Origin: Paremcibacter congregatus | GTDB lineage: Bacteria; Pseudomonadota; Alphaproteobacteria; Sphingomonadales; Emcibacteraceae | Direction: 5' to 3' | Length of the DNA stretch: 64,000 nucleotides | Assembly: GCF_006385135.1 (NCBI RefSeq) | Contig: NZ_CP041025.1 | Span: forward strand, 3,813,501 to 3,877,500 | Shown here: positions 1 through 64,000 of the stretch, piece by piece | Position numbering within the stretch: the first letter of the stretch is position 1 | How the letters are laid out: the number at the start of each line of letters is the position of its first letter | Notes under the pieces: generated by a model | Database searches by the model: none | What the model was told of the DNA's origin: nothing | What the model saw: the letters and a program-made list of their open reading frames with translations, nothing else | Translations under genes and position numbers: made by a program

Positions 1-2
1 GG

Positions 3-335
3 TCAAACATGCAGAATACCCTGAGATATATGTCCCGGGAATTATGGGGACATGTGGTCGCCTATGTCGCCACCACATCCGACCCGGATGTCGCCCCCCG
101 CTATTTGGCGGGCATCGCCGATGATCTTGCGGCCGCCCTGGCTGTGGCGCTCGAAAAATATAGTGAACTCGGCGTGCTGCGTCCGCTGGATGCCGAACAA
201 TATGCCTATCTGATGACCCGGCTGGAACGGAACCATTTCCTCGGATTTATTTATCTCAAATCCATGACGATTGAAGAAATGCTCGCCGGAGTCAGAAAAG
301 ATATAACTTTACTGGTGGAAAGCCTCAAGGCCTGA
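3..335 (+). CDS. Probable TetR/AcrR-family regulator, C-terminal part (5' end outside window)
   Basis: The reading frame is open to the left edge, so the visible 108 residues from the Met at base 9 are probably the C-terminal ligand-binding half of a longer protein. The helical, Leu/Ala-rich pattern ending in a segment like VRKDITLLVESLKA resembles TetR C-terminal domains; no HTH is visible. The next gene, a TonB-dependent receptor, begins about 170 bases downstream behind a strong palindrome, which fits a local repressor. The family call is by pattern only; another small helical protein is possible. Confidence 0.45.
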   Translation, partial: SNMQNTLRYMSRELWGHVVAYVATTSDPDVAPRYLAGIADDLAAALAVALEKYSELGVLRPLDAEQYAYLMTRLERNHFLGFIYLKSMTIEEMLAGVRKDITLLVESLKA

Positions 336-433
336 TTTTCCCAGCAAGCCTTTGATTACAAACTTTTTATGACCTGATCAAGTCTCGGGTCTGGCCGGGT
401 TTTAGGTAGCTTTGTACGAGTAGAATATATTTT

Positions 434-473
434 TATAGTTGACTATAATATTTTTGTCGTCAATAATATTTTT
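434..473 (+). promoter_or_regulatory. Palindrome and direct repeat upstream of TonB receptor
   Basis: A perfect inverted repeat TATAGT-TG-ACTATA lies at 434-447. It overlaps two copies of ATAATATTTTT at 445-455 and 463-473, 18 bases apart. The stretch is much richer in A/T than its surroundings and sits 30-70 bases before the receptor start. It is a plausible operator/promoter, perhaps for the regulator encoded just upstream. This is inference from symmetry and position. Confidence 0.4.
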
Positions 474-503
474 AGTCAGTATAAATTTATGGGAGGACAT
501 TTA

Positions 504-2894
504 ATGTCTGTAAGAAAAAAGATTACATCACTTGCGCTACTGTCATCCACCGCCCTTGTCGCCGCAACGCCGGGCCTGGCCCAGGATGCCGCCCAGAGCA
601 CAGAAAACCAGATTAAACTGGAAGAAATCGTGGTGACAGCCACCCGGCGGGCGACCATGGTTCAGGATATCCCCTATAACATCTCCGCCCTGTCCGGCAG
701 TGAAATCGATGATATGAAAATGATCGACGCCACTGAAATGCTGCGCTCCATTCCCGGCATTGTGGTCGCCGACCGCGGCAACCGCAACGCCGCCACCAAA
801 AATGACATCCGCATCCGGGGTCTGAATGTTGATGGCGCCGCCCGCGGGGATTACGCCGCTTCCTCCGCCCCGACCGTGGCCACCTATATCAATGACACGC
901 CCGTTTTCGCCAATATGATGTTGAAAGATCTGGAGCGGGTCGAAGTCCTGCGTGGCCCGCAAGGCACCCTTTATGGGTCCGGCGCCCTCGGCGGCGCGGT
1001 GCGTTACATCACCAGAAAACCGGTTCTCGGTGAATTTAGCGGCACAGTCAGCGGCACCGGCAGCAGCACAAAAGGCTCCGGCGGCATCAGCTGGACAGGC
1101 GATGTCGTGCTGAATGTTCCCCTCGGCGACAAAATCGCCCTGCGCGCTGTCGCCAGCCATCTGGATAACGCCGGCATTATTGATTATGTCAATGTCTATG
1201 AACTCGACAACAGCGGCGCGCCGGTGATCCCCGGCGATATCAACGACACCGACGCCAGCTATAAAACGGTCAAGGACGCTGACACGGCCGAGATTGATTT
1301 TCTCCGCCTGAGCGCCTTTATGGAAGTCAGCGACGCGATCGACATTTCCCTGATGTATACCACCCAGAGCGACGAAGCCGGCAGCCGCCGCGCCACCGCC
1401 GAAGGTTTCCTTGATGGATACGGTAATGAATATGGCGCCTATACCTCTGGATCGGTACAGCTGGAACCCAGTGAAGCCGACCTGGAAATGTTCGCCGCAG
1501 AAATCAACGTGGATCTCGGGTTCGCAACCCTGACCTCCTCCACCTCTCATTATGACGTTCACGGATCGGCCATCAGCGAGAATACCGGGTTCTATGCTCA
1601 GAAAAACTGGCTGGGCGGTCTGTATTATAATTCGCCGCGTCCTCTCGCCCGGGCGGACCGTAGTTTCGGCGACAAGGCCTTCATTCAGGAAGTCCGCCTG
1701 GTGTCCGATAACGAAGGACCTTTAAACTGGGTTGCCGGCGTATATTACCAGGATCAGGATAAAACAGTGGGCCAAACCAGCACGCTCGCCGGTTACAAAG
1801 CCTGGGCCTCACAAATGTTTGGCTGGATGTCCCCCGGATTTGGTTATGATGAAAATGACAATGATTTCATCTATACCGACCTGTCCAAAGTGAAAGAAAC
1901 CGCCGTTTACGGCGAGGTCACCTATGACATCGGAGACAGCCTTCACCTGACCGGCGGCATGCGCTGGTTTGACAGCAGTGTTTCATCCGACGCGGAAGTG
2001 CAACTGCCTTTCTGGGACTCCCTCGCCTCATGGGCCCCCGCCCGCACGGTGACGGAATCCGGCAAGAAAGACGTGCTCTTCAAGGGTAATATTTCCTATG
2101 ACGTCCAAGATGACACCATGATTTACGCCACCATATCCGAAGGCTATCGCCGGGGCGGCGCCGCCGCGGTGCCGACGACCGGTAACTTTGCCGAAGACCC
2201 GGCCTGGCTCGCTTACGGCTCCGACAGCGTGGTCAACTACGAACTGGGCATCAAGGGATCAAGCGACCGCCTGCGCTATAGCGCCAGCGTCTTTTATGTT
2301 GACTGGAGCAACCCTCAGATCAACACCGCGACCTCCAACTGGGGATTCTTCACCGCGGCGAATGGCGACACCGCCGCCACCAAAGGGGTCGAACTGGAAA
2401 TGGAAGGCCAGCTGAGCCAGGCGCTGCATTACAGCTTCGGCTATGCCTATGTCGACGCCAAGCTGACGTCTGACTTTATCGCTCCGACCGGTGCGGTTAT
2501 CGCCGAAGACGGCAACCGTCTGCCCGGCATTCCCAAACACACCCTGAATGTCGCTCTGGATTACACCAAGGACATCACCAGCGATATTGTGATGGTCACC
2601 CGGCTGGATGGCTATTATCAGAGCGATACCAAGAATTATATCAACAATACCCACCCAACCTACGGACAGACTCATTCCGGCTTCTCCATTTGGAACGCCA
2701 GCCTGGCCTTTACCAAAGACAATATCAACGTCACGCTTTTCGCCAAGAATATCTTCAATCAGGCCGGCATGTCTGCTTCTTATTCCGCGGCCTATATGGG
2801 AACAGATCCGTCCCAGAACTATTTTGGTAGTGGCGCCAAACATGAAATCACCCTGCCCCGGACCCTCGGGCTTGCGGTATCTGTTGATTTCTAA
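504..2894 (+). CDS. TonB-dependent outer-membrane receptor
   Basis: This 796-residue receptor imports a substrate across the outer membrane using TonB energy. A signal peptide ends near ATPGLAQ, followed by a TonB box (EEIVVTAT), a plug domain with the VEVLRGPQGTLYGSGALGG signature, and a beta-barrel ending in an aromatic residue (SVDF). The start at 504 is preferred over an in-frame ATG at 489 because GGGAGGA (491-497) lies seven bases before it. A terminator follows the stop. The neighbouring sulfotransferase, hydrolase and transporter genes suggest an organic nutrient rather than a siderophore, but the ligand cannot be read from the sequence. Confidence 0.93.
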   Translation: MSVRKKITSLALLSSTALVAATPGLAQDAAQSTENQIKLEEIVVTATRRATMVQDIPYNISALSGSEIDDMKMIDATEMLRSIPGIVVADRGNRNAATKNDIRIRGLNVDGAARGDYAASSAPTVATYINDTPVFANMMLKDLERVEVLRGPQGTLYGSGALGGAVRYITRKPVLGEFSGTVSGTGSSTKGSGGISWTGDVVLNVPLGDKIALRAVASHLDNAGIIDYVNVYELDNSGAPVIPGDINDTDASYKTVKDADTAEIDFLRLSAFMEVSDAIDISLMYTTQSDEAGSRRATAEGFLDGYGNEYGAYTSGSVQLEPSEADLEMFAAEINVDLGFATLTSSTSHYDVHGSAISENTGFYAQKNWLGGLYYNSPRPLARADRSFGDKAFIQEVRLVSDNEGPLNWVAGVYYQDQDKTVGQTSTLAGYKAWASQMFGWMSPGFGYDENDNDFIYTDLSKVKETAVYGEVTYDIGDSLHLTGGMRWFDSSVSSDAEVQLPFWDSLASWAPARTVTESGKKDVLFKGNISYDVQDDTMIYATISEGYRRGGAAAVPTTGNFAEDPAWLAYGSDSVVNYELGIKGSSDRLRYSASVFYVDWSNPQINTATSNWGFFTAANGDTAATKGVELEMEGQLSQALHYSFGYAYVDAKLTSDFIAPTGAVIAEDGNRLPGIPKHTLNVALDYTKDITSDIVMVTRLDGYYQSDTKNYINNTHPTYGQTHSGFSIWNASLAFTKDNINVTLFAKNIFNQAGMSASYSAAYMGTDPSQNYFGSGAKHEITLPRTLGLAVSVDF

Positions 2895-2906
2895 TGTCTG
2901 ATCTGG

Positions 2907-2947
2907 AAAGGGCCGAAACGCAATTCGCTTGCCATTCGGCCCTTTTT
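2907..2947 (+). terminator. Rho-independent terminator after TonB receptor
   Basis: An 11-bp perfect stem (AAAGGGCCGAA at 2907-2917 with TTCGGCCCTTT at 2935-2945) ends in a T-run. It lies directly after the receptor stop, so the following operon probably has its own promoter or depends on read-through. Confidence 0.85.
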
Positions 2948-2997
2948 TGCAGCATCGTGCATCTCATCACACCAGAACCGCACGCAAAGGGTCATCC

Positions 2998-4548
2998 ATG
3001 CACCATAGCTTGAACCAGATTAATCAGCACTTGAAGCAGGGCCAGGTAGAGCAGGCCGAGGCGCTCTGCAGCGCCTTCACCAACCGTCACCCCACCCTGC
3101 CGCAAGGCTGGCTTTTGTCGGGGCGTATCTGCCAGGCCAAGGGCGATCTTGTCGGCATGCTGTCCGCCGCGCAAAAAGCCGTTGCGGCGGCGCCCACCTC
3201 CCTTACGGTTCAACATATGGAAGCGGAAGCCACCCTGTTATGCGGGCAGCTGGCCGCCGCAACGAAAAAAATATACGCGTTAGAAAAGAAAGCCTGGGAC
3301 GACGCCCGCATGCTGCAACATACGGCGCAGCTTTTTAGTGACCTTGAGCATCATACCGACGCCCTGCGCTGTTACCAGCGGGCCCGTCATCTGATCGGAG
3401 AAAATCCGGAACTCCTCTATAATACCGCCGCCACCGCCACGGCGCTCGGCGATCTGGCCGGGGCAGAAGACCTCTATAACCGGGTGATCGCCCACACGCC
3501 CGATGACTATGCCGCCTATTACAATCGCGCCACATTAAAAAAACAAACCGCCAAAAACAATCATATTGCCGAAATGGAGGCCTTGCGGGCGCGCGGCCTG
3601 AATCCCGCCAGTGATCCCGTCCAGCTCGGCTATGCGCTGGCGAAAGAATATGAAGACATCAAGGCATATGACAAATCCTTTGCCGCCCTGCGCGAGGCCG
3701 CCGACACCCGCCGCAAACGGCTGAGCTATTCCGTTACCGATGATATCCGGACCATGGCGGACATCGCCGCGGTAATGACAGATGATTTCTTTGCGGACAT
3801 TCCGGCGGTGTCTGAGGCGCCGGGCCCGATTTTCATTTTGGGACAACCGCGCAGTGGCTCCACCCTCGTCGACCGCATTCTCAGCAGCCATTCCGACGTC
3901 GAAAGCCTCGGGGAAATCAACGACTTTGTTCACGCCTTTATGAATATTGCAGGCCCGGCGCGCAGCAAAGCCGACCTTATCCAAAAAACAGCAAAGCTCG
4001 ATTGCGCTGCCATTGGGACACTCTATCAGGAAATGATCGGACAACGGCGTCAGGGCGCGCAGTTTGTGATTGATAAAACACCGGCGAATTTTCTGTATAT
4101 CGGCCTGATCGCCAAGGCCCTGCCCACCGCCCGCATCATCCATCTGCGCCGCCATCCGCTGGATAATTGTTACGCCATGTATAAAACCCTGTTCCAGATG
4201 GGTTATCCCTATTCCTATGCGCTGGATGACCTTGGGGCTTATTATATCGCCTATCACCGGCTGATGGCTCATTGGCGGGCGCAACTGCCGGGCCGTATCC
4301 ATGATGTGGATTATGAGGCCCTGGTCACCGATCAGAAAACCCAGTCGAAACGTCTGGTCGCCGTGTGCGGTCTTGACTGGCAGGACGCCTGTCTGAACTT
4401 TCATGAGAATAAAAGCGCCTCGGCAACCGCCAGCGCCGCCCAGGTGCGCCACCCCATTTATACCTCCAGTGTCGAGAAATGGCGTCACTATGAAACCCAG
4501 CTCGCCCCCTTAAAGGCGCAACTGGCCGCCGCAGGGATCGACCTATGA
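2998..4548 (+). CDS. TPR-repeat sulfotransferase
   Basis: The N-terminal half (about residues 1-230) is a run of TPR helices (for example AQKAVAAAPTSL, RVIAHTPDDYAAYYNRA). The C-terminal half is a sulfotransferase with the PAPS 5'-phosphosulfate loop GQPRSGSTLVDRIL from about residue 282 and a 3'-phosphate segment around IIHLRRHPLDNCYAMY. The length (516 aa) is usual for bacterial TPR-sulfotransferases, which move sulfate from PAPS to a small molecule or peptide. An in-frame start at 2929 lies inside the terminator, so ATG 2998, with AAAGG about seven bases upstream, is chosen. The stop overlaps the next start by four bases. The acceptor is unknown. Confidence 0.88.
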   Translation: MHHSLNQINQHLKQGQVEQAEALCSAFTNRHPTLPQGWLLSGRICQAKGDLVGMLSAAQKAVAAAPTSLTVQHMEAEATLLCGQLAAATKKIYALEKKAWDDARMLQHTAQLFSDLEHHTDALRCYQRARHLIGENPELLYNTAATATALGDLAGAEDLYNRVIAHTPDDYAAYYNRATLKKQTAKNNHIAEMEALRARGLNPASDPVQLGYALAKEYEDIKAYDKSFAALREAADTRRKRLSYSVTDDIRTMADIAAVMTDDFFADIPAVSEAPGPIFILGQPRSGSTLVDRILSSHSDVESLGEINDFVHAFMNIAGPARSKADLIQKTAKLDCAAIGTLYQEMIGQRRQGAQFVIDKTPANFLYIGLIAKALPTARIIHLRRHPLDNCYAMYKTLFQMGYPYSYALDDLGAYYIAYHRLMAHWRAQLPGRIHDVDYEALVTDQKTQSKRLVAVCGLDWQDACLNFHENKSASATASAAQVRHPIYTSSVEKWRHYETQLAPLKAQLAAAGIDL

Positions 4549-6182
4549 GATGGCCCTGTTTCCTCAGCAGCCTTGGTGTTATTCTCGGCATCACCACCGC
4601 CTGCGCCGCGCCCGGCGGCGCGCTAGAGGGACGCCTGACGCTTGATGTGACCACTGCCCGGCTGGAAACCAGGGTGCTTCAGGATGACTTTCATCTGGCG
4701 CAAGACCCCGACACAGGGCGCAACAGAATTCCAGCATTTTCTTTCGCCTATATTCAGGACGGGGCCGCGCTGCTTCCCGTAAAGGCCGGCGCCATCCCGG
4801 GGAACCACCCGGTCTGGGAATGGGTGCTGACGGCAGGCGCGCTTAAACGGGATGACAAAGGACTGCATGCCTCCCTGCCCGTCGCCCTGATGGAAAAAAA
4901 TGAAAATTGCCTGCATAACGGTGTTCTCGAGTTCACCATCATCCCGGACGGACAGACCACAAAAGCCCGTCTGCGCATCGCCAGCGAGACCTGCCCCTAT
5001 TTCAAATTCGACATGCTGGGTGACCTGACCGCCCGTTGGCATCCAAAACAACAGCCCGGGGCCGCCACCGTTCAACAGATCTTCCAGCGGGAAAAATCAA
5101 CCTATTTACCGCAAAAACCGGTCGCCGCCCTAAAAGACGCCCATCCGGATTTGGCGCTTGATGGCCTGTCGGAATCCAAACGCATCGCCCCGTCAGACAT
5201 ATCACAATTTGGCGTTCTGATGGCCGGCGTCCATTATGCCGGGGGCTGCATGACCCGCGCGGGTCTCTACCCCCACTGCGATCAGATGGCCGTGCCCTCC
5301 TATTCCTTGGCCAAATCCCTGGTCGCTGGACTGGCCCTGATGCGGCTTGAAAAACTCTATCCTGGCGCGGCGGATGAAAAAATCGCCGCCTATGTTCCCG
5401 CCTGTCAGGGCGCGGCCTGGCGGGATGTGACGTTCCGGGACACCCTGTCCATGGCGACTGGCAATTATACCACCGCCGGGGCCGACGCCGACGAAAGCTC
5501 GGAAACATATCAGGCTTTCTTCCAGACCCGGACTCACCGCCAGAAAATCGACTTCGCCTGTCACCATTTCCCCCATAAAGCCACCCCGGGAACCCAGTTC
5601 GCCTATCACACATCCGACACCTATATTCTGGGCGCGGCCCTGCAGGCCTTCTGGCAGGAAAAAAAGGGCGCCGAACATGATTTCTTCAATGACCTTATCG
5701 TCAGGGATATCTTTGCGCCTCTTGGCCTGAGCCCCAGCGCCCAATGGACCCGCCGCAGCCTTGACCGGGAGGCACAGCCCTTTACCGGCTGGGGCCTGAT
5801 ATTGACCCGGCAGGATATCGCCAAACTCCTGTCCTTCCTCGGGGGACAGCACAAAGACCTTCATCCCTCGGACCTTCTGTCCTCTTCCCTGTTTCAGGCG
5901 GCGCTGCAAAAAAAGACCGCCGACCGCGGTCTTCTGGCGGGCCATCCGGAAAACAAAATCCGCTATAGCAACGGCTTCTGGGCCTATAACGCCCAGGACG
6001 ACCTGTCCTGCCGTTCAGAAACCTGGCTGCCTTTCCTGTCCGGCTACGGCGGCCTGTCCGCTGTGCTTCTGCCCGACGGCGGGGGATATTACATGATCAG
6101 CGACGGAGGGCAGCACGCCTTTATGGCCGCCGTTACCCAACTTCATCACCTCAATTCCCTGTGCGGCGGAGACCCTGAATGA
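4545..6182 (+). CDS. Beta-lactamase-fold serine hydrolase, exported
   Basis: This 545-residue protein has an N-terminal export signal ending near TTACAAPGG, possibly a lipoprotein signal though the lipobox is weak. About 180 residues without a recognised domain follow, then a class C beta-lactamase/esterase-like domain. The catalytic S-x-x-K reads YSLAKS (Ser254, Lys257), and a Tyr-containing stretch TQFAYHTSD probably supplies the second motif. Such proteins act as periplasmic esterases, amidases or peptidases. The gene is joined by ATGA overlaps to the sulfotransferase before it and the MFS gene after it, so the three are probably translated together. Confidence 0.82.
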   Translation: MRWPCFLSSLGVILGITTACAAPGGALEGRLTLDVTTARLETRVLQDDFHLAQDPDTGRNRIPAFSFAYIQDGAALLPVKAGAIPGNHPVWEWVLTAGALKRDDKGLHASLPVALMEKNENCLHNGVLEFTIIPDGQTTKARLRIASETCPYFKFDMLGDLTARWHPKQQPGAATVQQIFQREKSTYLPQKPVAALKDAHPDLALDGLSESKRIAPSDISQFGVLMAGVHYAGGCMTRAGLYPHCDQMAVPSYSLAKSLVAGLALMRLEKLYPGAADEKIAAYVPACQGAAWRDVTFRDTLSMATGNYTTAGADADESSETYQAFFQTRTHRQKIDFACHHFPHKATPGTQFAYHTSDTYILGAALQAFWQEKKGAEHDFFNDLIVRDIFAPLGLSPSAQWTRRSLDREAQPFTGWGLILTRQDIAKLLSFLGGQHKDLHPSDLLSSSLFQAALQKKTADRGLLAGHPENKIRYSNGFWAYNAQDDLSCRSETWLPFLSGYGGLSAVLLPDGGGYYMISDGGQHAFMAAVTQLHHLNSLCGGDPE

Positions 6183-7399
6183 CAACATCACGTGACACCA
6201 CCGCCAAACCCGGCTTTTCCCTGCCCAAGGCCGCGCCCGAGGGACTTCTTTCCGCCATTTTGCTGTCGTTCCTCTCCACAGCCGGGCTGTTTTATGTCAA
6301 TCTCGGCGGGGCGTTCCTGTCGGCCTTTGTTGACGGCATCGGGCTTAGTCTGGAAACCGCAGGCTATATCACCGCCGCCAATAAATATGGCGCAGCCTTC
6401 GGCGCCCTGATGGCTGTTTTCTCCGCCGGGCGTCTGCCGTGGCGCAAAATCGCCTACACCGTGCTGATCGCGATCATTGCCATTGATTTCATTTCCATGA
6501 CCATCAGCAACGGCGACGCCCTGATCGCCATCCGTTTTCTGCAGGGCAGCTTTGGCGGCTTCCTCGTCGGCACCGGCTTCAGCGTCATCGCCCGCACCAA
6601 AACCCCGGACCGGGTATTTGGCATGCTGTTGATCGTCCAATATAGCTTTGGCAGCATCGGCATTATGTTTATTCCCGGTCTGGTCCAGACCCTGGGCCAT
6701 AGCGCCGTCTTCTGGGCCCTGATTATATTCAGCAGCCTTACCCTGTTGATGGTGCCCTTTCTCGACGATTATAAGGTCACGCCGGATAAAGGCGCCACGG
6801 CCTCTCCGGGCCGGTTTGGCGGCATCGCCCTTGCCCCTCTGATCCCGGTGTTGCTGGCGATTTTCTTTTTCCAGGCCGCCAATATGGGGGTCGCCGATTA
6901 TGTTTTCGAACTGGGCAAGGACAAAGGACTGACCACGGACCTGATGAGCACCCTGGTCGGGGTAGCTAACTGGACCGCCATCGGCGGCGCGGTTCTGGTC
7001 TATGTATTCGGGGTGCGTTTTGGCCGGGCCCTGCCCCTGACCATAGGTTTGCTGATCTCGATCGCCGGCACTCTCGCCTTTCACTGGTCAGGATCGGCCA
7101 CAGTCTATTTCATGGCCAACGCCATCACCGGTATCATGTGGGCCTTCCTGATCCCCTATCTTCTGGGCCTGTGCACCGCCTTTGACAAGAAAGGCCGCAC
7201 CGCCTCACTCGCCGGTTTTGTCTCAAAAATGGGTCTCGCCTCCGGACCAATGATTGCGGCCACCCTGGTCGGCGAAGGCAATTTCACTCTGATTATCAAT
7301 GTCGCTGCATTCGGCCTGCTGTTCTGTGCGCTGGCCGCGTTCAGCCCCGCCCGGAAACGTGACCACCTCACACATCTCTCGACGATAGAAAAGGAATAA
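6179..7399 (+). CDS. MFS transporter
   Basis: A 406-residue polytopic inner-membrane protein with about twelve hydrophobic segments and an MFS-like pattern (LETAGYITAANKYGAAFGALMAV, with a positively charged loop near GRLPWRK). It is probably a secondary transporter for the compound handled by the operon. Its start overlaps the hydrolase stop (ATGA), and only three bases separate its stop from the nitrilase start. Substrate and direction are not evident. Confidence 0.85.
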   Translation: MTTSRDTTAKPGFSLPKAAPEGLLSAILLSFLSTAGLFYVNLGGAFLSAFVDGIGLSLETAGYITAANKYGAAFGALMAVFSAGRLPWRKIAYTVLIAIIAIDFISMTISNGDALIAIRFLQGSFGGFLVGTGFSVIARTKTPDRVFGMLLIVQYSFGSIGIMFIPGLVQTLGHSAVFWALIIFSSLTLLMVPFLDDYKVTPDKGATASPGRFGGIALAPLIPVLLAIFFFQAANMGVADYVFELGKDKGLTTDLMSTLVGVANWTAIGGAVLVYVFGVRFGRALPLTIGLLISIAGTLAFHWSGSATVYFMANAITGIMWAFLIPYLLGLCTAFDKKGRTASLAGFVSKMGLASGPMIAATLVGEGNFTLIINVAAFGLLFCALAAFSPARKRDHLTHLSTIEKE

Positions 7400-7402
7400 C
7401 CC

Positions 7403-8254
7403 ATGACACATTTTGCGATTGCAGGTTTGCAGCTGGAGCTCGCCTCAAATGACAATCTGGATCTGGTGATTAAAAAAACCCGCACCACATTGGCCCGTTT
7501 TCCCTGGGTGCAGATGGTCGTGATCAGCGAGCTCGCCATTTTCGGCGCCGCCATGTCAGAAGCCGAAAGCTTGCCGTCGCGCGCAGAGGACCGCCTGTGC
7601 TCTCTGGCAAAAGAACTGGGGATCTGGTTGATTCCCGGCTCGCTTTATGAAAAATCCGGCGGCAAAATATTTAACACCGCACCGGTGATCAACCCCGCCG
7701 GGGAAGTCGTCACCCGCTACCGTAAAATGTATCCTTTTTATCCCTATGAGAAAGGCGTTGCGGCGGGACAGGACATTTGTGTATTTGATGTGCCGGACGT
7801 CGGGCGCTTTGGCCTGTCGATCTGCTATGACATGTGGTTCCCGGAAAACAGCCGCGCCATGGTCAGCGAAGGCGCCGAGGTCATTCTGCACCCCACCCTG
7901 ACCAACACCCAGGACCGCGATGTGGAACTGTCGATCGTCCGGGCGACCGCCGTGCAAAACCAGAGCTATATCATAGATATCAACGGCGCGGGCGCCCTCG
8001 GGTGGGGGCAGTCCCGGCTTGTCGGACCGGAAGGCGATATCCTGCACAGCGCCGGCAGCACCGAAGAGGTCATGCTGATTGAAGTTGACTTTGAGCGGGT
8101 GCGCCGCACGCGGGAGCGCGGCATTATGGGGCTGGGTCAGCCGTTAAAGAGTTTCCGCGACGGCGGGCATATATATCCCCAGGAAGGCCTGAAAAACCGC
8201 GCCACCTATCTTGACAGCCTTGGTCCCCTCGCCCTGCCGCAACGCACGTCCTGA
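7403..8254 (+). CDS. Carbon-nitrogen hydrolase (nitrilase superfamily)
   Basis: This 283-residue cytoplasmic enzyme carries the Glu-Lys-Cys triad of the nitrilase superfamily: Glu43 in VISELAIFG, Lys108 in RYRKMYPF and Cys141 in LSICYDMWFPE. The ICYDMWFPE form points to an aliphatic amidase or N-carbamoyl amidase rather than a true nitrilase, though that choice is inference. AAGGA about nine bases upstream supports the start. It is the last gene of a four-gene operon and may hydrolyse an amide imported by the upstream transporter. Confidence 0.88.
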   Translation: MTHFAIAGLQLELASNDNLDLVIKKTRTTLARFPWVQMVVISELAIFGAAMSEAESLPSRAEDRLCSLAKELGIWLIPGSLYEKSGGKIFNTAPVINPAGEVVTRYRKMYPFYPYEKGVAAGQDICVFDVPDVGRFGLSICYDMWFPENSRAMVSEGAEVILHPTLTNTQDRDVELSIVRATAVQNQSYIIDINGAGALGWGQSRLVGPEGDILHSAGSTEEVMLIEVDFERVRRTRERGIMGLGQPLKSFRDGGHIYPQEGLKNRATYLDSLGPLALPQRTS

Positions 8255-8465
8255 ATAAACCACCTGTCAGATCCCCCGCGCCGGACTGGAATAATCATTT
8301 TCGCCGGCTTGATTATGATGACAGGCCTTGGCGCGAGGGTCTGCAACGTCTAGTAAACTCTCGCAAATATTTGGGCGCATAAATGCAAGACGCCCCCGGC
8401 GACCTTTCCCTAGAGTGGGCTAAAGCCGCCCCGGTCAGGGGCTTACAAACGGAGCCTGTACAACA

Positions 8466-9809
8466 ATGAAAAAATGGCGATGCCTGGTCTGTGACCTGAT
8501 TTACGATGAAGCGGAAGGGTGGCCCGATGACGGCATCGCCCCCGGTACCCGATGGGAAGATGTACCCGAAGACTGGGCCTGTCCCTATTGCGGTGTGGGA
8601 AAAGAAGACTTCGACATGGTCGAAATCAAGGACACCGCGGTTTCATCAGCCCCCGACATGTCGCAATCGAACAGCATCGACCCGACCCTGGCTCCGGTGG
8701 TGATCATCGGCGCCGGCATGGCCGCCTATAATCTGGCCAAGGAATTCCGCAAACACGATAGCAAGACCCCGGTCAAAATCATCAGCCGGGATGAGGCACA
8801 GCCTTATTATAAACCGAACCTGTCGTGCATGCTCACTGAAAAAAAATGTCCCGATGATCTGGTGATGGCCCAAGACCCCGGCGCAGAGGTCATCCCCCTG
8901 TCCGTAGTGACCGGGATTACTCCCGCCACCAAAACAATCCACCTGGGCAAAGAAGAGATGATCTATGGCAAACTCGTACTCGCCACCGGCGCCGGACTAA
9001 TCCCCGCCCCCGTCACGGGCGATGCCCGCGATCTGATCCTGGGGATCAACGATTTGCTGGATTACCGTAACTTCAGAACCGCTCTGGCCGGCGCATCGCG
9101 GGTGGCAATCATCGGGGCCGGCCTGATAGGCTGTGAATTCGCCAATGATATGCTCAATGCCGGACTCGATGTGGATATTATAGACCCGGCCGGCCACTGC
9201 ATGTCCAGCCTGTTGCCTGAAGAAGCCGGAGAAGCCCTGGCAACCGCACTCGGCGATCTGGGCGGACGGTTTTATTTGAACCGCACCGTCACAGATGTCC
9301 GAAAACAGGGCAGCGGGTTTCTACTGACCCTGTCCGATGGCACCCTTCTGGAAAGCGATCTGGTCATCTCGGCCGTCGGGCTTAAACCCCGTATAGAACT
9401 GGCCGAGGCTGCCGGTCTCAAGACCGGGCGGGGCATCATTGTCGATGACTATCTGGCCACGTCCGATCCACATATTTATGCGCTCGGCGACTGTGCAGAA
9501 CTAAACGGCCAGGTACGAATGTATGTGGAACCTCTGGTCGCATCGGCCAAAGCCCTGGCCAGAACACTTGCGGGGACCCCAACGGCGGTGGCCCTCGGGC
9601 CTCTGCCGGTGGTGGTCAAGACGCCGGCCTGTCCGGTGGTGGTTACCCCGCTTTCGCCGACAGTGAACGGCACCTGGCATGTCGAGACAGACGGCTATAA
9701 TGTCAGGGCCCTGTTTAAATCGCCCGCCGGACAGCTGCATGCTTTTGCCCTGACAGGAGATCACAGTAAAGATCACAAAACTTTGCGACACAGCCTGTCC
9801 CCGGAATAA
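8466..9809 (+). CDS. Rubredoxin fused to FAD-dependent rubredoxin reductase
   Basis: Residues 1-55 form a complete rubredoxin (Cys6, Cys9, Cys39, Cys42; [11 protein letters not shown]). A linker of about 20 residues follows, then a pyridine-nucleotide FAD reductase with [13 protein letters not shown] near the start, a second nucleotide-binding loop ([15 protein letters not shown]) and the FAD motif [10 protein letters not shown]. The protein should pass electrons from NAD(P)H through FAD to its own iron centre, as AlkT and AlkG do as separate proteins. The nearby Rieske oxygenase has no ferredoxin or reductase gene beside it, so this fusion is a possible electron donor. Confidence 0.9.
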
Positions 9810-9830
9810 GAACGTTACCCCATAAGGGGA

Positions 9831-11354
9831 TCAGACCTCATCGGTCTGGTCCCATTTCCGCAGGGTGGTTTTCAGCACCTTGCCATAGTTGTTTTTCGGC
9901 AGTTGTTCAACAAAGCGGTAAAATTTTGGCCGTTTGAAGCGGGCCATATGCGTCAGACAGAAATCTTCCAACGCCACCTGGTCTGTTGCCGCATCAGAAC
10001 AAACCACCACATAAGCCACAACCGTTTCCCCCCATTCCCGGTCCGGACGTCCAATCACCGACACCTCTTCTATCGCAGGATGACGCAACAGAACCTCTTC
10101 CACCTCCCGAGGGTAAATATTGGTGCCGCCTGATATGATAACATCCTTGGAACGATCTTTCAGGGTCAGGAAGCCATCCGCATCCAGAACCCCGTAATCT
10201 CCTGTATACAGCCAGCCTTCCTTCACCGTTTCCGCCGTCGCCTGCGGGTTATTCCAATATCCCGTCATCACTGTATCGCCCCGCACCACGACCTCGCCGA
10301 CCTCGCCGACCGGCAGGAAAGAACCCGCCTCATCCGCGATCCGCACCTCGACCGCACTCTGGGCGACACCAACAGACGCCAACCGGTCCCGCCACCGCGG
10401 ATGGTCGCTGTCCTGATGCAAGGCGGCATTCAGGGCGGTAATGGTCATCGGGCTTTCCCCCTGGCCATACAACTGGGCCAGTTTGGGACCGAAACGCTTC
10501 AATCCCGCGAGACAATCTTCCACATACATGGGTCCCCCGCCGTAAATAATCGTTTTCAGATTGCGGGTATCCCGTTCATCTGGAAAATCCAGCAACCGCT
10601 TGACCATTGTCGGCGCGGCAAAAAAACTCACCCCCGGCCAGCTTTCAATCAGATCATATATTTCCGCTGGATCGAAACCGCCGCTTTCCGGGATCACATG
10701 ACAGCTGCCCTGCATCACATGAGCCAGACCGTAGAGACCGGACCCGTGGCTCATGGGCGCCGCATGCAGAAATGCGCCCCAGGGTCCTCCCGAATCGACA
10801 TCAGAAAAATAACAATGACACATGGACAGAAGATTGCGGTGACTAAGCGTTGCCCCTTTGGGCTGGCCGGTGGTGCCGCTGGTATAAAACAGCCAGGCGG
10901 TCTCTTCCGGTGCGCGATACACCACAGGAGAAGGCGCGTGATTAAGAAAACCGCTGTAGTTTTTGCCCGGCACATCAATCACCTCTTCAAGAACGACACC
11001 GTCTATTTTCCGGACTGTCCCCCCCAGACCCGGCGAGGCAAAACACAGTTTTGCTCCACTATTGGCGAGAATATAGGCGAAATCGCTTGGATGCAGTTTG
11101 GCATTGATCGGAACCGTCACCAGACCTGCATGCCAGCACCCATAAAGCAATTCAAGATATTCCGGACAGTTGCGCAGGATTAACGCCACCCGATCACCTA
11201 CCTGTAAGCCATATTCCTGGCGCAACGCCGTGGCGATACAGGCCACACGATGGGCCAGATCACCGTAATTCGACAACAGGATGTCGCCTTCCGCAATAGC
11301 CGGATATTCTCTGTAGACCTGACCCGCCCGCGTCATATGGATGGCAATATTCAT
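9831..11354 (-). CDS. AMP-binding acyl-CoA synthetase/ligase
   Basis: This 507-residue ANL-superfamily enzyme adenylates a carboxylic acid and forms the CoA thioester. Visible motifs are the P-loop LFYTSGTTGQPKGATLSH, YGQGESPM, the GWLYTGDYG hinge region with KDRSKDVIISGG, and the C-terminal catalytic lysine in NNYGKVLK. It is transcribed divergently from hyuA across a shared 228-base region that holds a putative operator. The cluster context suggests an aromatic or cyclic acid as substrate; this is inference. Confidence 0.9.
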   Translation of the reverse strand: MNIAIHMTRAGQVYREYPAIAEGDILLSNYGDLAHRVACIATALRQEYGLQVGDRVALILRNCPEYLELLYGCWHAGLVTVPINAKLHPSDFAYILANSGAKLCFASPGLGGTVRKIDGVVLEEVIDVPGKNYSGFLNHAPSPVVYRAPEETAWLFYTSGTTGQPKGATLSHRNLLSMCHCYFSDVDSGGPWGAFLHAAPMSHGSGLYGLAHVMQGSCHVIPESGGFDPAEIYDLIESWPGVSFFAAPTMVKRLLDFPDERDTRNLKTIIYGGGPMYVEDCLAGLKRFGPKLAQLYGQGESPMTITALNAALHQDSDHPRWRDRLASVGVAQSAVEVRIADEAGSFLPVGEVGEVVVRGDTVMTGYWNNPQATAETVKEGWLYTGDYGVLDADGFLTLKDRSKDVIISGGTNIYPREVEEVLLRHPAIEEVSVIGRPDREWGETVVAYVVVCSDAATDQVALEDFCLTHMARFKRPKFYRFVEQLPKNNYGKVLKTTLRKWDQTDEV

Positions 11355-11506
11355 TTTAACTGATCCCTGTTATTACATAAAACCTTTTTATTACAAGTTG
11401 TTAGATCGCCTAAAGCAACAATACGGAGGGTGGGAAACCCCGCGCCATACTGCCGAAAGCAGCAAAATCACAACTGCTGTATTGACGGATGATATCAAAT
11501 AAGTTA

Positions 11507-11545
11507 GCGTATCGCTAGTATAAATGTTATTTCATTGTACGAAAC
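11507..11545 (+). promoter_or_regulatory. Candidate shared operator, copy A (before hyuA)
   Basis: This 39-base element begins GCGTATCGCTA and matches the reverse complement of 20246-20284 at 27 of 39 positions without gaps, including 11 identical bases at its start. A third relative lies at 25191-25225. It is in the divergent region between the CoA ligase and hyuA, about 40-75 bases before the hyuA start. The AraC protein encoded at 19209 or the IclR protein at 21599 is a possible binder. Confidence 0.5.
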
Positions 11546-11582
11546 GATTGACTTGTATGTAACCATTAGGAGGCAAAGACGC

Positions 11583-13664
11583 ATGATGAAATATGCCCTT
11601 GCAATTGATATTGGCGGAACCTTTACAGATGTTGTTTTGATCCGCAGTGACGGCAGCAGCTGGACCGACAAGACCCTCACCACACACCATGATCTGCTCG
11701 AGGGTTTCTTTCGCGCAGCCGGACTCGCGCTTGGTCGGGCCGGGATCGAACTGAAAGATGTGGATGATGTTGTGGTTCACGCCACCACGGTCGTGACCAA
11801 TGTGCTGATCGAACGTAAAGGCGATGTAACCGCCATGATCGTGACGGAAGGCTTCCGGGATGTGCTCTATATCCGCGACGAACATCGCTATGACATGTTT
11901 GATCCCCAGATCGAATATCCGGACCCCCTGATCACCCGCGACGTCACCTGGGGCGTTAAAGAACGCATTTATGCCGATGGCACCGTCGGCCAGGACGTCG
12001 ATGAAGCCGCCGTCCGCGAAGTCGCCCGTGAAATGATGGCCAAGAAAGTGGTGTCGGTTGCCGTTTGTCTGTTGAACAGTTACTGCAACCCCGCCAATGA
12101 GCAGGAAATTCGCCGTATTCTCAACGACGAAGCTCCTGAAATTTATGTGACCCTGTCCAGCGATGTCGCGCCGCAGATGCGGGAATATCTCCGGGCCAGC
12201 ACCACGGCGGTCAACGCCTACGCCGTCCCGATCACCCGGCCTTATCTTAACGCCCTGATCGAAAAACTGAAAGAAACCGGGATCACAAACGAGCCCCTGA
12301 TCATGCTGTCCAACGGCGGCGTAATCGGCGCCCGGGTTGCCGGTACATTTCCTGTACGCATGATTGAATCAGGCCCGGCCGCCGGCGCGCTTGTCGCCGG
12401 TCATATCGCCCGCAAATACGGTTTTGACAATCTGATTTCCTTCGATATGGGCGGGACAACCGCCAAAGCCTGCCTGATCCAGGACGGTTCTCCACTCGTG
12501 GTTGGTGATTTCGAGGTTGACCGTCAGTATCTGTTCAAACCGGGCAGCGGCATGCCGGTAACTGTACCTTCCATTGATATGATTGAAATCGGCGCCGGCG
12601 GCGGGTCCATCGCCCGCGTCGACAGTCTCGGCCTGTTGAAAGTGGGTCCCGACAGCGCCGGCTCTAACCCCGGCCCCGCCTGTTACGGCCGCGGTGGTAC
12701 ATCGGCCTGTGTCACCGATGCCGATGTCGTGCTCAGCATTCTGGACCCCGACAACTTCCTCAATGGCGACATGAAACTGGACATTACAAAATCCGAACAG
12801 GCCATTCAGCAACTGGCGGACAAACTGGACCTGTCCTTGAGAGAAACCGCCTGGGGCATCTTCAGCGTCGTTGGCGAATCCATGGCCGCCGCCGCCCGCG
12901 CGCATGCAACGGACCGGGGCATCAACTATCGCGGCCTGCCTCTGCTGGCTTTTGGCGGGGCGGGACCGGTTCACGCCTGTTATGTCGCCGATCGGCTGGA
13001 AAGCACACAGGTCATCTATCCACCAATGGCCAGCGTCCTCAGCGCCTTCGGCACCTTGGTGACCCCGGCCCGGCTTGATCTGGTGCGGGGCGGGTTGTCC
13101 AAACTGAAAGACCTGGACTGGTCAGGCATCGTACGCACCATCGAAACCATGCTTCTGGAAGGCGAAGCCGCCCTGATGGAAGCCGGTATTACCCGGGAAG
13201 CCGTGGCCTATGAATTCGCGGCCGATATGCGTTATTCAGGGCAACAGACCGAAGTCACCGTAAGTCTGGAGAGCGACCCGCGCGATACCCGCGATCCGGA
13301 TCTTTTCCGCAACCGTTTTGAACAACAATATGCCGCTCTCTATGGCGTATGTCTCGACGATATGGACGTGGAAGTGGTCAACTGGCGGGTTACGGCCCAC
13401 GGCGGCAACACAGGCCGCGAAGTCAATATCAAGCTTCCCGACAGCCCGGCCGACGCCAAATCAACCCGTGCGGTTTATCTGGAAGACCGCGCCGTAGACG
13501 TACCGGTCTATGATCGTCGGGCGCTCGCCGCCGGACAGGAAATAGAAGGTCCGGTCATTATCGAAGAACGCGAGACAACCGCCTTCATCCTGCCTGGCTG
13601 GACTATGTCGGTGCACACGGATGGCAGTCTCATCGCCACGAAACAAGAACAGGGAGATCAGTAA
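11583..13664 (+). CDS. Hydantoinase/oxoprolinase HyuA-type subunit
   Basis: This 693-residue protein has the ASKHA ATP-binding fold of the HyuA family: IDIGGTFTDVVL at the N-terminus, VHATTVVTNVLIERKG, and the second phosphate loop SFDMGGTTAKACL. With HyuB-type partners such proteins perform ATP-dependent opening of cyclic amides, or carboxylation of ketones (acetone or acetophenone carboxylases). ATG 11583 follows a strong AGGAGG; an in-frame start at 11535 lacks one. A single base separates its stop from hyuB. The substrate is not determined, but the adjacent oxygenases suggest a cyclic intermediate. Confidence 0.9.
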   Translation: MMKYALAIDIGGTFTDVVLIRSDGSSWTDKTLTTHHDLLEGFFRAAGLALGRAGIELKDVDDVVVHATTVVTNVLIERKGDVTAMIVTEGFRDVLYIRDEHRYDMFDPQIEYPDPLITRDVTWGVKERIYADGTVGQDVDEAAVREVAREMMAKKVVSVAVCLLNSYCNPANEQEIRRILNDEAPEIYVTLSSDVAPQMREYLRASTTAVNAYAVPITRPYLNALIEKLKETGITNEPLIMLSNGGVIGARVAGTFPVRMIESGPAAGALVAGHIARKYGFDNLISFDMGGTTAKACLIQDGSPLVVGDFEVDRQYLFKPGSGMPVTVPSIDMIEIGAGGGSIARVDSLGLLKVGPDSAGSNPGPACYGRGGTSACVTDADVVLSILDPDNFLNGDMKLDITKSEQAIQQLADKLDLSLRETAWGIFSVVGESMAAAARAHATDRGINYRGLPLLAFGGAGPVHACYVADRLESTQVIYPPMASVLSAFGTLVTPARLDLVRGGLSKLKDLDWSGIVRTIETMLLEGEAALMEAGITREAVAYEFAADMRYSGQQTEVTVSLESDPRDTRDPDLFRNRFEQQYAALYGVCLDDMDVEVVNWRVTAHGGNTGREVNIKLPDSPADAKSTRAVYLEDRAVDVPVYDRRALAAGQEIEGPVIIEERETTAFILPGWTMSVHTDGSLIATKQEQGDQ

Positions 13665-13665
13665 A

Positions 13666-15216
13666 ATGGACGGCATTCAACTTGAAATCATGTGGAGTAA
13701 CCTCATCAGCATAGTGAGCGAACAGGCCAAGGCGCTGCAACGCATTGCCTTTAGTCCGATCGTCCGTGAAGCCGGCGACCTCGCCACCGCCCTGTTTGAT
13801 TCCGAAGGCCGCATGGTGGCCCAGGCCATCACCGGCACCCCCGGTCACATCAACTCATTAGCGGCGGCGGCAAAGCAAATGATCGCCATTATCCCGCCAG
13901 AAGATATCTACCCCGGCGACGTGCTGATCACCAATGACCCCTGGCTTTCTGCCGGACATTTTTTCGACATTACCCTTCTGACCCCGATTTTCCGTAATGA
14001 CAAGATTATTGGATATTGCGGTTCCACCATCCATCATACAGATATTGGCGGATACGGGGTTGGCGCGGGGGCCCGCGACATTCACGAGGAAGGCTTGTGG
14101 ATCCCTGTGCTGAAACTTTATGAACGGGACAAACCCAATGATACCCTTCATAAAATCATTCGCCGTAATGTGCGCACCCCGGACGCCATTTTCGGTGATC
14201 TGGGCGCCCAGACATCCAGCGGAAGAATCGGAGGCGAACGCCTCAACGCCATGTGTGACCGATACGACCTTGCGGATATTGACGAACTGGCTGAAGAAAT
14301 CATTTCCCGGTCAGAAAAAGCCACCCAGGACGCCATCCGCGATATCACGCCAGGCACCTATCACGGAGAAACCAGTTTTGATGTGCCGGGCGGTGAGATC
14401 ATCACCCTGAAAACCGCGGTGACCATTGATCCGGACGCGGGCGAAATTCTGATCGATTTCGAAGGCAGCTCCGCGCCAAGCAAACTGGGCATCAACGTGG
14501 TGATGGCCTATACCCATGCCTACAGCACTTTCGCCATCCGCAGCGTCCTGAATCCCGACCTGCCCAACAATGCCGGAAGTCTCGCCCCGATCAAGGTCAA
14601 GGCCCCGAAGGAATGCATCATCAATGCGCAATATCCGTCTCCTGTAAACGCCCGTCATGTGGTCGGCATGTATGTGCCGTTCCCCATTCTGAAAGCGTTG
14701 TCCCAGGTGATCCCGGAACGGACGCTGGCGGAAGGCTCCGGCGCGGTCTGGACCATTCAGGTTCAGGGCCATGATCAGGAAGGCAAGCCCTTCACCAGTT
14801 CCATGTTCAACTATTCCGGCGGCATGGGCGCGCGGGCGACCAAGAAGGGCCTGTCGGCAACCTGTTATCCCACCGGGGTATCGGCGGTGCCAATCGAGGT
14901 TCTCGAAGCGTCCATTCCGATCGAGTTCACCTGCAAGGAACTTCTACCCGACACTGGCGGCAAGGGATTGTACAACGGTGGTGACGGTCAAAAGATCGGT
15001 TTCCGCATGCGGTCTGGCGCCGAATGGGCATTGAACGCCATCCCCAGCCGCCTGAAAACCCAGGCCGAAGGTCTCGAGGGTGGCGCTCCGGGTGCTGCCG
15101 GCGGCTTCCAGATCAACGGCGTGGCCAGCAATGCCGCTAAAAAGATCGCCATGGCGGCCACCGACGAAGTTCTCATGATGACTCCGGGCGGCGGAGGTAT
15201 GGGAAAACCTGCCTGA
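13666..15216 (+). CDS. Hydantoinase/oxoprolinase HyuB-type subunit
   Basis: This 516-residue partner of the preceding HyuA protein shows the family's N-terminal pattern (VREAGDLATALFDSEGRMV, then GTPGHINSL), DVLITNDPWLSAGH, and a Gly-rich C-terminus (GGAPGAAGGF, TPGGGGMG). ATG 13666 is supported by GGGAG ten bases upstream; the longer frame from 13621 would run back into hyuA. The two proteins presumably form one cytoplasmic ATP-dependent complex. No third, small subunit like that of acetone carboxylase is seen, which favours a hydantoinase or oxoprolinase type. Confidence 0.9.
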   Translation: MDGIQLEIMWSNLISIVSEQAKALQRIAFSPIVREAGDLATALFDSEGRMVAQAITGTPGHINSLAAAAKQMIAIIPPEDIYPGDVLITNDPWLSAGHFFDITLLTPIFRNDKIIGYCGSTIHHTDIGGYGVGAGARDIHEEGLWIPVLKLYERDKPNDTLHKIIRRNVRTPDAIFGDLGAQTSSGRIGGERLNAMCDRYDLADIDELAEEIISRSEKATQDAIRDITPGTYHGETSFDVPGGEIITLKTAVTIDPDAGEILIDFEGSSAPSKLGINVVMAYTHAYSTFAIRSVLNPDLPNNAGSLAPIKVKAPKECIINAQYPSPVNARHVVGMYVPFPILKALSQVIPERTLAEGSGAVWTIQVQGHDQEGKPFTSSMFNYSGGMGARATKKGLSATCYPTGVSAVPIEVLEASIPIEFTCKELLPDTGGKGLYNGGDGQKIGFRMRSGAEWALNAIPSRLKTQAEGLEGGAPGAAGGFQINGVASNAAKKIAMAATDEVLMMTPGGGGMGKPA

Positions 15217-15288
15217 TCCGTCCTGAAAAACCCGCCTTCGGCCCCACCGGGCCGTAGGCTCCCCTAAACCTTAAGGAGATACTGAACC

Positions 15289-15780
15289 ATGACTTATCCC
15301 AACACATTGATTTTTGTTGACCTGACTTCTGATGACCCTGCTGCGGCGGGCGAATTCTATGCCGCTGTTTTTGGCTGGGAAAACGACCCACGCCCCAAAG
15401 GCGTCTTTCACCGCATGGTGCCCGGGCAGAACTTTTTGAACCCCGACAAAAGCCAGAGCCAGATCGGTAATCTGCATCTGGGCATCCATAATGCGGCCAA
15501 TGCCCGGCCTCACCCGGATCCCGAAGGCGTCGCCCCCCGGCAAGTGGCCGAAACCGGCCGCAAAGCCCGGATCTGGGTAATGGTCAGTGATGATGATTCC
15601 GTTGAACGCATTCTCGGCGAAGCAGTCAAACGCGGCGCAGAAATTCTCTGGCGCAATCACTTCTGGGCTGAATTCAATGGATTTAATGACGCCTTCCGTG
15701 ACCCGTGGGGCAATGAAATCATCCTTTGGGGCAAAGGAGGAGACAGCCCTCAGGTTCCGGACGATTACACTCGGGAATAG
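15289..15780 (+). CDS. VOC-family (glyoxalase/bleomycin-resistance) protein
   Basis: A 163-residue single-chain VOC protein with the opening pattern LIFVDLTSDDPAAAGEFYAA and the closing DPWGNEIILWGK, as in glyoxalase-like metal-dependent enzymes. AAGGAGA lies nine bases before the start, and a strong terminator follows the stop. Position after hyuAB suggests it acts on the same pathway, perhaps as an isomerase, epimerase or ring-cleavage enzyme; the reaction cannot be assigned. Confidence 0.8.
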   Translation: MTYPNTLIFVDLTSDDPAAAGEFYAAVFGWENDPRPKGVFHRMVPGQNFLNPDKSQSQIGNLHLGIHNAANARPHPDPEGVAPRQVAETGRKARIWVMVSDDDSVERILGEAVKRGAEILWRNHFWAEFNGFNDAFRDPWGNEIILWGKGGDSPQVPDDYTRE

Positions 15781-15809
15781 ACGTCCTTCTTCCCCTGCTG
15801 TAAAAACTT

Positions 15810-15843
15810 GCCCGCTGGCGATTTACTCGCCAGCGGGCTTTTT
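15810..15843 (+). terminator. Rho-independent terminator between convergent genes
   Basis: A 12-bp stem (GCCCGCTGGCGA at 15810-15821 with TCGCCAGCGGGC at 15827-15838) with a five-base loop is followed by five T. It closes the hyuA-hyuB-VOC transcript just before the end of the convergent dioxygenase gene. Confidence 0.9.
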
Positions 15844-15868
15844 CATCTCTGATTGTCTGTCCTGGACC

Positions 15869-16723
15869 TTAGTAAGGTTTGTCCCCTTTGGCCCACAACC
15901 GGTGCATAACCCGGTAATATTTCTCATCGTCATACACCGTGCCGGTATGCAACGTGCAGCGGTTGTCCCAGGTCAGCACATCACCAACCTGCCATTTGTG
16001 ACGATAGGTGAATTTCTCCTGAGTGACAAAATCAACCAATTCATCAATCAATTCCAAGCCTTCCGGGTTCGGCATGCCAACAATTTCCTTGACCGTACCG
16101 GTGCTGACCCATAATGCCTTGCGGCCATCCGCCGGATGAGTCCGGATCAATGGATGAAAGACGTCCGGGTTCTGCTCTTCCAGTTCCTTGCTCAGTTTCA
16201 TGCTGCCATACTCGCGGTTTTCCATGAAATATTTATAGCTATGATGCAGAACAAGACCATCCAGTTCTTTTTGCCGCTCAGGGGTAAGAGCGTTATATGC
16301 CGCACAACAGTCGGCGATCAGGGTATCACTTCCTGTCGGGGGAACTTCCAGCGCATACAGCATGGTGTTTTGCACCGGCTCTTCTTTGTAGGAATAATCC
16401 GTATGCCAACCGACGCCGTCATTATGGGCCCCGATGGGGCGACCATTTTCTTCCCGATTGGACAGGATATAAATATTGGGATATCCCGGCAGGGTATATT
16501 GGGCCAGGGTATGGCCCTCCGGCTCACCGAACAGGCTGAGGTATGAAAGCAGTTCATCCGGCGTCATTTTCTGGTTTCGCAGCAGAAGAGCTCCGTGGTG
16601 ATGAAAGGTTTCAACCAGTTTGGCCCGCGTTGCCGCGTCCGCTGTGGGAATATCCACATTGGTCACCTCCGCCCCGAAACCGGGTTTCAGTTCCCGGATA
16701 TCCAACTTAACGTCATTACTCAT
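15869..16723 (-). CDS. TauD/TfdA-family Fe(II)/2-oxoglutarate dioxygenase
   Basis: This 284-residue enzyme has the metal triad of the family: His107 and Asp109 in GWHTDYSY and His259 in CTLHTGT. Arg271 or Arg275 in YYRVMHRLW is available to hold 2-oxoglutarate. The length matches TauD, TfdA and related hydroxylases, which hydroxylate aliphatic or ether carbons and release sulfite, phenols or aldehydes. It is divergent from the Rieske gene, sharing a promoter region, so the two are probably induced together. The exact substrate is unknown. Confidence 0.9.
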   Translation of the reverse strand: MSNDVKLDIRELKPGFGAEVTNVDIPTADAATRAKLVETFHHHGALLLRNQKMTPDELLSYLSLFGEPEGHTLAQYTLPGYPNIYILSNREENGRPIGAHNDGVGWHTDYSYKEEPVQNTMLYALEVPPTGSDTLIADCCAAYNALTPERQKELDGLVLHHSYKYFMENREYGSMKLSKELEEQNPDVFHPLIRTHPADGRKALWVSTGTVKEIVGMPNPEGLELIDELVDFVTQEKFTYRHKWQVGDVLTWDNRCTLHTGTVYDDEKYYRVMHRLWAKGDKPY

Positions 16724-16972
16724 AATGTCTCCCTTACTTGTCTGATAATATAATATTCACTTTCCATATTGCCAGACATCATAGCGACAAGGCGGTTGTA
16801 CAATCTTGCACTGAAGCGCCCAGTGAATTGTCGCTGGCCTGCCTGTGCGCCTAATTTACCAAGTCTGTGTGCGCCTTTGTGCAAGACCGGATCATCAGGC
16901 TGTTCTACTCTCGTGCGTGGATTAAATAAACATATAGGGAAGCGCGAAAATCGCGCCAGAAAGGGTATCACA

Positions 16973-18232
16973 ATGCATAAGTCTCTGCTGAATGATCAGT
17001 TCTTTAACAGTCTCGACAGCTCTGTCCTCCCCGTCGAGGAGGCAGAAACCCTGCCGCCTGGTTGTTATACCGATGCGGAATTCTATGAATTTGAAAAAGA
17101 AGCGCTGTTCAATCATGAATGGCTCTGCGTCGGACGCGAATCCTGGGCGAAAGAGGCCGGAGATTACTTTACCACCACACTGATTGGCGAACCCATCATT
17201 GTCGTGCGCAACCGTCAGGGCGACCTCAAGGCGATGTCATCTGTCTGTCAGCACCGGGCGATGCTTGTCGCCGAAGGCCACGGTAATGCCCGCGCCTTTA
17301 TGTGTCCCTATCATCACTGGACATATTCTCTCGACGGTGACCTTCTAAATGGTCCGGCCATGGAAAAAACCTGTGATTTCAGCAAAACCGACATCAAACT
17401 CCCGACCTTCAAGGTGGAAGTCTGGCTTGGATTTGTCTTTATCAACTTTGATGACCAGGCCGCCCCTTTGGCCCCGCGCCTGGAAGCCGTCGCCAAAATT
17501 CTCGAACCCTACGACCTGGCCAATGCCGAGGGCAGCAAACCGGAAGAAGCCGACAAGTTCCCCTGGAACTGGAAAGTGATGTTCGAAAACAACAATGACG
17601 GCTATCACGCCAGCCGGTTGCACGGCGGACATTACCATGATTTTGTCCCCAGCGAACTGTCCAGTTTCCCGGACATGCCCGCCGACACCGCCGGCTATTG
17701 CCGCCTGAACGGTACAACCCACAGCGACGCCAGTTTCAATGCCAGCCAAAAGGCTTTGTTGCCCGTATTTCCCAACCTGAAGGATGCTGACCGCAATCAA
17801 ATGCTGTTCGCCAATATTCCGCCAACCCTGTCTCTGGTTCTGACCAATGATATGGTCTTTTATCTTAATGTCCGGGCGAACGGACCCGAAAGCCATGAAA
17901 TGGATACCGGCCTTCTCGTGGCGCCGGGTGCTATGGATAGTCCTGCTTTTGAAGATTGCCTCGCCGCCAATATGGCCACCGCGCAGAAAATTATGGCTCA
18001 GGACCAACATGTCGATGAAATGGTTCAGGTGGGCCTGCGCTCTCGCTTCGCCATCCGGGGCCGCTACTCCTGGCAGGAAAGCGCCCAACAGCAACTGAAT
18101 TCATGGCTGGTGCCCCGCTATCAGGACTGCTGGGATAAAATGAAGAAAACCGGAATGGTTTCCCGCCCGGCCAAGGCCGCGCCAGGGCAATGCAGCGACA
18201 CCAGCGCCCTGTGTGAGAAGGGGGAAGCCTGA
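16973..18232 (+). CDS. Rieske-type ring-hydroxylating oxygenase, large subunit
   Basis: This 419-residue oxygenase has an N-terminal Rieske [2Fe-2S] domain (Cys92, His94, Cys111, His114 in CQHRA and CPYHHW) and a C-terminal mononuclear-iron domain (His212 and His217 in NNDGYHASRLH). It should insert O2 or hydroxylate or demethylate its substrate. The start at 16973, preceded by AAAGGG, is preferred; the frame is open back to 16769 but those 68 residues are Cys/Arg-rich and unlike the family. No small subunit, ferredoxin or reductase gene adjoins it. The LigB-type dioxygenase starts two bases after its stop. Confidence 0.9.
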   Translation: MHKSLLNDQFFNSLDSSVLPVEEAETLPPGCYTDAEFYEFEKEALFNHEWLCVGRESWAKEAGDYFTTTLIGEPIIVVRNRQGDLKAMSSVCQHRAMLVAEGHGNARAFMCPYHHWTYSLDGDLLNGPAMEKTCDFSKTDIKLPTFKVEVWLGFVFINFDDQAAPLAPRLEAVAKILEPYDLANAEGSKPEEADKFPWNWKVMFENNNDGYHASRLHGGHYHDFVPSELSSFPDMPADTAGYCRLNGTTHSDASFNASQKALLPVFPNLKDADRNQMLFANIPPTLSLVLTNDMVFYLNVRANGPESHEMDTGLLVAPGAMDSPAFEDCLAANMATAQKIMAQDQHVDEMVQVGLRSRFAIRGRYSWQESAQQQLNSWLVPRYQDCWDKMKKTGMVSRPAKAAPGQCSDTSALCEKGEA

Positions 18233-18233
18233 T

Positions 18234-19043
18234 ATGAGCTCTCCTCACAGAATGCCGGTCGTCTTTTTTGGACACGGCAGCCCGACCAATGCTCTGGAGA
18301 ATAATGTCTCGACCAAAACCTGGGCCAAGATCGCCCGGAATATAGTCAAGACAGCGGGGCGCCCCAAGGCAATCCTGTGCATTTCCGCGCATTGGTGTAC
18401 CCGGGGCACAGCGGTAACCGCCATGCAGAAGCCGCGCACCATCCATGATTTCGGACGCGGTCTGCCGGGGCCTCTGTTTGACCTTCAATATCCCGCACCG
18501 GGCGCCCCTGAACTGGCCAAGCGCGTTCAGGACCTGCTCTCGCCGCTGCCGGTCACACTGGACCATAACTGGGGACTGGATCATGGCACCTGGGCGGTTC
18601 TGCTCAAGGCCTTCCCCCAGGCCGATATTCCGGTAATCCAGCTCAGCATGGATGCCCGCAAGCCGATCGAATGGCACTATCAACTCGGGCAACGGCTGCG
18701 TCAGTTGCGGGACGAAGGCGTGTTGATCATCGGCAGCGGCAATGTGGTTCATAATCTGGGTCGTATGGACTGGAGTCCGGCAGCAAAGCCTTATGACTGG
18801 GCGATACGCTTTAATGATCTGGTCCGGGATTGCATCACGGACAATACGCCGGAAAGACTGTTTGACCTTGACCTTCTGGGTCAGGACGCCAGTCTGTCGG
18901 TACCTGATCTCGATCACTTCTGGCCCCTGTTTTATGTTCTGGGAGCCCGCGATGGAACAGACAAGCTGACCCTTGATCCCGATTTTATCCAGTATAAATC
19001 ACTCAGCATGATGAGCTTTGTGCTGCAACACCCGAAAGCCTGA
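18234..19043 (+). CDS. LigB-family class III extradiol dioxygenase (DODA/YgiD-like)
   Basis: This 269-residue protein matches the 4,5-DOPA extradiol dioxygenase/YgiD group: VVFFGHGSPTNAL at the start, CISAHWC, LDHGTWAVL and GSGNVVHNLG, which hold the conserved histidines that bind iron or zinc. These enzymes open a catechol ring next to the two hydroxyls. ATG 18234 has a strong AAGGGGGAAG upstream inside the Rieske gene's end. A Rieske oxygenase followed by an extradiol dioxygenase fits hydroxylation then cleavage of an aromatic ring. DOPA itself is only one possible substrate. Confidence 0.87.
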   Translation: MSSPHRMPVVFFGHGSPTNALENNVSTKTWAKIARNIVKTAGRPKAILCISAHWCTRGTAVTAMQKPRTIHDFGRGLPGPLFDLQYPAPGAPELAKRVQDLLSPLPVTLDHNWGLDHGTWAVLLKAFPQADIPVIQLSMDARKPIEWHYQLGQRLRQLRDEGVLIIGSGNVVHNLGRMDWSPAAKPYDWAIRFNDLVRDCITDNTPERLFDLDLLGQDASLSVPDLDHFWPLFYVLGARDGTDKLTLDPDFIQYKSLSMMSFVLQHPKA

Positions 19044-19208
19044 TTATCCAGGGTGTCCTTAACGGTGTATTTCAGGCATCCTGAGCTAAGCCATCTGGAC
19101 AGCGGAGGTCTGTTTACCTATGCTATCAATCAACGCTTTCCGGAAACGAAATATCCGGGAAGCGTTTTTGGCTGACCCCACAAAAGGACACTTACAAGAA
19201 GGCGCATC

Positions 19209-20177
19209 ATGAAAACCTGGCAGTTCACAACAGAGGCATTCCCTGAATCCGAGCGTCAAAATGCCTGGCTTTCCGCTATGGACCGTCTGTGCCTGCCCCT
19301 TGGAAATCTGCCGAAAACTGACAATTTCCGTGGCAGTGTATCTTGCATCATTTCTCCTTTGGGGCTTGAATTCGCCCGGGTCGATGCCGACCCCCAGGAA
19401 ATTTCCGGACAATACCCCCCTCAGGAAGAAGCCATCTGGCTGACCCTGCTTCTGGAAGGCGAGGCAATGCTGATTCATGAAGAAAACAGCATCAAGCTTA
19501 TTCCCGACGACATCATATATGGTCCCACGGCTGTCGGGGCCACCTTGAAATTCACCAGCCGTTTCCGCCAGATATTCATCAAATTGCCCCGTCTGGCCAT
19601 TAACCCCCGCCTGATTTCTCCCTTGTCCCTGACCTTGGGACACTTGCCGGGCCAAAGCGGCATCAATCATGTGCTCTCGGGTATGCTGCGCGCGCTGGCC
19701 GATGGTCTGGATGATATCAATGACGCCCAGCTGCGACCTGTTGAACTGGCCCTGACCGAGCTTCTCCTGACCTGCATCGCCGAACAAAAGGGCATTCTCT
19801 CGATTGGCAATGCCGCCAATACAAGGGCCGATAACCTGCACCGCATCTGTCAAACCATCGAGACCCTGCTCGGCGATCCCGACCTCGCCCCGGCACAAGT
19901 GGCAGAAGCACACGGCGTCTCCTTGCGGTATATGCAGAAACTGTTCACACTGGCCGATAAAACATTCAGCAATTACGTCCGGACGCGCCGGCTTGAACGC
20001 TGCCGGGCGGACCTTGTCAGCCCCCTGTACAGCCAAATTTCCATTACAGAAATCTGTTTCCGGTGGGGGTTCAACAGTTCTGCTTATTTCAGCCGCTCTT
20101 TCCGTGACCTTTATGGCATTTCGCCTCGGGATTTTCGCCGCCAGCATACCCCGCAAGACCAGGACGAAACCGCTTGA
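19209..20177 (+). CDS. AraC-family transcriptional regulator
   Basis: This 322-residue regulator has an N-terminal cupin-like sensing domain and a C-terminal double HTH (about residues 220-320). The first HTH is around VAEAHGVSLRYMQKLF; the second includes ISITEICFRWGFNSSAYFSRSFRD and ends in GISPRDFR. It sits among the ring-oxygenase genes and is the leading candidate to bind the related elements at 11507, 20246 and 25191, two of which contain 20-bp-spaced repeats typical of AraC dimers. Activation by a pathway substrate is inference. Confidence 0.92.
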   Translation: MKTWQFTTEAFPESERQNAWLSAMDRLCLPLGNLPKTDNFRGSVSCIISPLGLEFARVDADPQEISGQYPPQEEAIWLTLLLEGEAMLIHEENSIKLIPDDIIYGPTAVGATLKFTSRFRQIFIKLPRLAINPRLISPLSLTLGHLPGQSGINHVLSGMLRALADGLDDINDAQLRPVELALTELLLTCIAEQKGILSIGNAANTRADNLHRICQTIETLLGDPDLAPAQVAEAHGVSLRYMQKLFTLADKTFSNYVRTRRLERCRADLVSPLYSQISITEICFRWGFNSSAYFSRSFRDLYGISPRDFRRQHTPQDQDETA

Positions 20178-20245
20178 TTTTCCCCATGTGAATCCGTCTC
20201 ATTTCTATGGCAAAAACATTGACCCTTCAGCAGATAACCGCTATT

Positions 20246-20284
20246 GTTTCATAGTGACAAATAATGTTTCATATAGCGATACGC
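20246..20284 (-). promoter_or_regulatory. Candidate shared operator, copy B (before cupin gene)
   Basis: On the plus strand TGTTTCATA occurs twice, at 20245 and 20265, exactly 20 bases apart. The second copy continues into TAGCGATACGC. Read on the minus strand the block matches 11507-11545 at 27 of 39 positions. It ends 41 bases before the cupin start. Confidence 0.5.
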
Positions 20285-20325
20285 ATGCCGCGCCGAGACG
20301 CCATGCGTCAGGGAGGTATCTTGAC

Positions 20326-20703
20326 ATGACTCAAAAAACACGGGTCTATAACTGGGATGATTTGCCAAAAGAAGTCGTACGGGACGGGGTTTCCCGCGCC
20401 GGTTTTCGCGGCGACAATGTGCTTATGGTCATGAACTGGCTTGAACCAGGCATGGAAACCAATCCCCACAGTCACCCTTTTGAGCAGGTTGCCTATATTG
20501 TTCAGGGCCGTATCCGCTTTCATGTCGCCGACGAAGTCATAGAAGGTGGCCCCGGCAGCATGATTCGCATTCCCCCCAATGTGGTGCATTACGGCGAGCC
20601 GATCGGAGACGAACCAGTGATGAATCTCGATATCTTTAGCCCCATCCGGGAAGATTATCGCCATCTGGTGGACTATCAGCAGCCCGACTTCGATCAGGAA
20701 TGA
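20326..20703 (+). CDS. Small cupin-domain protein
   Basis: A 125-residue single-cupin protein with the metal-binding first motif (NPHSHPFEQVAYIVQG) and a second motif around RIPPNVVHYGEPIGDEPV. Such proteins are small isomerases, dioxygenases or storage proteins in catabolic clusters. ATG 20326 has GGGAGG ten bases upstream; the frame is open far upstream but that part is a shadow of the AraC gene. Its stop overlaps or abuts the aldolase start, so the two are co-translated. Confidence 0.85.
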   Translation: MTQKTRVYNWDDLPKEVVRDGVSRAGFRGDNVLMVMNWLEPGMETNPHSHPFEQVAYIVQGRIRFHVADEVIEGGPGSMIRIPPNVVHYGEPIGDEPVMNLDIFSPIREDYRHLVDYQQPDFDQE

Positions 20704-20711
20704 GGCACATC

Positions 20712-21503
20712 ATGCAGCACTTCGCCCGCCAACACGCCCTGAAACAGCGCATCCGCAGCGGACAGCCCACTTGCGGGCTGTTCATAAAAATTCCCGCGCC
20801 GCAGATTATAGAACTCATGGCGGCGGCTGACTTTGACTTTCTGGTGCTCGACGCCGAACATGCGCCCTTTGGCGTCGACCGTCTTGACAGCTGTCTTCTG
20901 GCGGCCCGCGCCGTTGAAATTCCGGTGCTTGTCCGGGTGCCGGATCATCATCCATCCCACATCCAGAACGCTCTTGATCTAGGGGCCGCCGGGGTCATCA
21001 TTCCTCATATTACATCGGCTCAGGATGCCGGCGCCGCCGTATCCGCCGCCACGTATCGACAAGGCCGCCGCGGCTTCGCCGCCTCTCATCGGGCGGCCCG
21101 CTACGGCGCGTTAACCGCGGACGCCTACCGGGAAGCCAGCGATAACAGCACCATTATCATCGGCCAGATAGAAGATGCCGCCGCCGTGGACGCCATTGAT
21201 CAGATCGCCGCCATCCCTGGCCTTGATGCGCTGTTTATCGGATGTGCGGACTTGGCAGTGTCTTATGGTTTTAACCTCTCGGATACCAGCCGACTGGAGC
21301 ACCCAGTCCGTACCATCTGTGAAGCCGGCCGCACCCAGCAAAAAACACTGGGTATTTTCCTGCCCGACCTCGGCCAGGTTGCCGATTGGCATGCGAAAGG
21401 GATCAGCCTGTATTTTATCGCCAGCGATCAAACCCTTCTGACCCGTGCGGCAGATAACCTGAGCGCCGCGTTCAAAGACGCCTTTGCATCAAAGAACCCA
21501 TAA
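20712..21503 (+). CDS. HpcH/HpaI-family class II aldolase
   Basis: This roughly 263-residue enzyme shows the HpaI pattern: FLVLDAEHAPFG with the metal-binding Glu, LVRVPDHHP with the active-site Arg, and a late Asp in IGCADLAVSYG. HpaI-type aldolases split 4-hydroxy-2-oxo acids into pyruvate and an aldehyde, the usual last step of meta-cleavage. Two starts are possible: ATG 20700 overlapping the cupin stop, and ATG 20712 with GAGG seven bases upstream; the latter is chosen. It could finish the route begun by the Rieske and LigB enzymes. Confidence 0.88.
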   Translation: MQHFARQHALKQRIRSGQPTCGLFIKIPAPQIIELMAAADFDFLVLDAEHAPFGVDRLDSCLLAARAVEIPVLVRVPDHHPSHIQNALDLGAAGVIIPHITSAQDAGAAVSAATYRQGRRGFAASHRAARYGALTADAYREASDNSTIIIGQIEDAAAVDAIDQIAAIPGLDALFIGCADLAVSYGFNLSDTSRLEHPVRTICEAGRTQQKTLGIFLPDLGQVADWHAKGISLYFIASDQTLLTRAADNLSAAFKDAFASKNP

Positions 21504-21598
21504 CAAGCGAAAAATCCCGGCATCAGCTTTCTGTTTACCTGGATGTTCTTTGCCATTACACTCTGATTTCATTACAGTTATTTTGACCGAGGTTTATC

Positions 21599-22378
21599 AT
21601 GTCTGACAGTGCTCCGATCCAATCCGTCGCCACGACGCTCACCATTCTGGAGACCATGGCCCAGACAAACGGCCCTGTTGGCGTGAGCGAACTCGCCCGC
21701 GCTGTCGGGGCCACGAAACCCCGTATTTATCGCCATCTGCGCACTCTGGTAGACCATAATTATGTCATGCAGGACCCGGTCACCGAGAAATACCTTCTGA
21801 CGATCAAACTGTTCCATATCGGCCAATCCGTTGCCGGGCAGATTGAATTTCTGTCCGAAGCCCGCCGCATCATGCCGGCCCTGCGCCAGCAGGTCAACCA
21901 GACCGTCAGCGTTGGTCAAATCGAAGAAACCGGAGTCCGCATTCTGGACATCATCAAAAGCCGGTCTGAAATTGAAATTACATCGCCGCCGGGCACCTTG
22001 TTTGATTTCCACTCGTCCGCCCAGGGGAAAATCGCCCTGGCCTTCGGCCCACAACATCTCTGGGACCAGACAAAAGACCAAGCCCTGAGACAATGGACAC
22101 ACAAAACCATCACTGATATTCCCCAACTTGAAACAGAAATTGACCTGATCCGCACACAAGGCTGGGCCGTCGCCCCCGAAGAAGCCCTCATCGGCATCAA
22201 TGCCCTTGCTGCGCCGGTTTTTGAACGGTCCGGAGTCCTCGCCGGGACCATCAGCATCGTCGGCTCCGTGCAGCATATCACCCCGCAACCCGCCCCCTCT
22301 CTCATCGATGCCATTCAGGCAGCCGCCCATCAGGTGTCCCTGCGCCTTGGCCATACCGGTGCGCGTCTTCCCGCCTGA
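21599..22378 (+). CDS. IclR-family transcriptional regulator
   Basis: This 259-residue regulator has an N-terminal winged HTH (about residues 8-65: VGVSELARAVGATKPRIYRHLRTL) and a C-terminal effector domain with the family's QGKIALAF and GINALAAPVFE segments. IclR proteins commonly control aromatic-acid and glyoxylate pathways. GAGG lies seven bases before the start. It is transcribed alone and could control the oxygenase cluster together with, or instead of, the AraC protein. Confidence 0.9.
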   Translation: MSDSAPIQSVATTLTILETMAQTNGPVGVSELARAVGATKPRIYRHLRTLVDHNYVMQDPVTEKYLLTIKLFHIGQSVAGQIEFLSEARRIMPALRQQVNQTVSVGQIEETGVRILDIIKSRSEIEITSPPGTLFDFHSSAQGKIALAFGPQHLWDQTKDQALRQWTHKTITDIPQLETEIDLIRTQGWAVAPEEALIGINALAAPVFERSGVLAGTISIVGSVQHITPQPAPSLIDAIQAAAHQVSLRLGHTGARLPA

Positions 22379-22557
22379 TCCCCGGAGTAACAGAATTTGC
22401 GTGTCACAAAACAAATATACGTGCGCCAGGGTGAAAGCGCCCGACCACATCCGGCCTTATAATTTCCCGACACGGCGCGCCCACCATGCCCGACGGAAAT
22501 ATCATGCCCCGTCACAGCTATGAGCTTGCGCCATCTGGATTTAATATGATATAAAAG

Positions 22558-22569
22558 TTAAACGTTTAA
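22558..22569 (+). promoter_or_regulatory. LacI-type operator TTAAACGTTTAA (before VOC gene)
   Basis: A perfect 12-base palindrome identical to those at 28527 and 33542 and close to those at 28365 and 31075. Its central CG and AT-rich arms are typical of LacI/GalR operators. It overlaps an upstream in-frame ATG of the VOC gene, so transcription probably begins close by or downstream. Confidence 0.65.
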
Positions 22570-22604
22570 TGATTTTTATGTCCCGTTTGCGAGGAGAGCG
22601 TTTC

Positions 22605-23111
22605 TTGACCGAGACAACACAAAATTACGAGGTTCATCCCCCGCGCCAGCGCTGGACTCATCTGGCGCTGATCGTCAAGGACATCAATGCGTCGATCGCC
22701 TGGTATGAAAAACACACGCATATGTCTCTTCTCAGCCGCACCGAAGATGAAAACGGCTATGGCGCCTGGCTTGGTGATCCTTCCGACCCGGCCCAGGCCG
22801 ACTCCCCCTTTATTTTGGTTATGGCGCAGTTTTTCGAGGGCAAAGATCCTTTTGCCCCGGCCAATCATGGCATTCTTGGCCCCTTTGCCCATATCGGAAT
22901 AGAGGTTATCGCACGGGAAGACATTGACCGGATTGCAGAAACCGCGAAGCAGGAAGGTTGTCTGGCCCTGCCCCCCACACAAATGCCCCCGCCCATCGGC
23001 TATATCTGTTTTCTGAAAGATCCTGATGGCAATAATGTCGAATTCTCGTATGATCAGGGCGTTTATGAAGAAGCCAGAAAAATATGGGGATCCCATGACA
23101 ACGCCTCGTGA
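22605..23111 (+). CDS. VOC-family protein
   Basis: A roughly 168-residue glyoxalase-fold protein (HLALIVKDINASIAWYEKHT, then CFLKDPDGNNVEFSYDQG). The frame is open back to ATG 22569, but that codon overlaps a LacI-type operator. TTG 22605, eight bases after AGGAG, is therefore the better start; this remains uncertain. Its end overlaps the next gene by 17 bases. Placement under a LacI-type operator ties it to the sugar-like uptake genes around 25.8-33.5 kb. The reaction is unknown. Confidence 0.8.
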   Translation: MTETTQNYEVHPPRQRWTHLALIVKDINASIAWYEKHTHMSLLSRTEDENGYGAWLGDPSDPAQADSPFILVMAQFFEGKDPFAPANHGILGPFAHIGIEVIAREDIDRIAETAKQEGCLALPPTQMPPPIGYICFLKDPDGNNVEFSYDQGVYEEARKIWGSHDNAS

Positions 23112-23478
23112 CATCGCGCTCAGCTATCTCGCCGCTTTCTCCTCCGGCAATCCGGAGGAAGTGGCCGCCCATGTCACCAAGGATTTTCAAAACAACCAGA
23201 TGGGCGTCTTCGGCAGCTGTTTCTCTGGGCGGGACCTTTACCTGGAACGCCTGAAAGGCTACCTTTCCAGCTTCCGGAATCTCCACTATACGACCGAAGA
23301 TGTCATCGTTGACGGCAACAAGGTTGTTATTGCCTATCACATGACCGCGGAAAACAATCAGCAGCCTCTCAACATCAAGGGGGTCATGATCATCACCACC
23401 ACAGATGGTCTGGTCAGTATCCGCAGCGATTATTGGGACGGTCTCACCTACCTGAAACAAACCGGCATCGGCCTATAA
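23095..23478 (+). CDS. SnoaL/NTF2-like small protein
   Basis: A 127-residue protein whose pattern (RDIALSYLAAFSSGNPEEVAAHV at the start and alternating strands ending near IRSDYWDGLTYLKQTG) matches the SnoaL-like/NTF2 cone fold, used by small isomerases, hydratases and cyclases. ATG 23095 follows GGGGA and lies inside the end of the VOC gene. The longer frame from 23026 only shadows that gene. It probably acts on the same metabolite as the VOC protein. Confidence 0.75.
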   Translation: MTTPRDIALSYLAAFSSGNPEEVAAHVTKDFQNNQMGVFGSCFSGRDLYLERLKGYLSSFRNLHYTTEDVIVDGNKVVIAYHMTAENNQQPLNIKGVMIITTTDGLVSIRSDYWDGLTYLKQTGIGL

Positions 23479-23527
23479 ACCGACGCCGGACTCGTCCTTC
23501 TTCAGGTTCTTTGCTATAAGACCACAT

Positions 23528-24916
23528 TTATAAAACCGGCCAGGGGGAAACGAAGGGCACCTTGCTGCGCGCAATAACCCTTTCGCCACATCGTTGAACA
23601 TTGGCATAGAGTTCGTCTTCATCAATCATGGTCGAATGATAATTATCGATCACCCGCACGCCATCCACCCAGACACTATGTACACCGCGTCCGTCGGCCG
23701 ACCAGATCAGTTGATTGACAATACTAAGCAACGGCCGCCATTCCGGGCGGTCGGTGTCATGACACACGAAGTCCGCCTTCTTACCCGCTTCCAGTGACCC
23801 GATCCGGTCCGCCATTCCCATGCCTTTGGCGCCATTCAGCGTCAACATGGACAGCGCCTCATGCGCCGGAAAAACCCGGGTATCCAGATGTGTATCCTTG
23901 AACAGGGCCGCCACCAGCTGGGCCGAATGCATGATGTCGGCGTCATAACCATCCGTACCCAGCATCATATTGACTCCCTCTGCCGCCATTTCCGGGAAAC
24001 GTCCGACACTGGTGATGCCAAAAACCCCCTTCAGGGCCGGCAGGGGACAAAAAATCACATTCGTACCGCTGTCCGCGATCAGCTGTCGTTCACTTTCATC
24101 AATATGCGCCACATGAGTCAGGCAGATATTATCACCCAACACCCCAAGATCGGCCAGATGTTCGATGGGACGGCGGCCATATGTCTCAAGAAACCAGTCC
24201 GGGTCATCCTTGTAGGGGCTCATATGCGCTGAGATGCCCAAACCCTTGTCATCTGCAATCTGTTTCGCGGCCAGCCATACTTCGTCCGAGTTTGTCGAAT
24301 GCCCGATCAGCAATGGCCAGGCGGAAATCCGGGCGTCCTCCCCTGCAGGGTAGCGGGCCACTTCATCTTCAAGCTGTCGTATTGCCTCCCGGTTCAGTTT
24401 GGCCTGGTCTTCTGACGCATCATAGGCGCGACCGCCGACCCAGGCACCGACACGCCCCCGAATGCCGAGACTGTCAACCCCCTCAACCACTTCATCAAGA
24501 TAACGAACGGTACCGGCCTCGATAAAACTCGTCGCCCCCGAACGCAGCATTTCAAGCGCCGCCAGCTGGGCGGAGACTTTTTCATCTTCCGGGCCATGCG
24601 CCTCATAACGGGGCAACACCCATTTGGTCAGTTTTTCTGCCGGCGGACAATGAATATCGTCCGGCACATAATTTCGCGTCAAGGGATCGCCTGTGACATG
24701 AATATGGCTGTTGACGAATCCAGGCGAGATCACAAACCGACGCCCATCAATGACATGGTCTGACCGATACTTCTGCTCGATTTCCTGTCGGGGTCCCACC
24801 GCCGTGATCTGAGATCCCGTTATCGCCAAGGCCCCATCCATATAAACCCGACGTTCCGCGTCCATGGTAATTATTTTCGCCCCGGTGATTAACGTATCAA
24901 CAACTGTACAAGACAT
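23528..24916 (-). CDS. Amidohydrolase (chlorohydrolase/deaminase type)
   Basis: A 462-residue metal-dependent amidohydrolase of the TrzN/AtzA/guanine-deaminase-like group. It has the N-terminal metal site (VNSHIHVTGDP), a central His (SAHMSPYKDD and THVAHIDESE) and the late Asp in LGTDGYDADIMHS. Such enzymes deaminate or dechlorinate heterocycles or hydrolyse amides. The start is set at 24916 (SCTVVDTLI); a longer in-frame start at 24973 has no ribosome-binding site. It converges on the NTF2-like gene and is divergent from the flavin reductase across a region bearing the shared operator. Confidence 0.87.
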   Translation of the reverse strand: MSCTVVDTLITGAKIITMDAERRVYMDGALAITGSQITAVGPRQEIEQKYRSDHVIDGRRFVISPGFVNSHIHVTGDPLTRNYVPDDIHCPPAEKLTKWVLPRYEAHGPEDEKVSAQLAALEMLRSGATSFIEAGTVRYLDEVVEGVDSLGIRGRVGAWVGGRAYDASEDQAKLNREAIRQLEDEVARYPAGEDARISAWPLLIGHSTNSDEVWLAAKQIADDKGLGISAHMSPYKDDPDWFLETYGRRPIEHLADLGVLGDNICLTHVAHIDESERQLIADSGTNVIFCPLPALKGVFGITSVGRFPEMAAEGVNMMLGTDGYDADIMHSAQLVAALFKDTHLDTRVFPAHEALSMLTLNGAKGMGMADRIGSLEAGKKADFVCHDTDRPEWRPLLSIVNQLIWSADGRGVHSVWVDGVRVIDNYHSTMIDEDELYANVQRCGERVIARSKVPFVSPWPVL

Positions 24917-25237
24917 TCTTTCTTTCGCCCTTTTTAAACAGAGGCCTTTACATGAAAGCCGTGCTTCCGGCATAGCAACAGCACGACATCATTTCAAGAC
25001 ACATATGGTCAGCATCCGACAAACGAATGCGCTCCCCCCTCAACAGATCACGTTCCCACCGGGAGTTTCCCCGGCTTTTTTATTACAGTCATCATAGCTT
25101 ATTCCAGGTCAGGCACTTGACCGTGTACGCACATATACTTGTCACGCCGTGCAGATCAACCTCATGAATTGATTAAGATATTACAATAGGTTAGCATATC
25201 ATGAACTTGAGAAACATATCATAAAAAAGGCTTGTCC
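24917..25237. other. Divergent promoter region, no gene
   Basis: These 321 bases separate the amidohydrolase and flavin-reductase starts. The part next to the reductase is AT-rich and contains the 20-bp-spaced CATATCAT repeats. No coding frame with a ribosome-binding site was found. Confidence 0.6.
25191..25225 (+). promoter_or_regulatory. Candidate shared operator, copy C (before flavin reductase)
   Basis: CATATCATGAA (25195-25205) and CATATCATAAA (25215-25225) are direct repeats 20 bases apart. The preceding TTAGCATATC resembles TTAGCGTATC at copy A (11504-11513), and 18 of the first 32 positions agree. It ends 12 bases before the flavin-reductase start, so its role could be repression or overlap with a promoter. 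Confidence 0.45.
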
Positions 25238-25714
25238 ATGTCAAAAATTGAACCTGCTGCATTACGGTCTGCACTGGGGCGTTACCCCACCGGCGTTGCC
25301 GTTGTCACCACAACCAATGCCTCCCATCAGCCCGTCGGCATGACCATCAACAGTTTCGCCAGCGTGTCCCTAGATCCGCCGCTTATTCTGTGGAGCATTG
25401 ATCGGCAATCAGATCTCTTCGACGTCTTCACCGGGGCCAATTATTACGCGCTTCATGTCCTGGGTCAGAACCAGCAGGATCTGTCCAATCACTTTGCCTC
25501 CCCGGGGGAAGATAAATTTACCAACCTGACCCCTGAAGAAGGTCTGGAAGGGGTGCCCCTTTTACCGGACCATATCGCACGCTTTCAATGCCGGATTGTT
25601 GCGCGTCATGAAGGCGGCGATCATGTAATTTTAGTCGGACATATACACGACATTAGACAAAATGACGGCGCTCCCCTTGTGTTTCACGATAGCCGTTACA
25701 CCTCGTTGGTCTGA
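25238..25714 (+). CDS. Flavin reductase-like FMN/FAD-binding protein
   Basis: This 158-residue protein matches the HpaC/flavin-reductase domain (RSALGRYPTGVAVVTT, TINSFASVSLDPPLILWSI, FQCRIVARHEGGDH). These proteins give reduced flavin to a two-component monooxygenase. No large monooxygenase partner lies beside it, so it may serve a partner elsewhere or be a relative with another flavin role. AAAAAAGG lies seven bases before the start, and a terminator follows the stop. Confidence 0.88.
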   Translation: MSKIEPAALRSALGRYPTGVAVVTTTNASHQPVGMTINSFASVSLDPPLILWSIDRQSDLFDVFTGANYYALHVLGQNQQDLSNHFASPGEDKFTNLTPEEGLEGVPLLPDHIARFQCRIVARHEGGDHVILVGHIHDIRQNDGAPLVFHDSRYTSLV

Positions 25715-25757
25715 ACCAATCCGCCCCTGACATCACAAATATCCGGCACAAAAAAAA

Positions 25758-25780
25758 CCCCCGAAACACCGGGGGCTTTT
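25758..25780. terminator. Bidirectional Rho-independent terminator
   Basis: A six-base GC stem (CCCCCG at 25758-25763 with CGGGGG at 25770-25775) has an A-run on its left and CTTTT on its right. It can stop both the flavin-reductase transcript and the convergent TonB-receptor transcript. Confidence 0.8.
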
Positions 25781-25854
25781 ATGTATCTGCTGTTCTCAAA
25801 ATCAATGCGGTCCCTTGAAAAGCCAAAGCTTTAAGAGGGACCGCGACGCCCGCC

Positions 25855-28113
25855 TCAGAAAGTGACTTTAACGCTGCCCACAACTTCCCGGGGAGGAATA
25901 TATTCCTCACTGGTCCGGTAAGACCCGTAAGGATTGGTAAAGCGAGAATTCACCCCGTCCTTGTCAAACAAATTACTGGCCGTAAGGGAGAAACTGAACC
26001 TGCTGTCAAACGGCTTATACTGCACATTAAGATTCACAATGTTATAGCTCGGCACCTTGTCCACCGTCGGATTGTTGAACACCCGATATTCAAAATCGCC
26101 GCGATATACATAGTCTCCCCGGACAGTCAAATCCCCCTTGTTCGTAATTTCCGTTGCATAAGTAAGGCTCATCCGACTGGTCAGGCTTACCAGTTTCGCC
26201 GGCTCGTTGCCGTTCAGGTTCCGCAGCAGCCCAATACGACCGGGAACATTATACTCAAAGCCTCTTTCTGCGACTTCCGCCACATCAATGGCGTAAAAAT
26301 CTTCGGTAAATTCACCATCAAGCGCCGCCACAAAGCCATCCAGACGCAGCTTGTCGGAAATCAGCCAGGAAAATTCAGCCTCTACCCCATAGATATGTGC
26401 GCCCGGTATATTGTCCGCCCCGCCGGAGAAAGGAAAAGCGTCCTCGGCGATAAACTGATAATCCTCATAGTCATAATAGAAAGCGGCAATATTCAAACGC
26501 ATGCGCTTATCAAAGAATTTATTCTTCGACCCAATTTCGTAGGATCGAACCGTTTCCGGTTTGAAATTAAACGGCACATTGTAAGCATTTTGCGACCCAC
26601 TATTGTTGCCGCCGTTGCGGTAACCTGTCGACGCCAAAACATATACGACATTATCTTCGCTCAACGAAATGTCGAACCCGGCCTTCCAGGTAAAGGCATT
26701 ATGTGATGTGTCAACCACCACAGGCGGACCAAAGAAACCATAAAAGACGCTGGCGTCACTATGGGATTTATCATTTTGATAACGCATTCCGCCGGTGAAA
26801 GACAACCAGTCCGTCAACGACCAGGTCAGCTGGCCGTAGACAGCAGAATCTTTCCGGGTGACCGTATCTGTGGTCTGGAAATTCAGATTGGCCGGGAAAC
26901 TGGTGGGTGGGCTGGACGGGACATCAAGATCTCCCGGCCCCGCCGGCGTAGTGCTGACCAGTTCCAGGATATCCTGATAATTCTTATGCCAGAGATAATA
27001 GCCCCCCACAGTCCACTGAACCGGACCATCGTCATCCGATGACAAGTTGATTTCCTGTGAGAACGCCTTGGAATTATTGTCCCATAACGGCACCACATCA
27101 TAAAAACCGGCCGTGGCGAAATCCAGACGATCCGCGTCAACCGTCTGATGTTTTTCCAGATACTGGTAACTCGTCAGGGATTTAAGAGCCCCAATTGGCG
27201 TTTTCCATTCGACAACTGCATAATATTGCGAGTTATACAGTTCAAACGTACTGGCGTAATCCTGGGTCAAGACCCGGGCATCAGCAATCGGGTCGTCCAC
27301 ACTTTTCGCCGCCGCTCCATGCTGCTCCGAATCCTGCCAGAACCCTGTCAATAATACGGAAATATCCTCGGCTGGTTCCCAGGCCAGAGCAAGTTTTCCG
27401 GTGACTGAATTTGCATCATCCAGATCGTAGTCTTCAATTCCGGTAACTTTGGCGAAGCCATCGCGGGAATGTTTCTGCAAGGAAGCACGCACCGCCATTG
27501 TATCACTTAAAGGAATATTCAGATGTCCACGCGCCTTAACCAGATTATAGGTGCCCAGACTGATCTCACCACCACCGCTAAATCCATTAAGATCCGGCTT
27601 CTTGGTCACGACATTAATGGCGCCACCTGTTGTGTTCTGGCCAAATTCCGTGCCTTGAGGTCCGCGAAACACCTCGACCCGTTCCAGCTCCCCAAGGTCC
27701 ATGCCGATCGCCAGTGGATTGGCGATATAGACACCATCCACATAGAACAGGACACCAGGTTGCGTACTCAGGTTTTGTGATGTTTCCCAGCCAACCCCCC
27801 GAATGGCGACAACCCGGCCGGCGCCGTCATTCTTGGTGATGTTCAGCCCCGGTACAAAACCGTTGAAATCATCCATTTTCATTACATTATTGCTGTCCAG
27901 GGTATCCCCCGAGGCAACCGAAACGGCCACCAGTGCATTTTGCAGAGCCACATCGCGTTTTCGCGCTGTAACCGTTATTTCCTCCAGAACCAGCGGCCCC
28001 TCGGCTGCCGCATCCGCCTCCGCGGCGACGACAGCGCCCCCGGTCAGCATCGCCCCCCAGGACACTCCCGCCAGGATACTGGCTTTTATTACTTCTGACT
28101 TGTACTTACGCAT
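25855..28113 (-). CDS. TonB-dependent outer-membrane receptor (LacI regulon)
   Basis: This 752-residue receptor has a signal peptide (about residues 1-32, ending GGAVVAAEA), a TonB box (LEEITVTARKR), a plug with the signature VEVFRGPQGTEFGQNTTGG, and a beta-barrel ending VGSVKVTF. The start is 28113, with AGGGAG seven bases upstream; upstream in-frame starts at 28119 and 28149 are less well placed. Two LacI-type operators lie in the 456 bases before it, so it is probably a substrate-induced importer for the sugar-like compound handled by the adjacent kinase genes. Confidence 0.92.
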   Translation of the reverse strand: MRKYKSEVIKASILAGVSWGAMLTGGAVVAAEADAAAEGPLVLEEITVTARKRDVALQNALVAVSVASGDTLDSNNVMKMDDFNGFVPGLNITKNDGAGRVVAIRGVGWETSQNLSTQPGVLFYVDGVYIANPLAIGMDLGELERVEVFRGPQGTEFGQNTTGGAINVVTKKPDLNGFSGGGEISLGTYNLVKARGHLNIPLSDTMAVRASLQKHSRDGFAKVTGIEDYDLDDANSVTGKLALAWEPAEDISVLLTGFWQDSEQHGAAAKSVDDPIADARVLTQDYASTFELYNSQYYAVVEWKTPIGALKSLTSYQYLEKHQTVDADRLDFATAGFYDVVPLWDNNSKAFSQEINLSSDDDGPVQWTVGGYYLWHKNYQDILELVSTTPAGPGDLDVPSSPPTSFPANLNFQTTDTVTRKDSAVYGQLTWSLTDWLSFTGGMRYQNDKSHSDASVFYGFFGPPVVVDTSHNAFTWKAGFDISLSEDNVVYVLASTGYRNGGNNSGSQNAYNVPFNFKPETVRSYEIGSKNKFFDKRMRLNIAAFYYDYEDYQFIAEDAFPFSGGADNIPGAHIYGVEAEFSWLISDKLRLDGFVAALDGEFTEDFYAIDVAEVAERGFEYNVPGRIGLLRNLNGNEPAKLVSLTSRMSLTYATEITNKGDLTVRGDYVYRGDFEYRVFNNPTVDKVPSYNIVNLNVQYKPFDSRFSFSLTASNLFDKDGVNSRFTNPYGSYRTSEEYIPPREVVGSVKVTF

Positions 28114-28364
28114 CTCCATTCTCCCTGAATATATATTCATAACTCCCAAGACCAGCGTTATCTAGATCAACGCCACTGCAGTACGCCTTCTATGCCTATA
28201 GGGAAGGGGATATTTTTTCTTATCAGTTTCCCGGTCCTCAAATAACAGTGACCGTAACTTCCCAGGCATTGCGTTCCGGGCCTCCGCCCGTCACGACATT
28301 TCACATTTGGCAATAATTTTCCGAGATCCTCACCCCAGGATACGGGCCATTGACAAAATATAAC

Positions 28365-28376
28365 TTAATCGTTTAA
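28365..28376 (+). promoter_or_regulatory. LacI-type operator TTAATCGTTTAA
   Basis: A 12-base near-palindrome with one arm mismatch relative to TTAAACGTTTAA. It lies about 250 bases before the TonB-receptor start and 150 bases from the stronger copy at 28527, a spacing that would allow DNA looping. Confidence 0.5.
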
Positions 28377-28526
28377 TTAATACCTCACTATTTTACCTCT
28401 GTCAAGACATGTAGCTGCCTGTAACATCGCCTTTTGCAGTTAAAGATGAACGAATAACAAGGGAAAACAACACCCCTTCCCATACAGAGGAACTCCAAAC
28501 TATTTATATTCTTCAATGATTTAAAA

Positions 28527-28538
28527 TTAAACGTTTAA
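28527..28538 (+). promoter_or_regulatory. LacI-type operator TTAAACGTTTAA (perfect)
   Basis: A perfect palindrome that extends to 14 bases (28526-28539). It lies between the end of the MFS gene and the TonB-receptor start and belongs to the same motif set as 22558, 31075 and 33542. Confidence 0.65.
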
Positions 28539-28569
28539 TTTAAACTTTTCCACAGACTCCTTCATGCGG

Positions 28570-29862
28570 TCACAAAGACATACTTTTCTCGTCCGCAAGG
28601 TCCCCCAAATGGAGCGCGGTCTTTTCGGCGCTGGTCTTTTTCATCACCGCCGAAAACGGCGGCAGGAAGGCAACCAACAGCGACCCAACCAACATGCCCG
28701 CCGTAATCGCAACCATGGCAATCTGGTAGCTGCCGGACAGATCAAACACCACATCCATCAATACGGGAAGAAACCCTGTAGTCATGGCGACAGCACTGTA
28801 CATAACCCCGGATATCGCGCCATAGGACTTCAGTCCGAAATAGCGGGAAATGGAGTAGGGCAATAACCCGAATTCTGTCCCAAGGCCGATTCCCATCATC
28901 GCCGCCGACAAAAGCAACACGGGATAACTGTCAGAAAATTCAAGTAACGGAATACCCAGCATTGCGACGAGGAAAAGCGGCGCCACCACCCGGGGATTGG
29001 CCAACCGGTCCAGAAGCCAGCCGGCACAAATCTGCCCCGCCACGGTAACAAGGGCGAATGTCGCCAACACCGTCGTCGCCTGTCCTACCGGGAAACCCCG
29101 GTCCAGCAACATCGGCACAACGTGAATAAAGACGGCCATCATACATCCAGCACACAGGGGGATCGCCAAAATGATCATCCAGAAGGCTTTGGTTTTACGC
29201 GCCTGACTGAAACTATAACCCACCGCACTTTCCCCATCAGGGGTAACTTCGGAAATCTCTAACGGTGGCGGGTCACGCAACAGAAAATACAGCACCGGAA
29301 TGCCAAGGCACAAGATAATCAGGCCGATGCCCTGATACGCCCCGCGCCATCCATATTCCGCCATCAGCGCCGCCACGATAAGCGGCATGACCGTGCTGCC
29401 GACACCATTGCCGACACCGCTGACCATCCCAAGGTAGAAGCCTCTGTTTTTATTGAACCAACCGGCGATCACTTTTGTGAAAATGATGGGCCCCAGTACC
29501 GACCCCGTAATCCCGATCAACGTATAGACAGCATAGAATTGAAACAATCCCTTGACCTGGGACACCAGGGCAACGGAGGCCGCAAACAATATACTGCCCA
29601 GCAAAACCACGATCCGTGATCCATAGCGATCCGCCAGATGGCCAATTACCGGATAAATCAGGGCGCTGGTAATCGCCAGAATTGGCAAGACGACGGCAAC
29701 ACTGGATCGTGTCCAGCCGAATTCTTCCGAAATCGGAATCAGGAACAGACCAAATACCGTCATGACCGTAGAGGTAATGCCAACGGAAATTCCTATGGTT
29801 GAAGATAATACCGCCCCGTGCGCCTGGGACAAAATGCCGAATCCATTAGACCTCGCCATCAT
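28570..29862 (-). CDS. MFS transporter
   Basis: A 430-residue inner-membrane transporter with about twelve membrane segments. The N-terminal half has the MFS loop LADRYGSRIVVLLG, and the pattern resembles monocarboxylate/oxalate-formate type carriers (SEEFGWTRSSVAVVLP). GAGGGGACAG lies before the start. It is 181 bases downstream of the ribokinase gene on the same strand and may share its transcript. With the TonB receptor it makes a two-membrane uptake route. Confidence 0.88.
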   Translation of the reverse strand: MMARSNGFGILSQAHGAVLSSTIGISVGITSTVMTVFGLFLIPISEEFGWTRSSVAVVLPILAITSALIYPVIGHLADRYGSRIVVLLGSILFAASVALVSQVKGLFQFYAVYTLIGITGSVLGPIIFTKVIAGWFNKNRGFYLGMVSGVGNGVGSTVMPLIVAALMAEYGWRGAYQGIGLIILCLGIPVLYFLLRDPPPLEISEVTPDGESAVGYSFSQARKTKAFWMIILAIPLCAGCMMAVFIHVVPMLLDRGFPVGQATTVLATFALVTVAGQICAGWLLDRLANPRVVAPLFLVAMLGIPLLEFSDSYPVLLLSAAMMGIGLGTEFGLLPYSISRYFGLKSYGAISGVMYSAVAMTTGFLPVLMDVVFDLSGSYQIAMVAITAGMLVGSLLVAFLPPFSAVMKKTSAEKTALHLGDLADEKSMSL

Positions 29863-30043
29863 TCTGTCCCCTCTGCATCTTCTCTGCCATGCTTCTGGCT
29901 GCCTGTGCAGAAATCGCCATGATAGTCCACCTCAAACCTATACCTACTCATCGACACACTCCTTCTCTCGGCCTTGGGTCTGGTCACAAAACAACCTTAC
30001 CCTTATTCTTTCATATATTAAATAAATACTGAGCAGCCGCATG

Positions 30044-30997
30044 TTAAATCCGGCCTGCTCCCCCAAGATATGTCTCCACTTCCTGCCAGGATGGTGCGGC
30101 GCCTTCCGCCCCGGGCCGCATCACGGACAGTGCACCCGCCGCCGCCGCATATTGCGCCGCCAGAACAGAATGCTTTCCTTTGGCCAGCGCCACCGCCAGG
30201 ACCCCATTAAACACATCGCCCGCGCCTGTCGGGTCCAGAGCCTCGACCTTGCGCGCCGGCACAAAACGCGCCTCGCCCTCAAGGTCGTAAAAATACCCGG
30301 CGCTTCCCATTGTAATAACAATATTGCGCGCCCCTTTTTGCTTCAGCTTCTCCGCCGCCTCTGCCGCGTCTCCCGGATTGCCAGGATAAATATTGGCTAT
30401 TTCCTGTGTTTCTGTTTCATTCGGGGTGACAATATCCGCCAGCCTCAGCAGTTCCCCCGCGGAGCCAAGCGCCGGCGCCGGATTCAGAATGCTGATCACC
30501 CCGGCATCCCGGGCCACCTTAAGAGCTTCCCTGACGGTTTCCTCGGGCACTTCCAGCTGAACGATCAGCACATCGCTTGCCTCAATCAGGGCTTTATGAC
30601 GCTGAATGTCCTCCGGTGAAAGACAGGCATTTGCCCCCATTGCGACGGCGATCATATTATCGCCTCCCTCCGAAACCATAATATTCGCTGTCCCTGACGC
30701 CGTTGCCGCAACCTGACGCACGGCAGAGATGCCCACCTGTTTGTCTTTCAGGTACGTCTGCGCCATCGTGCCAAACACATCATCCCCCACACAGGCAATC
30801 AAGGTTACTTCCGCCCCGGCACATGCCGCCGCGACGGCCTGGTTCAGCCCTTTCCCCCCAACCGTCAAAGTCGATTCCCGAGCGAGAACCGTCTGATTAT
30901 GCGCCGGAAATTCACGGACATAAGCCGTTACATCGGAATTAATGCTTCCCACAACAGTTATTCGTTTAACTTCGGACACTGGCTTCATACCCTGCAA
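30044..30997 (-). CDS. Ribokinase-like PfkB-family sugar kinase
   Basis: A 317-residue kinase with the two family signatures: an N-terminal VGSINSDVTAYV ... GGKGLNQAVAAACAGA and the C-terminal catalytic ALDPTGAGDVFNGVLAVAL with the Asp base. It phosphorylates a pentose, nucleoside or similar sugar with ATP. The start is either TTG 30997, nine bases after AAAGG, or ATG 30988; the first is used. It is divergent from the LacI gene, with two operators between, so it is likely a member of that regulon. The exact sugar is unknown. Confidence 0.88.
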   Translation of the reverse strand: MQGMKPVSEVKRITVVGSINSDVTAYVREFPAHNQTVLARESTLTVGGKGLNQAVAAACAGAEVTLIACVGDDVFGTMAQTYLKDKQVGISAVRQVAATASGTANIMVSEGGDNMIAVAMGANACLSPEDIQRHKALIEASDVLIVQLEVPEETVREALKVARDAGVISILNPAPALGSAGELLRLADIVTPNETETQEIANIYPGNPGDAAEAAEKLKQKGARNIVITMGSAGYFYDLEGEARFVPARKVEALDPTGAGDVFNGVLAVALAKGKHSVLAAQYAAAAGALSVMRPGAEGAAPSWQEVETYLGGAGRI

Positions 30998-31074
30998 CTA
31001 TCATTACCTTTATTTAAACTCCCCCGGAAACGAGACCCGCCTCTTTTCTGCGCGTCCTCTTATGAGAATTATAC

Positions 31075-31092
31075 GACTTAATCGTTTAAGTC
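31075..31092 (+). promoter_or_regulatory. LacI-type operator, extended 18-base form
   Basis: GACTTAATCGTTTAAGTC is palindromic except for one mismatched pair. It contains the same TTAATCGTTTAA core as 28365 and has three extra matching bases on each side, making it the longest copy. Confidence 0.65.
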
Positions 31093-31158
31093 AATCTGTA
31101 AATTATTTACATCCATCTCAGGATGGCCTTATGATGGTCTGTCCACGTCACTGTGAAT

Positions 31159-31170
31159 AAAATCGTTTAA
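31159..31170 (+). promoter_or_regulatory. Weak LacI-type operator
   Basis: AAAATCGTTTAA keeps the right half-site CGTTTAA but not the left arm. It lies 84 bases (eight helical turns) from the strong site at 31075 and could be a secondary or looping site. Confidence 0.35.
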
Positions 31171-31302
31171 CCTTTAAGATAAAAATCTATAATAAAGGAT
31201 CAGGTAGAATCATTCTGCGCCATTCGGACCACAGGGCAGCCGCGAAAGTTTTCTGGTCATCCGATTGAAGAACACATAATAAAATACTGGAGGAACATCC
31301 CT

Positions 31303-32307
31303 GTGACACAGAGCAAAAAAGATAAGCCGCCTGGAAAGGTGACCTTACGGGACGTTGCCCGGGAATCCGGCGTGTCTGTCGCAACGGTATCCTATGTGTT
31401 GAATGATACAGGCTCTGTCGGTGAAAAGGTTAAAAAACAGGTCAGGACCGCCATTAAACGTCTGGGATATCGTCCTAATATCGCCGCACAGGCCATGCGC
31501 ACCGGACGAACGAAAACCATTGGCATTATCTTGCCAGACCTGAGAAACCCTTTCTTCCCGGAACTGGCTCAATCCGTTGAAAGCGCCGCCCGCGCCAACG
31601 GTTTTGCCGTATTTATGGTAGATACACAGGAATCTCCGACGGCTGAGGCCGAGGGCATCTACAAGCTGATCCAATATGGAGTGGAGGGAATCGTCTGGTG
31701 TCCCTCTTCTGACAAGGATTATTTCAAGGAATATAACGGCGCTGTTCCCGTGGTGGTCATCGACCGGCCCCTGCCCGATTATGACACCGTTTATTCAGAT
31801 TATGTCAAGGGGGGCCATCTCATGGCCCGCTACCTTCTTGAACAGGGTCATCAGACAATTGGCCTGATTTCAGGTCCGCAATCCATCGAAAGCGCCGCCC
31901 AGCGCCGTCAGGGGTTTCTTCAGGGCATCGGCGATCAGGCCAGCCTGCAGTGGGAGCTGGAAAACCCTTTCTCGATCAATCTGTGTCCTGAAGCGGTCGC
32001 CGCCCTGCTGAAAAAAGATGTGTCCGTTGTCGTCGCCGGGAATGACATGATTGCCATCGGCGTCATCAAGCTGTTTCACCAACATAACATCAAGGTGCCC
32101 GAGGAAATTTCCGTCGTTGGCTTTGACGACATCCCGTGGAGCGAAATTGTCCAACCCGCCCTCACCACCATGCATCAGCCGATTGGTGAACTTGGCAAGG
32201 AGGCTGTCAATCTCCTGATGCGCCGCATTGATAACCCCCAGGCATCCCGCAAAAGCGTAATTCTGGACGTCGCACTTGTGGCCCGGCAATCTGTCGCCAC
32301 CCGTTAG
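31303..32307 (+). CDS. LacI/GalR-family transcriptional repressor
   Basis: This 334-residue repressor has an N-terminal HTH (VTLRDVARESGVSVATVSYVL), the hinge helix region (YRPNIAAQAMRTGRTKTIG) and a periplasmic-binding-protein-like sensor domain (DLRNPFFPELAQ, VDFDD-like VVGFDDIPWSE). Translation starts at GTG 31303, nine bases after GGAGGA. Six TTAAWCGTTTAA-like sites in front of neighbouring operons, two of them between this gene and the kinase, make it the likely regulon repressor. The inducer is probably the imported sugar or its phosphate. Confidence 0.95.
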   Translation: MTQSKKDKPPGKVTLRDVARESGVSVATVSYVLNDTGSVGEKVKKQVRTAIKRLGYRPNIAAQAMRTGRTKTIGIILPDLRNPFFPELAQSVESAARANGFAVFMVDTQESPTAEAEGIYKLIQYGVEGIVWCPSSDKDYFKEYNGAVPVVVIDRPLPDYDTVYSDYVKGGHLMARYLLEQGHQTIGLISGPQSIESAAQRRQGFLQGIGDQASLQWELENPFSINLCPEAVAALLKKDVSVVVAGNDMIAIGVIKLFHQHNIKVPEEISVVGFDDIPWSEIVQPALTTMHQPIGELGKEAVNLLMRRIDNPQASRKSVILDVALVARQSVATR

Positions 32308-32331
32308 TCCGTTACGGAACCGGCCTGTAAA

Positions 32332-33483
32332 TTACAAATAGAGGGGGCGTCCGACAATATTACGGATTTCCGGCCTGTAAGCGGCGGCATCATACCACGA
32401 TCCAACGTCAATACGTTTTTGCCCCTCCAGACAATGACCCGCATCCACCGTTGTATAAATCCCGTTGCGCAGCGCCGTCATACGACCGGTTTCACCGGCA
32501 TCCAACAGTTGCAGCGCCATCATTCCGAACGATAACGCCGCCAGTTTATCCAGCGCATCCGGTTCGCCGCTGCGCAACAGATACGCCAAAGACTGGGTCA
32601 TGCAGTCCAGCCCCTCTTCTTCCCGGAACGCCGCGCAAATCTGTCGCCCTATCCCCCCGAGACGTCGGCGACCATACACATCTTTCTGACCCTCATATAC
32701 CGGTTCCCTGCCGGTCAGGCAAACCCCCTCCGCCACAACGGCAAGCGCATAATTGTGCGGGTTATCCCGCTTGTCCTTCAATAACAGGTCACGAAGCCGT
32801 TCAAGGTCAACCGGCACTTCGGGAATCAATACCCGGTTTGCCGACGCAATATGGCCGGCAATCAGTGTCGGTTCACCGCTATGTCGCCCGAACAGTTCAA
32901 TAAGCGCCACCCGTTCATGGCTGCTGATTGACGTTCGAATGGTATTCAGGCTGTCGACACAGCGGGTCACACAGGTGCTGTAGCCAATACAATAGTCTGT
33001 GCCATAAACATCATTATCCATGGTCTTGGGAATGGAAATTACGGGAAATCCTTTGCTGTGCAAATGCGCCGCGAAACGTAAAGACCCATCACCGCCAATC
33101 GGGATAAGCACATCAACATCAAGATAATCCAGCACCCGGAGAATATGGTTCGTGCCATCAAAAGACCCTTCCACAAGACCGGGCGGCAACTTGCCCTGCA
33201 AGAAGCCTGGGACGTCCCTGATATGCAATTGCGCCGGGTTAAGGCGAGAAGTATGAAGGATTGTCCCCCCTATATTTTCAATACCATCGACATCATGTCG
33301 GGACAAAACCCTGCAGTGATCACCCTGTGGAGACAATGAAAGATCGCAAGACATCAACCCCCGCCAGCCACGACGAATGCCCACAACCGTCCAGCCTCGA
33401 TCATCCGCCCCCTGAACAATTGCCTTGATGCAGGCGTTCAGACCCGGCACATCCCCACCACTCGTCAACACACCAATTCTCAT
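32332..33483 (-). CDS. Phosphofructokinase-family (PfkA-type) kinase
   Basis: A 383-residue PfkA-family enzyme with LTSGGDVPGLNACI at the N-terminus, GGDGS at 130-134, PKTMDND at 152-158 and ELFGRHSGEPTL. Gly in GGDGS is typical of ATP users, whereas Lys in PKTxDND is typical of PPi-dependent and mixed clades, so the donor is probably ATP within a non-E. coli clade. A perfect LacI-type operator lies 59 bases before the start. Its role is probably to phosphorylate a sugar phosphate from the LacI-controlled pathway rather than housekeeping glycolysis. Confidence 0.9.
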   Translation of the reverse strand: MRIGVLTSGGDVPGLNACIKAIVQGADDRGWTVVGIRRGWRGLMSCDLSLSPQGDHCRVLSRHDVDGIENIGGTILHTSRLNPAQLHIRDVPGFLQGKLPPGLVEGSFDGTNHILRVLDYLDVDVLIPIGGDGSLRFAAHLHSKGFPVISIPKTMDNDVYGTDYCIGYSTCVTRCVDSLNTIRTSISSHERVALIELFGRHSGEPTLIAGHIASANRVLIPEVPVDLERLRDLLLKDKRDNPHNYALAVVAEGVCLTGREPVYEGQKDVYGRRRLGGIGRQICAAFREEEGLDCMTQSLAYLLRSGEPDALDKLAALSFGMMALQLLDAGETGRMTALRNGIYTTVDAGHCLEGQKRIDVGSWYDAAAYRPEIRNIVGRPLYL

Positions 33484-33541
33484 TCGTATCCCTCTTATAT
33501 CGACTTTTAAAAAATCACCCTTGTCGTTTGTTCAGTATTAC

Positions 33542-33553
33542 TTAAACGTTTAA
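33542..33553 (+). promoter_or_regulatory. LacI-type operator TTAAACGTTTAA (before PFK gene)
   Basis: A perfect 12-base palindrome 59-70 bases upstream of the PFK start, placing PFK in the LacI regulon. Confidence 0.65.
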
Positions 33554-33669
33554 CTTATATAGTGATATTCTCTGACAAAAACAAGCCTCGCCTGGAAGCC
33601 GTCAGAAGATCACAACAAGGGAGTTGAAAAAATACACTTTCATAAAACCCCGACTGTCTTGCCGGGAGA

Positions 33670-35124
33670 TTATTTTTGCCGCGGTAACAAAGCTGAAATC
33701 GACAGCGGTTTGACAGGCCACTGGGCATGATAAGGGCCGATATCCTCAATCGAACAGTCCCTTTCCCGACGGATTACCTCGGCGACGATACTGTAACACA
33801 GGCGCCCCTGACAGAGCCCCATACCCGTCCGGGTCATCAGTTTTACACCGTTGGCTTGCAACAGATGAGGATGATCGGTCAGGGCCTGCCGTAAAGCGCC
33901 ACAGGTGATATTCTCACAGCGGCACACCAGACTGTCCGGAGTCATCATATGGGTCAGCAGATCGTCGGGCAACCGGGAAAAAGCGTTGAGAAAACCGGCG
34001 AACGCATTCTGTCGGCTCAACTGGCGGCGGGGCCGGGCCGCGACGGCATCGGCGAGGCCGGTGGGAATAAGACCCAGGGCGCGGGCCATCCCCAGTCCGG
34101 CGATACGGCCTTCAAGACAACTGGCTTCGGCGCCCGCCATACCGGTGATTTCGCCAGCGACAAACAAACCCGGCTGACTGCTTTCCTGCCAGCTGTTCGC
34201 CGAGATCAGCCAGCCCCCCTGATCGGCGGACCAGACAGCATCGGCACCAGCCTGGCGGGCCAGTTCGGCGGAAACCTGAAAGCCGTAAGACATGCCCAGC
34301 CGATCAACAGTAAAGGTTCGGACGGGTCTTTCCGGCTTCGGCGCGCCGGTCGCAATCACGGGCTGCAATGTTACTTTTTCTAAACGGTCTACGCCCTCGG
34401 CCTGCTTTACCGCATGCTTAAACAGCAGGGGAACTCCAGCACGACGCAGACGAATCAAACTGCGGGCGGCCATGAGAAAAACACGCCAGTGGCTGAACAG
34501 GCTGGTCGAACGCAACAAGCGGCTGACCCCCGTCAGGGGAGACTGAGCGAAGGCGATGGCTTCGATCTGTCCACCGGCGTCCAGCACCTGTTCGGCGACG
34601 ACAAGCTGCAATGGATGCGTGCCGGCAAAAACAAACCGCGCGCCAACAAGAACCTGCTGGCTTTTGAGAAAGGTCTGGATGGCGCCCGCTCCCATCACGC
34701 CAGGCAGAGTGCTGCCCGGAAAGGCGAGAGGCCTCTCATAACATCCCGCCGCGACGAGAACCTTGCGGGCGCGCACAGTCTGTACGGCCCGGTCATCCTG
34801 ATACCAGACCTGATAGACATCGTCAGTTTGATCAGAATCCGGTGGGGTTATTCCGACCACACTGACCGACATTTTCCAGCATATTTCCGCATGATCTTCA
34901 AGACGCAACAGAAGGGCTTTCAGGTCTTTATACAGATCTCCTTTAAGCCAGTTTTTGACCGCAAAATCTTTTGGCGGCTGACGGGTGATTTGACCGCCGG
35001 GTCGGGGTTGTTCATCAAGAATGACAATCCGGGCGCCTGTGGAAATCAGATATTCTGCGGCGGAAAGTCCGGCGGGACCCGCCCCGATGATCGCCACGTC
35101 AAAAATTTCACGAGACAGGGTCAT
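33670..35124 (-). CDS. FAD-dependent oxidoreductase subunit with BFD-like 2Fe-2S domain
   Basis: This 484-residue flavoprotein has an N-terminal FAD loop (VAIIGAGPAGLSAAEYL), a second nucleotide-binding region, and a C-terminal BFD-like iron-sulfur domain (VCRCENITCG and MGLCQGRLC). It matches the large A subunit of the opine oxidase/HcnB/D-hydroxyproline dehydrogenase group. It is the last gene of a minus-strand operon and its start overlaps the small 2Fe-2S gene by four bases. Together with the next two genes it should form a membrane-linked dehydrogenase for an amino or imino acid. Confidence 0.9.
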   Translation of the reverse strand: MTLSREIFDVAIIGAGPAGLSAAEYLISTGARIVILDEQPRPGGQITRQPPKDFAVKNWLKGDLYKDLKALLLRLEDHAEICWKMSVSVVGITPPDSDQTDDVYQVWYQDDRAVQTVRARKVLVAAGCYERPLAFPGSTLPGVMGAGAIQTFLKSQQVLVGARFVFAGTHPLQLVVAEQVLDAGGQIEAIAFAQSPLTGVSRLLRSTSLFSHWRVFLMAARSLIRLRRAGVPLLFKHAVKQAEGVDRLEKVTLQPVIATGAPKPERPVRTFTVDRLGMSYGFQVSAELARQAGADAVWSADQGGWLISANSWQESSQPGLFVAGEITGMAGAEASCLEGRIAGLGMARALGLIPTGLADAVAARPRRQLSRQNAFAGFLNAFSRLPDDLLTHMMTPDSLVCRCENITCGALRQALTDHPHLLQANGVKLMTRTGMGLCQGRLCYSIVAEVIRRERDCSIEDIGPYHAQWPVKPLSISALLPRQK

Positions 35125-35438
35125 GAGCGCGTCTCCCGGGGGGCATTCAGGGTGGTGACCTGGAGACCTTCCCGCACCGGGGTCATGCAGGCGCGCACCA
35201 TGTGATCGCCTTCAGACTCATCGGGATACTTCAGGCTGACGAGGCAGTCAAAACAAACCCCCATATTACAAAAGGGCGCCCGCGGGAGTCCCTGCCTGTC
35301 CCATCGACACACAGGGTCATCGGACATCATGATCACCGTGGCGAGAGTTTCACCCTGATAAGCGGTGATGGTGCGCCCGTTGAGGCTCAGGCTGACGGGA
35401 AGTCCGCGGGTCACCTGATCCGTGAGACGTTTTGACAT
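35121..35438 (-). CDS. Small 2Fe-2S ferredoxin-like oxidase subunit
   Basis: A 105-residue protein with a plant-type ferredoxin-like site (CRWDRQGLPRAPFCNMGVC, FDC and a later RACMTPV). It matches the small subunit (HcnA/OoxC-like) that carries electrons between the two flavoprotein subunits. It lies between them, three bases after the stop of one and overlapping the start of the other, so the stoichiometric complex is probably coupled at translation. Confidence 0.88.
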   Translation of the reverse strand: MSKRLTDQVTRGLPVSLSLNGRTITAYQGETLATVIMMSDDPVCRWDRQGLPRAPFCNMGVCFDCLVSLKYPDESEGDHMVRACMTPVREGLQVTTLNAPRETRS

Positions 35439-35441
35439 GGG

Positions 35442-36635
35442 TTAGCCGCCTTTCATAAAACCGTTGATATGATCAAAACGCGCCGGGCTGAACAGAGAAA
35501 TATCATAGGCCGTGGCGCCGGTGGTCATCAGCTCTCCCATCAGGCGGGCATAGACGGGACCGAGGGTAAAGCCACTGCCGCCCGCCGCGATATAATATCC
35601 CGGAAAACCGGGCACTTCGCCAAGCAGGGGCAGTTGGTCCGCGGTGACGCCGACAACGCCGGTCCAGCAGCGCAGAAGATGATGCCGGGTCATGTCGGGC
35701 ACCAATTCCGCAGCAAGCGCCAGATTACGAATGACATTCTGTTCGATCAATGCCGGTCTTTTGTCAAAATCCGGCCGACCGTTGGTCATCTGGAAGCGTG
35801 ATGACCAGCCTCCCCCGATCAGGATATTACCGTCCGCGACCTGTTTCATGGACAGTTTTGCGCTGGCGCGCTGCACCAGATGCGGCAGGAATGCGGGCGC
35901 GGCTTCCGTCACATTCATCATCAGAGGAACGGGAAAGACCGGCAGATGAATATGCGCCAGCAACGCGCTTGAGGCTGCCCAGGCGCCGGCAGCATTAAGG
36001 ATTTTACCGGCACTGACCTGGGTGCGCCCCTCCTCAGTTTGCAGGGTGGCGATCCAGCGGTCCTTGTGATGGTACAAAGAAATAACCTCGCAGGATTTGC
36101 GGATGCTGGCCCCCTTTTTCCGGGCGGCGCGGGCGTAGGCAGGGGTAACGAGACGCGGATTGGCGTGACCTTCTCCGGGGAAGTAGGCGGCGGCGAGGAC
36201 TTTATTGCAGAGGTAAGGCGCCTTGCGTCTGGCGTCTTCCCCGGTCAGCAACTGGGTATCCATACCGTTTTTCTGCTCCAGCGCGTGCTTTTTCTTGAGC
36301 AGGGTGACTTCAGTGTCGGTCAGGGCCGCCATCAGCCCCCCCTTCATCACCACTTCCAGCGGCGCTTCCAGCTCCGTCTCGAGATCGGCCCACAGCTCTG
36401 CGGCCAGACGGTTAAGAGGAATAATGCGGGAGAATTGTTCAGCCAGCGCATCACCATGTTCAATCAGGCGATGCTCCAGTTGAAAATGCAGTGAACCGGC
36501 ATTCTGGCCAGAAGCCTGACGGTTGATATCGCCTTTTTCCGCCAGCAGGACAGAGGCGCCGCGTTGCGCCAGGTGATAGGCGCTGGCGCAACCAACAAGT
36601 CCCCCGCCAATAATCAAGACATCATATTGTTCCAT
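35442..36635 (-). CDS. DAO-family FAD oxidase subunit (glycine/D-amino-acid oxidase-like)
   Basis: A 397-residue protein with an N-terminal Rossmann FAD loop (VLIIGGGLVGCASAYHLAQRG) and the DAO-family C-terminal GYYIAAGGSGFTLGPVYARL. It matches the beta subunit (HcnC, OoxB, D-hydroxyproline dehydrogenase beta), which oxidises the amine to an imine. It is 50 bases downstream of the DapA-family gene in the same minus-strand operon. The substrate is inferred only from context: D-hydroxyproline or an opine-like compound. Confidence 0.9.
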   Translation of the reverse strand: MEQYDVLIIGGGLVGCASAYHLAQRGASVLLAEKGDINRQASGQNAGSLHFQLEHRLIEHGDALAEQFSRIIPLNRLAAELWADLETELEAPLEVVMKGGLMAALTDTEVTLLKKKHALEQKNGMDTQLLTGEDARRKAPYLCNKVLAAAYFPGEGHANPRLVTPAYARAARKKGASIRKSCEVISLYHHKDRWIATLQTEEGRTQVSAGKILNAAGAWAASSALLAHIHLPVFPVPLMMNVTEAAPAFLPHLVQRASAKLSMKQVADGNILIGGGWSSRFQMTNGRPDFDKRPALIEQNVIRNLALAAELVPDMTRHHLLRCWTGVVGVTADQLPLLGEVPGFPGYYIAAGGSGFTLGPVYARLMGELMTTGATAYDISLFSPARFDHINGFMKGG

Positions 36636-36685
36636 GACAAAAGACTATACGCAAAAGGGTTTTGGCCATAAAGCTTATTATACCC

Positions 36686-37603
36686 TTACAGGATTCCAAG
36701 GTCGGCAAGAGAGGCCCGGATGATCGCCTGCTCATTTTCTTTCAAAGGCAAAATCGGGCGGCGCGGATTGCCGCCGGGCAGTCTCTGAAGATTGAGTGCG
36801 GTTTTCATAATGGCCTGCGCCGAACCAAATTTAGCCATATAATTGACATCAAACCAATCATTCATGATCCGGCGATCCATAGCCCCGAAAGACAGGGCTT
36901 TATCGAGGTTACCCCGCCAGAGTTCATCAAAAAACGCTGGTTGATTGCGGCCCAGAACCGCACCCGCGCCCATCAGCCCGTCCGACTTCTTGTCCAGGAC
37001 AAGCCTGGCGCCAAAGTCATTCATTGGCGCGCCAAAGATGCGCAGGTCATCATGCAATGCCTCGGCCTCCAGAACAAACTTGCTGCTGTCTCCTGTGGAA
37101 TTTTTCAGGGCCACCACCTTATCCAGGCTGCTGATTTTCCGCAATAACGAAAGGTCCATATCAATCCCGGTGCCCGGGGGCCAATTGTAGATACAAATGG
37201 GCAAATTAACCGCCGCATTGATATCCTCATAAAAAGCATAAATTTCCCGTGCTGACGGTTTGGCATACGGGGGGGGCGTCACCAGAATGCCATCAAAACC
37301 ACAGGCCTGTGCCTGGGCCGCCAGTACAATCACTTCGCGGGCGGTAAACGCATTACATCCCGCCACCAGAGTGATTTTGCCCGACAAAATGTCCCCGGTC
37401 GTTTTGTAAAGCTGGAATTTTTCCTCCAGAGTCATGGAAAACCATTCGCCGGTGGTGCCGGCCACGACGATCCCGTGCATGCCTTCCTGATGAAGCCACT
37501 CCAGAAGACTGCCAAGCATGGGAATGTCCAGCTGATCCCGATCATTAAAGGGGGTTGTGATCGCAGGAATGTAACCGCGCCAGTCAATATCGTGCCTATT
37601 CAT
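36686..37603 (-). CDS. DapA-family aldolase/deaminase
   Basis: This 305-residue enzyme belongs to the dihydrodipicolinate synthase superfamily: VVAGTTGEWFSM, the catalytic Tyr in IYNWPPGTG, and the Schiff-base Lys in VVALKNSTGD. In hydroxyproline clusters a DapA-family deaminase converts pyrroline-4-hydroxy-2-carboxylate to a 2-oxoglutarate semialdehyde, and this position as first gene of the oxidase operon suggests a similar step. ATG 37603, nine bases after GGAG, is chosen over GTG 37618. No proline-racemase-type epimerase is visible, so the assignment is tentative. Confidence 0.85.
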   Translation of the reverse strand: MNRHDIDWRGYIPAITTPFNDRDQLDIPMLGSLLEWLHQEGMHGIVVAGTTGEWFSMTLEEKFQLYKTTGDILSGKITLVAGCNAFTAREVIVLAAQAQACGFDGILVTPPPYAKPSAREIYAFYEDINAAVNLPICIYNWPPGTGIDMDLSLLRKISSLDKVVALKNSTGDSSKFVLEAEALHDDLRIFGAPMNDFGARLVLDKKSDGLMGAGAVLGRNQPAFFDELWRGNLDKALSFGAMDRRIMNDWFDVNYMAKFGSAQAIMKTALNLQRLPGGNPRRPILPLKENEQAIIRASLADLGIL

Positions 37604-37697
37604 GCGGGAATTCTCCACGTAATTATTTTCTAATTCATCTCTTTCTCAATATTTACTGGTCTATGTTGATTTCGCCAATTACAATAAATAATAAATA

Positions 37698-37718
37698 ATG
37701 TTGCTTATAGCGCAACAT
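37698..37718 (+). promoter_or_regulatory. LysR-type operator ATGTTGC-N7-GCAACAT
   Basis: A perfect 7+7 inverted repeat with a seven-base spacer, placed between the divergent DapA-family and LysR genes. The same GTTGC-N7-GCAAC with the same spacer recurs at 38670-38686. Size and location match a LysR-type binding site controlling both divergent promoters. Confidence 0.7.
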
Positions 37719-37745
37719 TTAAGATGTTAACAAAAGCAGGACGCC

Positions 37746-38651
37746 ATGAATTTCAACCTTTCCCGATTACGATATCTCTATGAAGTGGCTCAATGTGGCT
37801 CCATGCGGGCGGCCAGTGAAAAAATGAATGTGGCGCCCTCTTCGGTCAGTCGACAGATCGCCATTCTGGAAGATGAATTGGGGGTTGAGGTTCTGGAACG
37901 CGGGCGCGGTAAGGCCAAATTGACCGAAGCGGGTGAAATGGCGGTGAAATATTATCGCGATGATCTGGGCCGAAAGGAAATTCTGGCCTCTCATTTGAAT
38001 GATATTCAGGGGCTGCGCCGGGGGTCCATTACCATAGCCATGGGGGAAGGCTTTGTTAGTGATTTGCTGTCAGAAGCCATGCAGGCCTTCATGGGAGAAT
38101 ATCCAGAGATCGAGATTGATGTCCGGGTTGCCGGCACAAATCAGGTGTTGTCACTGGTCGAAGAAGACGAAGCACATATCGGGATGGTTTTTGATTGCCC
38201 TTCCCTGCCGCGGATTACAGTTCAGCAGGCCTATAACCAGCCGTTAAAAGCTGTGATGGCCGCGTCTCATGCTCTGGCCGGACGAAAGAGTGTCAGCCTG
38301 GCTGATTTTATGTCCCTTAAATATGCCCTGCCCCAAAAAAATTTCCGGATACGGGAAGTTCTGGATGAGGCCGCCTATCAGGAAAAACTGGTGCTGGATC
38401 CTGTCCTGACGTCAAACTCCCTTCTTATATTGAAAAATATGGCCATGACACCGGACGGGGTTACCGTTTTGCCGGACATCGCCATACTTAAAGAACTGAA
38501 AGCCGGGCATCTGGTCTCCATCCCTGTCGAAAGTGCCAGCCTGTCCAACACGTCGGCCGATATCGTGACCCGCTTGGGACGCCTGTTGCCTGGGGCCGCA
38601 CGGGAATTTCTCAAATACCTCAGGGCACATTTTAATTATGAACTGCAATAA
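37746..38651 (+). CDS. LysR-family transcriptional regulator
   Basis: This 301-residue regulator has an N-terminal winged HTH (about residues 1-65: RLRYLYEVAQCGSMRAASEKM, VAPSSVSRQIAILEDELGV) and a LysR substrate-binding domain. AGGA lies just before the start. It is divergent from the oxidase/DapA operon and immediately upstream of the TonB receptor, and GTTGC-N7-GCAAC sites lie on both sides, so it probably activates both transcripts when the substrate is present. Confidence 0.93.
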   Translation: MNFNLSRLRYLYEVAQCGSMRAASEKMNVAPSSVSRQIAILEDELGVEVLERGRGKAKLTEAGEMAVKYYRDDLGRKEILASHLNDIQGLRRGSITIAMGEGFVSDLLSEAMQAFMGEYPEIEIDVRVAGTNQVLSLVEEDEAHIGMVFDCPSLPRITVQQAYNQPLKAVMAASHALAGRKSVSLADFMSLKYALPQKNFRIREVLDEAAYQEKLVLDPVLTSNSLLILKNMAMTPDGVTVLPDIAILKELKAGHLVSIPVESASLSNTSADIVTRLGRLLPGAAREFLKYLRAHFNYELQ

Positions 38652-38669
38652 GGACTTTCACTTTATTTC

Positions 38670-38686
38670 GTTGCACAAAAGGCAAC
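38670..38686 (+). promoter_or_regulatory. LysR-type operator GTTGC-N7-GCAAC, second copy
   Basis: A 5+5 inverted repeat with the same seven-base spacer as 37698-37718, between the LysR stop and the TonB-receptor start (about 108 bases before it). It links the receptor/symporter operon to the LysR protein. Confidence 0.65.
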
Positions 38687-38793
38687 ATAAATCATTCTTT
38701 ATTGTTATTGTAACAAAGAGCGAGCTCCTCCTAAGATATCCTTTCGCGACAAGACAGCAGTGACTGATCTTAAAATATTATGTGGAGGAAATG

Positions 38794-41019
38794 ATGCAAG
38801 CATCTAATATTCAGACCAAATTAAAGCACACAGTAATGGCCCTGACCGCAACGACAGCCTTGTGCTCTGTTGCCACGTCCGGGGTTGCACAGGAAGTTTC
38901 TGTATTTGACGAGATCGTCGTCACCGCCACCAAACGCGGGGGGCTGGGGCTTCAGGATGTGCCTTTTGCAGTACAGGCGGTCAGCGGGGATGCCCTGTCC
39001 AAACGAGGTGCGGTGGATTTTGATGATTTTTTCCGCCAAATTCCGGGAGTCGCTGTTTTTGACCAAGGTCCCGGCGACAAACGCTATATCATTCGCGGCG
39101 TAAATTCCACAGGCGCGGGAACTGTGGGTCTGTATATGGATGAAGTGATCATCACCGGCGAAAATGCCCAGGATGGCGGCGGACGCCAGCCGGATATCAA
39201 ATTGTTTGATATTGACCGGGTGGAAGTCCTTAAAGGACCGCAGGGCACGACTTTCGGGTCCAGTTCCCTGTCTGGCGCCATTCGCTATATCACCAAAAAA
39301 CCTGACCTGACAGAGGTTCAGGCCGCGGGCTCCGTCAGCCTGCGCAAGACCGAGGGGGCCTCCCTCGGCTGGAATATGGAAAGCGCGGTCAGCCTGCCGG
39401 TTGTGGAGAATAAACTGGCGGTGCGTGTCGCCGGTTATTATCTGGATGAAAAAGGCTACATCGACAATGTGTTGGCCGACAACGTCAATAACGAAAAAAC
39501 CTATGCCGGCCGCCTGACACTTCTGGCGGAACCCACAGACAAGCTGACCTTTTCCCTGATGGCCATGTATCAGGATATGAAAACGGATGGGCCCGGCTAT
39601 TTCAACCGGGTGGATTACACCGGTGCCCCGATTTCACAAAATGATTATTTTCAGGCCGATCTGACCCGCGCCCGTTTCCAGGACGAAACCCAGATTTATA
39701 ATGCGACGCTGGAATATAGTTTGGACCAAGGCAGCCTAACGGCAACAGCGTCACTGTTCAAGCGGGATACCCTGTTTGACCGGGATTCCTCTCTGGCGCT
39801 GGAAGCCTTTATCGGGCTTGACGCCGACGGGGCCGGACGCAGCATCATCACACAACCCAAATCCCGCGAATTGCAAAGCTATGAAGTGCGCTATGCTTCG
39901 GACTTTGAAGGGCCGTTTCAGGTGCTGGCCGGGGCTTTCCTACAGAAAGAGCGCCGGAACTTCAGAAGCGCCATTCTCGGCAGTGACGCACAAGGCAATA
40001 TCGCCCAGCCGGAAATCCCTTTCCTCGACCGGATTTCTCATACGGAAATTGACGAACTGGCCTTCTTTGGCGAGCTCAGCTATGCCATCACCGATCGCCT
40101 GACGGCGACAGGCGGTTTGCGCTACTATGATTTTGATCTGAGTGAAGTCTCGACCTCGGTCACAGGCTTTGGCGGGGGCGCCGGCAGTGGTCAGGGGCCT
40201 GAAATGACGTCCCGTGATGATGGACTGATTTTCAAAGGTAACCTGGCCTATGACGTCAGCGAAGACATTAATATTTATCTGCAGGTGGCGGAAGGGTTCC
40301 GATCCGGCGGGGTGAATGACCAGACAGCGGCGGCGATTGCCAATGTCACCATTCCTGAAGGCTATGGTTCTGATTCCGTGATCAACTATGAAGTCGGCTT
40401 CAAATCTTATCTTCTGGACGGCAAACTGAAAGCCAATCTCGCGGCCTATTGGATCGACTGGAGCGACATCCAGCTACAGGATCAGGCCTCTGACGGTCAA
40501 CTGGAATTCCCCTATCGCGGCAATGGCGGCGGTGCAACCATCAAGGGATTGGAAGTCGAACTTCTGGCGTTTCCGGTGGAGCGGCTGGAACTGGGCCTGA
40601 ATATGAATATTTCCCAGGCGGAACTGAATCAGGACAACCCGATTGCAACGTCAGGACAAAAGGGCGACGCCATTCCGTATATTCCGGAATTTACCCTGTC
40701 CGCCTCGGCGATGTATAGCTGGCTGGTGGGACCCAACGGGATGGAAGCCATCGTGGGCGCAGACGTCAATTATGTCGGGGGCCGTAATACAGAATTGCGC
40801 CCGGACAGCAGCCTGTTTATCAAGTTGGACGATTACGCCCTGGCCAATGCCCGCATCGGGGTGGAAACGGACCGTTGGTCAGCGACCCTCAATCTGCAGA
40901 ATATTTTCAATGATGATACCGTTACCGATGTGTTTCGGGTGATTTCCGGGGTATATCCGGAAGGATTTATCTTTAATCATCCCAGAACTGTCATGTTGAG
41001 CTTCAGCGTGAAAATGTAA
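38794..41019 (+). CDS. TonB-dependent outer-membrane receptor (LysR regulon)
   Basis: A 741-residue receptor with a signal peptide ending ATSGVAQ, a TonB box (FDEIVVTATKRG), a plug with the signature VEVLKGPQGTTFGSSSLSG, and a barrel ending MLSFSVKM. ATG 38794 is preferred, six bases after GGAGG; ATG 38791 and GTG 38782 are also in frame. It begins an operon with a sodium symporter, a VOC protein and RidA, and its ligand is presumably the amino/imino acid oxidised by the adjacent three-subunit enzyme. Confidence 0.92.
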   Translation: MQASNIQTKLKHTVMALTATTALCSVATSGVAQEVSVFDEIVVTATKRGGLGLQDVPFAVQAVSGDALSKRGAVDFDDFFRQIPGVAVFDQGPGDKRYIIRGVNSTGAGTVGLYMDEVIITGENAQDGGGRQPDIKLFDIDRVEVLKGPQGTTFGSSSLSGAIRYITKKPDLTEVQAAGSVSLRKTEGASLGWNMESAVSLPVVENKLAVRVAGYYLDEKGYIDNVLADNVNNEKTYAGRLTLLAEPTDKLTFSLMAMYQDMKTDGPGYFNRVDYTGAPISQNDYFQADLTRARFQDETQIYNATLEYSLDQGSLTATASLFKRDTLFDRDSSLALEAFIGLDADGAGRSIITQPKSRELQSYEVRYASDFEGPFQVLAGAFLQKERRNFRSAILGSDAQGNIAQPEIPFLDRISHTEIDELAFFGELSYAITDRLTATGGLRYYDFDLSEVSTSVTGFGGGAGSGQGPEMTSRDDGLIFKGNLAYDVSEDINIYLQVAEGFRSGGVNDQTAAAIANVTIPEGYGSDSVINYEVGFKSYLLDGKLKANLAAYWIDWSDIQLQDQASDGQLEFPYRGNGGGATIKGLEVELLAFPVERLELGLNMNISQAELNQDNPIATSGQKGDAIPYIPEFTLSASAMYSWLVGPNGMEAIVGADVNYVGGRNTELRPDSSLFIKLDDYALANARIGVETDRWSATLNLQNIFNDDTVTDVFRVISGVYPEGFIFNHPRTVMLSFSVKM

Positions 41020-41047
41020 CTTAACCCGAGCGCGAGCAGGTAGAGCA

Positions 41048-42406
41048 ATGCAAAACCGTAAATGGACGTCCAATCTTTATTTTCTGGCTGCCGCCATCGG
41101 CAGCGCTGTTGGAATATCCAACATCTGGAAATTCACATACGTGGCCGGAGAGAATGGCGGCGGTGCTTTTATCCTCGTCTATATACTGGCCTTGTCCTGC
41201 ATCGCACTTCCTGCGCTGATTGCCGAATTCGTGATCGGCCGGCGCGGGGGCCAGGGCGTGGTGCGCAGCATGGACGTACTGGCACAACGGGAAAACATAT
41301 CCCCCAAATGGCGCTATTATGGCTGGTTGGCGGTGATTGCCGTCTTTATCGCGCTCAGTTTTTATTCGGTCGTCGCGGGCTGGACCATTGATTATTTCGT
41401 CTCTTCTCTATCCTCTGAAAATATTGTCCGTTCCGGCGCGGCGGCTACGGCCCGGCTCGATGCCATGCTTGCCGACCCTTTACGGATGATGCTGTATCAG
41501 GTGATCTTCATTGGTCTGACGGCGGCGACAGTGGCTTTCGGCATTAAGAACGGTCTGGAAAAAATGCTCGGCTGGATGACGCCGGGGCTTTTCATTATCC
41601 TGGCGGTTCTTTTGGCTTACGCCACCCTATACGGCAATATGGGGCAGGCGCTGCGCTTTTTATTCACGCCGGACTTCTCCACCCTCACCCCGACCATCAT
41701 CCTGATGGCCTTTGGCCAGGCGTTTTTCTCTCTTGGGGTCGGGGTCGGGGTCTTGATGACCATCGCCTCCTATATGGACCGGGAAACCCCGATGATCCGT
41801 TCCGCCATTATTGTGGCGGCGGCGGATGGCGGGGTCGCGTTACTGGCGGGGCTGGCGATTTTCCCGATCGTCTTCGCCCATGGCCTGTCGCCGGCGGAAG
41901 GCCCTGGACTGATTTTCGCCACCTTGCCCGTGGCGTTTGGCCAGATGCCGGGCGGCGCGATCGTCGGCCCCCTGTTCTTTCTTCTGCTGGCGGTTGCGGC
42001 GTTGACATCGGCGATCACCTTGCTGGAAACGGTGGTGGCCTGTCTTGAGGATCTGACTTCTCTGTCGCGGATAAAGCTGACGATTATGGCGGCGGTCGCA
42101 TTATGGGGACTGGGCCTGTTGACGGTCTTTTCCTATAACATCTGGGCCGACGTCAAGCCGTTGTCTTTCATCACGATCTTTGAGGATAAAACCATTTTTG
42201 GGCTGCTGGATTACCTGGTGTCAAATATTCTAATGCCATTGGGCGGGATTTGCGTTGCTGTTCTGGCCGGGTGGGGTCTGGGTAAAGCAGGCTTGCTGGA
42301 TGAATTGCAGGTTGCCGACAGCGTCATGTTCCGGATCTGGCTGTTTCTGATCCGGTTTGTTGTGCCCAGTGTCATCAGCGCCGTATTTCTAATAAATCTG
42401 ATGTGA
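41048..42406 (+). CDS. Sodium:neurotransmitter-symporter (NSS) family transporter
   Basis: A 452-residue inner-membrane transporter with the NSS signature at its start (NLYFLAAAIGSAVGISNIWK, then ENGGGAFILVY). The length is close to MhsT (11 segments) and LeuT. NSS proteins take up amino acids, betaines or similar zwitterions with sodium. It follows the TonB receptor by 28 bases and should carry the same compound across the inner membrane. Confidence 0.93.
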   Translation: MQNRKWTSNLYFLAAAIGSAVGISNIWKFTYVAGENGGGAFILVYILALSCIALPALIAEFVIGRRGGQGVVRSMDVLAQRENISPKWRYYGWLAVIAVFIALSFYSVVAGWTIDYFVSSLSSENIVRSGAAATARLDAMLADPLRMMLYQVIFIGLTAATVAFGIKNGLEKMLGWMTPGLFIILAVLLAYATLYGNMGQALRFLFTPDFSTLTPTIILMAFGQAFFSLGVGVGVLMTIASYMDRETPMIRSAIIVAAADGGVALLAGLAIFPIVFAHGLSPAEGPGLIFATLPVAFGQMPGGAIVGPLFFLLLAVAALTSAITLLETVVACLEDLTSLSRIKLTIMAAVALWGLGLLTVFSYNIWADVKPLSFITIFEDKTIFGLLDYLVSNILMPLGGICVAVLAGWGLGKAGLLDELQVADSVMFRIWLFLIRFVVPSVISAVFLINLM

Positions 42407-42434
42407 TGTGGAAGTTCCACAAAAGGAGGTAAAA

Positions 42435-42971
42435 ATGATACCCGGATTTTGTCATGTGGATCATGTATCCATTACAGTAGCCGATTTGAGCCAGGCGGTC
42501 GCCTTTTATCAGGAGGTGTTTGGGGCAGAGGTCGCCTATCGTATGGGCCCGTTTGATGCGGCCGAAATTCCGCCCCTCGACGATGGCCGGGACTGGACGG
42601 AAGCCCATGTCGATGTCAGGGGCGCCCGCCTGTCGTTATGTATGCTGAAACTGGCGTCCAACCTGATGATTGAATTGTTTGAATATGAGAAGCCGGTGGA
42701 TCAGCAGACAATGCCACCCCGCAACTGCGATATCGGCGGGCATCACCTGGCCTTCAAGGTGGATAATATCGAAACGGCCGTAGCCTATCTTGAAACGAAA
42801 GGTTGCACGGCCATGGCCGGCCCCATCATCATGGAAGAGGGCCCGACACGGGGCGCCCGGGCGCAATATCTCCGCGATCCTTTCGGCAATTACATGGAAT
42901 TGATGGAATATGACCTCCAGGATTATATGGCGGAAACCGGGGTAATCCCCTATGGCGTCACGCCGGTCTGA
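42435..42971 (+). CDS. VOC-family (methylmalonyl-CoA-epimerase/glyoxalase-like) protein
   Basis: A 178-residue VOC-superfamily protein (HVDHVSITVADLSQAVAFYQ, GGHHLAFKVDNIETA, RDPFGNYMELME) with metal-ligand candidates His and Glu in these segments. An ideal AAAGGAGGT lies seven bases before ATG 42435; an earlier in-frame start at 42408 lacks one. It belongs to the receptor/symporter operon and may be an epimerase or isomerase of the imported substrate. Confidence 0.85.
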   Translation: MIPGFCHVDHVSITVADLSQAVAFYQEVFGAEVAYRMGPFDAAEIPPLDDGRDWTEAHVDVRGARLSLCMLKLASNLMIELFEYEKPVDQQTMPPRNCDIGGHHLAFKVDNIETAVAYLETKGCTAMAGPIIMEEGPTRGARAQYLRDPFGNYMELMEYDLQDYMAETGVIPYGVTPV

Positions 42972-42994
42972 CAACAGAGAAAGGATAACAAACA

Positions 42995-43402
42995 ATGAGC
43001 AGAGAGGTACTTAACCCCGAAGATATGTATGGCACCGTGGCATTTGGGTTTTCCCATGCGACAACCAGCACATCTGTCAAAACCATCCATTGCGCCGGGC
43101 AGGTGGCGTGGGACAAGGACTATAATGTGGTCGGAGGAGATGATCTGGCAAGCCAGTGTCGTCAGGTGTTCGATAATCTGAAACAGGTATTGGCCGCCGC
43201 CGGGGCCACCCCCGCCGATGTGGTCCGCATGCGGACCTATGTCGTGAATTACAGCCCGGATAAACTCGACCATATTGGTCCGGCCATTGCGGCATTTTAC
43301 GGCGACAGTTTGCCGGCCGCCAACACCCTTTTGGGGGTTGCCGCCCTGGCGATGCCAGAATTCCTGATCGAAGTAGAAGTCACCGCCCAGATCGACGCCT
43401 GA
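42995..43402 (+). CDS. RidA-family (YjgF/UK114) enamine/imine deaminase
   Basis: A 135-residue member of the RidA superfamily (TIHCAGQVAWDKDYNVV, VFDNLKQVLAAAGATPADVVRM, with the substrate Arg in RMRTYVVNY). RidA proteins hydrolyse reactive enamine/imine intermediates. The adjacent FAD oxidase complex would make an imine, so a dedicated RidA fits. It may be a clade paralogue rather than the general housekeeping RidA. Confidence 0.9.
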   Translation: MSREVLNPEDMYGTVAFGFSHATTSTSVKTIHCAGQVAWDKDYNVVGGDDLASQCRQVFDNLKQVLAAAGATPADVVRMRTYVVNYSPDKLDHIGPAIAAFYGDSLPAANTLLGVAALAMPEFLIEVEVTAQIDA

Positions 43403-43646
43403 CGACGGCTCTTGGTCTGTCTCAGATCACACCATTTTTAGACAAAACAGGCTAGGGTTTACTATATAGCCCTGGCTTGAGAATAGGTATATCAGGTAGA
43501 AGTTGCCGGTCATTTTAATCCCCTCTGTTTTTAAGAATACAGGAGAGGTCCCCGCAGTCCTGTTCCTGCACCAAAAGAACCGTGCCTCGCCACCTTGCCT
43601 GATTTCACACCCGTCCGGGCCCTGTCGCGCAGAAGTATTTACGCCA

Positions 43647-44642
43647 TTATTTGCGCCCACAGATGACGGAATGCGGACCGGGTGTGTCAACAATGCCTTC
43701 AAAGGCAAAGCCACTGGCTTCGATCAGCGTTTTAAACTCATCGACGGTCCTTTCCTTACCGGTAGTCATCACGATCATTTCAATATCGAGCAGTTTCCCC
43801 AAGTTCGGGGCGTTGGGTTCATTGATGATCGCATCACAGATAAATAAGTGCCCGCCCGCCGGCAGCGCCTGATAACAGTTTTGAAGGATTTTCACCGCGC
43901 TTTCATCGTCCCAGTCGTGAATGATGAAGCTCAGGATATGCGCGTCCGCGCCTTTGGGAATATCCTCAAAGAAGCTGCCCGCCATAATTTTCAATTCAGG
44001 ATATTTGGCGTCCTCCGCCCCCGCAACCACATGGGGCAGGTCAAACACGCCGCCCTTCAGGGAGGGGGCTTTATCCATAAGAAACTTGATCAAATGTCCA
44101 TGGCCGCCACCAATATCATAGAGGGTGTCGACGGACGATATATCCAGAACGGAGGCCGTTGCGCTGTGCACGGCCTGCCCATTCGAACTCATCGCCCGGT
44201 TAAAGACTTCGGAAAAATCCAGGTCGGTTTTACAATAGTCAAAGATGCCCGCGCCGTGTGCCTTTTCAAAACCGACATTGCCGGTTTCCAAACAATAGTG
44301 CAAATGGTCCCAGGCGCGATCATGCACCGGATCATTGACAAACAAGAGCATGTCACGCGGCGAGCCCGGCTCATCCAACAAACATTCGGCCAGCGGCGTT
44401 AGGGTAAAATTCTGCCCCTCCCCCTCATGAAAGATGCCAACACTACTCAACGCCCGCAGTAACCGATAGAGCATGTCCGCCTTGGTGCCGGTTTTTTCGG
44501 CGAGGGAGGCCACATCAGTCACACCGCTTTTAATATGATCGGCGAGCTTGAGCTTGGCTGCCACATACATTGGCTTGACCACCCATTTCGCGGTAATCAA
44601 TTGAAGAAATTGCACACTGACTGGTAATTCATCCGGCGTCAT
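43647..44642 (-). CDS. SAM-dependent O-methyltransferase (dimerising type)
   Basis: A 331-residue class I methyltransferase of the hydroxyneurosporene/caffeate O-methyltransferase type: N-terminal winged-helix dimerisation domain (KLADHIKSGVTDVASLAEK), SAM loop DTLYDIGGGHGHL, and HDWDDESAVKIL near the catalytic His. ATG 44642 has GGGAAGGG upstream; the frame continues to 44759 but without a site. It converges on the RidA gene and is not obviously part of that operon. Acceptor unknown. Confidence 0.88.
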   Translation of the reverse strand: MTPDELPVSVQFLQLITAKWVVKPMYVAAKLKLADHIKSGVTDVASLAEKTGTKADMLYRLLRALSSVGIFHEGEGQNFTLTPLAECLLDEPGSPRDMLLFVNDPVHDRAWDHLHYCLETGNVGFEKAHGAGIFDYCKTDLDFSEVFNRAMSSNGQAVHSATASVLDISSVDTLYDIGGGHGHLIKFLMDKAPSLKGGVFDLPHVVAGAEDAKYPELKIMAGSFFEDIPKGADAHILSFIIHDWDDESAVKILQNCYQALPAGGHLFICDAIINEPNAPNLGKLLDIEMIVMTTGKERTVDEFKTLIEASGFAFEGIVDTPGPHSVICGRK

Positions 44643-45073
44643 TATTAAACCCTTCCCGATATTTCGAATTTTAGTTTGTGTTTTGAATCCTTGTGGCACG
44701 GGAACAAAAGCCCCGAGTTCTTCGGCCAAAACTGTGAACCAGCCAGAACATATAGTCAATAGCTATTGACCGGGTCGGTCATGGGAAATTTTTAAAGCTT
44801 ATGGCACCGGCGAAGAAACATTTTATTTGATGCGTCCCAACCGCCATATCGCCGCAAGGTGGAAACACATCCAGCCAGATGACGTTATCCATGGTTTTAT
44901 TCCATGAGATTGGCGGCTCCAACCTGAACCAGAGTGAGATATTTCTGAGCCAGCGTGAGATATCAATGAAAATATGACACCTTTAAAAGGCCCCGTCTCA
45001 GGCCCAGGCCAAATCATAATATTTCAACACGGTTTAACGGGAAAGCCCCCTTTCAGAGCTAGCTCCTTTATTT
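44643..45073. other. 431-base intergenic region, no supported gene
   Basis: Apart from a pair of 14-base repeats near 44929 (listed separately), the only open frame here is a 64-residue minus-strand one (44823-45017) with no ribosome-binding site and no family resemblance. It may be the remnant of a lost mobile element. Confidence 0.5.
44929..44963 (+). repeat. 14-base direct repeats
   Basis: CCAGAGTGAGATAT (44929-44942) and CCAGCGTGAGATAT (44950-44963) agree at 13 of 14 bases and begin 21 bases apart. Such repeats occur at ends of some transposable elements and in regulator sites; neither can be shown here. Confidence 0.6.
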
Positions 45074-46237
45074 CTATTTTACCCAGATAACTTTATCGAT
45101 ATTTACCAGATTTGCGAATTTCAACAATTCACGGTCTAGTTTCTGTTGCCGCCCGACCCCCCACTTAATCCCTTCTTCGGCCCAGAAGTTAAGGACATTC
45201 AGGCACCCCGCTTTACGGTCTGCCTTCACCTCTATCCGCCCGACAAACCGCTCTCCCTCAAGCAAAGGATACACATAATATCCCCACCGGCGCTGTGCAG
45301 CGGGAACAAAAATCTCGATCTTGTAATCAAAGCCGAACATATGCTTCAACCGCGTCCTATCCCGAACGGCAGGATCAAAGGGGTTTATGATCCTCATACG
45401 CGAAGAAATCGGAGATATATTCTGCAACCGCTCTTCAATATTATTAAGGGCAAATGATTTGATATAGGAGCCGCTGGCTGTTTCCCACTCAACGGGGATA
45501 ATTTGGTCTGGGTTTTGCTCTACCCACGTCTTTACTTCTTTTATTTCTTTGGCTTCCCAAAAGTTTTTAATTTCCTTTAAACTGCCCGCGACCAGGCGGC
45601 TCAGGGCAGCATGACACAACCCCTCCAGCTGCTCCTGATCAGAAAGAACTTGCGTCCTGATATTGTGTGGAATAACACGTTCTGGCAAGTCGTAAAATTT
45701 TTGAAAATTCTCTCTGTATGAGGTGGAAAGCTCCCCCACATACCATAAATAATCCAGCACCTGTTTATGGGGAGGCCGCGACCACATTTTCTTCTCCCCT
45801 TTTATTTTACTGTCAAAATCCCTGGTGGAGAGAGGCCCTTCTGCGGCGATACGGGATTTTACCTCATCCTGCCAAATACTGTTTTTCAGGTCCTCATAAT
45901 ATTTTGACCCGTCCGTTTTCTGCCTGATTTTCCGAAATTTTCTTTGCCACACGGGATAGAAGTCCATTGGCAAAACCGATGCATCATGGGTGAAATGTTC
46001 GAATATATCCTGTTTAGAACGCAGCAGCTCGTCCAGCATCGGCTCCCGATATTTTTCATTGCGGCTCCATAATATATGGTGATGAGCCCGTGATACATTC
46101 TGAATAGTATCAAGCTGAACAAACCCCAGTTTCTTAATAATCTGAACAGGGTCAGGCGCCCCTGACGGCTGCCCTGCAAGGCCATTTGTCTCAAGCCACA
46201 AACGCCGCATATCACGGTTATTAATCCTTAAGGCCAT
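45074..46237 (-). CDS. AlkX/YcaQ-like DNA glycosylase (winged-helix, DUF1006 type)
   Basis: A 387-residue protein of the AlkZ/YcaQ family of winged-helix glycosylases: IIKKLGFVQLDTIQNVSRAHHHILWSR is the family's N-terminal core, with the catalytic Q-x-D pair at Gln41 and Asp43. The Q-x-D form corresponds to the YcaQ/AlkX branch, which unhooks interstrand crosslinks and N7-alkyl lesions, rather than the Q-x-Q AlkZ branch tied to antibiotic self-protection. Length matches. AGGG lies before the start. Confidence 0.88.
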   Translation of the reverse strand: MALRINNRDMRRLWLETNGLAGQPSGAPDPVQIIKKLGFVQLDTIQNVSRAHHHILWSRNEKYREPMLDELLRSKQDIFEHFTHDASVLPMDFYPVWQRKFRKIRQKTDGSKYYEDLKNSIWQDEVKSRIAAEGPLSTRDFDSKIKGEKKMWSRPPHKQVLDYLWYVGELSTSYRENFQKFYDLPERVIPHNIRTQVLSDQEQLEGLCHAALSRLVAGSLKEIKNFWEAKEIKEVKTWVEQNPDQIIPVEWETASGSYIKSFALNNIEERLQNISPISSRMRIINPFDPAVRDRTRLKHMFGFDYKIEIFVPAAQRRWGYYVYPLLEGERFVGRIEVKADRKAGCLNVLNFWAEEGIKWGVGRQQKLDRELLKFANLVNIDKVIWVK

Positions 46238-46308
46238 CTTATCCCTATTTATTAGACCTTCCCCTGACGGGACGATGTCAAGCTATATCCCACCGACACA
46301 TTACGTCT

Positions 46309-48480
46309 TTAGTGGTTTAATCCCCGCGCCTTATGGAGTTTTTTATAGCTTTCGATCAATTTCAGATGTTTGTCCAGGCCTTCGAGTTTCATGCTCGTCT
46401 TGGTTAAGCCGGAAAATCTGACCTCCCCCGTCACAGACCCCAGCACGTTTTCCATAACCTGCACACCGTACATTCTGGTGAGGTTCGGGACATAATCATC
46501 AATATCCAGCTCATCATCAAGGGTAATATCCAGCAACGCGTTCATGGCCTGATAAAACAAAACACGTTCCACGGTATTGTCATTAAAGTTCAAGAAGTCG
46601 GCAACGATCTCTTTCGCTTCTTCAAACTGTTGCAGGGCCAAATAAATCATTATTTTCAACTCCCCGATATCCAGCCGACCCCATATTGTATTTTCATCAA
46701 ATTCGATTCCGATCAAGTTTGAGATGACTGTATAATGATCCAGTTCAGACTCTTCAAACCGCTCAAGAAGATCCTCAAGCTCCCCATCCGTCAAGGTATG
46801 GATATTTAAAATATCTTCCCGGAACAGGAGAGCTTTGTTGGTATTGTCCCAAATCAAATCCTCCACCGGGTAGACTTCGGAATAATCCGGCACCAGGATC
46901 CGGCAGGCCGCCGCCCCGAAGTCTGCGTAAGTCGCGATATAAACCTCTTTCCCCAAGTCGGCCAATATCTGCATCAGTCGGTTGTTTTCTTCCGCGGTCG
47001 TGCCACTGAAATCCCATTCGCAAAAGGCATAATCCTGTTTCGCGCTAAAGAACTTCCAGGAGATGACGCCGGTTGAATCAATAAAATGTTCAACAAAGTT
47101 GCTCGGCTCGGTCACGGCATGGCTGTTGAAGGTCGGCGGCGGCACGTCATTCAAGCCTTCAAAACTGCGGCCCTGCAATAATTCAGTGAGGGAGCGTTCC
47201 ATCGCCACTTCAAAGCTGGGATGCGCCCCAAAGGAGGCAAAAACCCCGCCTGTTTTCGGGTTCATCAAGGTCACACACATCACAGGGAACCGCCCCCCCA
47301 AAGACGCATCCTTGACCAAAACGGGGAAGCCTTTATTTTCCAGCTCGTCAATCCCGGCCAGAATAGCCGGGTATTTTGCCAGAATTTCTTTGGGCACATC
47401 GGGCAGGATGATTTCCTGCTCGATAATTTGCCGTTTGATGGCGCGTTCAAATATTTCCGACAGACATTGCACCTTGGCTTCATGCAAATTATTGCCGGCG
47501 CTCATGCCATTGCTGAGGAATAGATTTTCGATCAGGTTAGACGGGAAATAGACGGTTTCCTGATCTGAATGGCGCGTGAAGGGCAAGGCGCAAACTCCCC
47601 GGTCGGCGCGTCCCGAATTGGTATCAATTAAATGCGACGCCCTTAATTCATCCTCTGGATTATACAGGCTAAGACATCTTTCATCCAGCAACCCTTCTGG
47701 CAAGGTATCATCCGGGCCGGCTAGAAACCATTTTTCATTGGGGTAATGGACATATGTGCTGTGTGCGATTTCTTCGCCAAAATAATAATCATTATAGAAG
47801 AAATTACAGCTCATCCGTTCGATATATTCGCCCAAAGCCGAGCAGAGCGCGCTTTCCTTCGTCGCCCCTTTCCCGTTGGTGAAACACATCGGTGACGCGG
47901 CTTCGCGGATATGCAGCGACCAGACATTGGGCACCAGATTGCGCCAGGACGCAATTTCAATATTAACGCCAATATCGGACAGGATCGACGACATATTGGC
48001 AATCGTCTGTTCCAAGGGCAGGTCCTTGCCGACAATCATCGTTTGGCCATCGCCGCCAAACCCCTGCAGCAACGGCGCATCATTCAGATTTTCCACAGGA
48101 TCAATGGTAAACGCAGGCGCTTGCTGAATGACTTTTTTCACCGTGCAGCGGTCCGCCGACCTTAAAATACCCAGCCGGTCCCGTTCCGAAATGCTGGACG
48201 GCAATTCGACCTGAATTTGGAAGGTTTGATTATATCGGTTTTCCGGATCGATAATATTATTCTGCGACACCCGGATATCATCTGTCGGGATATCACGGGA
48301 CAGGCAATAAACCTTGATAAAATAGGCCGCGCAGAGGGCGGAAGAGGCCAGAAAATAATCAAAGGGACTTGGCGCGGTGCCATCGCCCTTATAGCGAACA
48401 GGCTGGTCGGTCGTCACCGTAAAATCATCAAACTTCGCCTCAAGCCGAAGATTGTCCAAAAAATTTACAGTGATTTCCAT
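46309..48480 (-). CDS. OsmC-domain/YcaO-domain fusion protein
   Basis: A 723-residue protein: an OsmC-like domain over about residues 1-140 (PSPFDYFLASSALCAAYFIKVYC, with peroxidatic-type cysteines), a YcaO ATP-dependent cyclodehydratase-like domain (about 170-590; KESALCSALGEYIERMS, DTNSGRADRGVCALPFTRH), and a helical tail. E. coli YcaO aids RimO in methylthiolating ribosomal protein S12. ATG 48480 has AGGAAAG upstream; GTG 48504 is an alternative. It is divergent from a RoxA-like oxygenase, which also points to ribosome modification; a biosynthetic role with a lost peptide partner is less likely. Confidence 0.9.
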   Translation of the reverse strand: MEITVNFLDNLRLEAKFDDFTVTTDQPVRYKGDGTAPSPFDYFLASSALCAAYFIKVYCLSRDIPTDDIRVSQNNIIDPENRYNQTFQIQVELPSSISERDRLGILRSADRCTVKKVIQQAPAFTIDPVENLNDAPLLQGFGGDGQTMIVGKDLPLEQTIANMSSILSDIGVNIEIASWRNLVPNVWSLHIREAASPMCFTNGKGATKESALCSALGEYIERMSCNFFYNDYYFGEEIAHSTYVHYPNEKWFLAGPDDTLPEGLLDERCLSLYNPEDELRASHLIDTNSGRADRGVCALPFTRHSDQETVYFPSNLIENLFLSNGMSAGNNLHEAKVQCLSEIFERAIKRQIIEQEIILPDVPKEILAKYPAILAGIDELENKGFPVLVKDASLGGRFPVMCVTLMNPKTGGVFASFGAHPSFEVAMERSLTELLQGRSFEGLNDVPPPTFNSHAVTEPSNFVEHFIDSTGVISWKFFSAKQDYAFCEWDFSGTTAEENNRLMQILADLGKEVYIATYADFGAAACRILVPDYSEVYPVEDLIWDNTNKALLFREDILNIHTLTDGELEDLLERFEESELDHYTVISNLIGIEFDENTIWGRLDIGELKIMIYLALQQFEEAKEIVADFLNFNDNTVERVLFYQAMNALLDITLDDELDIDDYVPNLTRMYGVQVMENVLGSVTGEVRFSGLTKTSMKLEGLDKHLKLIESYKKLHKARGLNH

Positions 48481-48616
48481 TTGACTATTCTTTCCTAAAA
48501 ACACGACATCAATAAGGGGTCATTACTCATATCAGATAGTTTGTCAAATCAAACCTGCTTTACTCGGCTCGACTTACCGTTTATCTATAGTTTTTTACTT
48601 ATATAGGCTTTTCTCC

Positions 48617-49786
48617 ATGTCTCTTATTCTTGATTCCCTTCCCACAACAGAAGAATTTTTCCGTGACTTTTGGAATAAAAAGCCCTTTGTCGTGCGCGGT
48701 ATGATCCCAAAGGAGATCACAGGCGCCCTGATTGATGAAGACCATCTCGCGGGACTCTCACTGGAAGAGGACGTCAAATCCCGCCTGGTGCGAAAAGGCG
48801 AAACACAGCGCGACTGGACATGTGATCACGGCCCCTTTGACGAGACGGTTTTTGGCGAATTAGGCGAAGAAGACTGGAGCTTGCTTGTCCAGAATACCGA
48901 CCAATTTCATGAGGAAACGGCGGCGCTTCTGACATATTTCAACTTCACCCCCCGGTGGCTGCTTGATGATATTATGGTCAGTTTTTCGCCAAAAGGCGGC
49001 ACCGTAGGCGCGCATACGGACAGTTATCATGTTTTCCTGGTCCAGGGGAAAGGCGAAAGACGCTGGAAAGTCGCCCATGATGCCCTCAAAAATGAAGACT
49101 ATATCGAAGACATCCCCCTCAAAATATTAAGAAACACCTTTGAAGGGGACGACATCACCGTCACAGAAGGAGATGTCATTTACATTCCCCCAAGGTTTGC
49201 CCATCAAGGGGTCAGTTTAGCACCCTCCCTCACCTATTCCGTGGGATTTCTAGGGCCGTCCCTGTCCGAAATGCTCAGCGAATTTGGCCATTACATAGAA
49301 GAACATCACCACGACATCCCGCGATATCTGGGTCAAAACCTCAGCGAAAGCGCCGTCCCCTTTCAGGTTGCCCCAAACCATATTAATGATTTAAAGTCTT
49401 TTATGACTGAGATTTTCGATCAGGATTATTTCACCAAATGGCTGACCCATTATTTTTGCGCCCCCCATCAAACTTATGACGATACAGATGATGACGCCCA
49501 TGATGACGCCCATGATGATGATGATAATGCAACGGACATCATCGCGGGAAATATCCTGCTGATCAAGCCACCCGCCGTGAAATTAATGTTTACCCCTTTG
49601 AACGTCCCGCAAAAATATTGTATCTCGGCAGGTGACTTCACCTTCGAACTGGATTTTTCTGATCTGTTTCTCGTCAATATGATGGCGCAGGAAGCCCCCT
49701 TCTCAGCGGAACTATTTACCAACCATCCTGAAATTTTACAAAATCTACTCGACCGAAATATTCTTGAAATAGCCCCCTGTAAATAA
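48617..49786 (+). CDS. JmjC/RoxA-like Fe(II)/2-oxoglutarate oxygenase
   Basis: A 389-residue cupin-JmjC protein of the YcfD/RoxA group: VSFSPKGGTVGAHTDSYHVF supplies His133-x-Asp135 and PPRFAHQGVSL supplies His196; QGKGERRWKV is the family's 2-oxoglutarate region. RoxA hydroxylates an arginine of ribosomal protein L16. The tail holds an acidic/His insert (about residues 289-310) encoded by a tandem repeat. Divergence from the OsmC-YcaO gene, with 136 bases between, suggests co-control. Confidence 0.85.
   Translation: MSLILDSLPTTEEFFRDFWNKKPFVVRGMIPKEITGALIDEDHLAGLSLEEDVKSRLVRKGETQRDWTCDHGPFDETVFGELGEEDWSLLVQNTDQFHEETAALLTYFNFTPRWLLDDIMVSFSPKGGTVGAHTDSYHVFLVQGKGERRWKVAHDALKNEDYIEDIPLKILRNTFEGDDITVTEGDVIYIPPRFAHQGVSLAPSLTYSVGFLGPSLSEMLSEFGHYIEEHHHDIPRYLGQNLSESAVPFQVAPNHINDLKSFMTEIFDQDYFTKWLTHYFCAPHQTYDDTDDDAHDDAHDDDDNATDIIAGNILLIKPPAVKLMFTPLNVPQKYCISAGDFTFELDFSDLFLVNMMAQEAPFSAELFTNHPEILQNLLDRNILEIAPCK
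49490..49513 (+). repeat. In-frame tandem repeat in the RoxA-like gene
   Basis: GATGACGCCCAT occurs twice in tandem (49490-49501, 49502-49513), flanked by further GATGAT units. It encodes a DDAHDDAHDDDD-type acidic insert and could expand or contract by slippage without shifting the frame. Confidence 0.8.
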
Positions 49787-50021
49787 GGGGTCTGGAGCAA
49801 CGGACAGTAAGCCTGCCTTGTCAGAATCCAGAGCAGTGGTCCGAATCCGGGTACACCCCACCCTGTCCCCTCCTCTTGTCCTCACCCGCGATCAAGCCGT
49901 CGAGATTGTCATGGATTCCATCAATCCGAATATTTCGCCATGATTTTTATCGTAGAGTAAAGGCCTGATACATTACGTTTCCTAAATTCTGTGCCATGAA
50001 ATTCTCATGAAACCTCAAATT

Positions 50022-50783
50022 CTAGCTCTTAAGGCGGTATCCCGTCTTGAAAATCCAGGCGAGCACGGCGATGCACAACAGGAGAAAAACCAGAATCATA
50101 ATCAGGCTTGTCATCAGACTGACGTCGGAACTTTCATAAAAGCTCCAGCGGAAGCCGCTGATGAGATAGACCACCGGATTGAGCAGGGACAGTTTTTGCC
50201 AGAAGGCCGGCAGCATGGTAATGGAATAAAAACTGCCCCCGAGAAAGGTCAGCGGCGTCACGATCAACAACGGGATAAGCTGCAGCTTTTCAAACCCGTC
50301 CGCCCAGATGCCAATGATAAAACCCAGAAGGCTAAAGGTGACGCAGGTCATCACCAGGAAGAAGGCCATCCAAAAGGGGTGCTGGACCTCTAGCGGCACA
50401 AAGAAACCGGCGGTGAACAGCACAATCAGGCCGATGACGATCGATTTGGTCGCCGCCGCCCCCACATAGCCGATGGTAATTTCCAGAAAGGACAGCGGCG
50501 CGGAGAGGATCTCATAGATCGTCCCGGTGAAACGGGGAAAATAAATGCCGAAGGAGGCGTTGGAAATGCTCTGGCCCAAGATAGTCAGCATGATCAGTCC
50601 CGGCACGATGAAAGCCCCATAAGGGACGCCGTCGATGTCGCTGATGCGCGACCCGATGGCCGATCCGAAAACGATAAAATACAGCACCGTGGAAATCACC
50701 GGTGCGGCAATGCTCTGACCGATGGTGCGGAAGGTGCGCGCCATCTCGAATTTATAAATGGACCATATCCCGCGATAATTCAT
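50022..50783 (-). CDS. ABC-2 type transporter permease
   Basis: A 253-residue membrane protein with six hydrophobic segments and the ABC-2 pattern ([54 protein letters not shown]). With the ATPase whose gene overlaps its start by four bases it forms a small exporter, of the type used for drugs or polysaccharides. The cargo is not evident. Confidence 0.92.
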
Positions 50784-51703
50784 GCCTCACCCACCAATTG
50801 TACGAATATTTCTTCCAATGAACTTTCCCGGGTATTGATGTCCCGGCATTTCACCCCCTCTTGCTTCAACCGTTCCAGAAGCCCCACCGGACCGTTGTCT
50901 TCTTTGGTCGGGTCATAGGTGAAAGTCAATTGCATACCATCGTCGGACAGATGCAGATTGTCCCCGGACAGAGCCCCGGGGATTTCCCCCAGCGGCGCGC
51001 AAAGCTCCAGCACCAGTTCTTTCTTGCCGAGCTTCTTCATGAGGGTTTTCTTGTTTTCCACCAGGATAAGCTTACCCTGATTAATCACCCCGATCCGGTC
51101 GGCCATCTGTTCCGCCTCTTCGAGATAATGGGTGGTGAGAATAACCGTAACGCCGGTATCGCGAAGGGCGCGCACCTGGTCCCACATGGATTTCCGCAAC
51201 TCGACATCGACGCCCGCGGACGGTTCGTCAAGGAACAGGATGTCGGGCTCGTGGGACAGGGCCTTGGCGATCATGACCCGCCGTTTCATACCGCCGGACA
51301 GCATGCGCAACTGGGCATTCTTCTTGTCCCACAGCGACAGTCTTTTCAACAATTCTTCGAGATAGTCACGATTGGCCGGTTTATCGAACAGGCCCCGGCT
51401 GAAACTGACCGTATTCCAGACCGTCTCGAAGGCGTCTGTCGTCAGTTCCTGAGGCACAAGACCGATGTGGCGGCGCGCCTGGCGGTAGTCTTTCACCGAG
51501 TCCAGGCCGAGAACCTCGACCCGGCCACCGCTCGCGGTCACGATTCCCGTGATGATGCTGATCAACGTGGTTTTTCCGGCGCCGTTGGGCCCGAGCAGGG
51601 CAAATATTTCTCCCGGCTGCACGCTCAGGCTGACATCATCCAGGGCGAGAAAACCGCCGTCATATCTTTTAACAATATTATGAACTGCTATTGCGGGGGT
51701 CAT
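50780..51703 (-). CDS. ABC transporter ATP-binding protein (ABC-2 exporter)
   Basis: A 307-residue ATPase with Walker [10 protein letters not shown], signature LSGGMKRRV and Walker [13 protein letters not shown]. The C-terminal 70 residues are typical of drug/polysaccharide exporter ATPases. ATG 51703, preceded by GGAAG, is chosen; the frame is open back to 51850 but that part has no family match. It is the first gene of the two-gene exporter operon. Confidence 0.93.
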
Positions 51704-52236
51704 GATGCTTCCGTTATGTTTTATTTGTCTGTGACGGAACGGCAATGACCGCGTATTTCCGTCGAAATCGTGCGTCGCCGGGAGGCAGGATTTCAGGTGA
51801 TATCCCCCGTCACCAACAGTGTCGCCGCGAGGGCAATATAACTGTGGCAACTTTCCCCGTCAATCACCAGATCAATCCTTTCAATGGGCCGCCGCCTTGC
51901 CGTTATACGCTAAAAAGATGAGTATAACCGCTTAAAAACCCCGATCGCGGAGTCCATTGTCGTCAAAATTTTCCGAATGAATAATGAAATTTATTTTGGC
52001 AGAACCGATTGGACCGGCCTGGATTTAGCTCATGCTCAATCTGACGAAGGACGCTTCTGCGTGCAGGATAAAATCTCGAATCCGGGACGGGGGATGTCTG
52101 ACCTGGCCCTGATCTGCGGATCAGAATGGGAACGCCTGCCGCATCCTGCACGCGGTTATATTGACGACCGATTATTGTGTACTATGGCGTGCATGTATAA
52201 TATGGTGAACTCACAATAAACGGGGAAGCAGATAAT
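51704..52236. other. 533-base intergenic region, no supported gene
   Basis: The stretch between the exporter and the MNT-HEPN-like gene has short open frames only, among them an 80-residue one at 51977-52219 without a ribosome-binding site or recognisable family. It probably marks the left side of the accessory region. Confidence 0.5.
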
Positions 52237-53220
52237 ATGGGGACACTATTGGCCCATCCCAGAGCATTCATCAAAGCCGGCATCCGGTCCGACACGTTGT
52301 CGCCGGACCTCAACCGCACCCTGGCGATCATTCGGGTGGGCTTCAATGAGGCCAGCAGACCCGTTCCCCGCCGCGCGCCGCCAAAAGCAGACCCACACCC
52401 CACAGACGATAACTTCACGCCACCGGTGAAAAGCTTACGCGCCGGGCAGACCCTCAAACCCCGCAAAGACCCGGCAAACCTGAACAAAAATAACCTCGGC
52501 CGGATCCTGCGGATTTACAGCTTTGACGACCACCAAATCTTCCCCGGCCGGCAGATCTTTGTCGAGGTCAATCAGAAGAAAATGACCCGCCCGAAAGTTT
52601 GGGCGGCGGTGCGCCAACAGCTCGACGCCCTGACGGCGCCGGTCTATCTGCGGGTCGATCACGCCCGCGGGGTGAATGGCGCGGTCCGTCACAAGTCGCC
52701 CTTTTACCATCATGTCCTGTCCCGGGGCCGACTGCTCTATGAGGACGGCAGCAACATCTGGGCCTCTGATCCGGCGCCGGAGGACACAGACCCCGCCGCC
52801 CGCGCCCAGCGCCAGCAGGATCAGTTTCAGGCGGAGATCGCGGCCTTTATGGCACAGCAGCGTCAGTTCTTTCGGCAGAAGAATTACCGCCGCGCCGGCG
52901 CCCAGCTCCGCAACAGCATCGAGGCGGCCTATCATATGCTCCTCACAACCCTCCACGGCCACAGCTACCCCGAAACGGACATCGCTTTCCTGCGCGCGCG
53001 GGCCGAGGCGCTGGCCCCCGACCTGCGCCAGCCCTGGTTCCACGGGACGGAGGACTATGAGGCCGAGTTCGACCGCCTGCGTCACGCCCACGGCGGCACG
53101 CACCGGTTCCGGCAATATAAAATGAGCGAGGCGGAGATCAAACGCTTAAGCCTCTGCCAGAAAAGACTACTTAAAATGGCCGATAAATTATGTCAGAAGA
53201 AGATTGAGGGGTTGGGGTGA
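52237..53220 (+). CDS. MNT-HEPN-like fusion protein (degenerate nucleotidyltransferase)
   Basis: A 327-residue protein. Residues from about 200 onward resemble the HEPN domain of KNTase C-terminal type (QFFRQKNYRRAGAQLRNSI then AAYHMLLTTLHGHSY, and a tail ending LCQKRLLKMADKLCQKK). The preceding part (about 110-185; DHARGVNGAVRHKSPFYHHV, SRGRLLYEDG) matches the end of a minimal nucleotidyltransferase fold but lacks a GS-type catalytic loop. MNT-HEPN pairs are toxin-antitoxin modules; here both sit in one chain. The call is by pattern, and its GC-rich codon use differs from the AT-rich genes after it. Confidence 0.6.
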   Translation: MGTLLAHPRAFIKAGIRSDTLSPDLNRTLAIIRVGFNEASRPVPRRAPPKADPHPTDDNFTPPVKSLRAGQTLKPRKDPANLNKNNLGRILRIYSFDDHQIFPGRQIFVEVNQKKMTRPKVWAAVRQQLDALTAPVYLRVDHARGVNGAVRHKSPFYHHVLSRGRLLYEDGSNIWASDPAPEDTDPAARAQRQQDQFQAEIAAFMAQQRQFFRQKNYRRAGAQLRNSIEAAYHMLLTTLHGHSYPETDIAFLRARAEALAPDLRQPWFHGTEDYEAEFDRLRHAHGGTHRFRQYKMSEAEIKRLSLCQKRLLKMADKLCQKKIEGLG

Positions 53221-53297
53221 GAAGTTTGCTACTCGCCTATCGCGGACACTAGAGTATTGATTCACAGATACGAGTAAAATCAGAGGAGTATGAATTA

Positions 53298-53753
53298 GTG
53301 ATGCTTATTGCTTACACCGCCTTTCTAGGAATGATTGGCTTGGGGGGGTTCATATATATCAATGGCCGGCCGAGAAAAATTTTCGTCAGTTATTACTCGA
53401 AAGGTAATAGTCATTTTAAAAATCTTATTATGGCTTGGGGAAAGACTAACCGACTAAATATAGAAGATGTGTCAACTGGTATAAAGATAAAAAGCAAAGA
53501 CGAATATTACCTCAAAAAAAGAATAAGAGAACAGATTAACAAAGCAGATTATTTTGTTGTATTTATTGGCGAAAATACTCACACAAGACAATGGGTTAAT
53601 TGGGAAATTGAACAGGCCAAAAATCTTAAAAAGAAAATTGTAGCTGTTAAAGAGAAGAAAACTCATAAATCACCGCAACCACTGCTTGGTTGTGGCGCAA
53701 TCTGGATATATGGGTTTTGTGAAGAGGAAATAAAGAATGCTCTTAATGCTTAA
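53298..53753 (+). CDS. Membrane-anchored ThsB-like TIR-domain protein (MTH538/DUF1863 type)
   Basis: A 151-residue protein with a single N-terminal hydrophobic segment (about residues 2-22), then a TIR-like domain: KIFVSYYSKGNSHFKNLIMA, KKRIREQINKADYFVVFIGE and the family's RQWVNWEIEQAKNLKKKIV with Glu103 in the putative NADase position. ThsB proteins of Thoeris make a cyclic ADP-ribose-type signal on phage infection. Start is GTG 53298, nine bases after AGGAG; ATG 53301 is next. It is the first gene of an AT-rich TIR-TIR-SLATT operon. Confidence 0.82.
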   Translation: MMLIAYTAFLGMIGLGGFIYINGRPRKIFVSYYSKGNSHFKNLIMAWGKTNRLNIEDVSTGIKIKSKDEYYLKKRIREQINKADYFVVFIGENTHTRQWVNWEIEQAKNLKKKIVAVKEKKTHKSPQPLLGCGAIWIYGFCEEEIKNALNA

Positions 53754-53800
53754 TGCTGCACAATGCAAAAAATAACTAAACATATCAAAGGGAATAGAAA

Positions 53801-54274
53801 ATGGGATTACCAAGGACTTTTGTAGGATTTAGTAGTAACGACATTAAAAGTTATGGCCTTATGAAGGCTTGGAAGGCTAACAAAAATATTGATTTCAACT
53901 TTACTGACTGTCAGTTAAATACAGAAATCAAATCAGAAAACGAACAATATATAAAAAGTAGGTGTCGTGACCGAATTAATATGGCTGGAAAATATATTCT
54001 TCTTATTGGAGAAGATACTAAAAGTAAGCACAAATATGTGCGCTGGGAGGCTGAGGTCGCAATCGAAAAGAAATGTACAATTATAGGAGTAAACTTGGAC
54101 GGTTCCCGTATTATGGTTAAGGATACATGCCCTCCAATTATACGAGAAATAGGAGCTGTTTTTGTCTCATTTTCTCCTAAAATTATTGCCCATGCCATCG
54201 TAAACTATGAGATGGGAAGTGATGGTCTTTCATATTATTATGAAGATCAGATATACAAAAAACTAGGGTGTTAA
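53801..54274 (+). CDS. ThsB-like TIR-domain protein (MTH538/DUF1863 type), cytoplasmic
   Basis: A 157-residue TIR-like protein without a membrane segment: RTFVGFSSNDIKSYGLMKA, KSRCRDRINMAGKYILLIGE and HKYVRWEAEVAIEKKCTII with Glu83 in the WE position. The pattern parallels the preceding protein but the sequences are far from identical, so the pair has probably specialised, for instance to sense different phage proteins. AAAGGGA lies before the start. The next gene starts three bases after its stop. Confidence 0.87.
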   Translation: MGLPRTFVGFSSNDIKSYGLMKAWKANKNIDFNFTDCQLNTEIKSENEQYIKSRCRDRINMAGKYILLIGEDTKSKHKYVRWEAEVAIEKKCTIIGVNLDGSRIMVKDTCPPIIREIGAVFVSFSPKIIAHAIVNYEMGSDGLSYYYEDQIYKKLGC

Positions 54275-54276
54275 TT

Positions 54277-55161
54277 ATGCCCATTAAAAAGTTTGATGAT
54301 GAGCACCTTCCTGCACTTTTTCAATCTGCAGATATGGCGTCCCTGAAAGCTCAGTCTCGCTATTACTTCGCGCTTAAAAGTTATCTGATTTTACTTGTTA
54401 TTGCTGCTCTTATAGCATTTTATTTTCCTAATGAATCATATGGTGCATTAGCCTCTGTATCCCTTTTTCTGATTACATTAGGTATATTAATATGGTTGAA
54501 TGTGCAAAAACCCGAAGATACTTGGTACAATGGAAGAGCTGTTGCTGAGTCAATAAAGACAAGATCTTGGCGGTGGGTTATGAGAGCAGAACCCTATGAT
54601 CACGAAGTCCCTGAAGAACAAATAAGAAAGGAGTTTTTGTCAGATTTAAAGTCAATTCTAAATCAGAATAAGTCGTTATCCGGGCATTTGGATTCACAAA
54701 ATAATAATGGCAATGCCATATCAGATGAGATGAAGGAAATTAGAAATCTTCCTCTTGAAGAAAGGCTGGAAATATATAAGAAAGAGCGTGTTGGTGATCA
54801 AGCAACATGGTATGGAAAAAAAGCCCTCTTCAACAAACGTAAAGCAAAACAGTGGTTTATAATATCTATAATTTTGCATTCTCTGGCGGTATTTATGCTT
54901 TTGTATCGGGTTAAGGAACCCTCAATATCATTACCTATAGAGGTCGTAGCAACCGCGGCGAGTGCCGTTTTAACTTGGCTTCAATCAAAGAAACATAATG
55001 AGTTGAATTCTTCTTATTCTCTTGCCGCGCACGAAATAGTGTTAATTAAAAGCGAGGCGGAAGACGTTGAATCTGAAAAATTGCTCTCGAATTTTGTAGT
55101 AAACAGTGAGTCAGCATTTTCAAGAGAGCATACTCAATGGTCTGCAAGGAAAAGAACCTAA
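54277..55161 (+). CDS. SLATT-domain membrane protein (DUF4231-like)
   Basis: A 294-residue protein with four predicted membrane segments (about 34-50, 57-75, 193-211, 219-236) in two two-segment units. The first is followed by DTWYNGRAVAESIKTRSWRW, a SLATT hallmark; the second is preceded by YKKERVGDQATWYGKKALFN, the other SLATT hallmark. SLATT proteins are predicted pore-forming effectors of nucleotide-signal defence systems. ATG 54277 has AGGG eight bases upstream. Its place directly after two TIR genes suggests it is the effector opened by their product; that link is inference. Confidence 0.83.
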   Translation: MPIKKFDDEHLPALFQSADMASLKAQSRYYFALKSYLILLVIAALIAFYFPNESYGALASVSLFLITLGILIWLNVQKPEDTWYNGRAVAESIKTRSWRWVMRAEPYDHEVPEEQIRKEFLSDLKSILNQNKSLSGHLDSQNNNGNAISDEMKEIRNLPLEERLEIYKKERVGDQATWYGKKALFNKRKAKQWFIISIILHSLAVFMLLYRVKEPSISLPIEVVATAASAVLTWLQSKKHNELNSSYSLAAHEIVLIKSEAEDVESEKLLSNFVVNSESAFSREHTQWSARKRT

Positions 55162-55318
55162 TCATAGTGATGTTGGGGAATTAATCTCTAGATATGGCTC
55201 TGTTGAAAAGAACTCACAATTATAAATCTATTGGGTACGATGAGGAGTAGTTTGAGCTTGAAAGCCATATTAGAAGATGCAGTCATTATAAGATCATTTG
55301 TTTTCAAAAGGGATTTTA

Positions 55319-56710
55319 ATGAGAGTAGAAACAGAATACAAAAAAAGCGGTCTTTTTTGGTTGCCCGAAAATGAGAATAAAAAGATTCCTGGTACATTAA
55401 TCATCAGCGACGGTGGAAAAATAGAATTAGAAGTTATTGGCCTTTGGGACGAAAGTGCCAAATCTTTTAATGACGATTACGAAATTACAAGAATAATAGG
55501 TGATATTGAACAAGGCGGGCTAGTTACCCTTAATGATTGTTTTTTCGCCAACAAGTCATACGGAACAGGATGTATATCAAGGATTATCGTTAATGGCGCT
55601 TTAGTTGGGGCCGCTTGGGAGAAAGATGAAAAAGTTACCTTTAACACTCTATCATTTTCTGTTGATTGTCTGGATGAATGGGTTGGAATTCGCAGTTTAA
55701 GTACCGATACGGATCAGAATAGAAGGACAACAACAATTAGCTGCAAGCTACCAGAGAACATTGGCTTTACATTAGATAATGGCATGGAACTTGATATTTT
55801 TTTCCGCCGAGTGTTGTTAGAAACTTCAAACCCGCCAGAAGCAAAAATTACTCAACTGACTTATTTTAAGTTAAAATCTAAAGAATTACGGGGCCTATCA
55901 GAATTCACAGATGTTGCTTTCAAGCTTACAAATTTAATGTGCTTTGTAATGGATGAAACCGTGACAATGAAAAATATTTCAGCAACAACGTTAGAAAAAT
56001 TAAGCGATTGGGGAGGGAACAAAAAATACCCCACACCAATTTCTATTTACTATGAAAGCAAACCCTACTCTGAAAAAGTGCCCAGCCAGGCACAACATAA
56101 AATGCTGTTTAATTTTGATTCCATCAAGGACAACGCACAACTTATATTTAATAAATGGATAAATGCGTATAAAGATTTATCCCCAGCTTTAAACTTATAC
56201 TTCTCGACACAAAATGGCGGTCAAAAGTTTCTTGAAGGAAGATTTTTAGCCCTTGCTCAAGGACTTGAAAATTATCACAGAAGAACGAACGATGAAACGC
56301 TAATGGATTCAGAGGAATATAATTCTTTGAGAAAAAAGATTCTTGACGGATGTCCCCGAGACCAAATGAAGTGGCTAGAAGGTCGGTTAATGCATGGAAA
56401 CGAAATCAATTTTGGAAAGCGACTTAAAAGGATTATAGAGCCTTTTAAAAAATTCCTAGGAATTAATAAAGAAAGGGAGAGCTTCATCTGGGATATAGTT
56501 TCAACAAGAAATTATCTGACTCATTACAGCAAGTCTTTGAAAGACCAAGCCGTTGAAGGTATAGAACTCTGGGAATTATGTGAGAAAATGGATGTTATTT
56601 TTCAATTCCATTTTTTGAAGGTTATTGGTTTTACAGATGAGGAGATCAATAGTGTGGTAGAAAATTGCTATCCATTACAAAGAAAGCTAGAGAAGTTTAA
56701 TAAATCATAG
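55319..56710 (+). CDS. apeA: ApeA-type HEPN abortive-infection protein
   Basis: A 463-residue protein. The N-terminal half opens with GLFWLPENENKKIPGTLIIS, a pattern of the ApeA N-terminal domain; the C-terminal half is an Apea-like HEPN domain with the RNase motif R-x4-H at Arg397-His402 (STRNYLTHYS). ApeA gives phage resistance by abortive infection in other bacteria, probably by RNA cleavage. ATG 55319 has AAAGG eight bases upstream. It lies 157 bases after the SLATT gene in the same AT-rich block and is probably a separate, stand-alone defence gene. Confidence 0.87.
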   Translation: MRVETEYKKSGLFWLPENENKKIPGTLIISDGGKIELEVIGLWDESAKSFNDDYEITRIIGDIEQGGLVTLNDCFFANKSYGTGCISRIIVNGALVGAAWEKDEKVTFNTLSFSVDCLDEWVGIRSLSTDTDQNRRTTTISCKLPENIGFTLDNGMELDIFFRRVLLETSNPPEAKITQLTYFKLKSKELRGLSEFTDVAFKLTNLMCFVMDETVTMKNISATTLEKLSDWGGNKKYPTPISIYYESKPYSEKVPSQAQHKMLFNFDSIKDNAQLIFNKWINAYKDLSPALNLYFSTQNGGQKFLEGRFLALAQGLENYHRRTNDETLMDSEEYNSLRKKILDGCPRDQMKWLEGRLMHGNEINFGKRLKRIIEPFKKFLGINKERESFIWDIVSTRNYLTHYSKSLKDQAVEGIELWELCEKMDVIFQFHFLKVIGFTDEEINSVVENCYPLQRKLEKFNKS

Positions 56711-57213
56711 AACAAGGGTGCTCCAATGCTGTGTTGGATACTATTCGATAGAACGTTCTTATCTAATTAAGTTTCATCCGTATCGTCGCACTTTATAATT
56801 GCGCCCAAAAACTTATTCCCGTATAATGATCTTGCTCCCGGTATGTTTTTTTCCGTGGGAAATCGTCATCTTTGATGGCGTGTGCTTCGAAGAGCACGAC
56901 GACTAGAAGAGCGCCTTTGTCTCCCGAGTGTCTTTCATGTACGGAGCAGCGCAAACGAGATTTGTGGTTTACAGAATAAAGGGTTATCCCTATCCTGTGA
57001 ATTCGTTGGCTTACGCGAGTGAGCCAATGTGGCCGGGCGGAAAGATTCTTTTTGAGTTTTTTTGTCGGGAGCGCTGCAAAACAACTTGCAGCAGGCGTCT
57101 AGTCGCGTCTCTTCGAGCCCCGAGCCGGGCTTTTTTTTATGACAAAGAAAGCCCGGTCCCAGTCCAGGGCATGATCATCAGGCCCTGGTCGCATCAGAAC
57201 ACAGAGGCCCCAG
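56711..57213. other. Structured 503-base stretch, no supported gene; possible ncRNA
   Basis: Between apeA and the next small gene the sequence returns to higher GC. It holds hairpins (for example GTGCT at about 56880 paired with AGCAC) and ends in a terminator at 57116-57138. Open frames here have no ribosome-binding site or family resemblance. A small RNA ending at the terminator is possible; motifs of RNase P, SRP RNA or tmRNA were looked for by eye and not seen. Confidence 0.35.
57116..57138 (+). terminator. Rho-independent terminator
   Basis: AGCCC (57116-57120) pairs with GGGCT (57127-57131) and a run of eight T follows. CCGGGC with the T-run can also pair with AAAGAAAGCCCGG (57144-57156) as a longer hairpin. 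A second hairpin, CCAGGGC (57164-57170) with GCCCTGG (57182-57188), follows. It may end a small RNA or read-through from apeA. Confidence 0.65.
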
Positions 57214-57531
57214 ATGACCGACAGACCTTCACACGCCCACACCTCGCCGCCGCCCCACCGGGATGACGCCCTTTCGGAAACCATTCCTTCAGACCCCGCG
57301 CCTTCAGAATCTCTGACGCCTCCGCCGACATCCCGCAGCCTGTGGGACATCGCCCACCCGCTGGAGGTGGCGCACAGCATTCTGCTCCACCACCCCGATC
57401 CGATGCAGGAGCTGCGGCGGCGGGTGCGTTATGCCCGCAAACGCGACAACCCGGAGGAAAACCTGCGGTTCTGGGGCGAGGTCGCGGCCTATCTCAAGGC
57501 CGCCCGTCATTATAGCTGGGATGTGTCCTGA
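57214..57531 (+). CDS. Small protein of unknown function
   Basis: A 105-residue protein with a Pro/Ser/Thr-rich, probably disordered first 40 residues and a helical second half rich in charge (LWDIAHPLEVAHSILL, then RRRVRYARKRDNPEE). GAGG lies ten bases before the start. Codon use is GC-rich and consistent with coding. No family is recognised. It sits between the defence genes and a tRNA remnant, so it may be a cargo or accessory gene of the island. Confidence 0.55.
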   Translation: MTDRPSHAHTSPPPHRDDALSETIPSDPAPSESLTPPPTSRSLWDIAHPLEVAHSILLHHPDPMQELRRRVRYARKRDNPEENLRFWGEVAAYLKAARHYSWDVS

Positions 57532-57591
57532 CCCCGCCGAAGTGATCCGTTAAGAGGTTTTTTTGGTCATCAAATCACGGAAGTTTGAATC

Positions 57592-57622
57592 AAAAAAACC
57601 AGCAAGTTATGTGACTTACTGG
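57592..57622 (-). terminator. Minus-strand Rho-independent terminator next to tRNA remnant
   Basis: Read on the minus strand, CCAGTAAGT pairs with ACTTGCTGG (one mismatch, six-base loop) and seven T follow. It lies ten bases after a tRNA-like CCA end, the usual arrangement for a tRNA gene and its terminator. Confidence 0.65.
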
Positions 57623-57631
57623 CTTGTGATT

Positions 57632-57653
57632 TGGTTGCGGGAGCTCGAACTAA
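57632..57653 (-). pseudogene. tRNA 3'-end remnant (likely integration-site fragment)
   Basis: On the minus strand TTCGAGCTCCCGCAACCA reads as the T-loop (TTCGA), the acceptor strand (CTCCCGC) and the discriminator plus CCA of a tRNA. No D-arm, anticodon arm or 5' acceptor strand precedes it. A terminator follows in the right place. Integrases target tRNA 3' ends and leave such fragments at island borders, so this may be the right attachment site of the defence island. Confidence 0.5.
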
Positions 57654-57778
57654 ACGGAAGTTGACACAACGGATCAAATGTAACGTGAAAAGTGTCTAAC
57701 AAACTAGGGCATCTCATCCAGTCCTCAAGTGAAACCGCTTCGCCTCGGAATAGTTAACATACCAAAGCCAGTGGCTGC

Positions 57779-58996
57779 TTACCTCCCGTCCCTTTGTTCA
57801 ACTCTTCTCATCACCCGCAACAGATTGCCCCCCCATATTTTCGCGATATCTTGCTCGTTATACCCGCGCGCCACCAGTTCCCGAGTCACATTGGAGGTCT
57901 CAGAAGCGTCATCCCACCCTTCAATGCCGCCGCCGCCATCAAAATCAGAGGCAATGCCGACATAGTCAATGCCAATCAGCTTAACCACATAATCAATCTG
58001 ATCTACCAAATCTTTGACGGACGCCCTCCGCCATTTCGCATCAACCTCCTTCTTCAGGCGCAAATGATAGAGTGCCAAAAGCTCGGGTGAGGCAGTGCGC
58101 TCCATATGAAAATCGATCAGCCCCAAGTCCTGACGAATATTTTCCACCGCCGCATTATATTCAGCCGAGCGCTGCTGCAGAAACAAATCCACTGCCGTAA
58201 TTTGCACCACACCGCCTGCTTTTTTCATGGCCAAAAGTTGCTCGTCATCCATATTTCGGGGATGATCCACAAGAGCCCGCACCCCGGAATGGGAGGCTAT
58301 GACGGGGGTCTTTGAAATTTTTGCCGCCTGCATCATGGTTGTCTTCGCCGCATGAGAGACATCCACCATGATGCCCAACTCATTCATTTTGGCGATCACT
58401 TCCCGCCCGTAAGCGCTTAACCCACCATGTTCCTCGGGCGCATCCCCAAAATGGTCTAAAGGCTGGGCGCTGTCGCCAATGTCATTATGACCATTATGAA
58501 TAAGCGTAATATAACGCGCCCCCAGATCATAATACCGTTGGAGCAAATTGATATCCTTGCCGATGGCAAAGCCGTTTTCTATACCGATCAAGGCCACTCG
58601 TTTGCCGGTTTCAGCAATCTTGCTCACATCATCTGCGGTCAGAGCCAGTCCCACACGTTCAGGATAGGTCCGCACCATGCGGTGAATGGCTTCGAACTTC
58701 ATGAATGATGCTTTTTTTACCGCCTCATATTCCCAGTCATTGCGATACTCCTGATCCACATAAACAATAAAGAAAGCCGCATTGAGACCGCCGGCCTCCA
58801 TTTTATCCAAACTGACCTGTTGATGAAGGTCCCGGGCTGCATCGACCATCGGCGTGGCAAAATTATAAGGAATATCAACATGAGTATCCATCGTCAGAAC
58901 CTCAGGTATGCTTAATTGATCCGTCGTCTTGGCATAAGCCGCAACAGATGTCCCTATCATCAATAGGCTGCACAAGGCGCGTGTATAATTCTTCAT
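57779..58996 (-). CDS. Exported membrane dipeptidase (peptidase M19)
   Basis: A 405-residue renal-dipeptidase-like zinc enzyme with a signal peptide (about residues 1-22, ending AAYAK). Metal motifs are MDTHVDIPY, IGIENGF, HNGHNDIGD, VDVSHAAKTT, VIASHSGVRAL and GIASDFDGG. M19 enzymes cut dipeptides, including those with a C-terminal D-residue. GGAG and AGG lie before the start. It is the last gene of the antiporter/D-amino-acid-dehydrogenase group, and it would release D-amino acids in the periplasm for it. Confidence 0.92.
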   Translation of the reverse strand: MKNYTRALCSLLMIGTSVAAYAKTTDQLSIPEVLTMDTHVDIPYNFATPMVDAARDLHQQVSLDKMEAGGLNAAFFIVYVDQEYRNDWEYEAVKKASFMKFEAIHRMVRTYPERVGLALTADDVSKIAETGKRVALIGIENGFAIGKDINLLQRYYDLGARYITLIHNGHNDIGDSAQPLDHFGDAPEEHGGLSAYGREVIAKMNELGIMVDVSHAAKTTMMQAAKISKTPVIASHSGVRALVDHPRNMDDEQLLAMKKAGGVVQITAVDLFLQQRSAEYNAAVENIRQDLGLIDFHMERTASPELLALYHLRLKKEVDAKWRRASVKDLVDQIDYVVKLIGIDYVGIASDFDGGGGIEGWDDASETSNVTRELVARGYNEQDIAKIWGGNLLRVMRRVEQRDGR

Positions 58997-59011
58997 CCTG
59001 TTTTCTCCGTT

Positions 59012-59023
59012 TTAAATGTTTAA
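59012..59023 (+). promoter_or_regulatory. LacI-operator-like sequence TTAAATGTTTAA
   Basis: One base away from the palindrome TTAAACGTTTAA, in the 34-base gap before the dipeptidase start. The central CG is changed to TG. It is far from the LacI gene and lies between two genes of an apparent operon, so it may be fortuitous. Confidence 0.2.
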
Positions 59024-59030
59024 GTCTCGT

Positions 59031-60407
59031 CTAGAGCAAAACCAAACTGGCGATAATATAGAGGATCAGACTGATCCCCCCTGCGGTCAAGGCATAGGGC
59101 AACTGAGTGCGTACATGTTCCAAAAGGTCACAGCCACTGGCAATAGCTGATACTGCTGTCGTATCCGATATGGGGGAACAATGATCCCCGAACACGCCGC
59201 CCCCCATAATGGCCGACAATACCAGAGACGGCGGCAGGCCCAATTCATTAATCAGCGGCACCCCAAGCGGAATAAGAATGGCGAAAGTTCCCCAAGACGT
59301 TCCCGTGGTGAAGGACATCAATCCTCCCGCAATAAACAGCATCGGCACGACCAGATACAGGGGTAAAAAATCCCCCACCAGTCCGGCAATAAAGATTCCT
59401 GTCCCCAGTTGCTTCAAACTGGCTCCCAAGGCCAAAGAAAACAAAACAATCGTCACCAGGGGTAAAAGTTCCCCCATACCGTCAAAAGAAATTTTAACCA
59501 ATTGAGAATGACCGAATTTCCCGGACATCAGCATCATGATATATCCGGTCAGACAGGCGAGCGCCGTCGCATATAATACTGATTTTGATCCGCTGCCTTT
59601 AGACAGATCCCCGTCCCCCGTCCAATACATAAAACTAACCATGCCCAGGACCATAACCAGCAGAGGAACCACCATAAAACGCGCCTTGGTTGGGGCGTGT
59701 TCCGGTATAGGGCTACTGTCTCCTGTATCCATTCGGGCCTCGGCCGCCTTCAGGGGTCCATGAACCCGGCCGGTATAAGCCGTGTAAAAAACGATCGCCA
59801 AAGTCACCAATGCATAAAAATTAAGAGGGACCGTTCCCCATAATATTTCCGCAGGGCTTAATTTCAGGTCATATCCGGCTAACAGGGCCAAAATATAAGC
59901 CCCCCACCCATTCAGCAGGATCAAAATACACACCGGGGCGCTGGTGCTATCGATGATATAGGCGAGGCGCGCCCGGCTCATGCCATATTTATCAAACAGA
60001 CCACGCGATAATATACCGGCCGTCAGAACGCTTAAATTGGATTCGATAAAAACAACCATCCCCGTCAGGCTGGTTAGCGCACTGACCGAGCGCTGACCGC
60101 GCGCCAGACCACTGTTGATCAGGAGGCCCACCATGGCCGTCATGCCCCCGGACACCCGGATAAAGGCCAGAAGCGCACCGATCATCAGGCTGAATATCAA
60201 TATGCGGCTGTTACCCGCGTCGGTAAAGACCGTCGTGACCCGTTCCAGACTGTTCAGGAGGCCCATTAGGGGCAGCGACACTCCAGGACTGGCTACCAGA
60301 AGAAGTTCCGATGTTAGAATGGCCAAAAACAAAGCCAGAATGACTTCCTTGCGCCATACCACAATAAAAATGGCCACAAGTGGCGGTAATACACTCAACG
60401 CTTCCAT
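59031..60407 (-). CDS. NhaC-family Na+/H+ antiporter-like membrane protein
   Basis: A 458-residue protein with about eleven membrane segments and NhaC-family patterns (VVFIESNLSVLTAGILSRGL, SFTTGTSWGTFAILIPLG, GVFGDHCSPISDTT). NhaC relatives exchange sodium for protons or for small organic acids. Placed between a dipeptidase and a D-amino-acid dehydrogenase, it may import an amino acid or peptide; this is inference from context. Confidence 0.92.
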   Translation of the reverse strand: MEALSVLPPLVAIFIVVWRKEVILALFLAILTSELLLVASPGVSLPLMGLLNSLERVTTVFTDAGNSRILIFSLMIGALLAFIRVSGGMTAMVGLLINSGLARGQRSVSALTSLTGMVVFIESNLSVLTAGILSRGLFDKYGMSRARLAYIIDSTSAPVCILILLNGWGAYILALLAGYDLKLSPAEILWGTVPLNFYALVTLAIVFYTAYTGRVHGPLKAAEARMDTGDSSPIPEHAPTKARFMVVPLLVMVLGMVSFMYWTGDGDLSKGSGSKSVLYATALACLTGYIMMLMSGKFGHSQLVKISFDGMGELLPLVTIVLFSLALGASLKQLGTGIFIAGLVGDFLPLYLVVPMLFIAGGLMSFTTGTSWGTFAILIPLGVPLINELGLPPSLVLSAIMGGGVFGDHCSPISDTTAVSAIASGCDLLEHVRTQLPYALTAGGISLILYIIASLVLL

Positions 60408-60465
60408 ATCACCCGGTTCTCCCTTTTTCGCCGTGTCGTCTGTTTATCAATACGTCACGTCTGAA

Positions 60466-61737
60466 CTATGCATTGAACCGGACCGGTGAATAGGCCTGAA
60501 GATCCAGTGACGTCTTTCCCGTACAAATCAGTTCCGCAATAAGCTGCCCTGTTCCCGCTCCCTGGGTCATGCCTAGATGACCATTCCCAAAGGCGAGAAA
60601 CAAGCCCGGATCTCTACTAGCTTTGCCTATCACCGGACGGCTGTCCGGCAGAGAAGGTCGATACCCCATCCAGCGGTCTGTCACATCATTCCCCAGTTTT
60701 GGTAGAAAATTCTGAGCCACTCCCGCCAGTTTTGTAATGCGATTATAGTCAGCGGGCTGATCCAGACCGGCCAATTCAACACAACTGGTCATCCGAATGT
60801 TCGGCCCCATGGGACACAGGGCAATATAGCGATCCATGTTGATCACCGGTCCACTCAGGGACGCCGCACTGTCAAACATCAGATGGTATCCACGCTCTGT
60901 TTCCAGCGGAATATGATAACCCAGGGGCTCTAATAAACGTTGTGACCAGGCTCCCGCCGACAACAAAACTGTGGCGCATTCATGGGGGCCTCCGGTCAAT
61001 TCCAGTCGATATCCGTCTGCCTGCCGTTCAATCGCCAATACATCCGCTTTTTTGAAAATAGCCCCCCGCGACAATGCTGCGGCGCATAGGCGCTTCATAA
61101 GTTTTCCGGGGTTGGTGATAGCCAGAGATTCCGTCTGGCAAAGCCCCCCGTAAAAAACAGGCGCAATATCCGGCTCCCGGTCACAAATCTGCTCTCGGTC
61201 CAGAACCTCATAGGCGATGCCCAGTTCGGTCATCAGCTGTTGCTCCAGCCGGGTTTTGGCAAAACTGGCCTCGCTTTCATACAGTTTGAGCCATCCCGTG
61301 GCCTGAACCAAATCACCCAACTTCAGATCTGCCACAGTTTTTCGCCAGGCCGCAGCGGACACAAGATTGAGATCGCCGATCGCATGGGCTGTCGCCAGCG
61401 CGTTTCGTTCTGAACTCGTGGCGCAGACTTTTGCCACCCAGGGGACGGAACGATGCCAATATTGAATTGGCAACATCAGCGGCGCCAACGGGTCAATCAA
61501 CATCCCCGCCCCTTCCTTGATAAATCCCGGTTTTCCCATGGGCATCATGTTACCGATGGATATAGACCCCGCATTGCCGTAGGACGTCTGCTCTCTATCA
61601 CCGGGCTCGTGACGGTCAATGAACGTCACCGCTACGCCTCTCTCCAAAAGCTGCAGCCCTGACATAATGCCGATAATTCCGACGCCGAGAATAGTAACTT
61701 CTGTGGGGGATGCAGGGTGCACGGGCTTGACTCTCAA
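60466..61737 (-). CDS. DadA-like D-amino-acid dehydrogenase
   Basis: A 423-residue FAD enzyme of the DAO/DadA family: ILGVGIIGIMSGLQLLERG (FAD loop), SYGNAGSISIGNMMPMGKPG typical of DadA, and the C-terminal FGNGHLGMTQGAGTGQL. It oxidatively deaminates D-amino acids and feeds electrons to the respiratory chain. The start is uncertain: TTG 61737 or GTG 61722. It is divergent from the DUF819 gene and first of a three-gene group with the antiporter and dipeptidase. Confidence 0.88.
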   Translation of the reverse strand: MRVKPVHPASPTEVTILGVGIIGIMSGLQLLERGVAVTFIDRHEPGDREQTSYGNAGSISIGNMMPMGKPGFIKEGAGMLIDPLAPLMLPIQYWHRSVPWVAKVCATSSERNALATAHAIGDLNLVSAAAWRKTVADLKLGDLVQATGWLKLYESEASFAKTRLEQQLMTELGIAYEVLDREQICDREPDIAPVFYGGLCQTESLAITNPGKLMKRLCAAALSRGAIFKKADVLAIERQADGYRLELTGGPHECATVLLSAGAWSQRLLEPLGYHIPLETERGYHLMFDSAASLSGPVINMDRYIALCPMGPNIRMTSCVELAGLDQPADYNRITKLAGVAQNFLPKLGNDVTDRWMGYRPSLPDSRPVIGKASRDPGLFLAFGNGHLGMTQGAGTGQLIAELICTGKTSLDLQAYSPVRFNA

Positions 61738-62008
61738 TTTGGGCTCTACTCTTGTTTGGCTTTACTCTTGGGGTTCCTCAGTTTGGAATAATTTATGCCA
61801 ACTATTATTCTGAATGTAAAGACTCTTTGCAAACCCCCGTGAAATAACACCATAAATTCCGCAATATTGAATGAAAACGTCTTGTTTTGATAATTTTCCC
61901 TTCCCATTATTTACGGGCCTGTTATAGTTTGAATAATTTATTCTATCACCTATCAAACGCAGACAAATTTTAGACTCAAATACCTATAAAAACAGGGAAC
62001 AGACTAAA

Positions 62009-63172
62009 GTGATCACAAACGGTTTTACCTATCTGGCTGTTTTAATATTTATTGGCGGCGCCATTAAGCTGCTGGAAGATACAAAACGGTTCAGAATATT
62101 TGACTATGTGCCCGGTGTGGTTGCCCTGTATTTTATCGTTATGGTCCTCGCCTCTCTGGGGCTCTGGTCCGAAACTGATAGTGTTTCCACCACCTATAGC
62201 GGCGTCAAAGGTAATCTACTGCCGGCCATGATTTTCCTGATGTTACTCAAAGGCGACCTGCGACAGATTGCGGCCCTCGGCCCCCGCATGCTAACGGCCT
62301 TTGCCGCCGCGTCAGTCAGCATCGGCATTGGTTTTATTATCACCTACAGCCTGCTGATGCATTGGCTGCCGGACGGTTCCTGGAAGGCCTTTGCCGCGCT
62401 CAGCGGAAGCTGGATGGGCGGGACCGGCAATATGGCCGCCATACAGGGAGCCTTGAATGTACCGGATTCGAGCATGGGTTATACCCTGCTGATGGATTCC
62501 ATAGACTATGCCATATGGGTGATTCTTCTGCTTGCTCTGGTGCCCCACGCCCCGATCTTCAATCGCTGGACAAAAAGCAATTCTCGTCTGCTGGATGAGA
62601 TCGGCCGCAAGATCGAGGCGGAAGAAAACAAGACCCCGCGCCCGTTGAACTTTACCTCACTGATTTTTCTGATCGGGGCCGGTTTGATGGCCTCGGCTGT
62701 GGCCCAATCCCTGGCCGGACTGATGCCTGTCAGCAGCTTCTTCTCCCAGACGACCTGGGCCGTACTGATTGTCACCGTTTTTGGTGTTCTGGCCGCCATG
62801 AGCCCCCTGGGCCGCCTGCCGGGATCGAATGAAATCGCCAACGTCATGCTCTATGCGATCATCGGCCTGATTGCCTCCAAAGCCGATTTTTCCGAATTGA
62901 CCCAAGCACCGCTTTTTGTCTTTGCCGGTCTGATGATTTTACTGATCCACGGGGCCTGCATGATGGTGGCGGCCAAATTATTCAAGCTGGATCTTTTTTC
63001 CTGCGGCGTCGCATCGCTGGCCAATATTGGCGGTGTGGCCTCGGCCCCGATCCTTGCCGCCGCCTATTCTCAAGCCCTGATCCCGGTCGGCGTACTTATG
63101 GCGATGCTGGGGTATATCATTGGCACGGGCGGCGGCCTTTTGGTCGGGAAAATACTGGCTCTTCTAACTTAG
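62009..63172 (+). CDS. DUF819-family membrane protein
   Basis: A 387-residue protein with ten or more hydrophobic segments and the DUF819 patterns (GVKGNLLPAMIFLMLLKGDLR, LSGSWMGGTGNMAAIQGAL, GVASLANIGGVASAPILAAAY). DUF819 proteins are predicted secondary transporters and are often found with dipeptide-epimerase and NlpC/P60 genes. GTG 62009 is the start, with AGGGAA about ten bases upstream. The next gene, an NlpC/P60-type lipoprotein, begins nine bases after its stop, consistent with import of muropeptide-derived dipeptides. Confidence 0.87.
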   Translation: MITNGFTYLAVLIFIGGAIKLLEDTKRFRIFDYVPGVVALYFIVMVLASLGLWSETDSVSTTYSGVKGNLLPAMIFLMLLKGDLRQIAALGPRMLTAFAAASVSIGIGFIITYSLLMHWLPDGSWKAFAALSGSWMGGTGNMAAIQGALNVPDSSMGYTLLMDSIDYAIWVILLLALVPHAPIFNRWTKSNSRLLDEIGRKIEAEENKTPRPLNFTSLIFLIGAGLMASAVAQSLAGLMPVSSFFSQTTWAVLIVTVFGVLAAMSPLGRLPGSNEIANVMLYAIIGLIASKADFSELTQAPLFVFAGLMILLIHGACMMVAAKLFKLDLFSCGVASLANIGGVASAPILAAAYSQALIPVGVLMAMLGYIIGTGGGLLVGKILALLT

Positions 63173-63181
63173 AGAAAATTC

Positions 63182-64000
63182 ATGACATACCGTAACATTG
63201 CTCCCGCAAAAAAAATAATGGCCTCAACGCTTATGACAGCAACCTTCGCCCTGCTGCTCACCGCCTGCGGGCCGCAAGACAGCCCGCTTCAACAGAGCTT
63301 ACCTCCCCTGACGGATCCTTTTGTATCTGATGTCATGGGAATTACGGAAAAACACCTTTCTCCGGACCATTGGGTTGCCTCGTCATCCCGTTCGAAAATT
63401 TTGATGACAGCGGCAGAGATCCACGACTTCAATGCCCGTAATATAGCCGCAGAAAAAACCCTTTATAACCTCGCTTCCCTGCCGCAAAACTTGTCCAGAG
63501 ACGATCTTTTGGCCCGCATTCGTTCCATCAGCAACGTCCCTAAATACCCCCGAATTTATAGCGATGGCACCCCTGTCACCCAAAAAGATTTTTCCCGGTA
63601 CGAAGCAAGCCTCAACCTGGAGGCGATCAAAGAAAATAATATGCTGCGGTTCGCCATGGCGGTGCGTCGTACACCCTTACGCACCTACCCCACCCTTGAC
63701 CTTCTGTTCAGTAGCGATGCGGATAATAGAGACATTGAACGGTTTCAGGAATCCACTCTGTTTCCTGCCGATATTGCTGTGATCCTTCATGAAAGCGTCG
63801 ATGGCAACTGGTCCTTGATCCAGAGCAATACTTACATTGCCTGGGTTCAAAACAAGGATATCGCCGTAGGCGCTCGCGCTGATATTCTCGCCTACAAGGC
63901 GGCAAAAGATTTTCTGCTGGTGACGGGCGATAAAATCCACACCACCTATAACCCCGAGGTGCCGGAAGTCTCCGAATTGCAGCTGGACATGGGGGTTCGC
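63182..64000 (+). CDS. NlpC/P60-type SH3-domain lipoprotein, N-terminal part (3' end outside window)
   Basis: The frame from ATG 63182 stays open for 273 codons to the right edge. It begins with a lipoprotein signal (LLLTAC lipobox, Cys at about residue 32). The part around MAVRRTPLRTYPTLDLLF is the characteristic SH3 start of the SH3/NlpC-P60 family; the upstream LMTAAEIHDFNARNI matches that family's N-terminal domain. The catalytic Cys-His domain would lie beyond the window. Such enzymes cut gamma-D-Glu-diaminopimelate bonds in murein peptides. It follows DUF819 by nine bases in one transcript. Confidence 0.75.
   Translation, partial: MTYRNIAPAKKIMASTLMTATFALLLTACGPQDSPLQQSLPPLTDPFVSDVMGITEKHLSPDHWVASSSRSKILMTAAEIHDFNARNIAAEKTLYNLASLPQNLSRDDLLARIRSISNVPKYPRIYSDGTPVTQKDFSRYEASLNLEAIKENNMLRFAMAVRRTPLRTYPTLDLLFSSDADNRDIERFQESTLFPADIAVILHESVDGNWSLIQSNTYIAWVQNKDIAVGARADILAYKAAKDFLLVTGDKIHTTYNPEVPEVSELQLDMGVR

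Follow-up and report, generated by a model that had tools for sequence, protein, structure and literature searches.

The 64,000-nt stretch of Paremcibacter congregatus DNA analysed here (the window) contains a gene for a LysR-type regulator of 301 aa (37746..38651, plus strand) that stands between two operons. Both LysR domains were found within 37746-38648 (PF00126, E 5e-19; PF03466, E 1.3e-37), and no NCBIfam cut-off was reached among the 25 matches listed of 51. The oxidase operon runs leftward on the minus strand. Its first gene encodes a DapA/DHDPS-family lyase or deaminase (36686..37603; PF00701, E 2.9e-43) and is followed, from 36635 down to 33670, by three tandem genes: an FAD-dependent DAO-family oxidoreductase (beta-type subunit; 35442..36635; PF01266), a predicted small subunit that is probably a 2Fe-2S protein (gamma-type; 35121..35438; an ORF named from its cysteines, judged by eye, and from the gene order given in an excerpt of PMC4575208), and an FAD/NAD(P) oxidoreductase with a BFD-like 2Fe-2S domain (alpha-type subunit; 33670..35124; PF07992 and PF04324). 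The uptake operon on the plus strand begins with a TonB-dependent receptor (38791..41019; PF00593, PF07715) and continues with an SNF-family sodium symporter (41048..42406; PF00209), a VOC/glyoxalase-family protein (42408..42971; PF00903) and a RidA-family protein (42995..43402; PF01042). Genes are closely spaced in both operons.

The window contains exactly two copies of the palindrome GTTGC-N7-GCAAC, at 37700-37716 (GTTGCTTATAGCGCAAC) and 38670-38686 (GTTGCACAAAAGGCAAC), which confirms an earlier sequence-only reading that had seen it in the divergent lysR/dapA region and between the lysR stop and the TonB receptor start. Site 1 is in the region that separates dapA (ATG at 37603, minus strand) from lysR (ATG at 37746, plus strand); the two genes are transcribed away from each other as a divergent LysR-type pair, here and in the close copies described below. 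Site 2 begins 18 nt past the end of lysR (stop at 38651), and 104 nt separate its own end from the first ATG (38791) in the TonB receptor ORF. The arms of site 1 are longer, with 8 bp (AATGTTGC/GCAACATT), forming an extended dyad AATGTTGC-N7-GCAACATT at 37697-37719, and those of site 2 measure 5 bp. As both boxes contain TTGC-N7-GCAA, both also fit T-N11-A, as the LysR motif is described in an excerpt of PMC5002191.

That reading had also held that identical arms and spacer make chance unlikely. Taken on the window alone, this was overstated. Two copies arose in none of 100 shuffles of the window (mean count 0.09), and the genome (4.19 Mb, one contig) holds 13 copies of GTTGC-N7-GCAAC, versus 5 for a reversed-pattern control. 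Ten of these 13 fall within predicted ORFs of 200 aa or more, and when 13 sites are placed at random a pair within 970 bp appears in about 4% of trials. The shorter core TTGC-N7-GCAA occurs in the window about as often as expected (2 observed, 1.9 expected) and is only mildly enriched genome-wide (79 versus 51 in the control). We therefore rejected genome-wide enrichment as proof of an operator, as the core is near background and its window count is as expected; the rarity of the palindrome alone is weak evidence. The 13 genomic copies, the frequency of close pairs and the core count in the window all speak for coincidence, that is, for a ten-letter palindrome that happens to flank lysR on both sides. 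The claim holds once conservation in related genomes is added, and it is because of this conservation that we place the operator above chance level.

LysR homologues at E<=1e-40 were found in 14 of the 296 genomes sampled from the order and in 3 of 32 genomes of the family; at E<=1e-50 there are 3 such genomes among 385 sampled from the class. The own genome is counted each time. Besides the window there are five close copies, 69-77% identical: L029, L030, L024, L031 and L032 (Pacificimonas pallii). With the window counted, TTGC-N7-GCAA stands on both sides of lysR in all six, one box centred 24-39 nt from the lysR start and the second 87-120 nt ahead of the first gene of the uptake operon. 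The Pacificimonas uptake operon begins with the symporter, not tonB, and the box is still in front of it. Full GTTGC/GCAAC arms are present at both places in four of the six copies; the box upstream of lysR in L031 and L032 lacks, on one side, the outer G-C pair. When both intergenic stretches of the six copies are aligned, TTGC and GCAA are identical and the spacer varies.

More widely, 14 of the 17 loci that contain both lysR and dapA have a box centred at most 60 nt upstream of the lysR start. The three loci without an exact box there include two with one-mismatch versions (L033, L036) and one with none (L034). Where a LysR homologue is present without dapA, such a box was found in 2 of 9 loci (L046 and L073), and one of these controls, L075, also has a one-mismatch box. 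Within the own genome, the window lysR is the only one of 22 LysR genes with a box upstream. No exact box was found at the VOC-RidA-symporter operons of L034 and L036, the uptake operon of L041 or the symporter-amidohydrolase pair of L045. The sequence-only reading had staked its claim on finding the motif beside orthologous regulators, and the two-sided boxes of the close copies and the upstream boxes of the lysR-dapA loci bear it out. Its suggestion that one regulator is common to the oxidase and uptake operons likewise gains support from relatives in which boxes precede the same targets in a different order.

Several loci deserve separate mention. L029 and L030 come from a single MAG (G092:C32 and G092:C19) with two lysR-dapA-DAO-tonB-SNF clusters, each truncated by a contig end; their LysR proteins are 77% and 73% identical to that of the window, both boxes are present in each, and the pair reflects either a duplication or a mixed bin. 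L024 (JAADIV010000121.1) is labelled a Deltaproteobacteria MAG, has a LysR that is 76% identical and the same cluster order, and is possibly a mis-binned contig. L046 and L073 (Novosphingobium plasmid) encode LysR homologues of 36-39% identity with a box 26-28 nt upstream and no dapA cluster in the stretch. In L071 (Psychrobacter), L072 (Burkholderia), L075 (Comamonadaceae) and L076 (Paraburkholderia), which are plasmids or large replicons with LysR proteins of 38-42% identity, tblastn gave no dapA-cluster gene within 8 kb and no exact box precedes lysR; two of these four records carry no annotation in the examined stretch. A membrane protein that adjoins lysR in several loci had been labelled SSS by eye, and is left unnamed here because it has no Pfam or NCBIfam match.

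The spacer length was examined in 20 loci that were picked by LysR homology and not by motif (295,246 bases, window counted), for k from 0 to 20. TTGC-Nk-GCAA occurs 44 times at k=7 and at most 10 times at any other spacer, and GTTGC-Nk-GCAAC 22 times at k=7 and at most twice elsewhere. With the arms permuted, the count at k=7 averages 5.3 and never exceeds 12 in these loci; single permuted arms reach up to 21 at spacers other than 7. The N7-only enrichment and the positions conserved in all six close copies refute coincidence, which, short of gross error in the comparative data, retains next to no probability.

The position of site 2, just past the lysR stop, would also suit an RNA hairpin or terminator, and the minus strand of site 1 was flagged as a terminator-like stem, with 8 bp and an AT-rich tail; the letters common to both sites would then be coincidental. 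However, none of five post-lysR stretches folds at z < -2 (-0.81, -1.86, -1.63, +0.26 and +2.10), and terminator-like matches number 2 versus 1.2 expected. Across the six aligned copies TTGC and GCAA are identical without co-variation, and the same box also lies upstream of other genes. On folding and letter conservation we rejected a hairpin or terminator, which we regard as very improbable.

We also found that the palindromes have a partner sequence. Among 37 sites that were selected and oriented manually, each toward the gene it was expected to control, 26 have ATTG exactly 21 nt past GCAA. The other 39 gaps tested have a mean of 0.54, and the highest of them, 9 at gap 15, arises because ATTG repeats inside the same second element. 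By this geometry the candidate operator is larger than the palindrome, and each box is half of a putative bipartite operator whose second element reads ATTGTWATTG. As ATTG lies 21 nt past GCAA, box 1 (37700-37716, minus strand) reads toward dapA and box 2 (38670-38686, plus strand) toward tonB. Operator 1 comprises TTGCGCTATAAGCAAC-N14-ATTGTAATTG from 37715 down to 37676, with its second element ATTGTAATTG (37676..37685, minus strand) 14 nt past GCAAC and the last ATTG 21 nt after GCAA. Operator 2 comprises TTGCACAAAAGGCAAC-N14-ATTGTTATTG at 38671-38710, with its second element ATTGTTATTG (38701..38710, plus strand) 14 nt past GCAAC and overlapping the putative -35 of the TonB receptor gene.

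Promoters were placed by eye. For dapA, a putative -10 TAAATA lies at 37650..37655 on the minus strand; it begins 53 nt away from the centre of the box and belongs to a stretch that is alike in five of the six close copies. For tonB, a putative promoter at 38708..38737 on the plus strand consists of -35 TTGTAA (38708-38713), 18 nt and -10 TAAGAT (38732-38737), the latter 54 nt away from the centre of its box; four of the six copies are alike there. As a consensus promoter scan lists neither of them, giving 37649/37622 for dapA instead, we infer these placements. They would put the box centres at about -66, with the second elements covering -35. LysR regulators usually have a primary site near -65 and a further one near -35 of the promoter that they control. 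Box 1 also reaches the putative start region of lysR, as expected for autorepression.

The boxes extend beyond the cluster. The genome contains one copy of GTTGC-N7-GCAAC outside ORFs besides the window pair, at 739,926-739,942, which is 3.1 Mb from the pair along the contig, or about 1.1 Mb the other way if the contig is circular. Its centre lies 108 nt ahead of an amidohydrolase gene (genome position 740,042). Among NCBIfam models the protein scores highest with a Xaa-Pro dipeptidase, at 282.6 bits and so short of the cut-off of 500. At this site ATTG follows at gap 20, not 21. An orthologue of this Xaa-Pro-dipeptidase-like gene (E<=1e-80) is present in 8 of the 296 genomes, all of them among the 14 with LysR at E<=1e-40 (hypergeometric 2e-12). 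Seven of the eight have a box centred 96-222 nt ahead of the gene, and in two of these seven, which carry tandem copies, it precedes the first copy. In the eighth (L035) the gene ends an SNF-VOC-RidA operon that has a box at its start. Boxes also stand 71-79 nt upstream of separate VOC-RidA pairs at six loci (L037, L038, L039, L042, L043 and L074), and DUF885 genes and a POT peptide symporter are preceded by boxes in the clusters of other genomes. Together these sites very probably mark a regulon with at least one unlinked member. Four genomic core sites with AT-rich spacers (L056-L059), taken from the matches listed up to about 2.93 Mb, yielded no further member in the own genome, as all lie in ORFs (684, 460, 316 and 219 aa). 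In L062 (G003:C2:173491-174756) the Xaa-Pro-dipeptidase-like orthologue contains one in-frame TAG.

A composite pattern, TTGC-N7-GCAAY-N20-ATTG, was scanned against the 296 genomes and matched in 64 of them: 13 of the 14 with LysR and 51 of the 282 without (Fisher 9e-9), with 33 matches in the former set and 65 in the latter. As the pattern was derived partly from genomes that were also scanned, the 13 of 14 is partly circular, and the newly matched places are therefore a fairer test. Six of 11 newly matched regions that we examined lie beside cluster-type genes. At one locus found in two related genomes (L102 and L103), two matches lie between a divergent Xaa-Pro-type amidohydrolase and a TonB receptor, followed in L102 by DUF885 genes. 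A match precedes a VOC gene, a DPP IV-like peptidase and RidA in L104, a small ORF and a TonB receptor in L106 (on the same contig as the G167 cluster), and a TonB receptor of 27% identity in L112 and L113, which come from two genomes of the same genus. TonB receptors account for several of the six positive regions, and since they are common genes, such positives alone are weak support. No cluster gene was found near the match in the other five regions (L105, L107, L110, L111 and L114), where it lies inside an ORF in four; one of the five holds the fourth composite match of the own genome (715,254), inside a 1085-aa ORF. In L102 (7836-7941) and L103 (7152-7257) the composite operators stand back to back, and the stretch contains no LysR of this family. 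Box 2 of the window also fits the pattern on the minus strand (38646-38685), toward the lysR 3' end, which is probably chance.

The boxes precede target genes and not lysR alone, so they could belong to another regulator of the same genes, with lysR merely one member of the regulon. Two incomplete genomes, G101 (69% complete) and G095 (77% complete), point the same way, as they have composite sites before cluster-type genes and no LysR at E<=1e-40. Nevertheless, T-N11-A and the 4-7-4 arms are LysR-box geometry, as excerpted from PMC5002191. The box tracks this LysR subfamily through the cluster loci (14 of 17), and at E<=1e-80 no peptidase orthologue was found among those of the 296 genomes that lack this LysR. 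We consider another regulator quite unlikely. As the same boxes precede the same enzyme and uptake genes in relatives, they are very probably sites of the LysR itself.

The arrangement has parallels among known LysR systems. Operators of the BenM/CatM type are 4-7-4 dyads with further sites nearer the promoter. OxyR operators have the same 15-bp 4-7-4 geometry as the window boxes (ATAG-N7-CTAT type), also with further sites nearer the promoter, as excerpted from PMC5002191. The arm letters and the regulator of the window differ from those of OxyR and BenM/CatM. E. coli IlvY O1, GTTGCAAAAATTGCAAT, reads TTGC-N7-GCAA and lies in the divergent ilvY-ilvC region, where IlvY represses itself and activates ilvC, according to the same excerpt (PMC5002191). 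Site 1 thus has the arms and spacer of IlvY O1 and, like it, stands between a LysR gene and a divergent target. Unlike in the IlvY system, the target is not ilvC, and a second copy of the box lies on the far side of lysR. The window LysR scores 59.3 bits against the IlvY equivalog NF008722 (cut-off 246). As this is far below the cut-off, the arms are common to IlvY O1 and the family membership is not. A literature search by title and start of abstract gave, among the matches listed, no publication on the regulon or the motif spellings.

The deaminase of the hydroxyproline route is a DapA-family protein. The order of the three putative subunit genes, beta (DAO), small gamma and alpha, is like that of D-hydroxyproline dehydrogenase and of opine dehydrogenase OdhB-C-A, and a deaminase belongs to the hydroxyproline route, as given in an excerpt of PMC4575208. 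We initially favoured hydroxyproline catabolism on the basis of the DapA homologue and the dehydrogenase subunits, and dropped it once a separate cluster of the hydroxyproline type was found elsewhere in the genome (about 2,924,000-2,930,000; G000:C1; L108:6989-12768). That cluster encodes a 4-hydroxyproline epimerase (595.9 bits, cut-off 376), a KGSA-type dehydrogenase, a DapA homologue and a D-amino-acid dehydrogenase, with no box among its genes. The two proline-racemase-family genes of the genome, at 2.93 and 3.17 Mb, are outside the window, whose cluster has no such epimerase, and no aldehyde dehydrogenase match (as for KGSA dehydrogenase) was obtained among nine window proteins scanned with Pfam. 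As the genome has its own hydroxyproline cluster, and the two DapA homologues are only 29% identical, we assign no single substrate to the window enzymes; our best guess is a peptide-derived amino or imino acid.

It is thus highly likely, in view of conserved box positions and neighbouring genes, that the two palindromes are primary boxes, within bipartite operators, of the LysR encoded between them, which would activate both operons and unlinked genes and regulate its own expression. Each operator would consist of TTGC-N7-GCAA followed by TTGTnATTG, with ATTG 21 nt on, over the putative -35 of the target. Operator 1 would serve the divergent dapA-dehydrogenase operon and, as it covers the region where lysR starts, probably represses lysR as well; operator 2 would serve the tonB-symporter-VOC-RidA operon. 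The inducer is probably an amino or imino acid derived from a peptide. In its presence, LysR would make contact with the second element and with RNA polymerase, and both operons would be activated. Activation would extend to unlinked members, for example the Xaa-Pro-dipeptidase-like gene at 740,042.

The mechanism would be an ordinary LysR arrangement, and the value of the finding lies in the regulon that it exposes, which outlines an unstudied nutrient-use pathway. The observation of two sites becomes a searchable regulon, in which one composite pattern finds scattered pathway genes, including an unlinked one in the genome. We tentatively suggest, as a possibility that falls somewhat short of probable, that this is an undescribed LysR regulon for the uptake and breakdown of one particular class of peptides or N-substituted amino acids, other than hydroxyproline. 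TonB receptors and DPP IV-like, DUF885 and Xaa-Pro-dipeptidase-like enzymes would feed the symporter, the three-subunit dehydrogenase, the DapA-family lyase and RidA. The regulon provides a common context for poorly known families: DUF885, this DapA-like branch and the VOC protein. If the suggestion is true, DUF885 proteins and this branch of DapA would gain a first physiological role.
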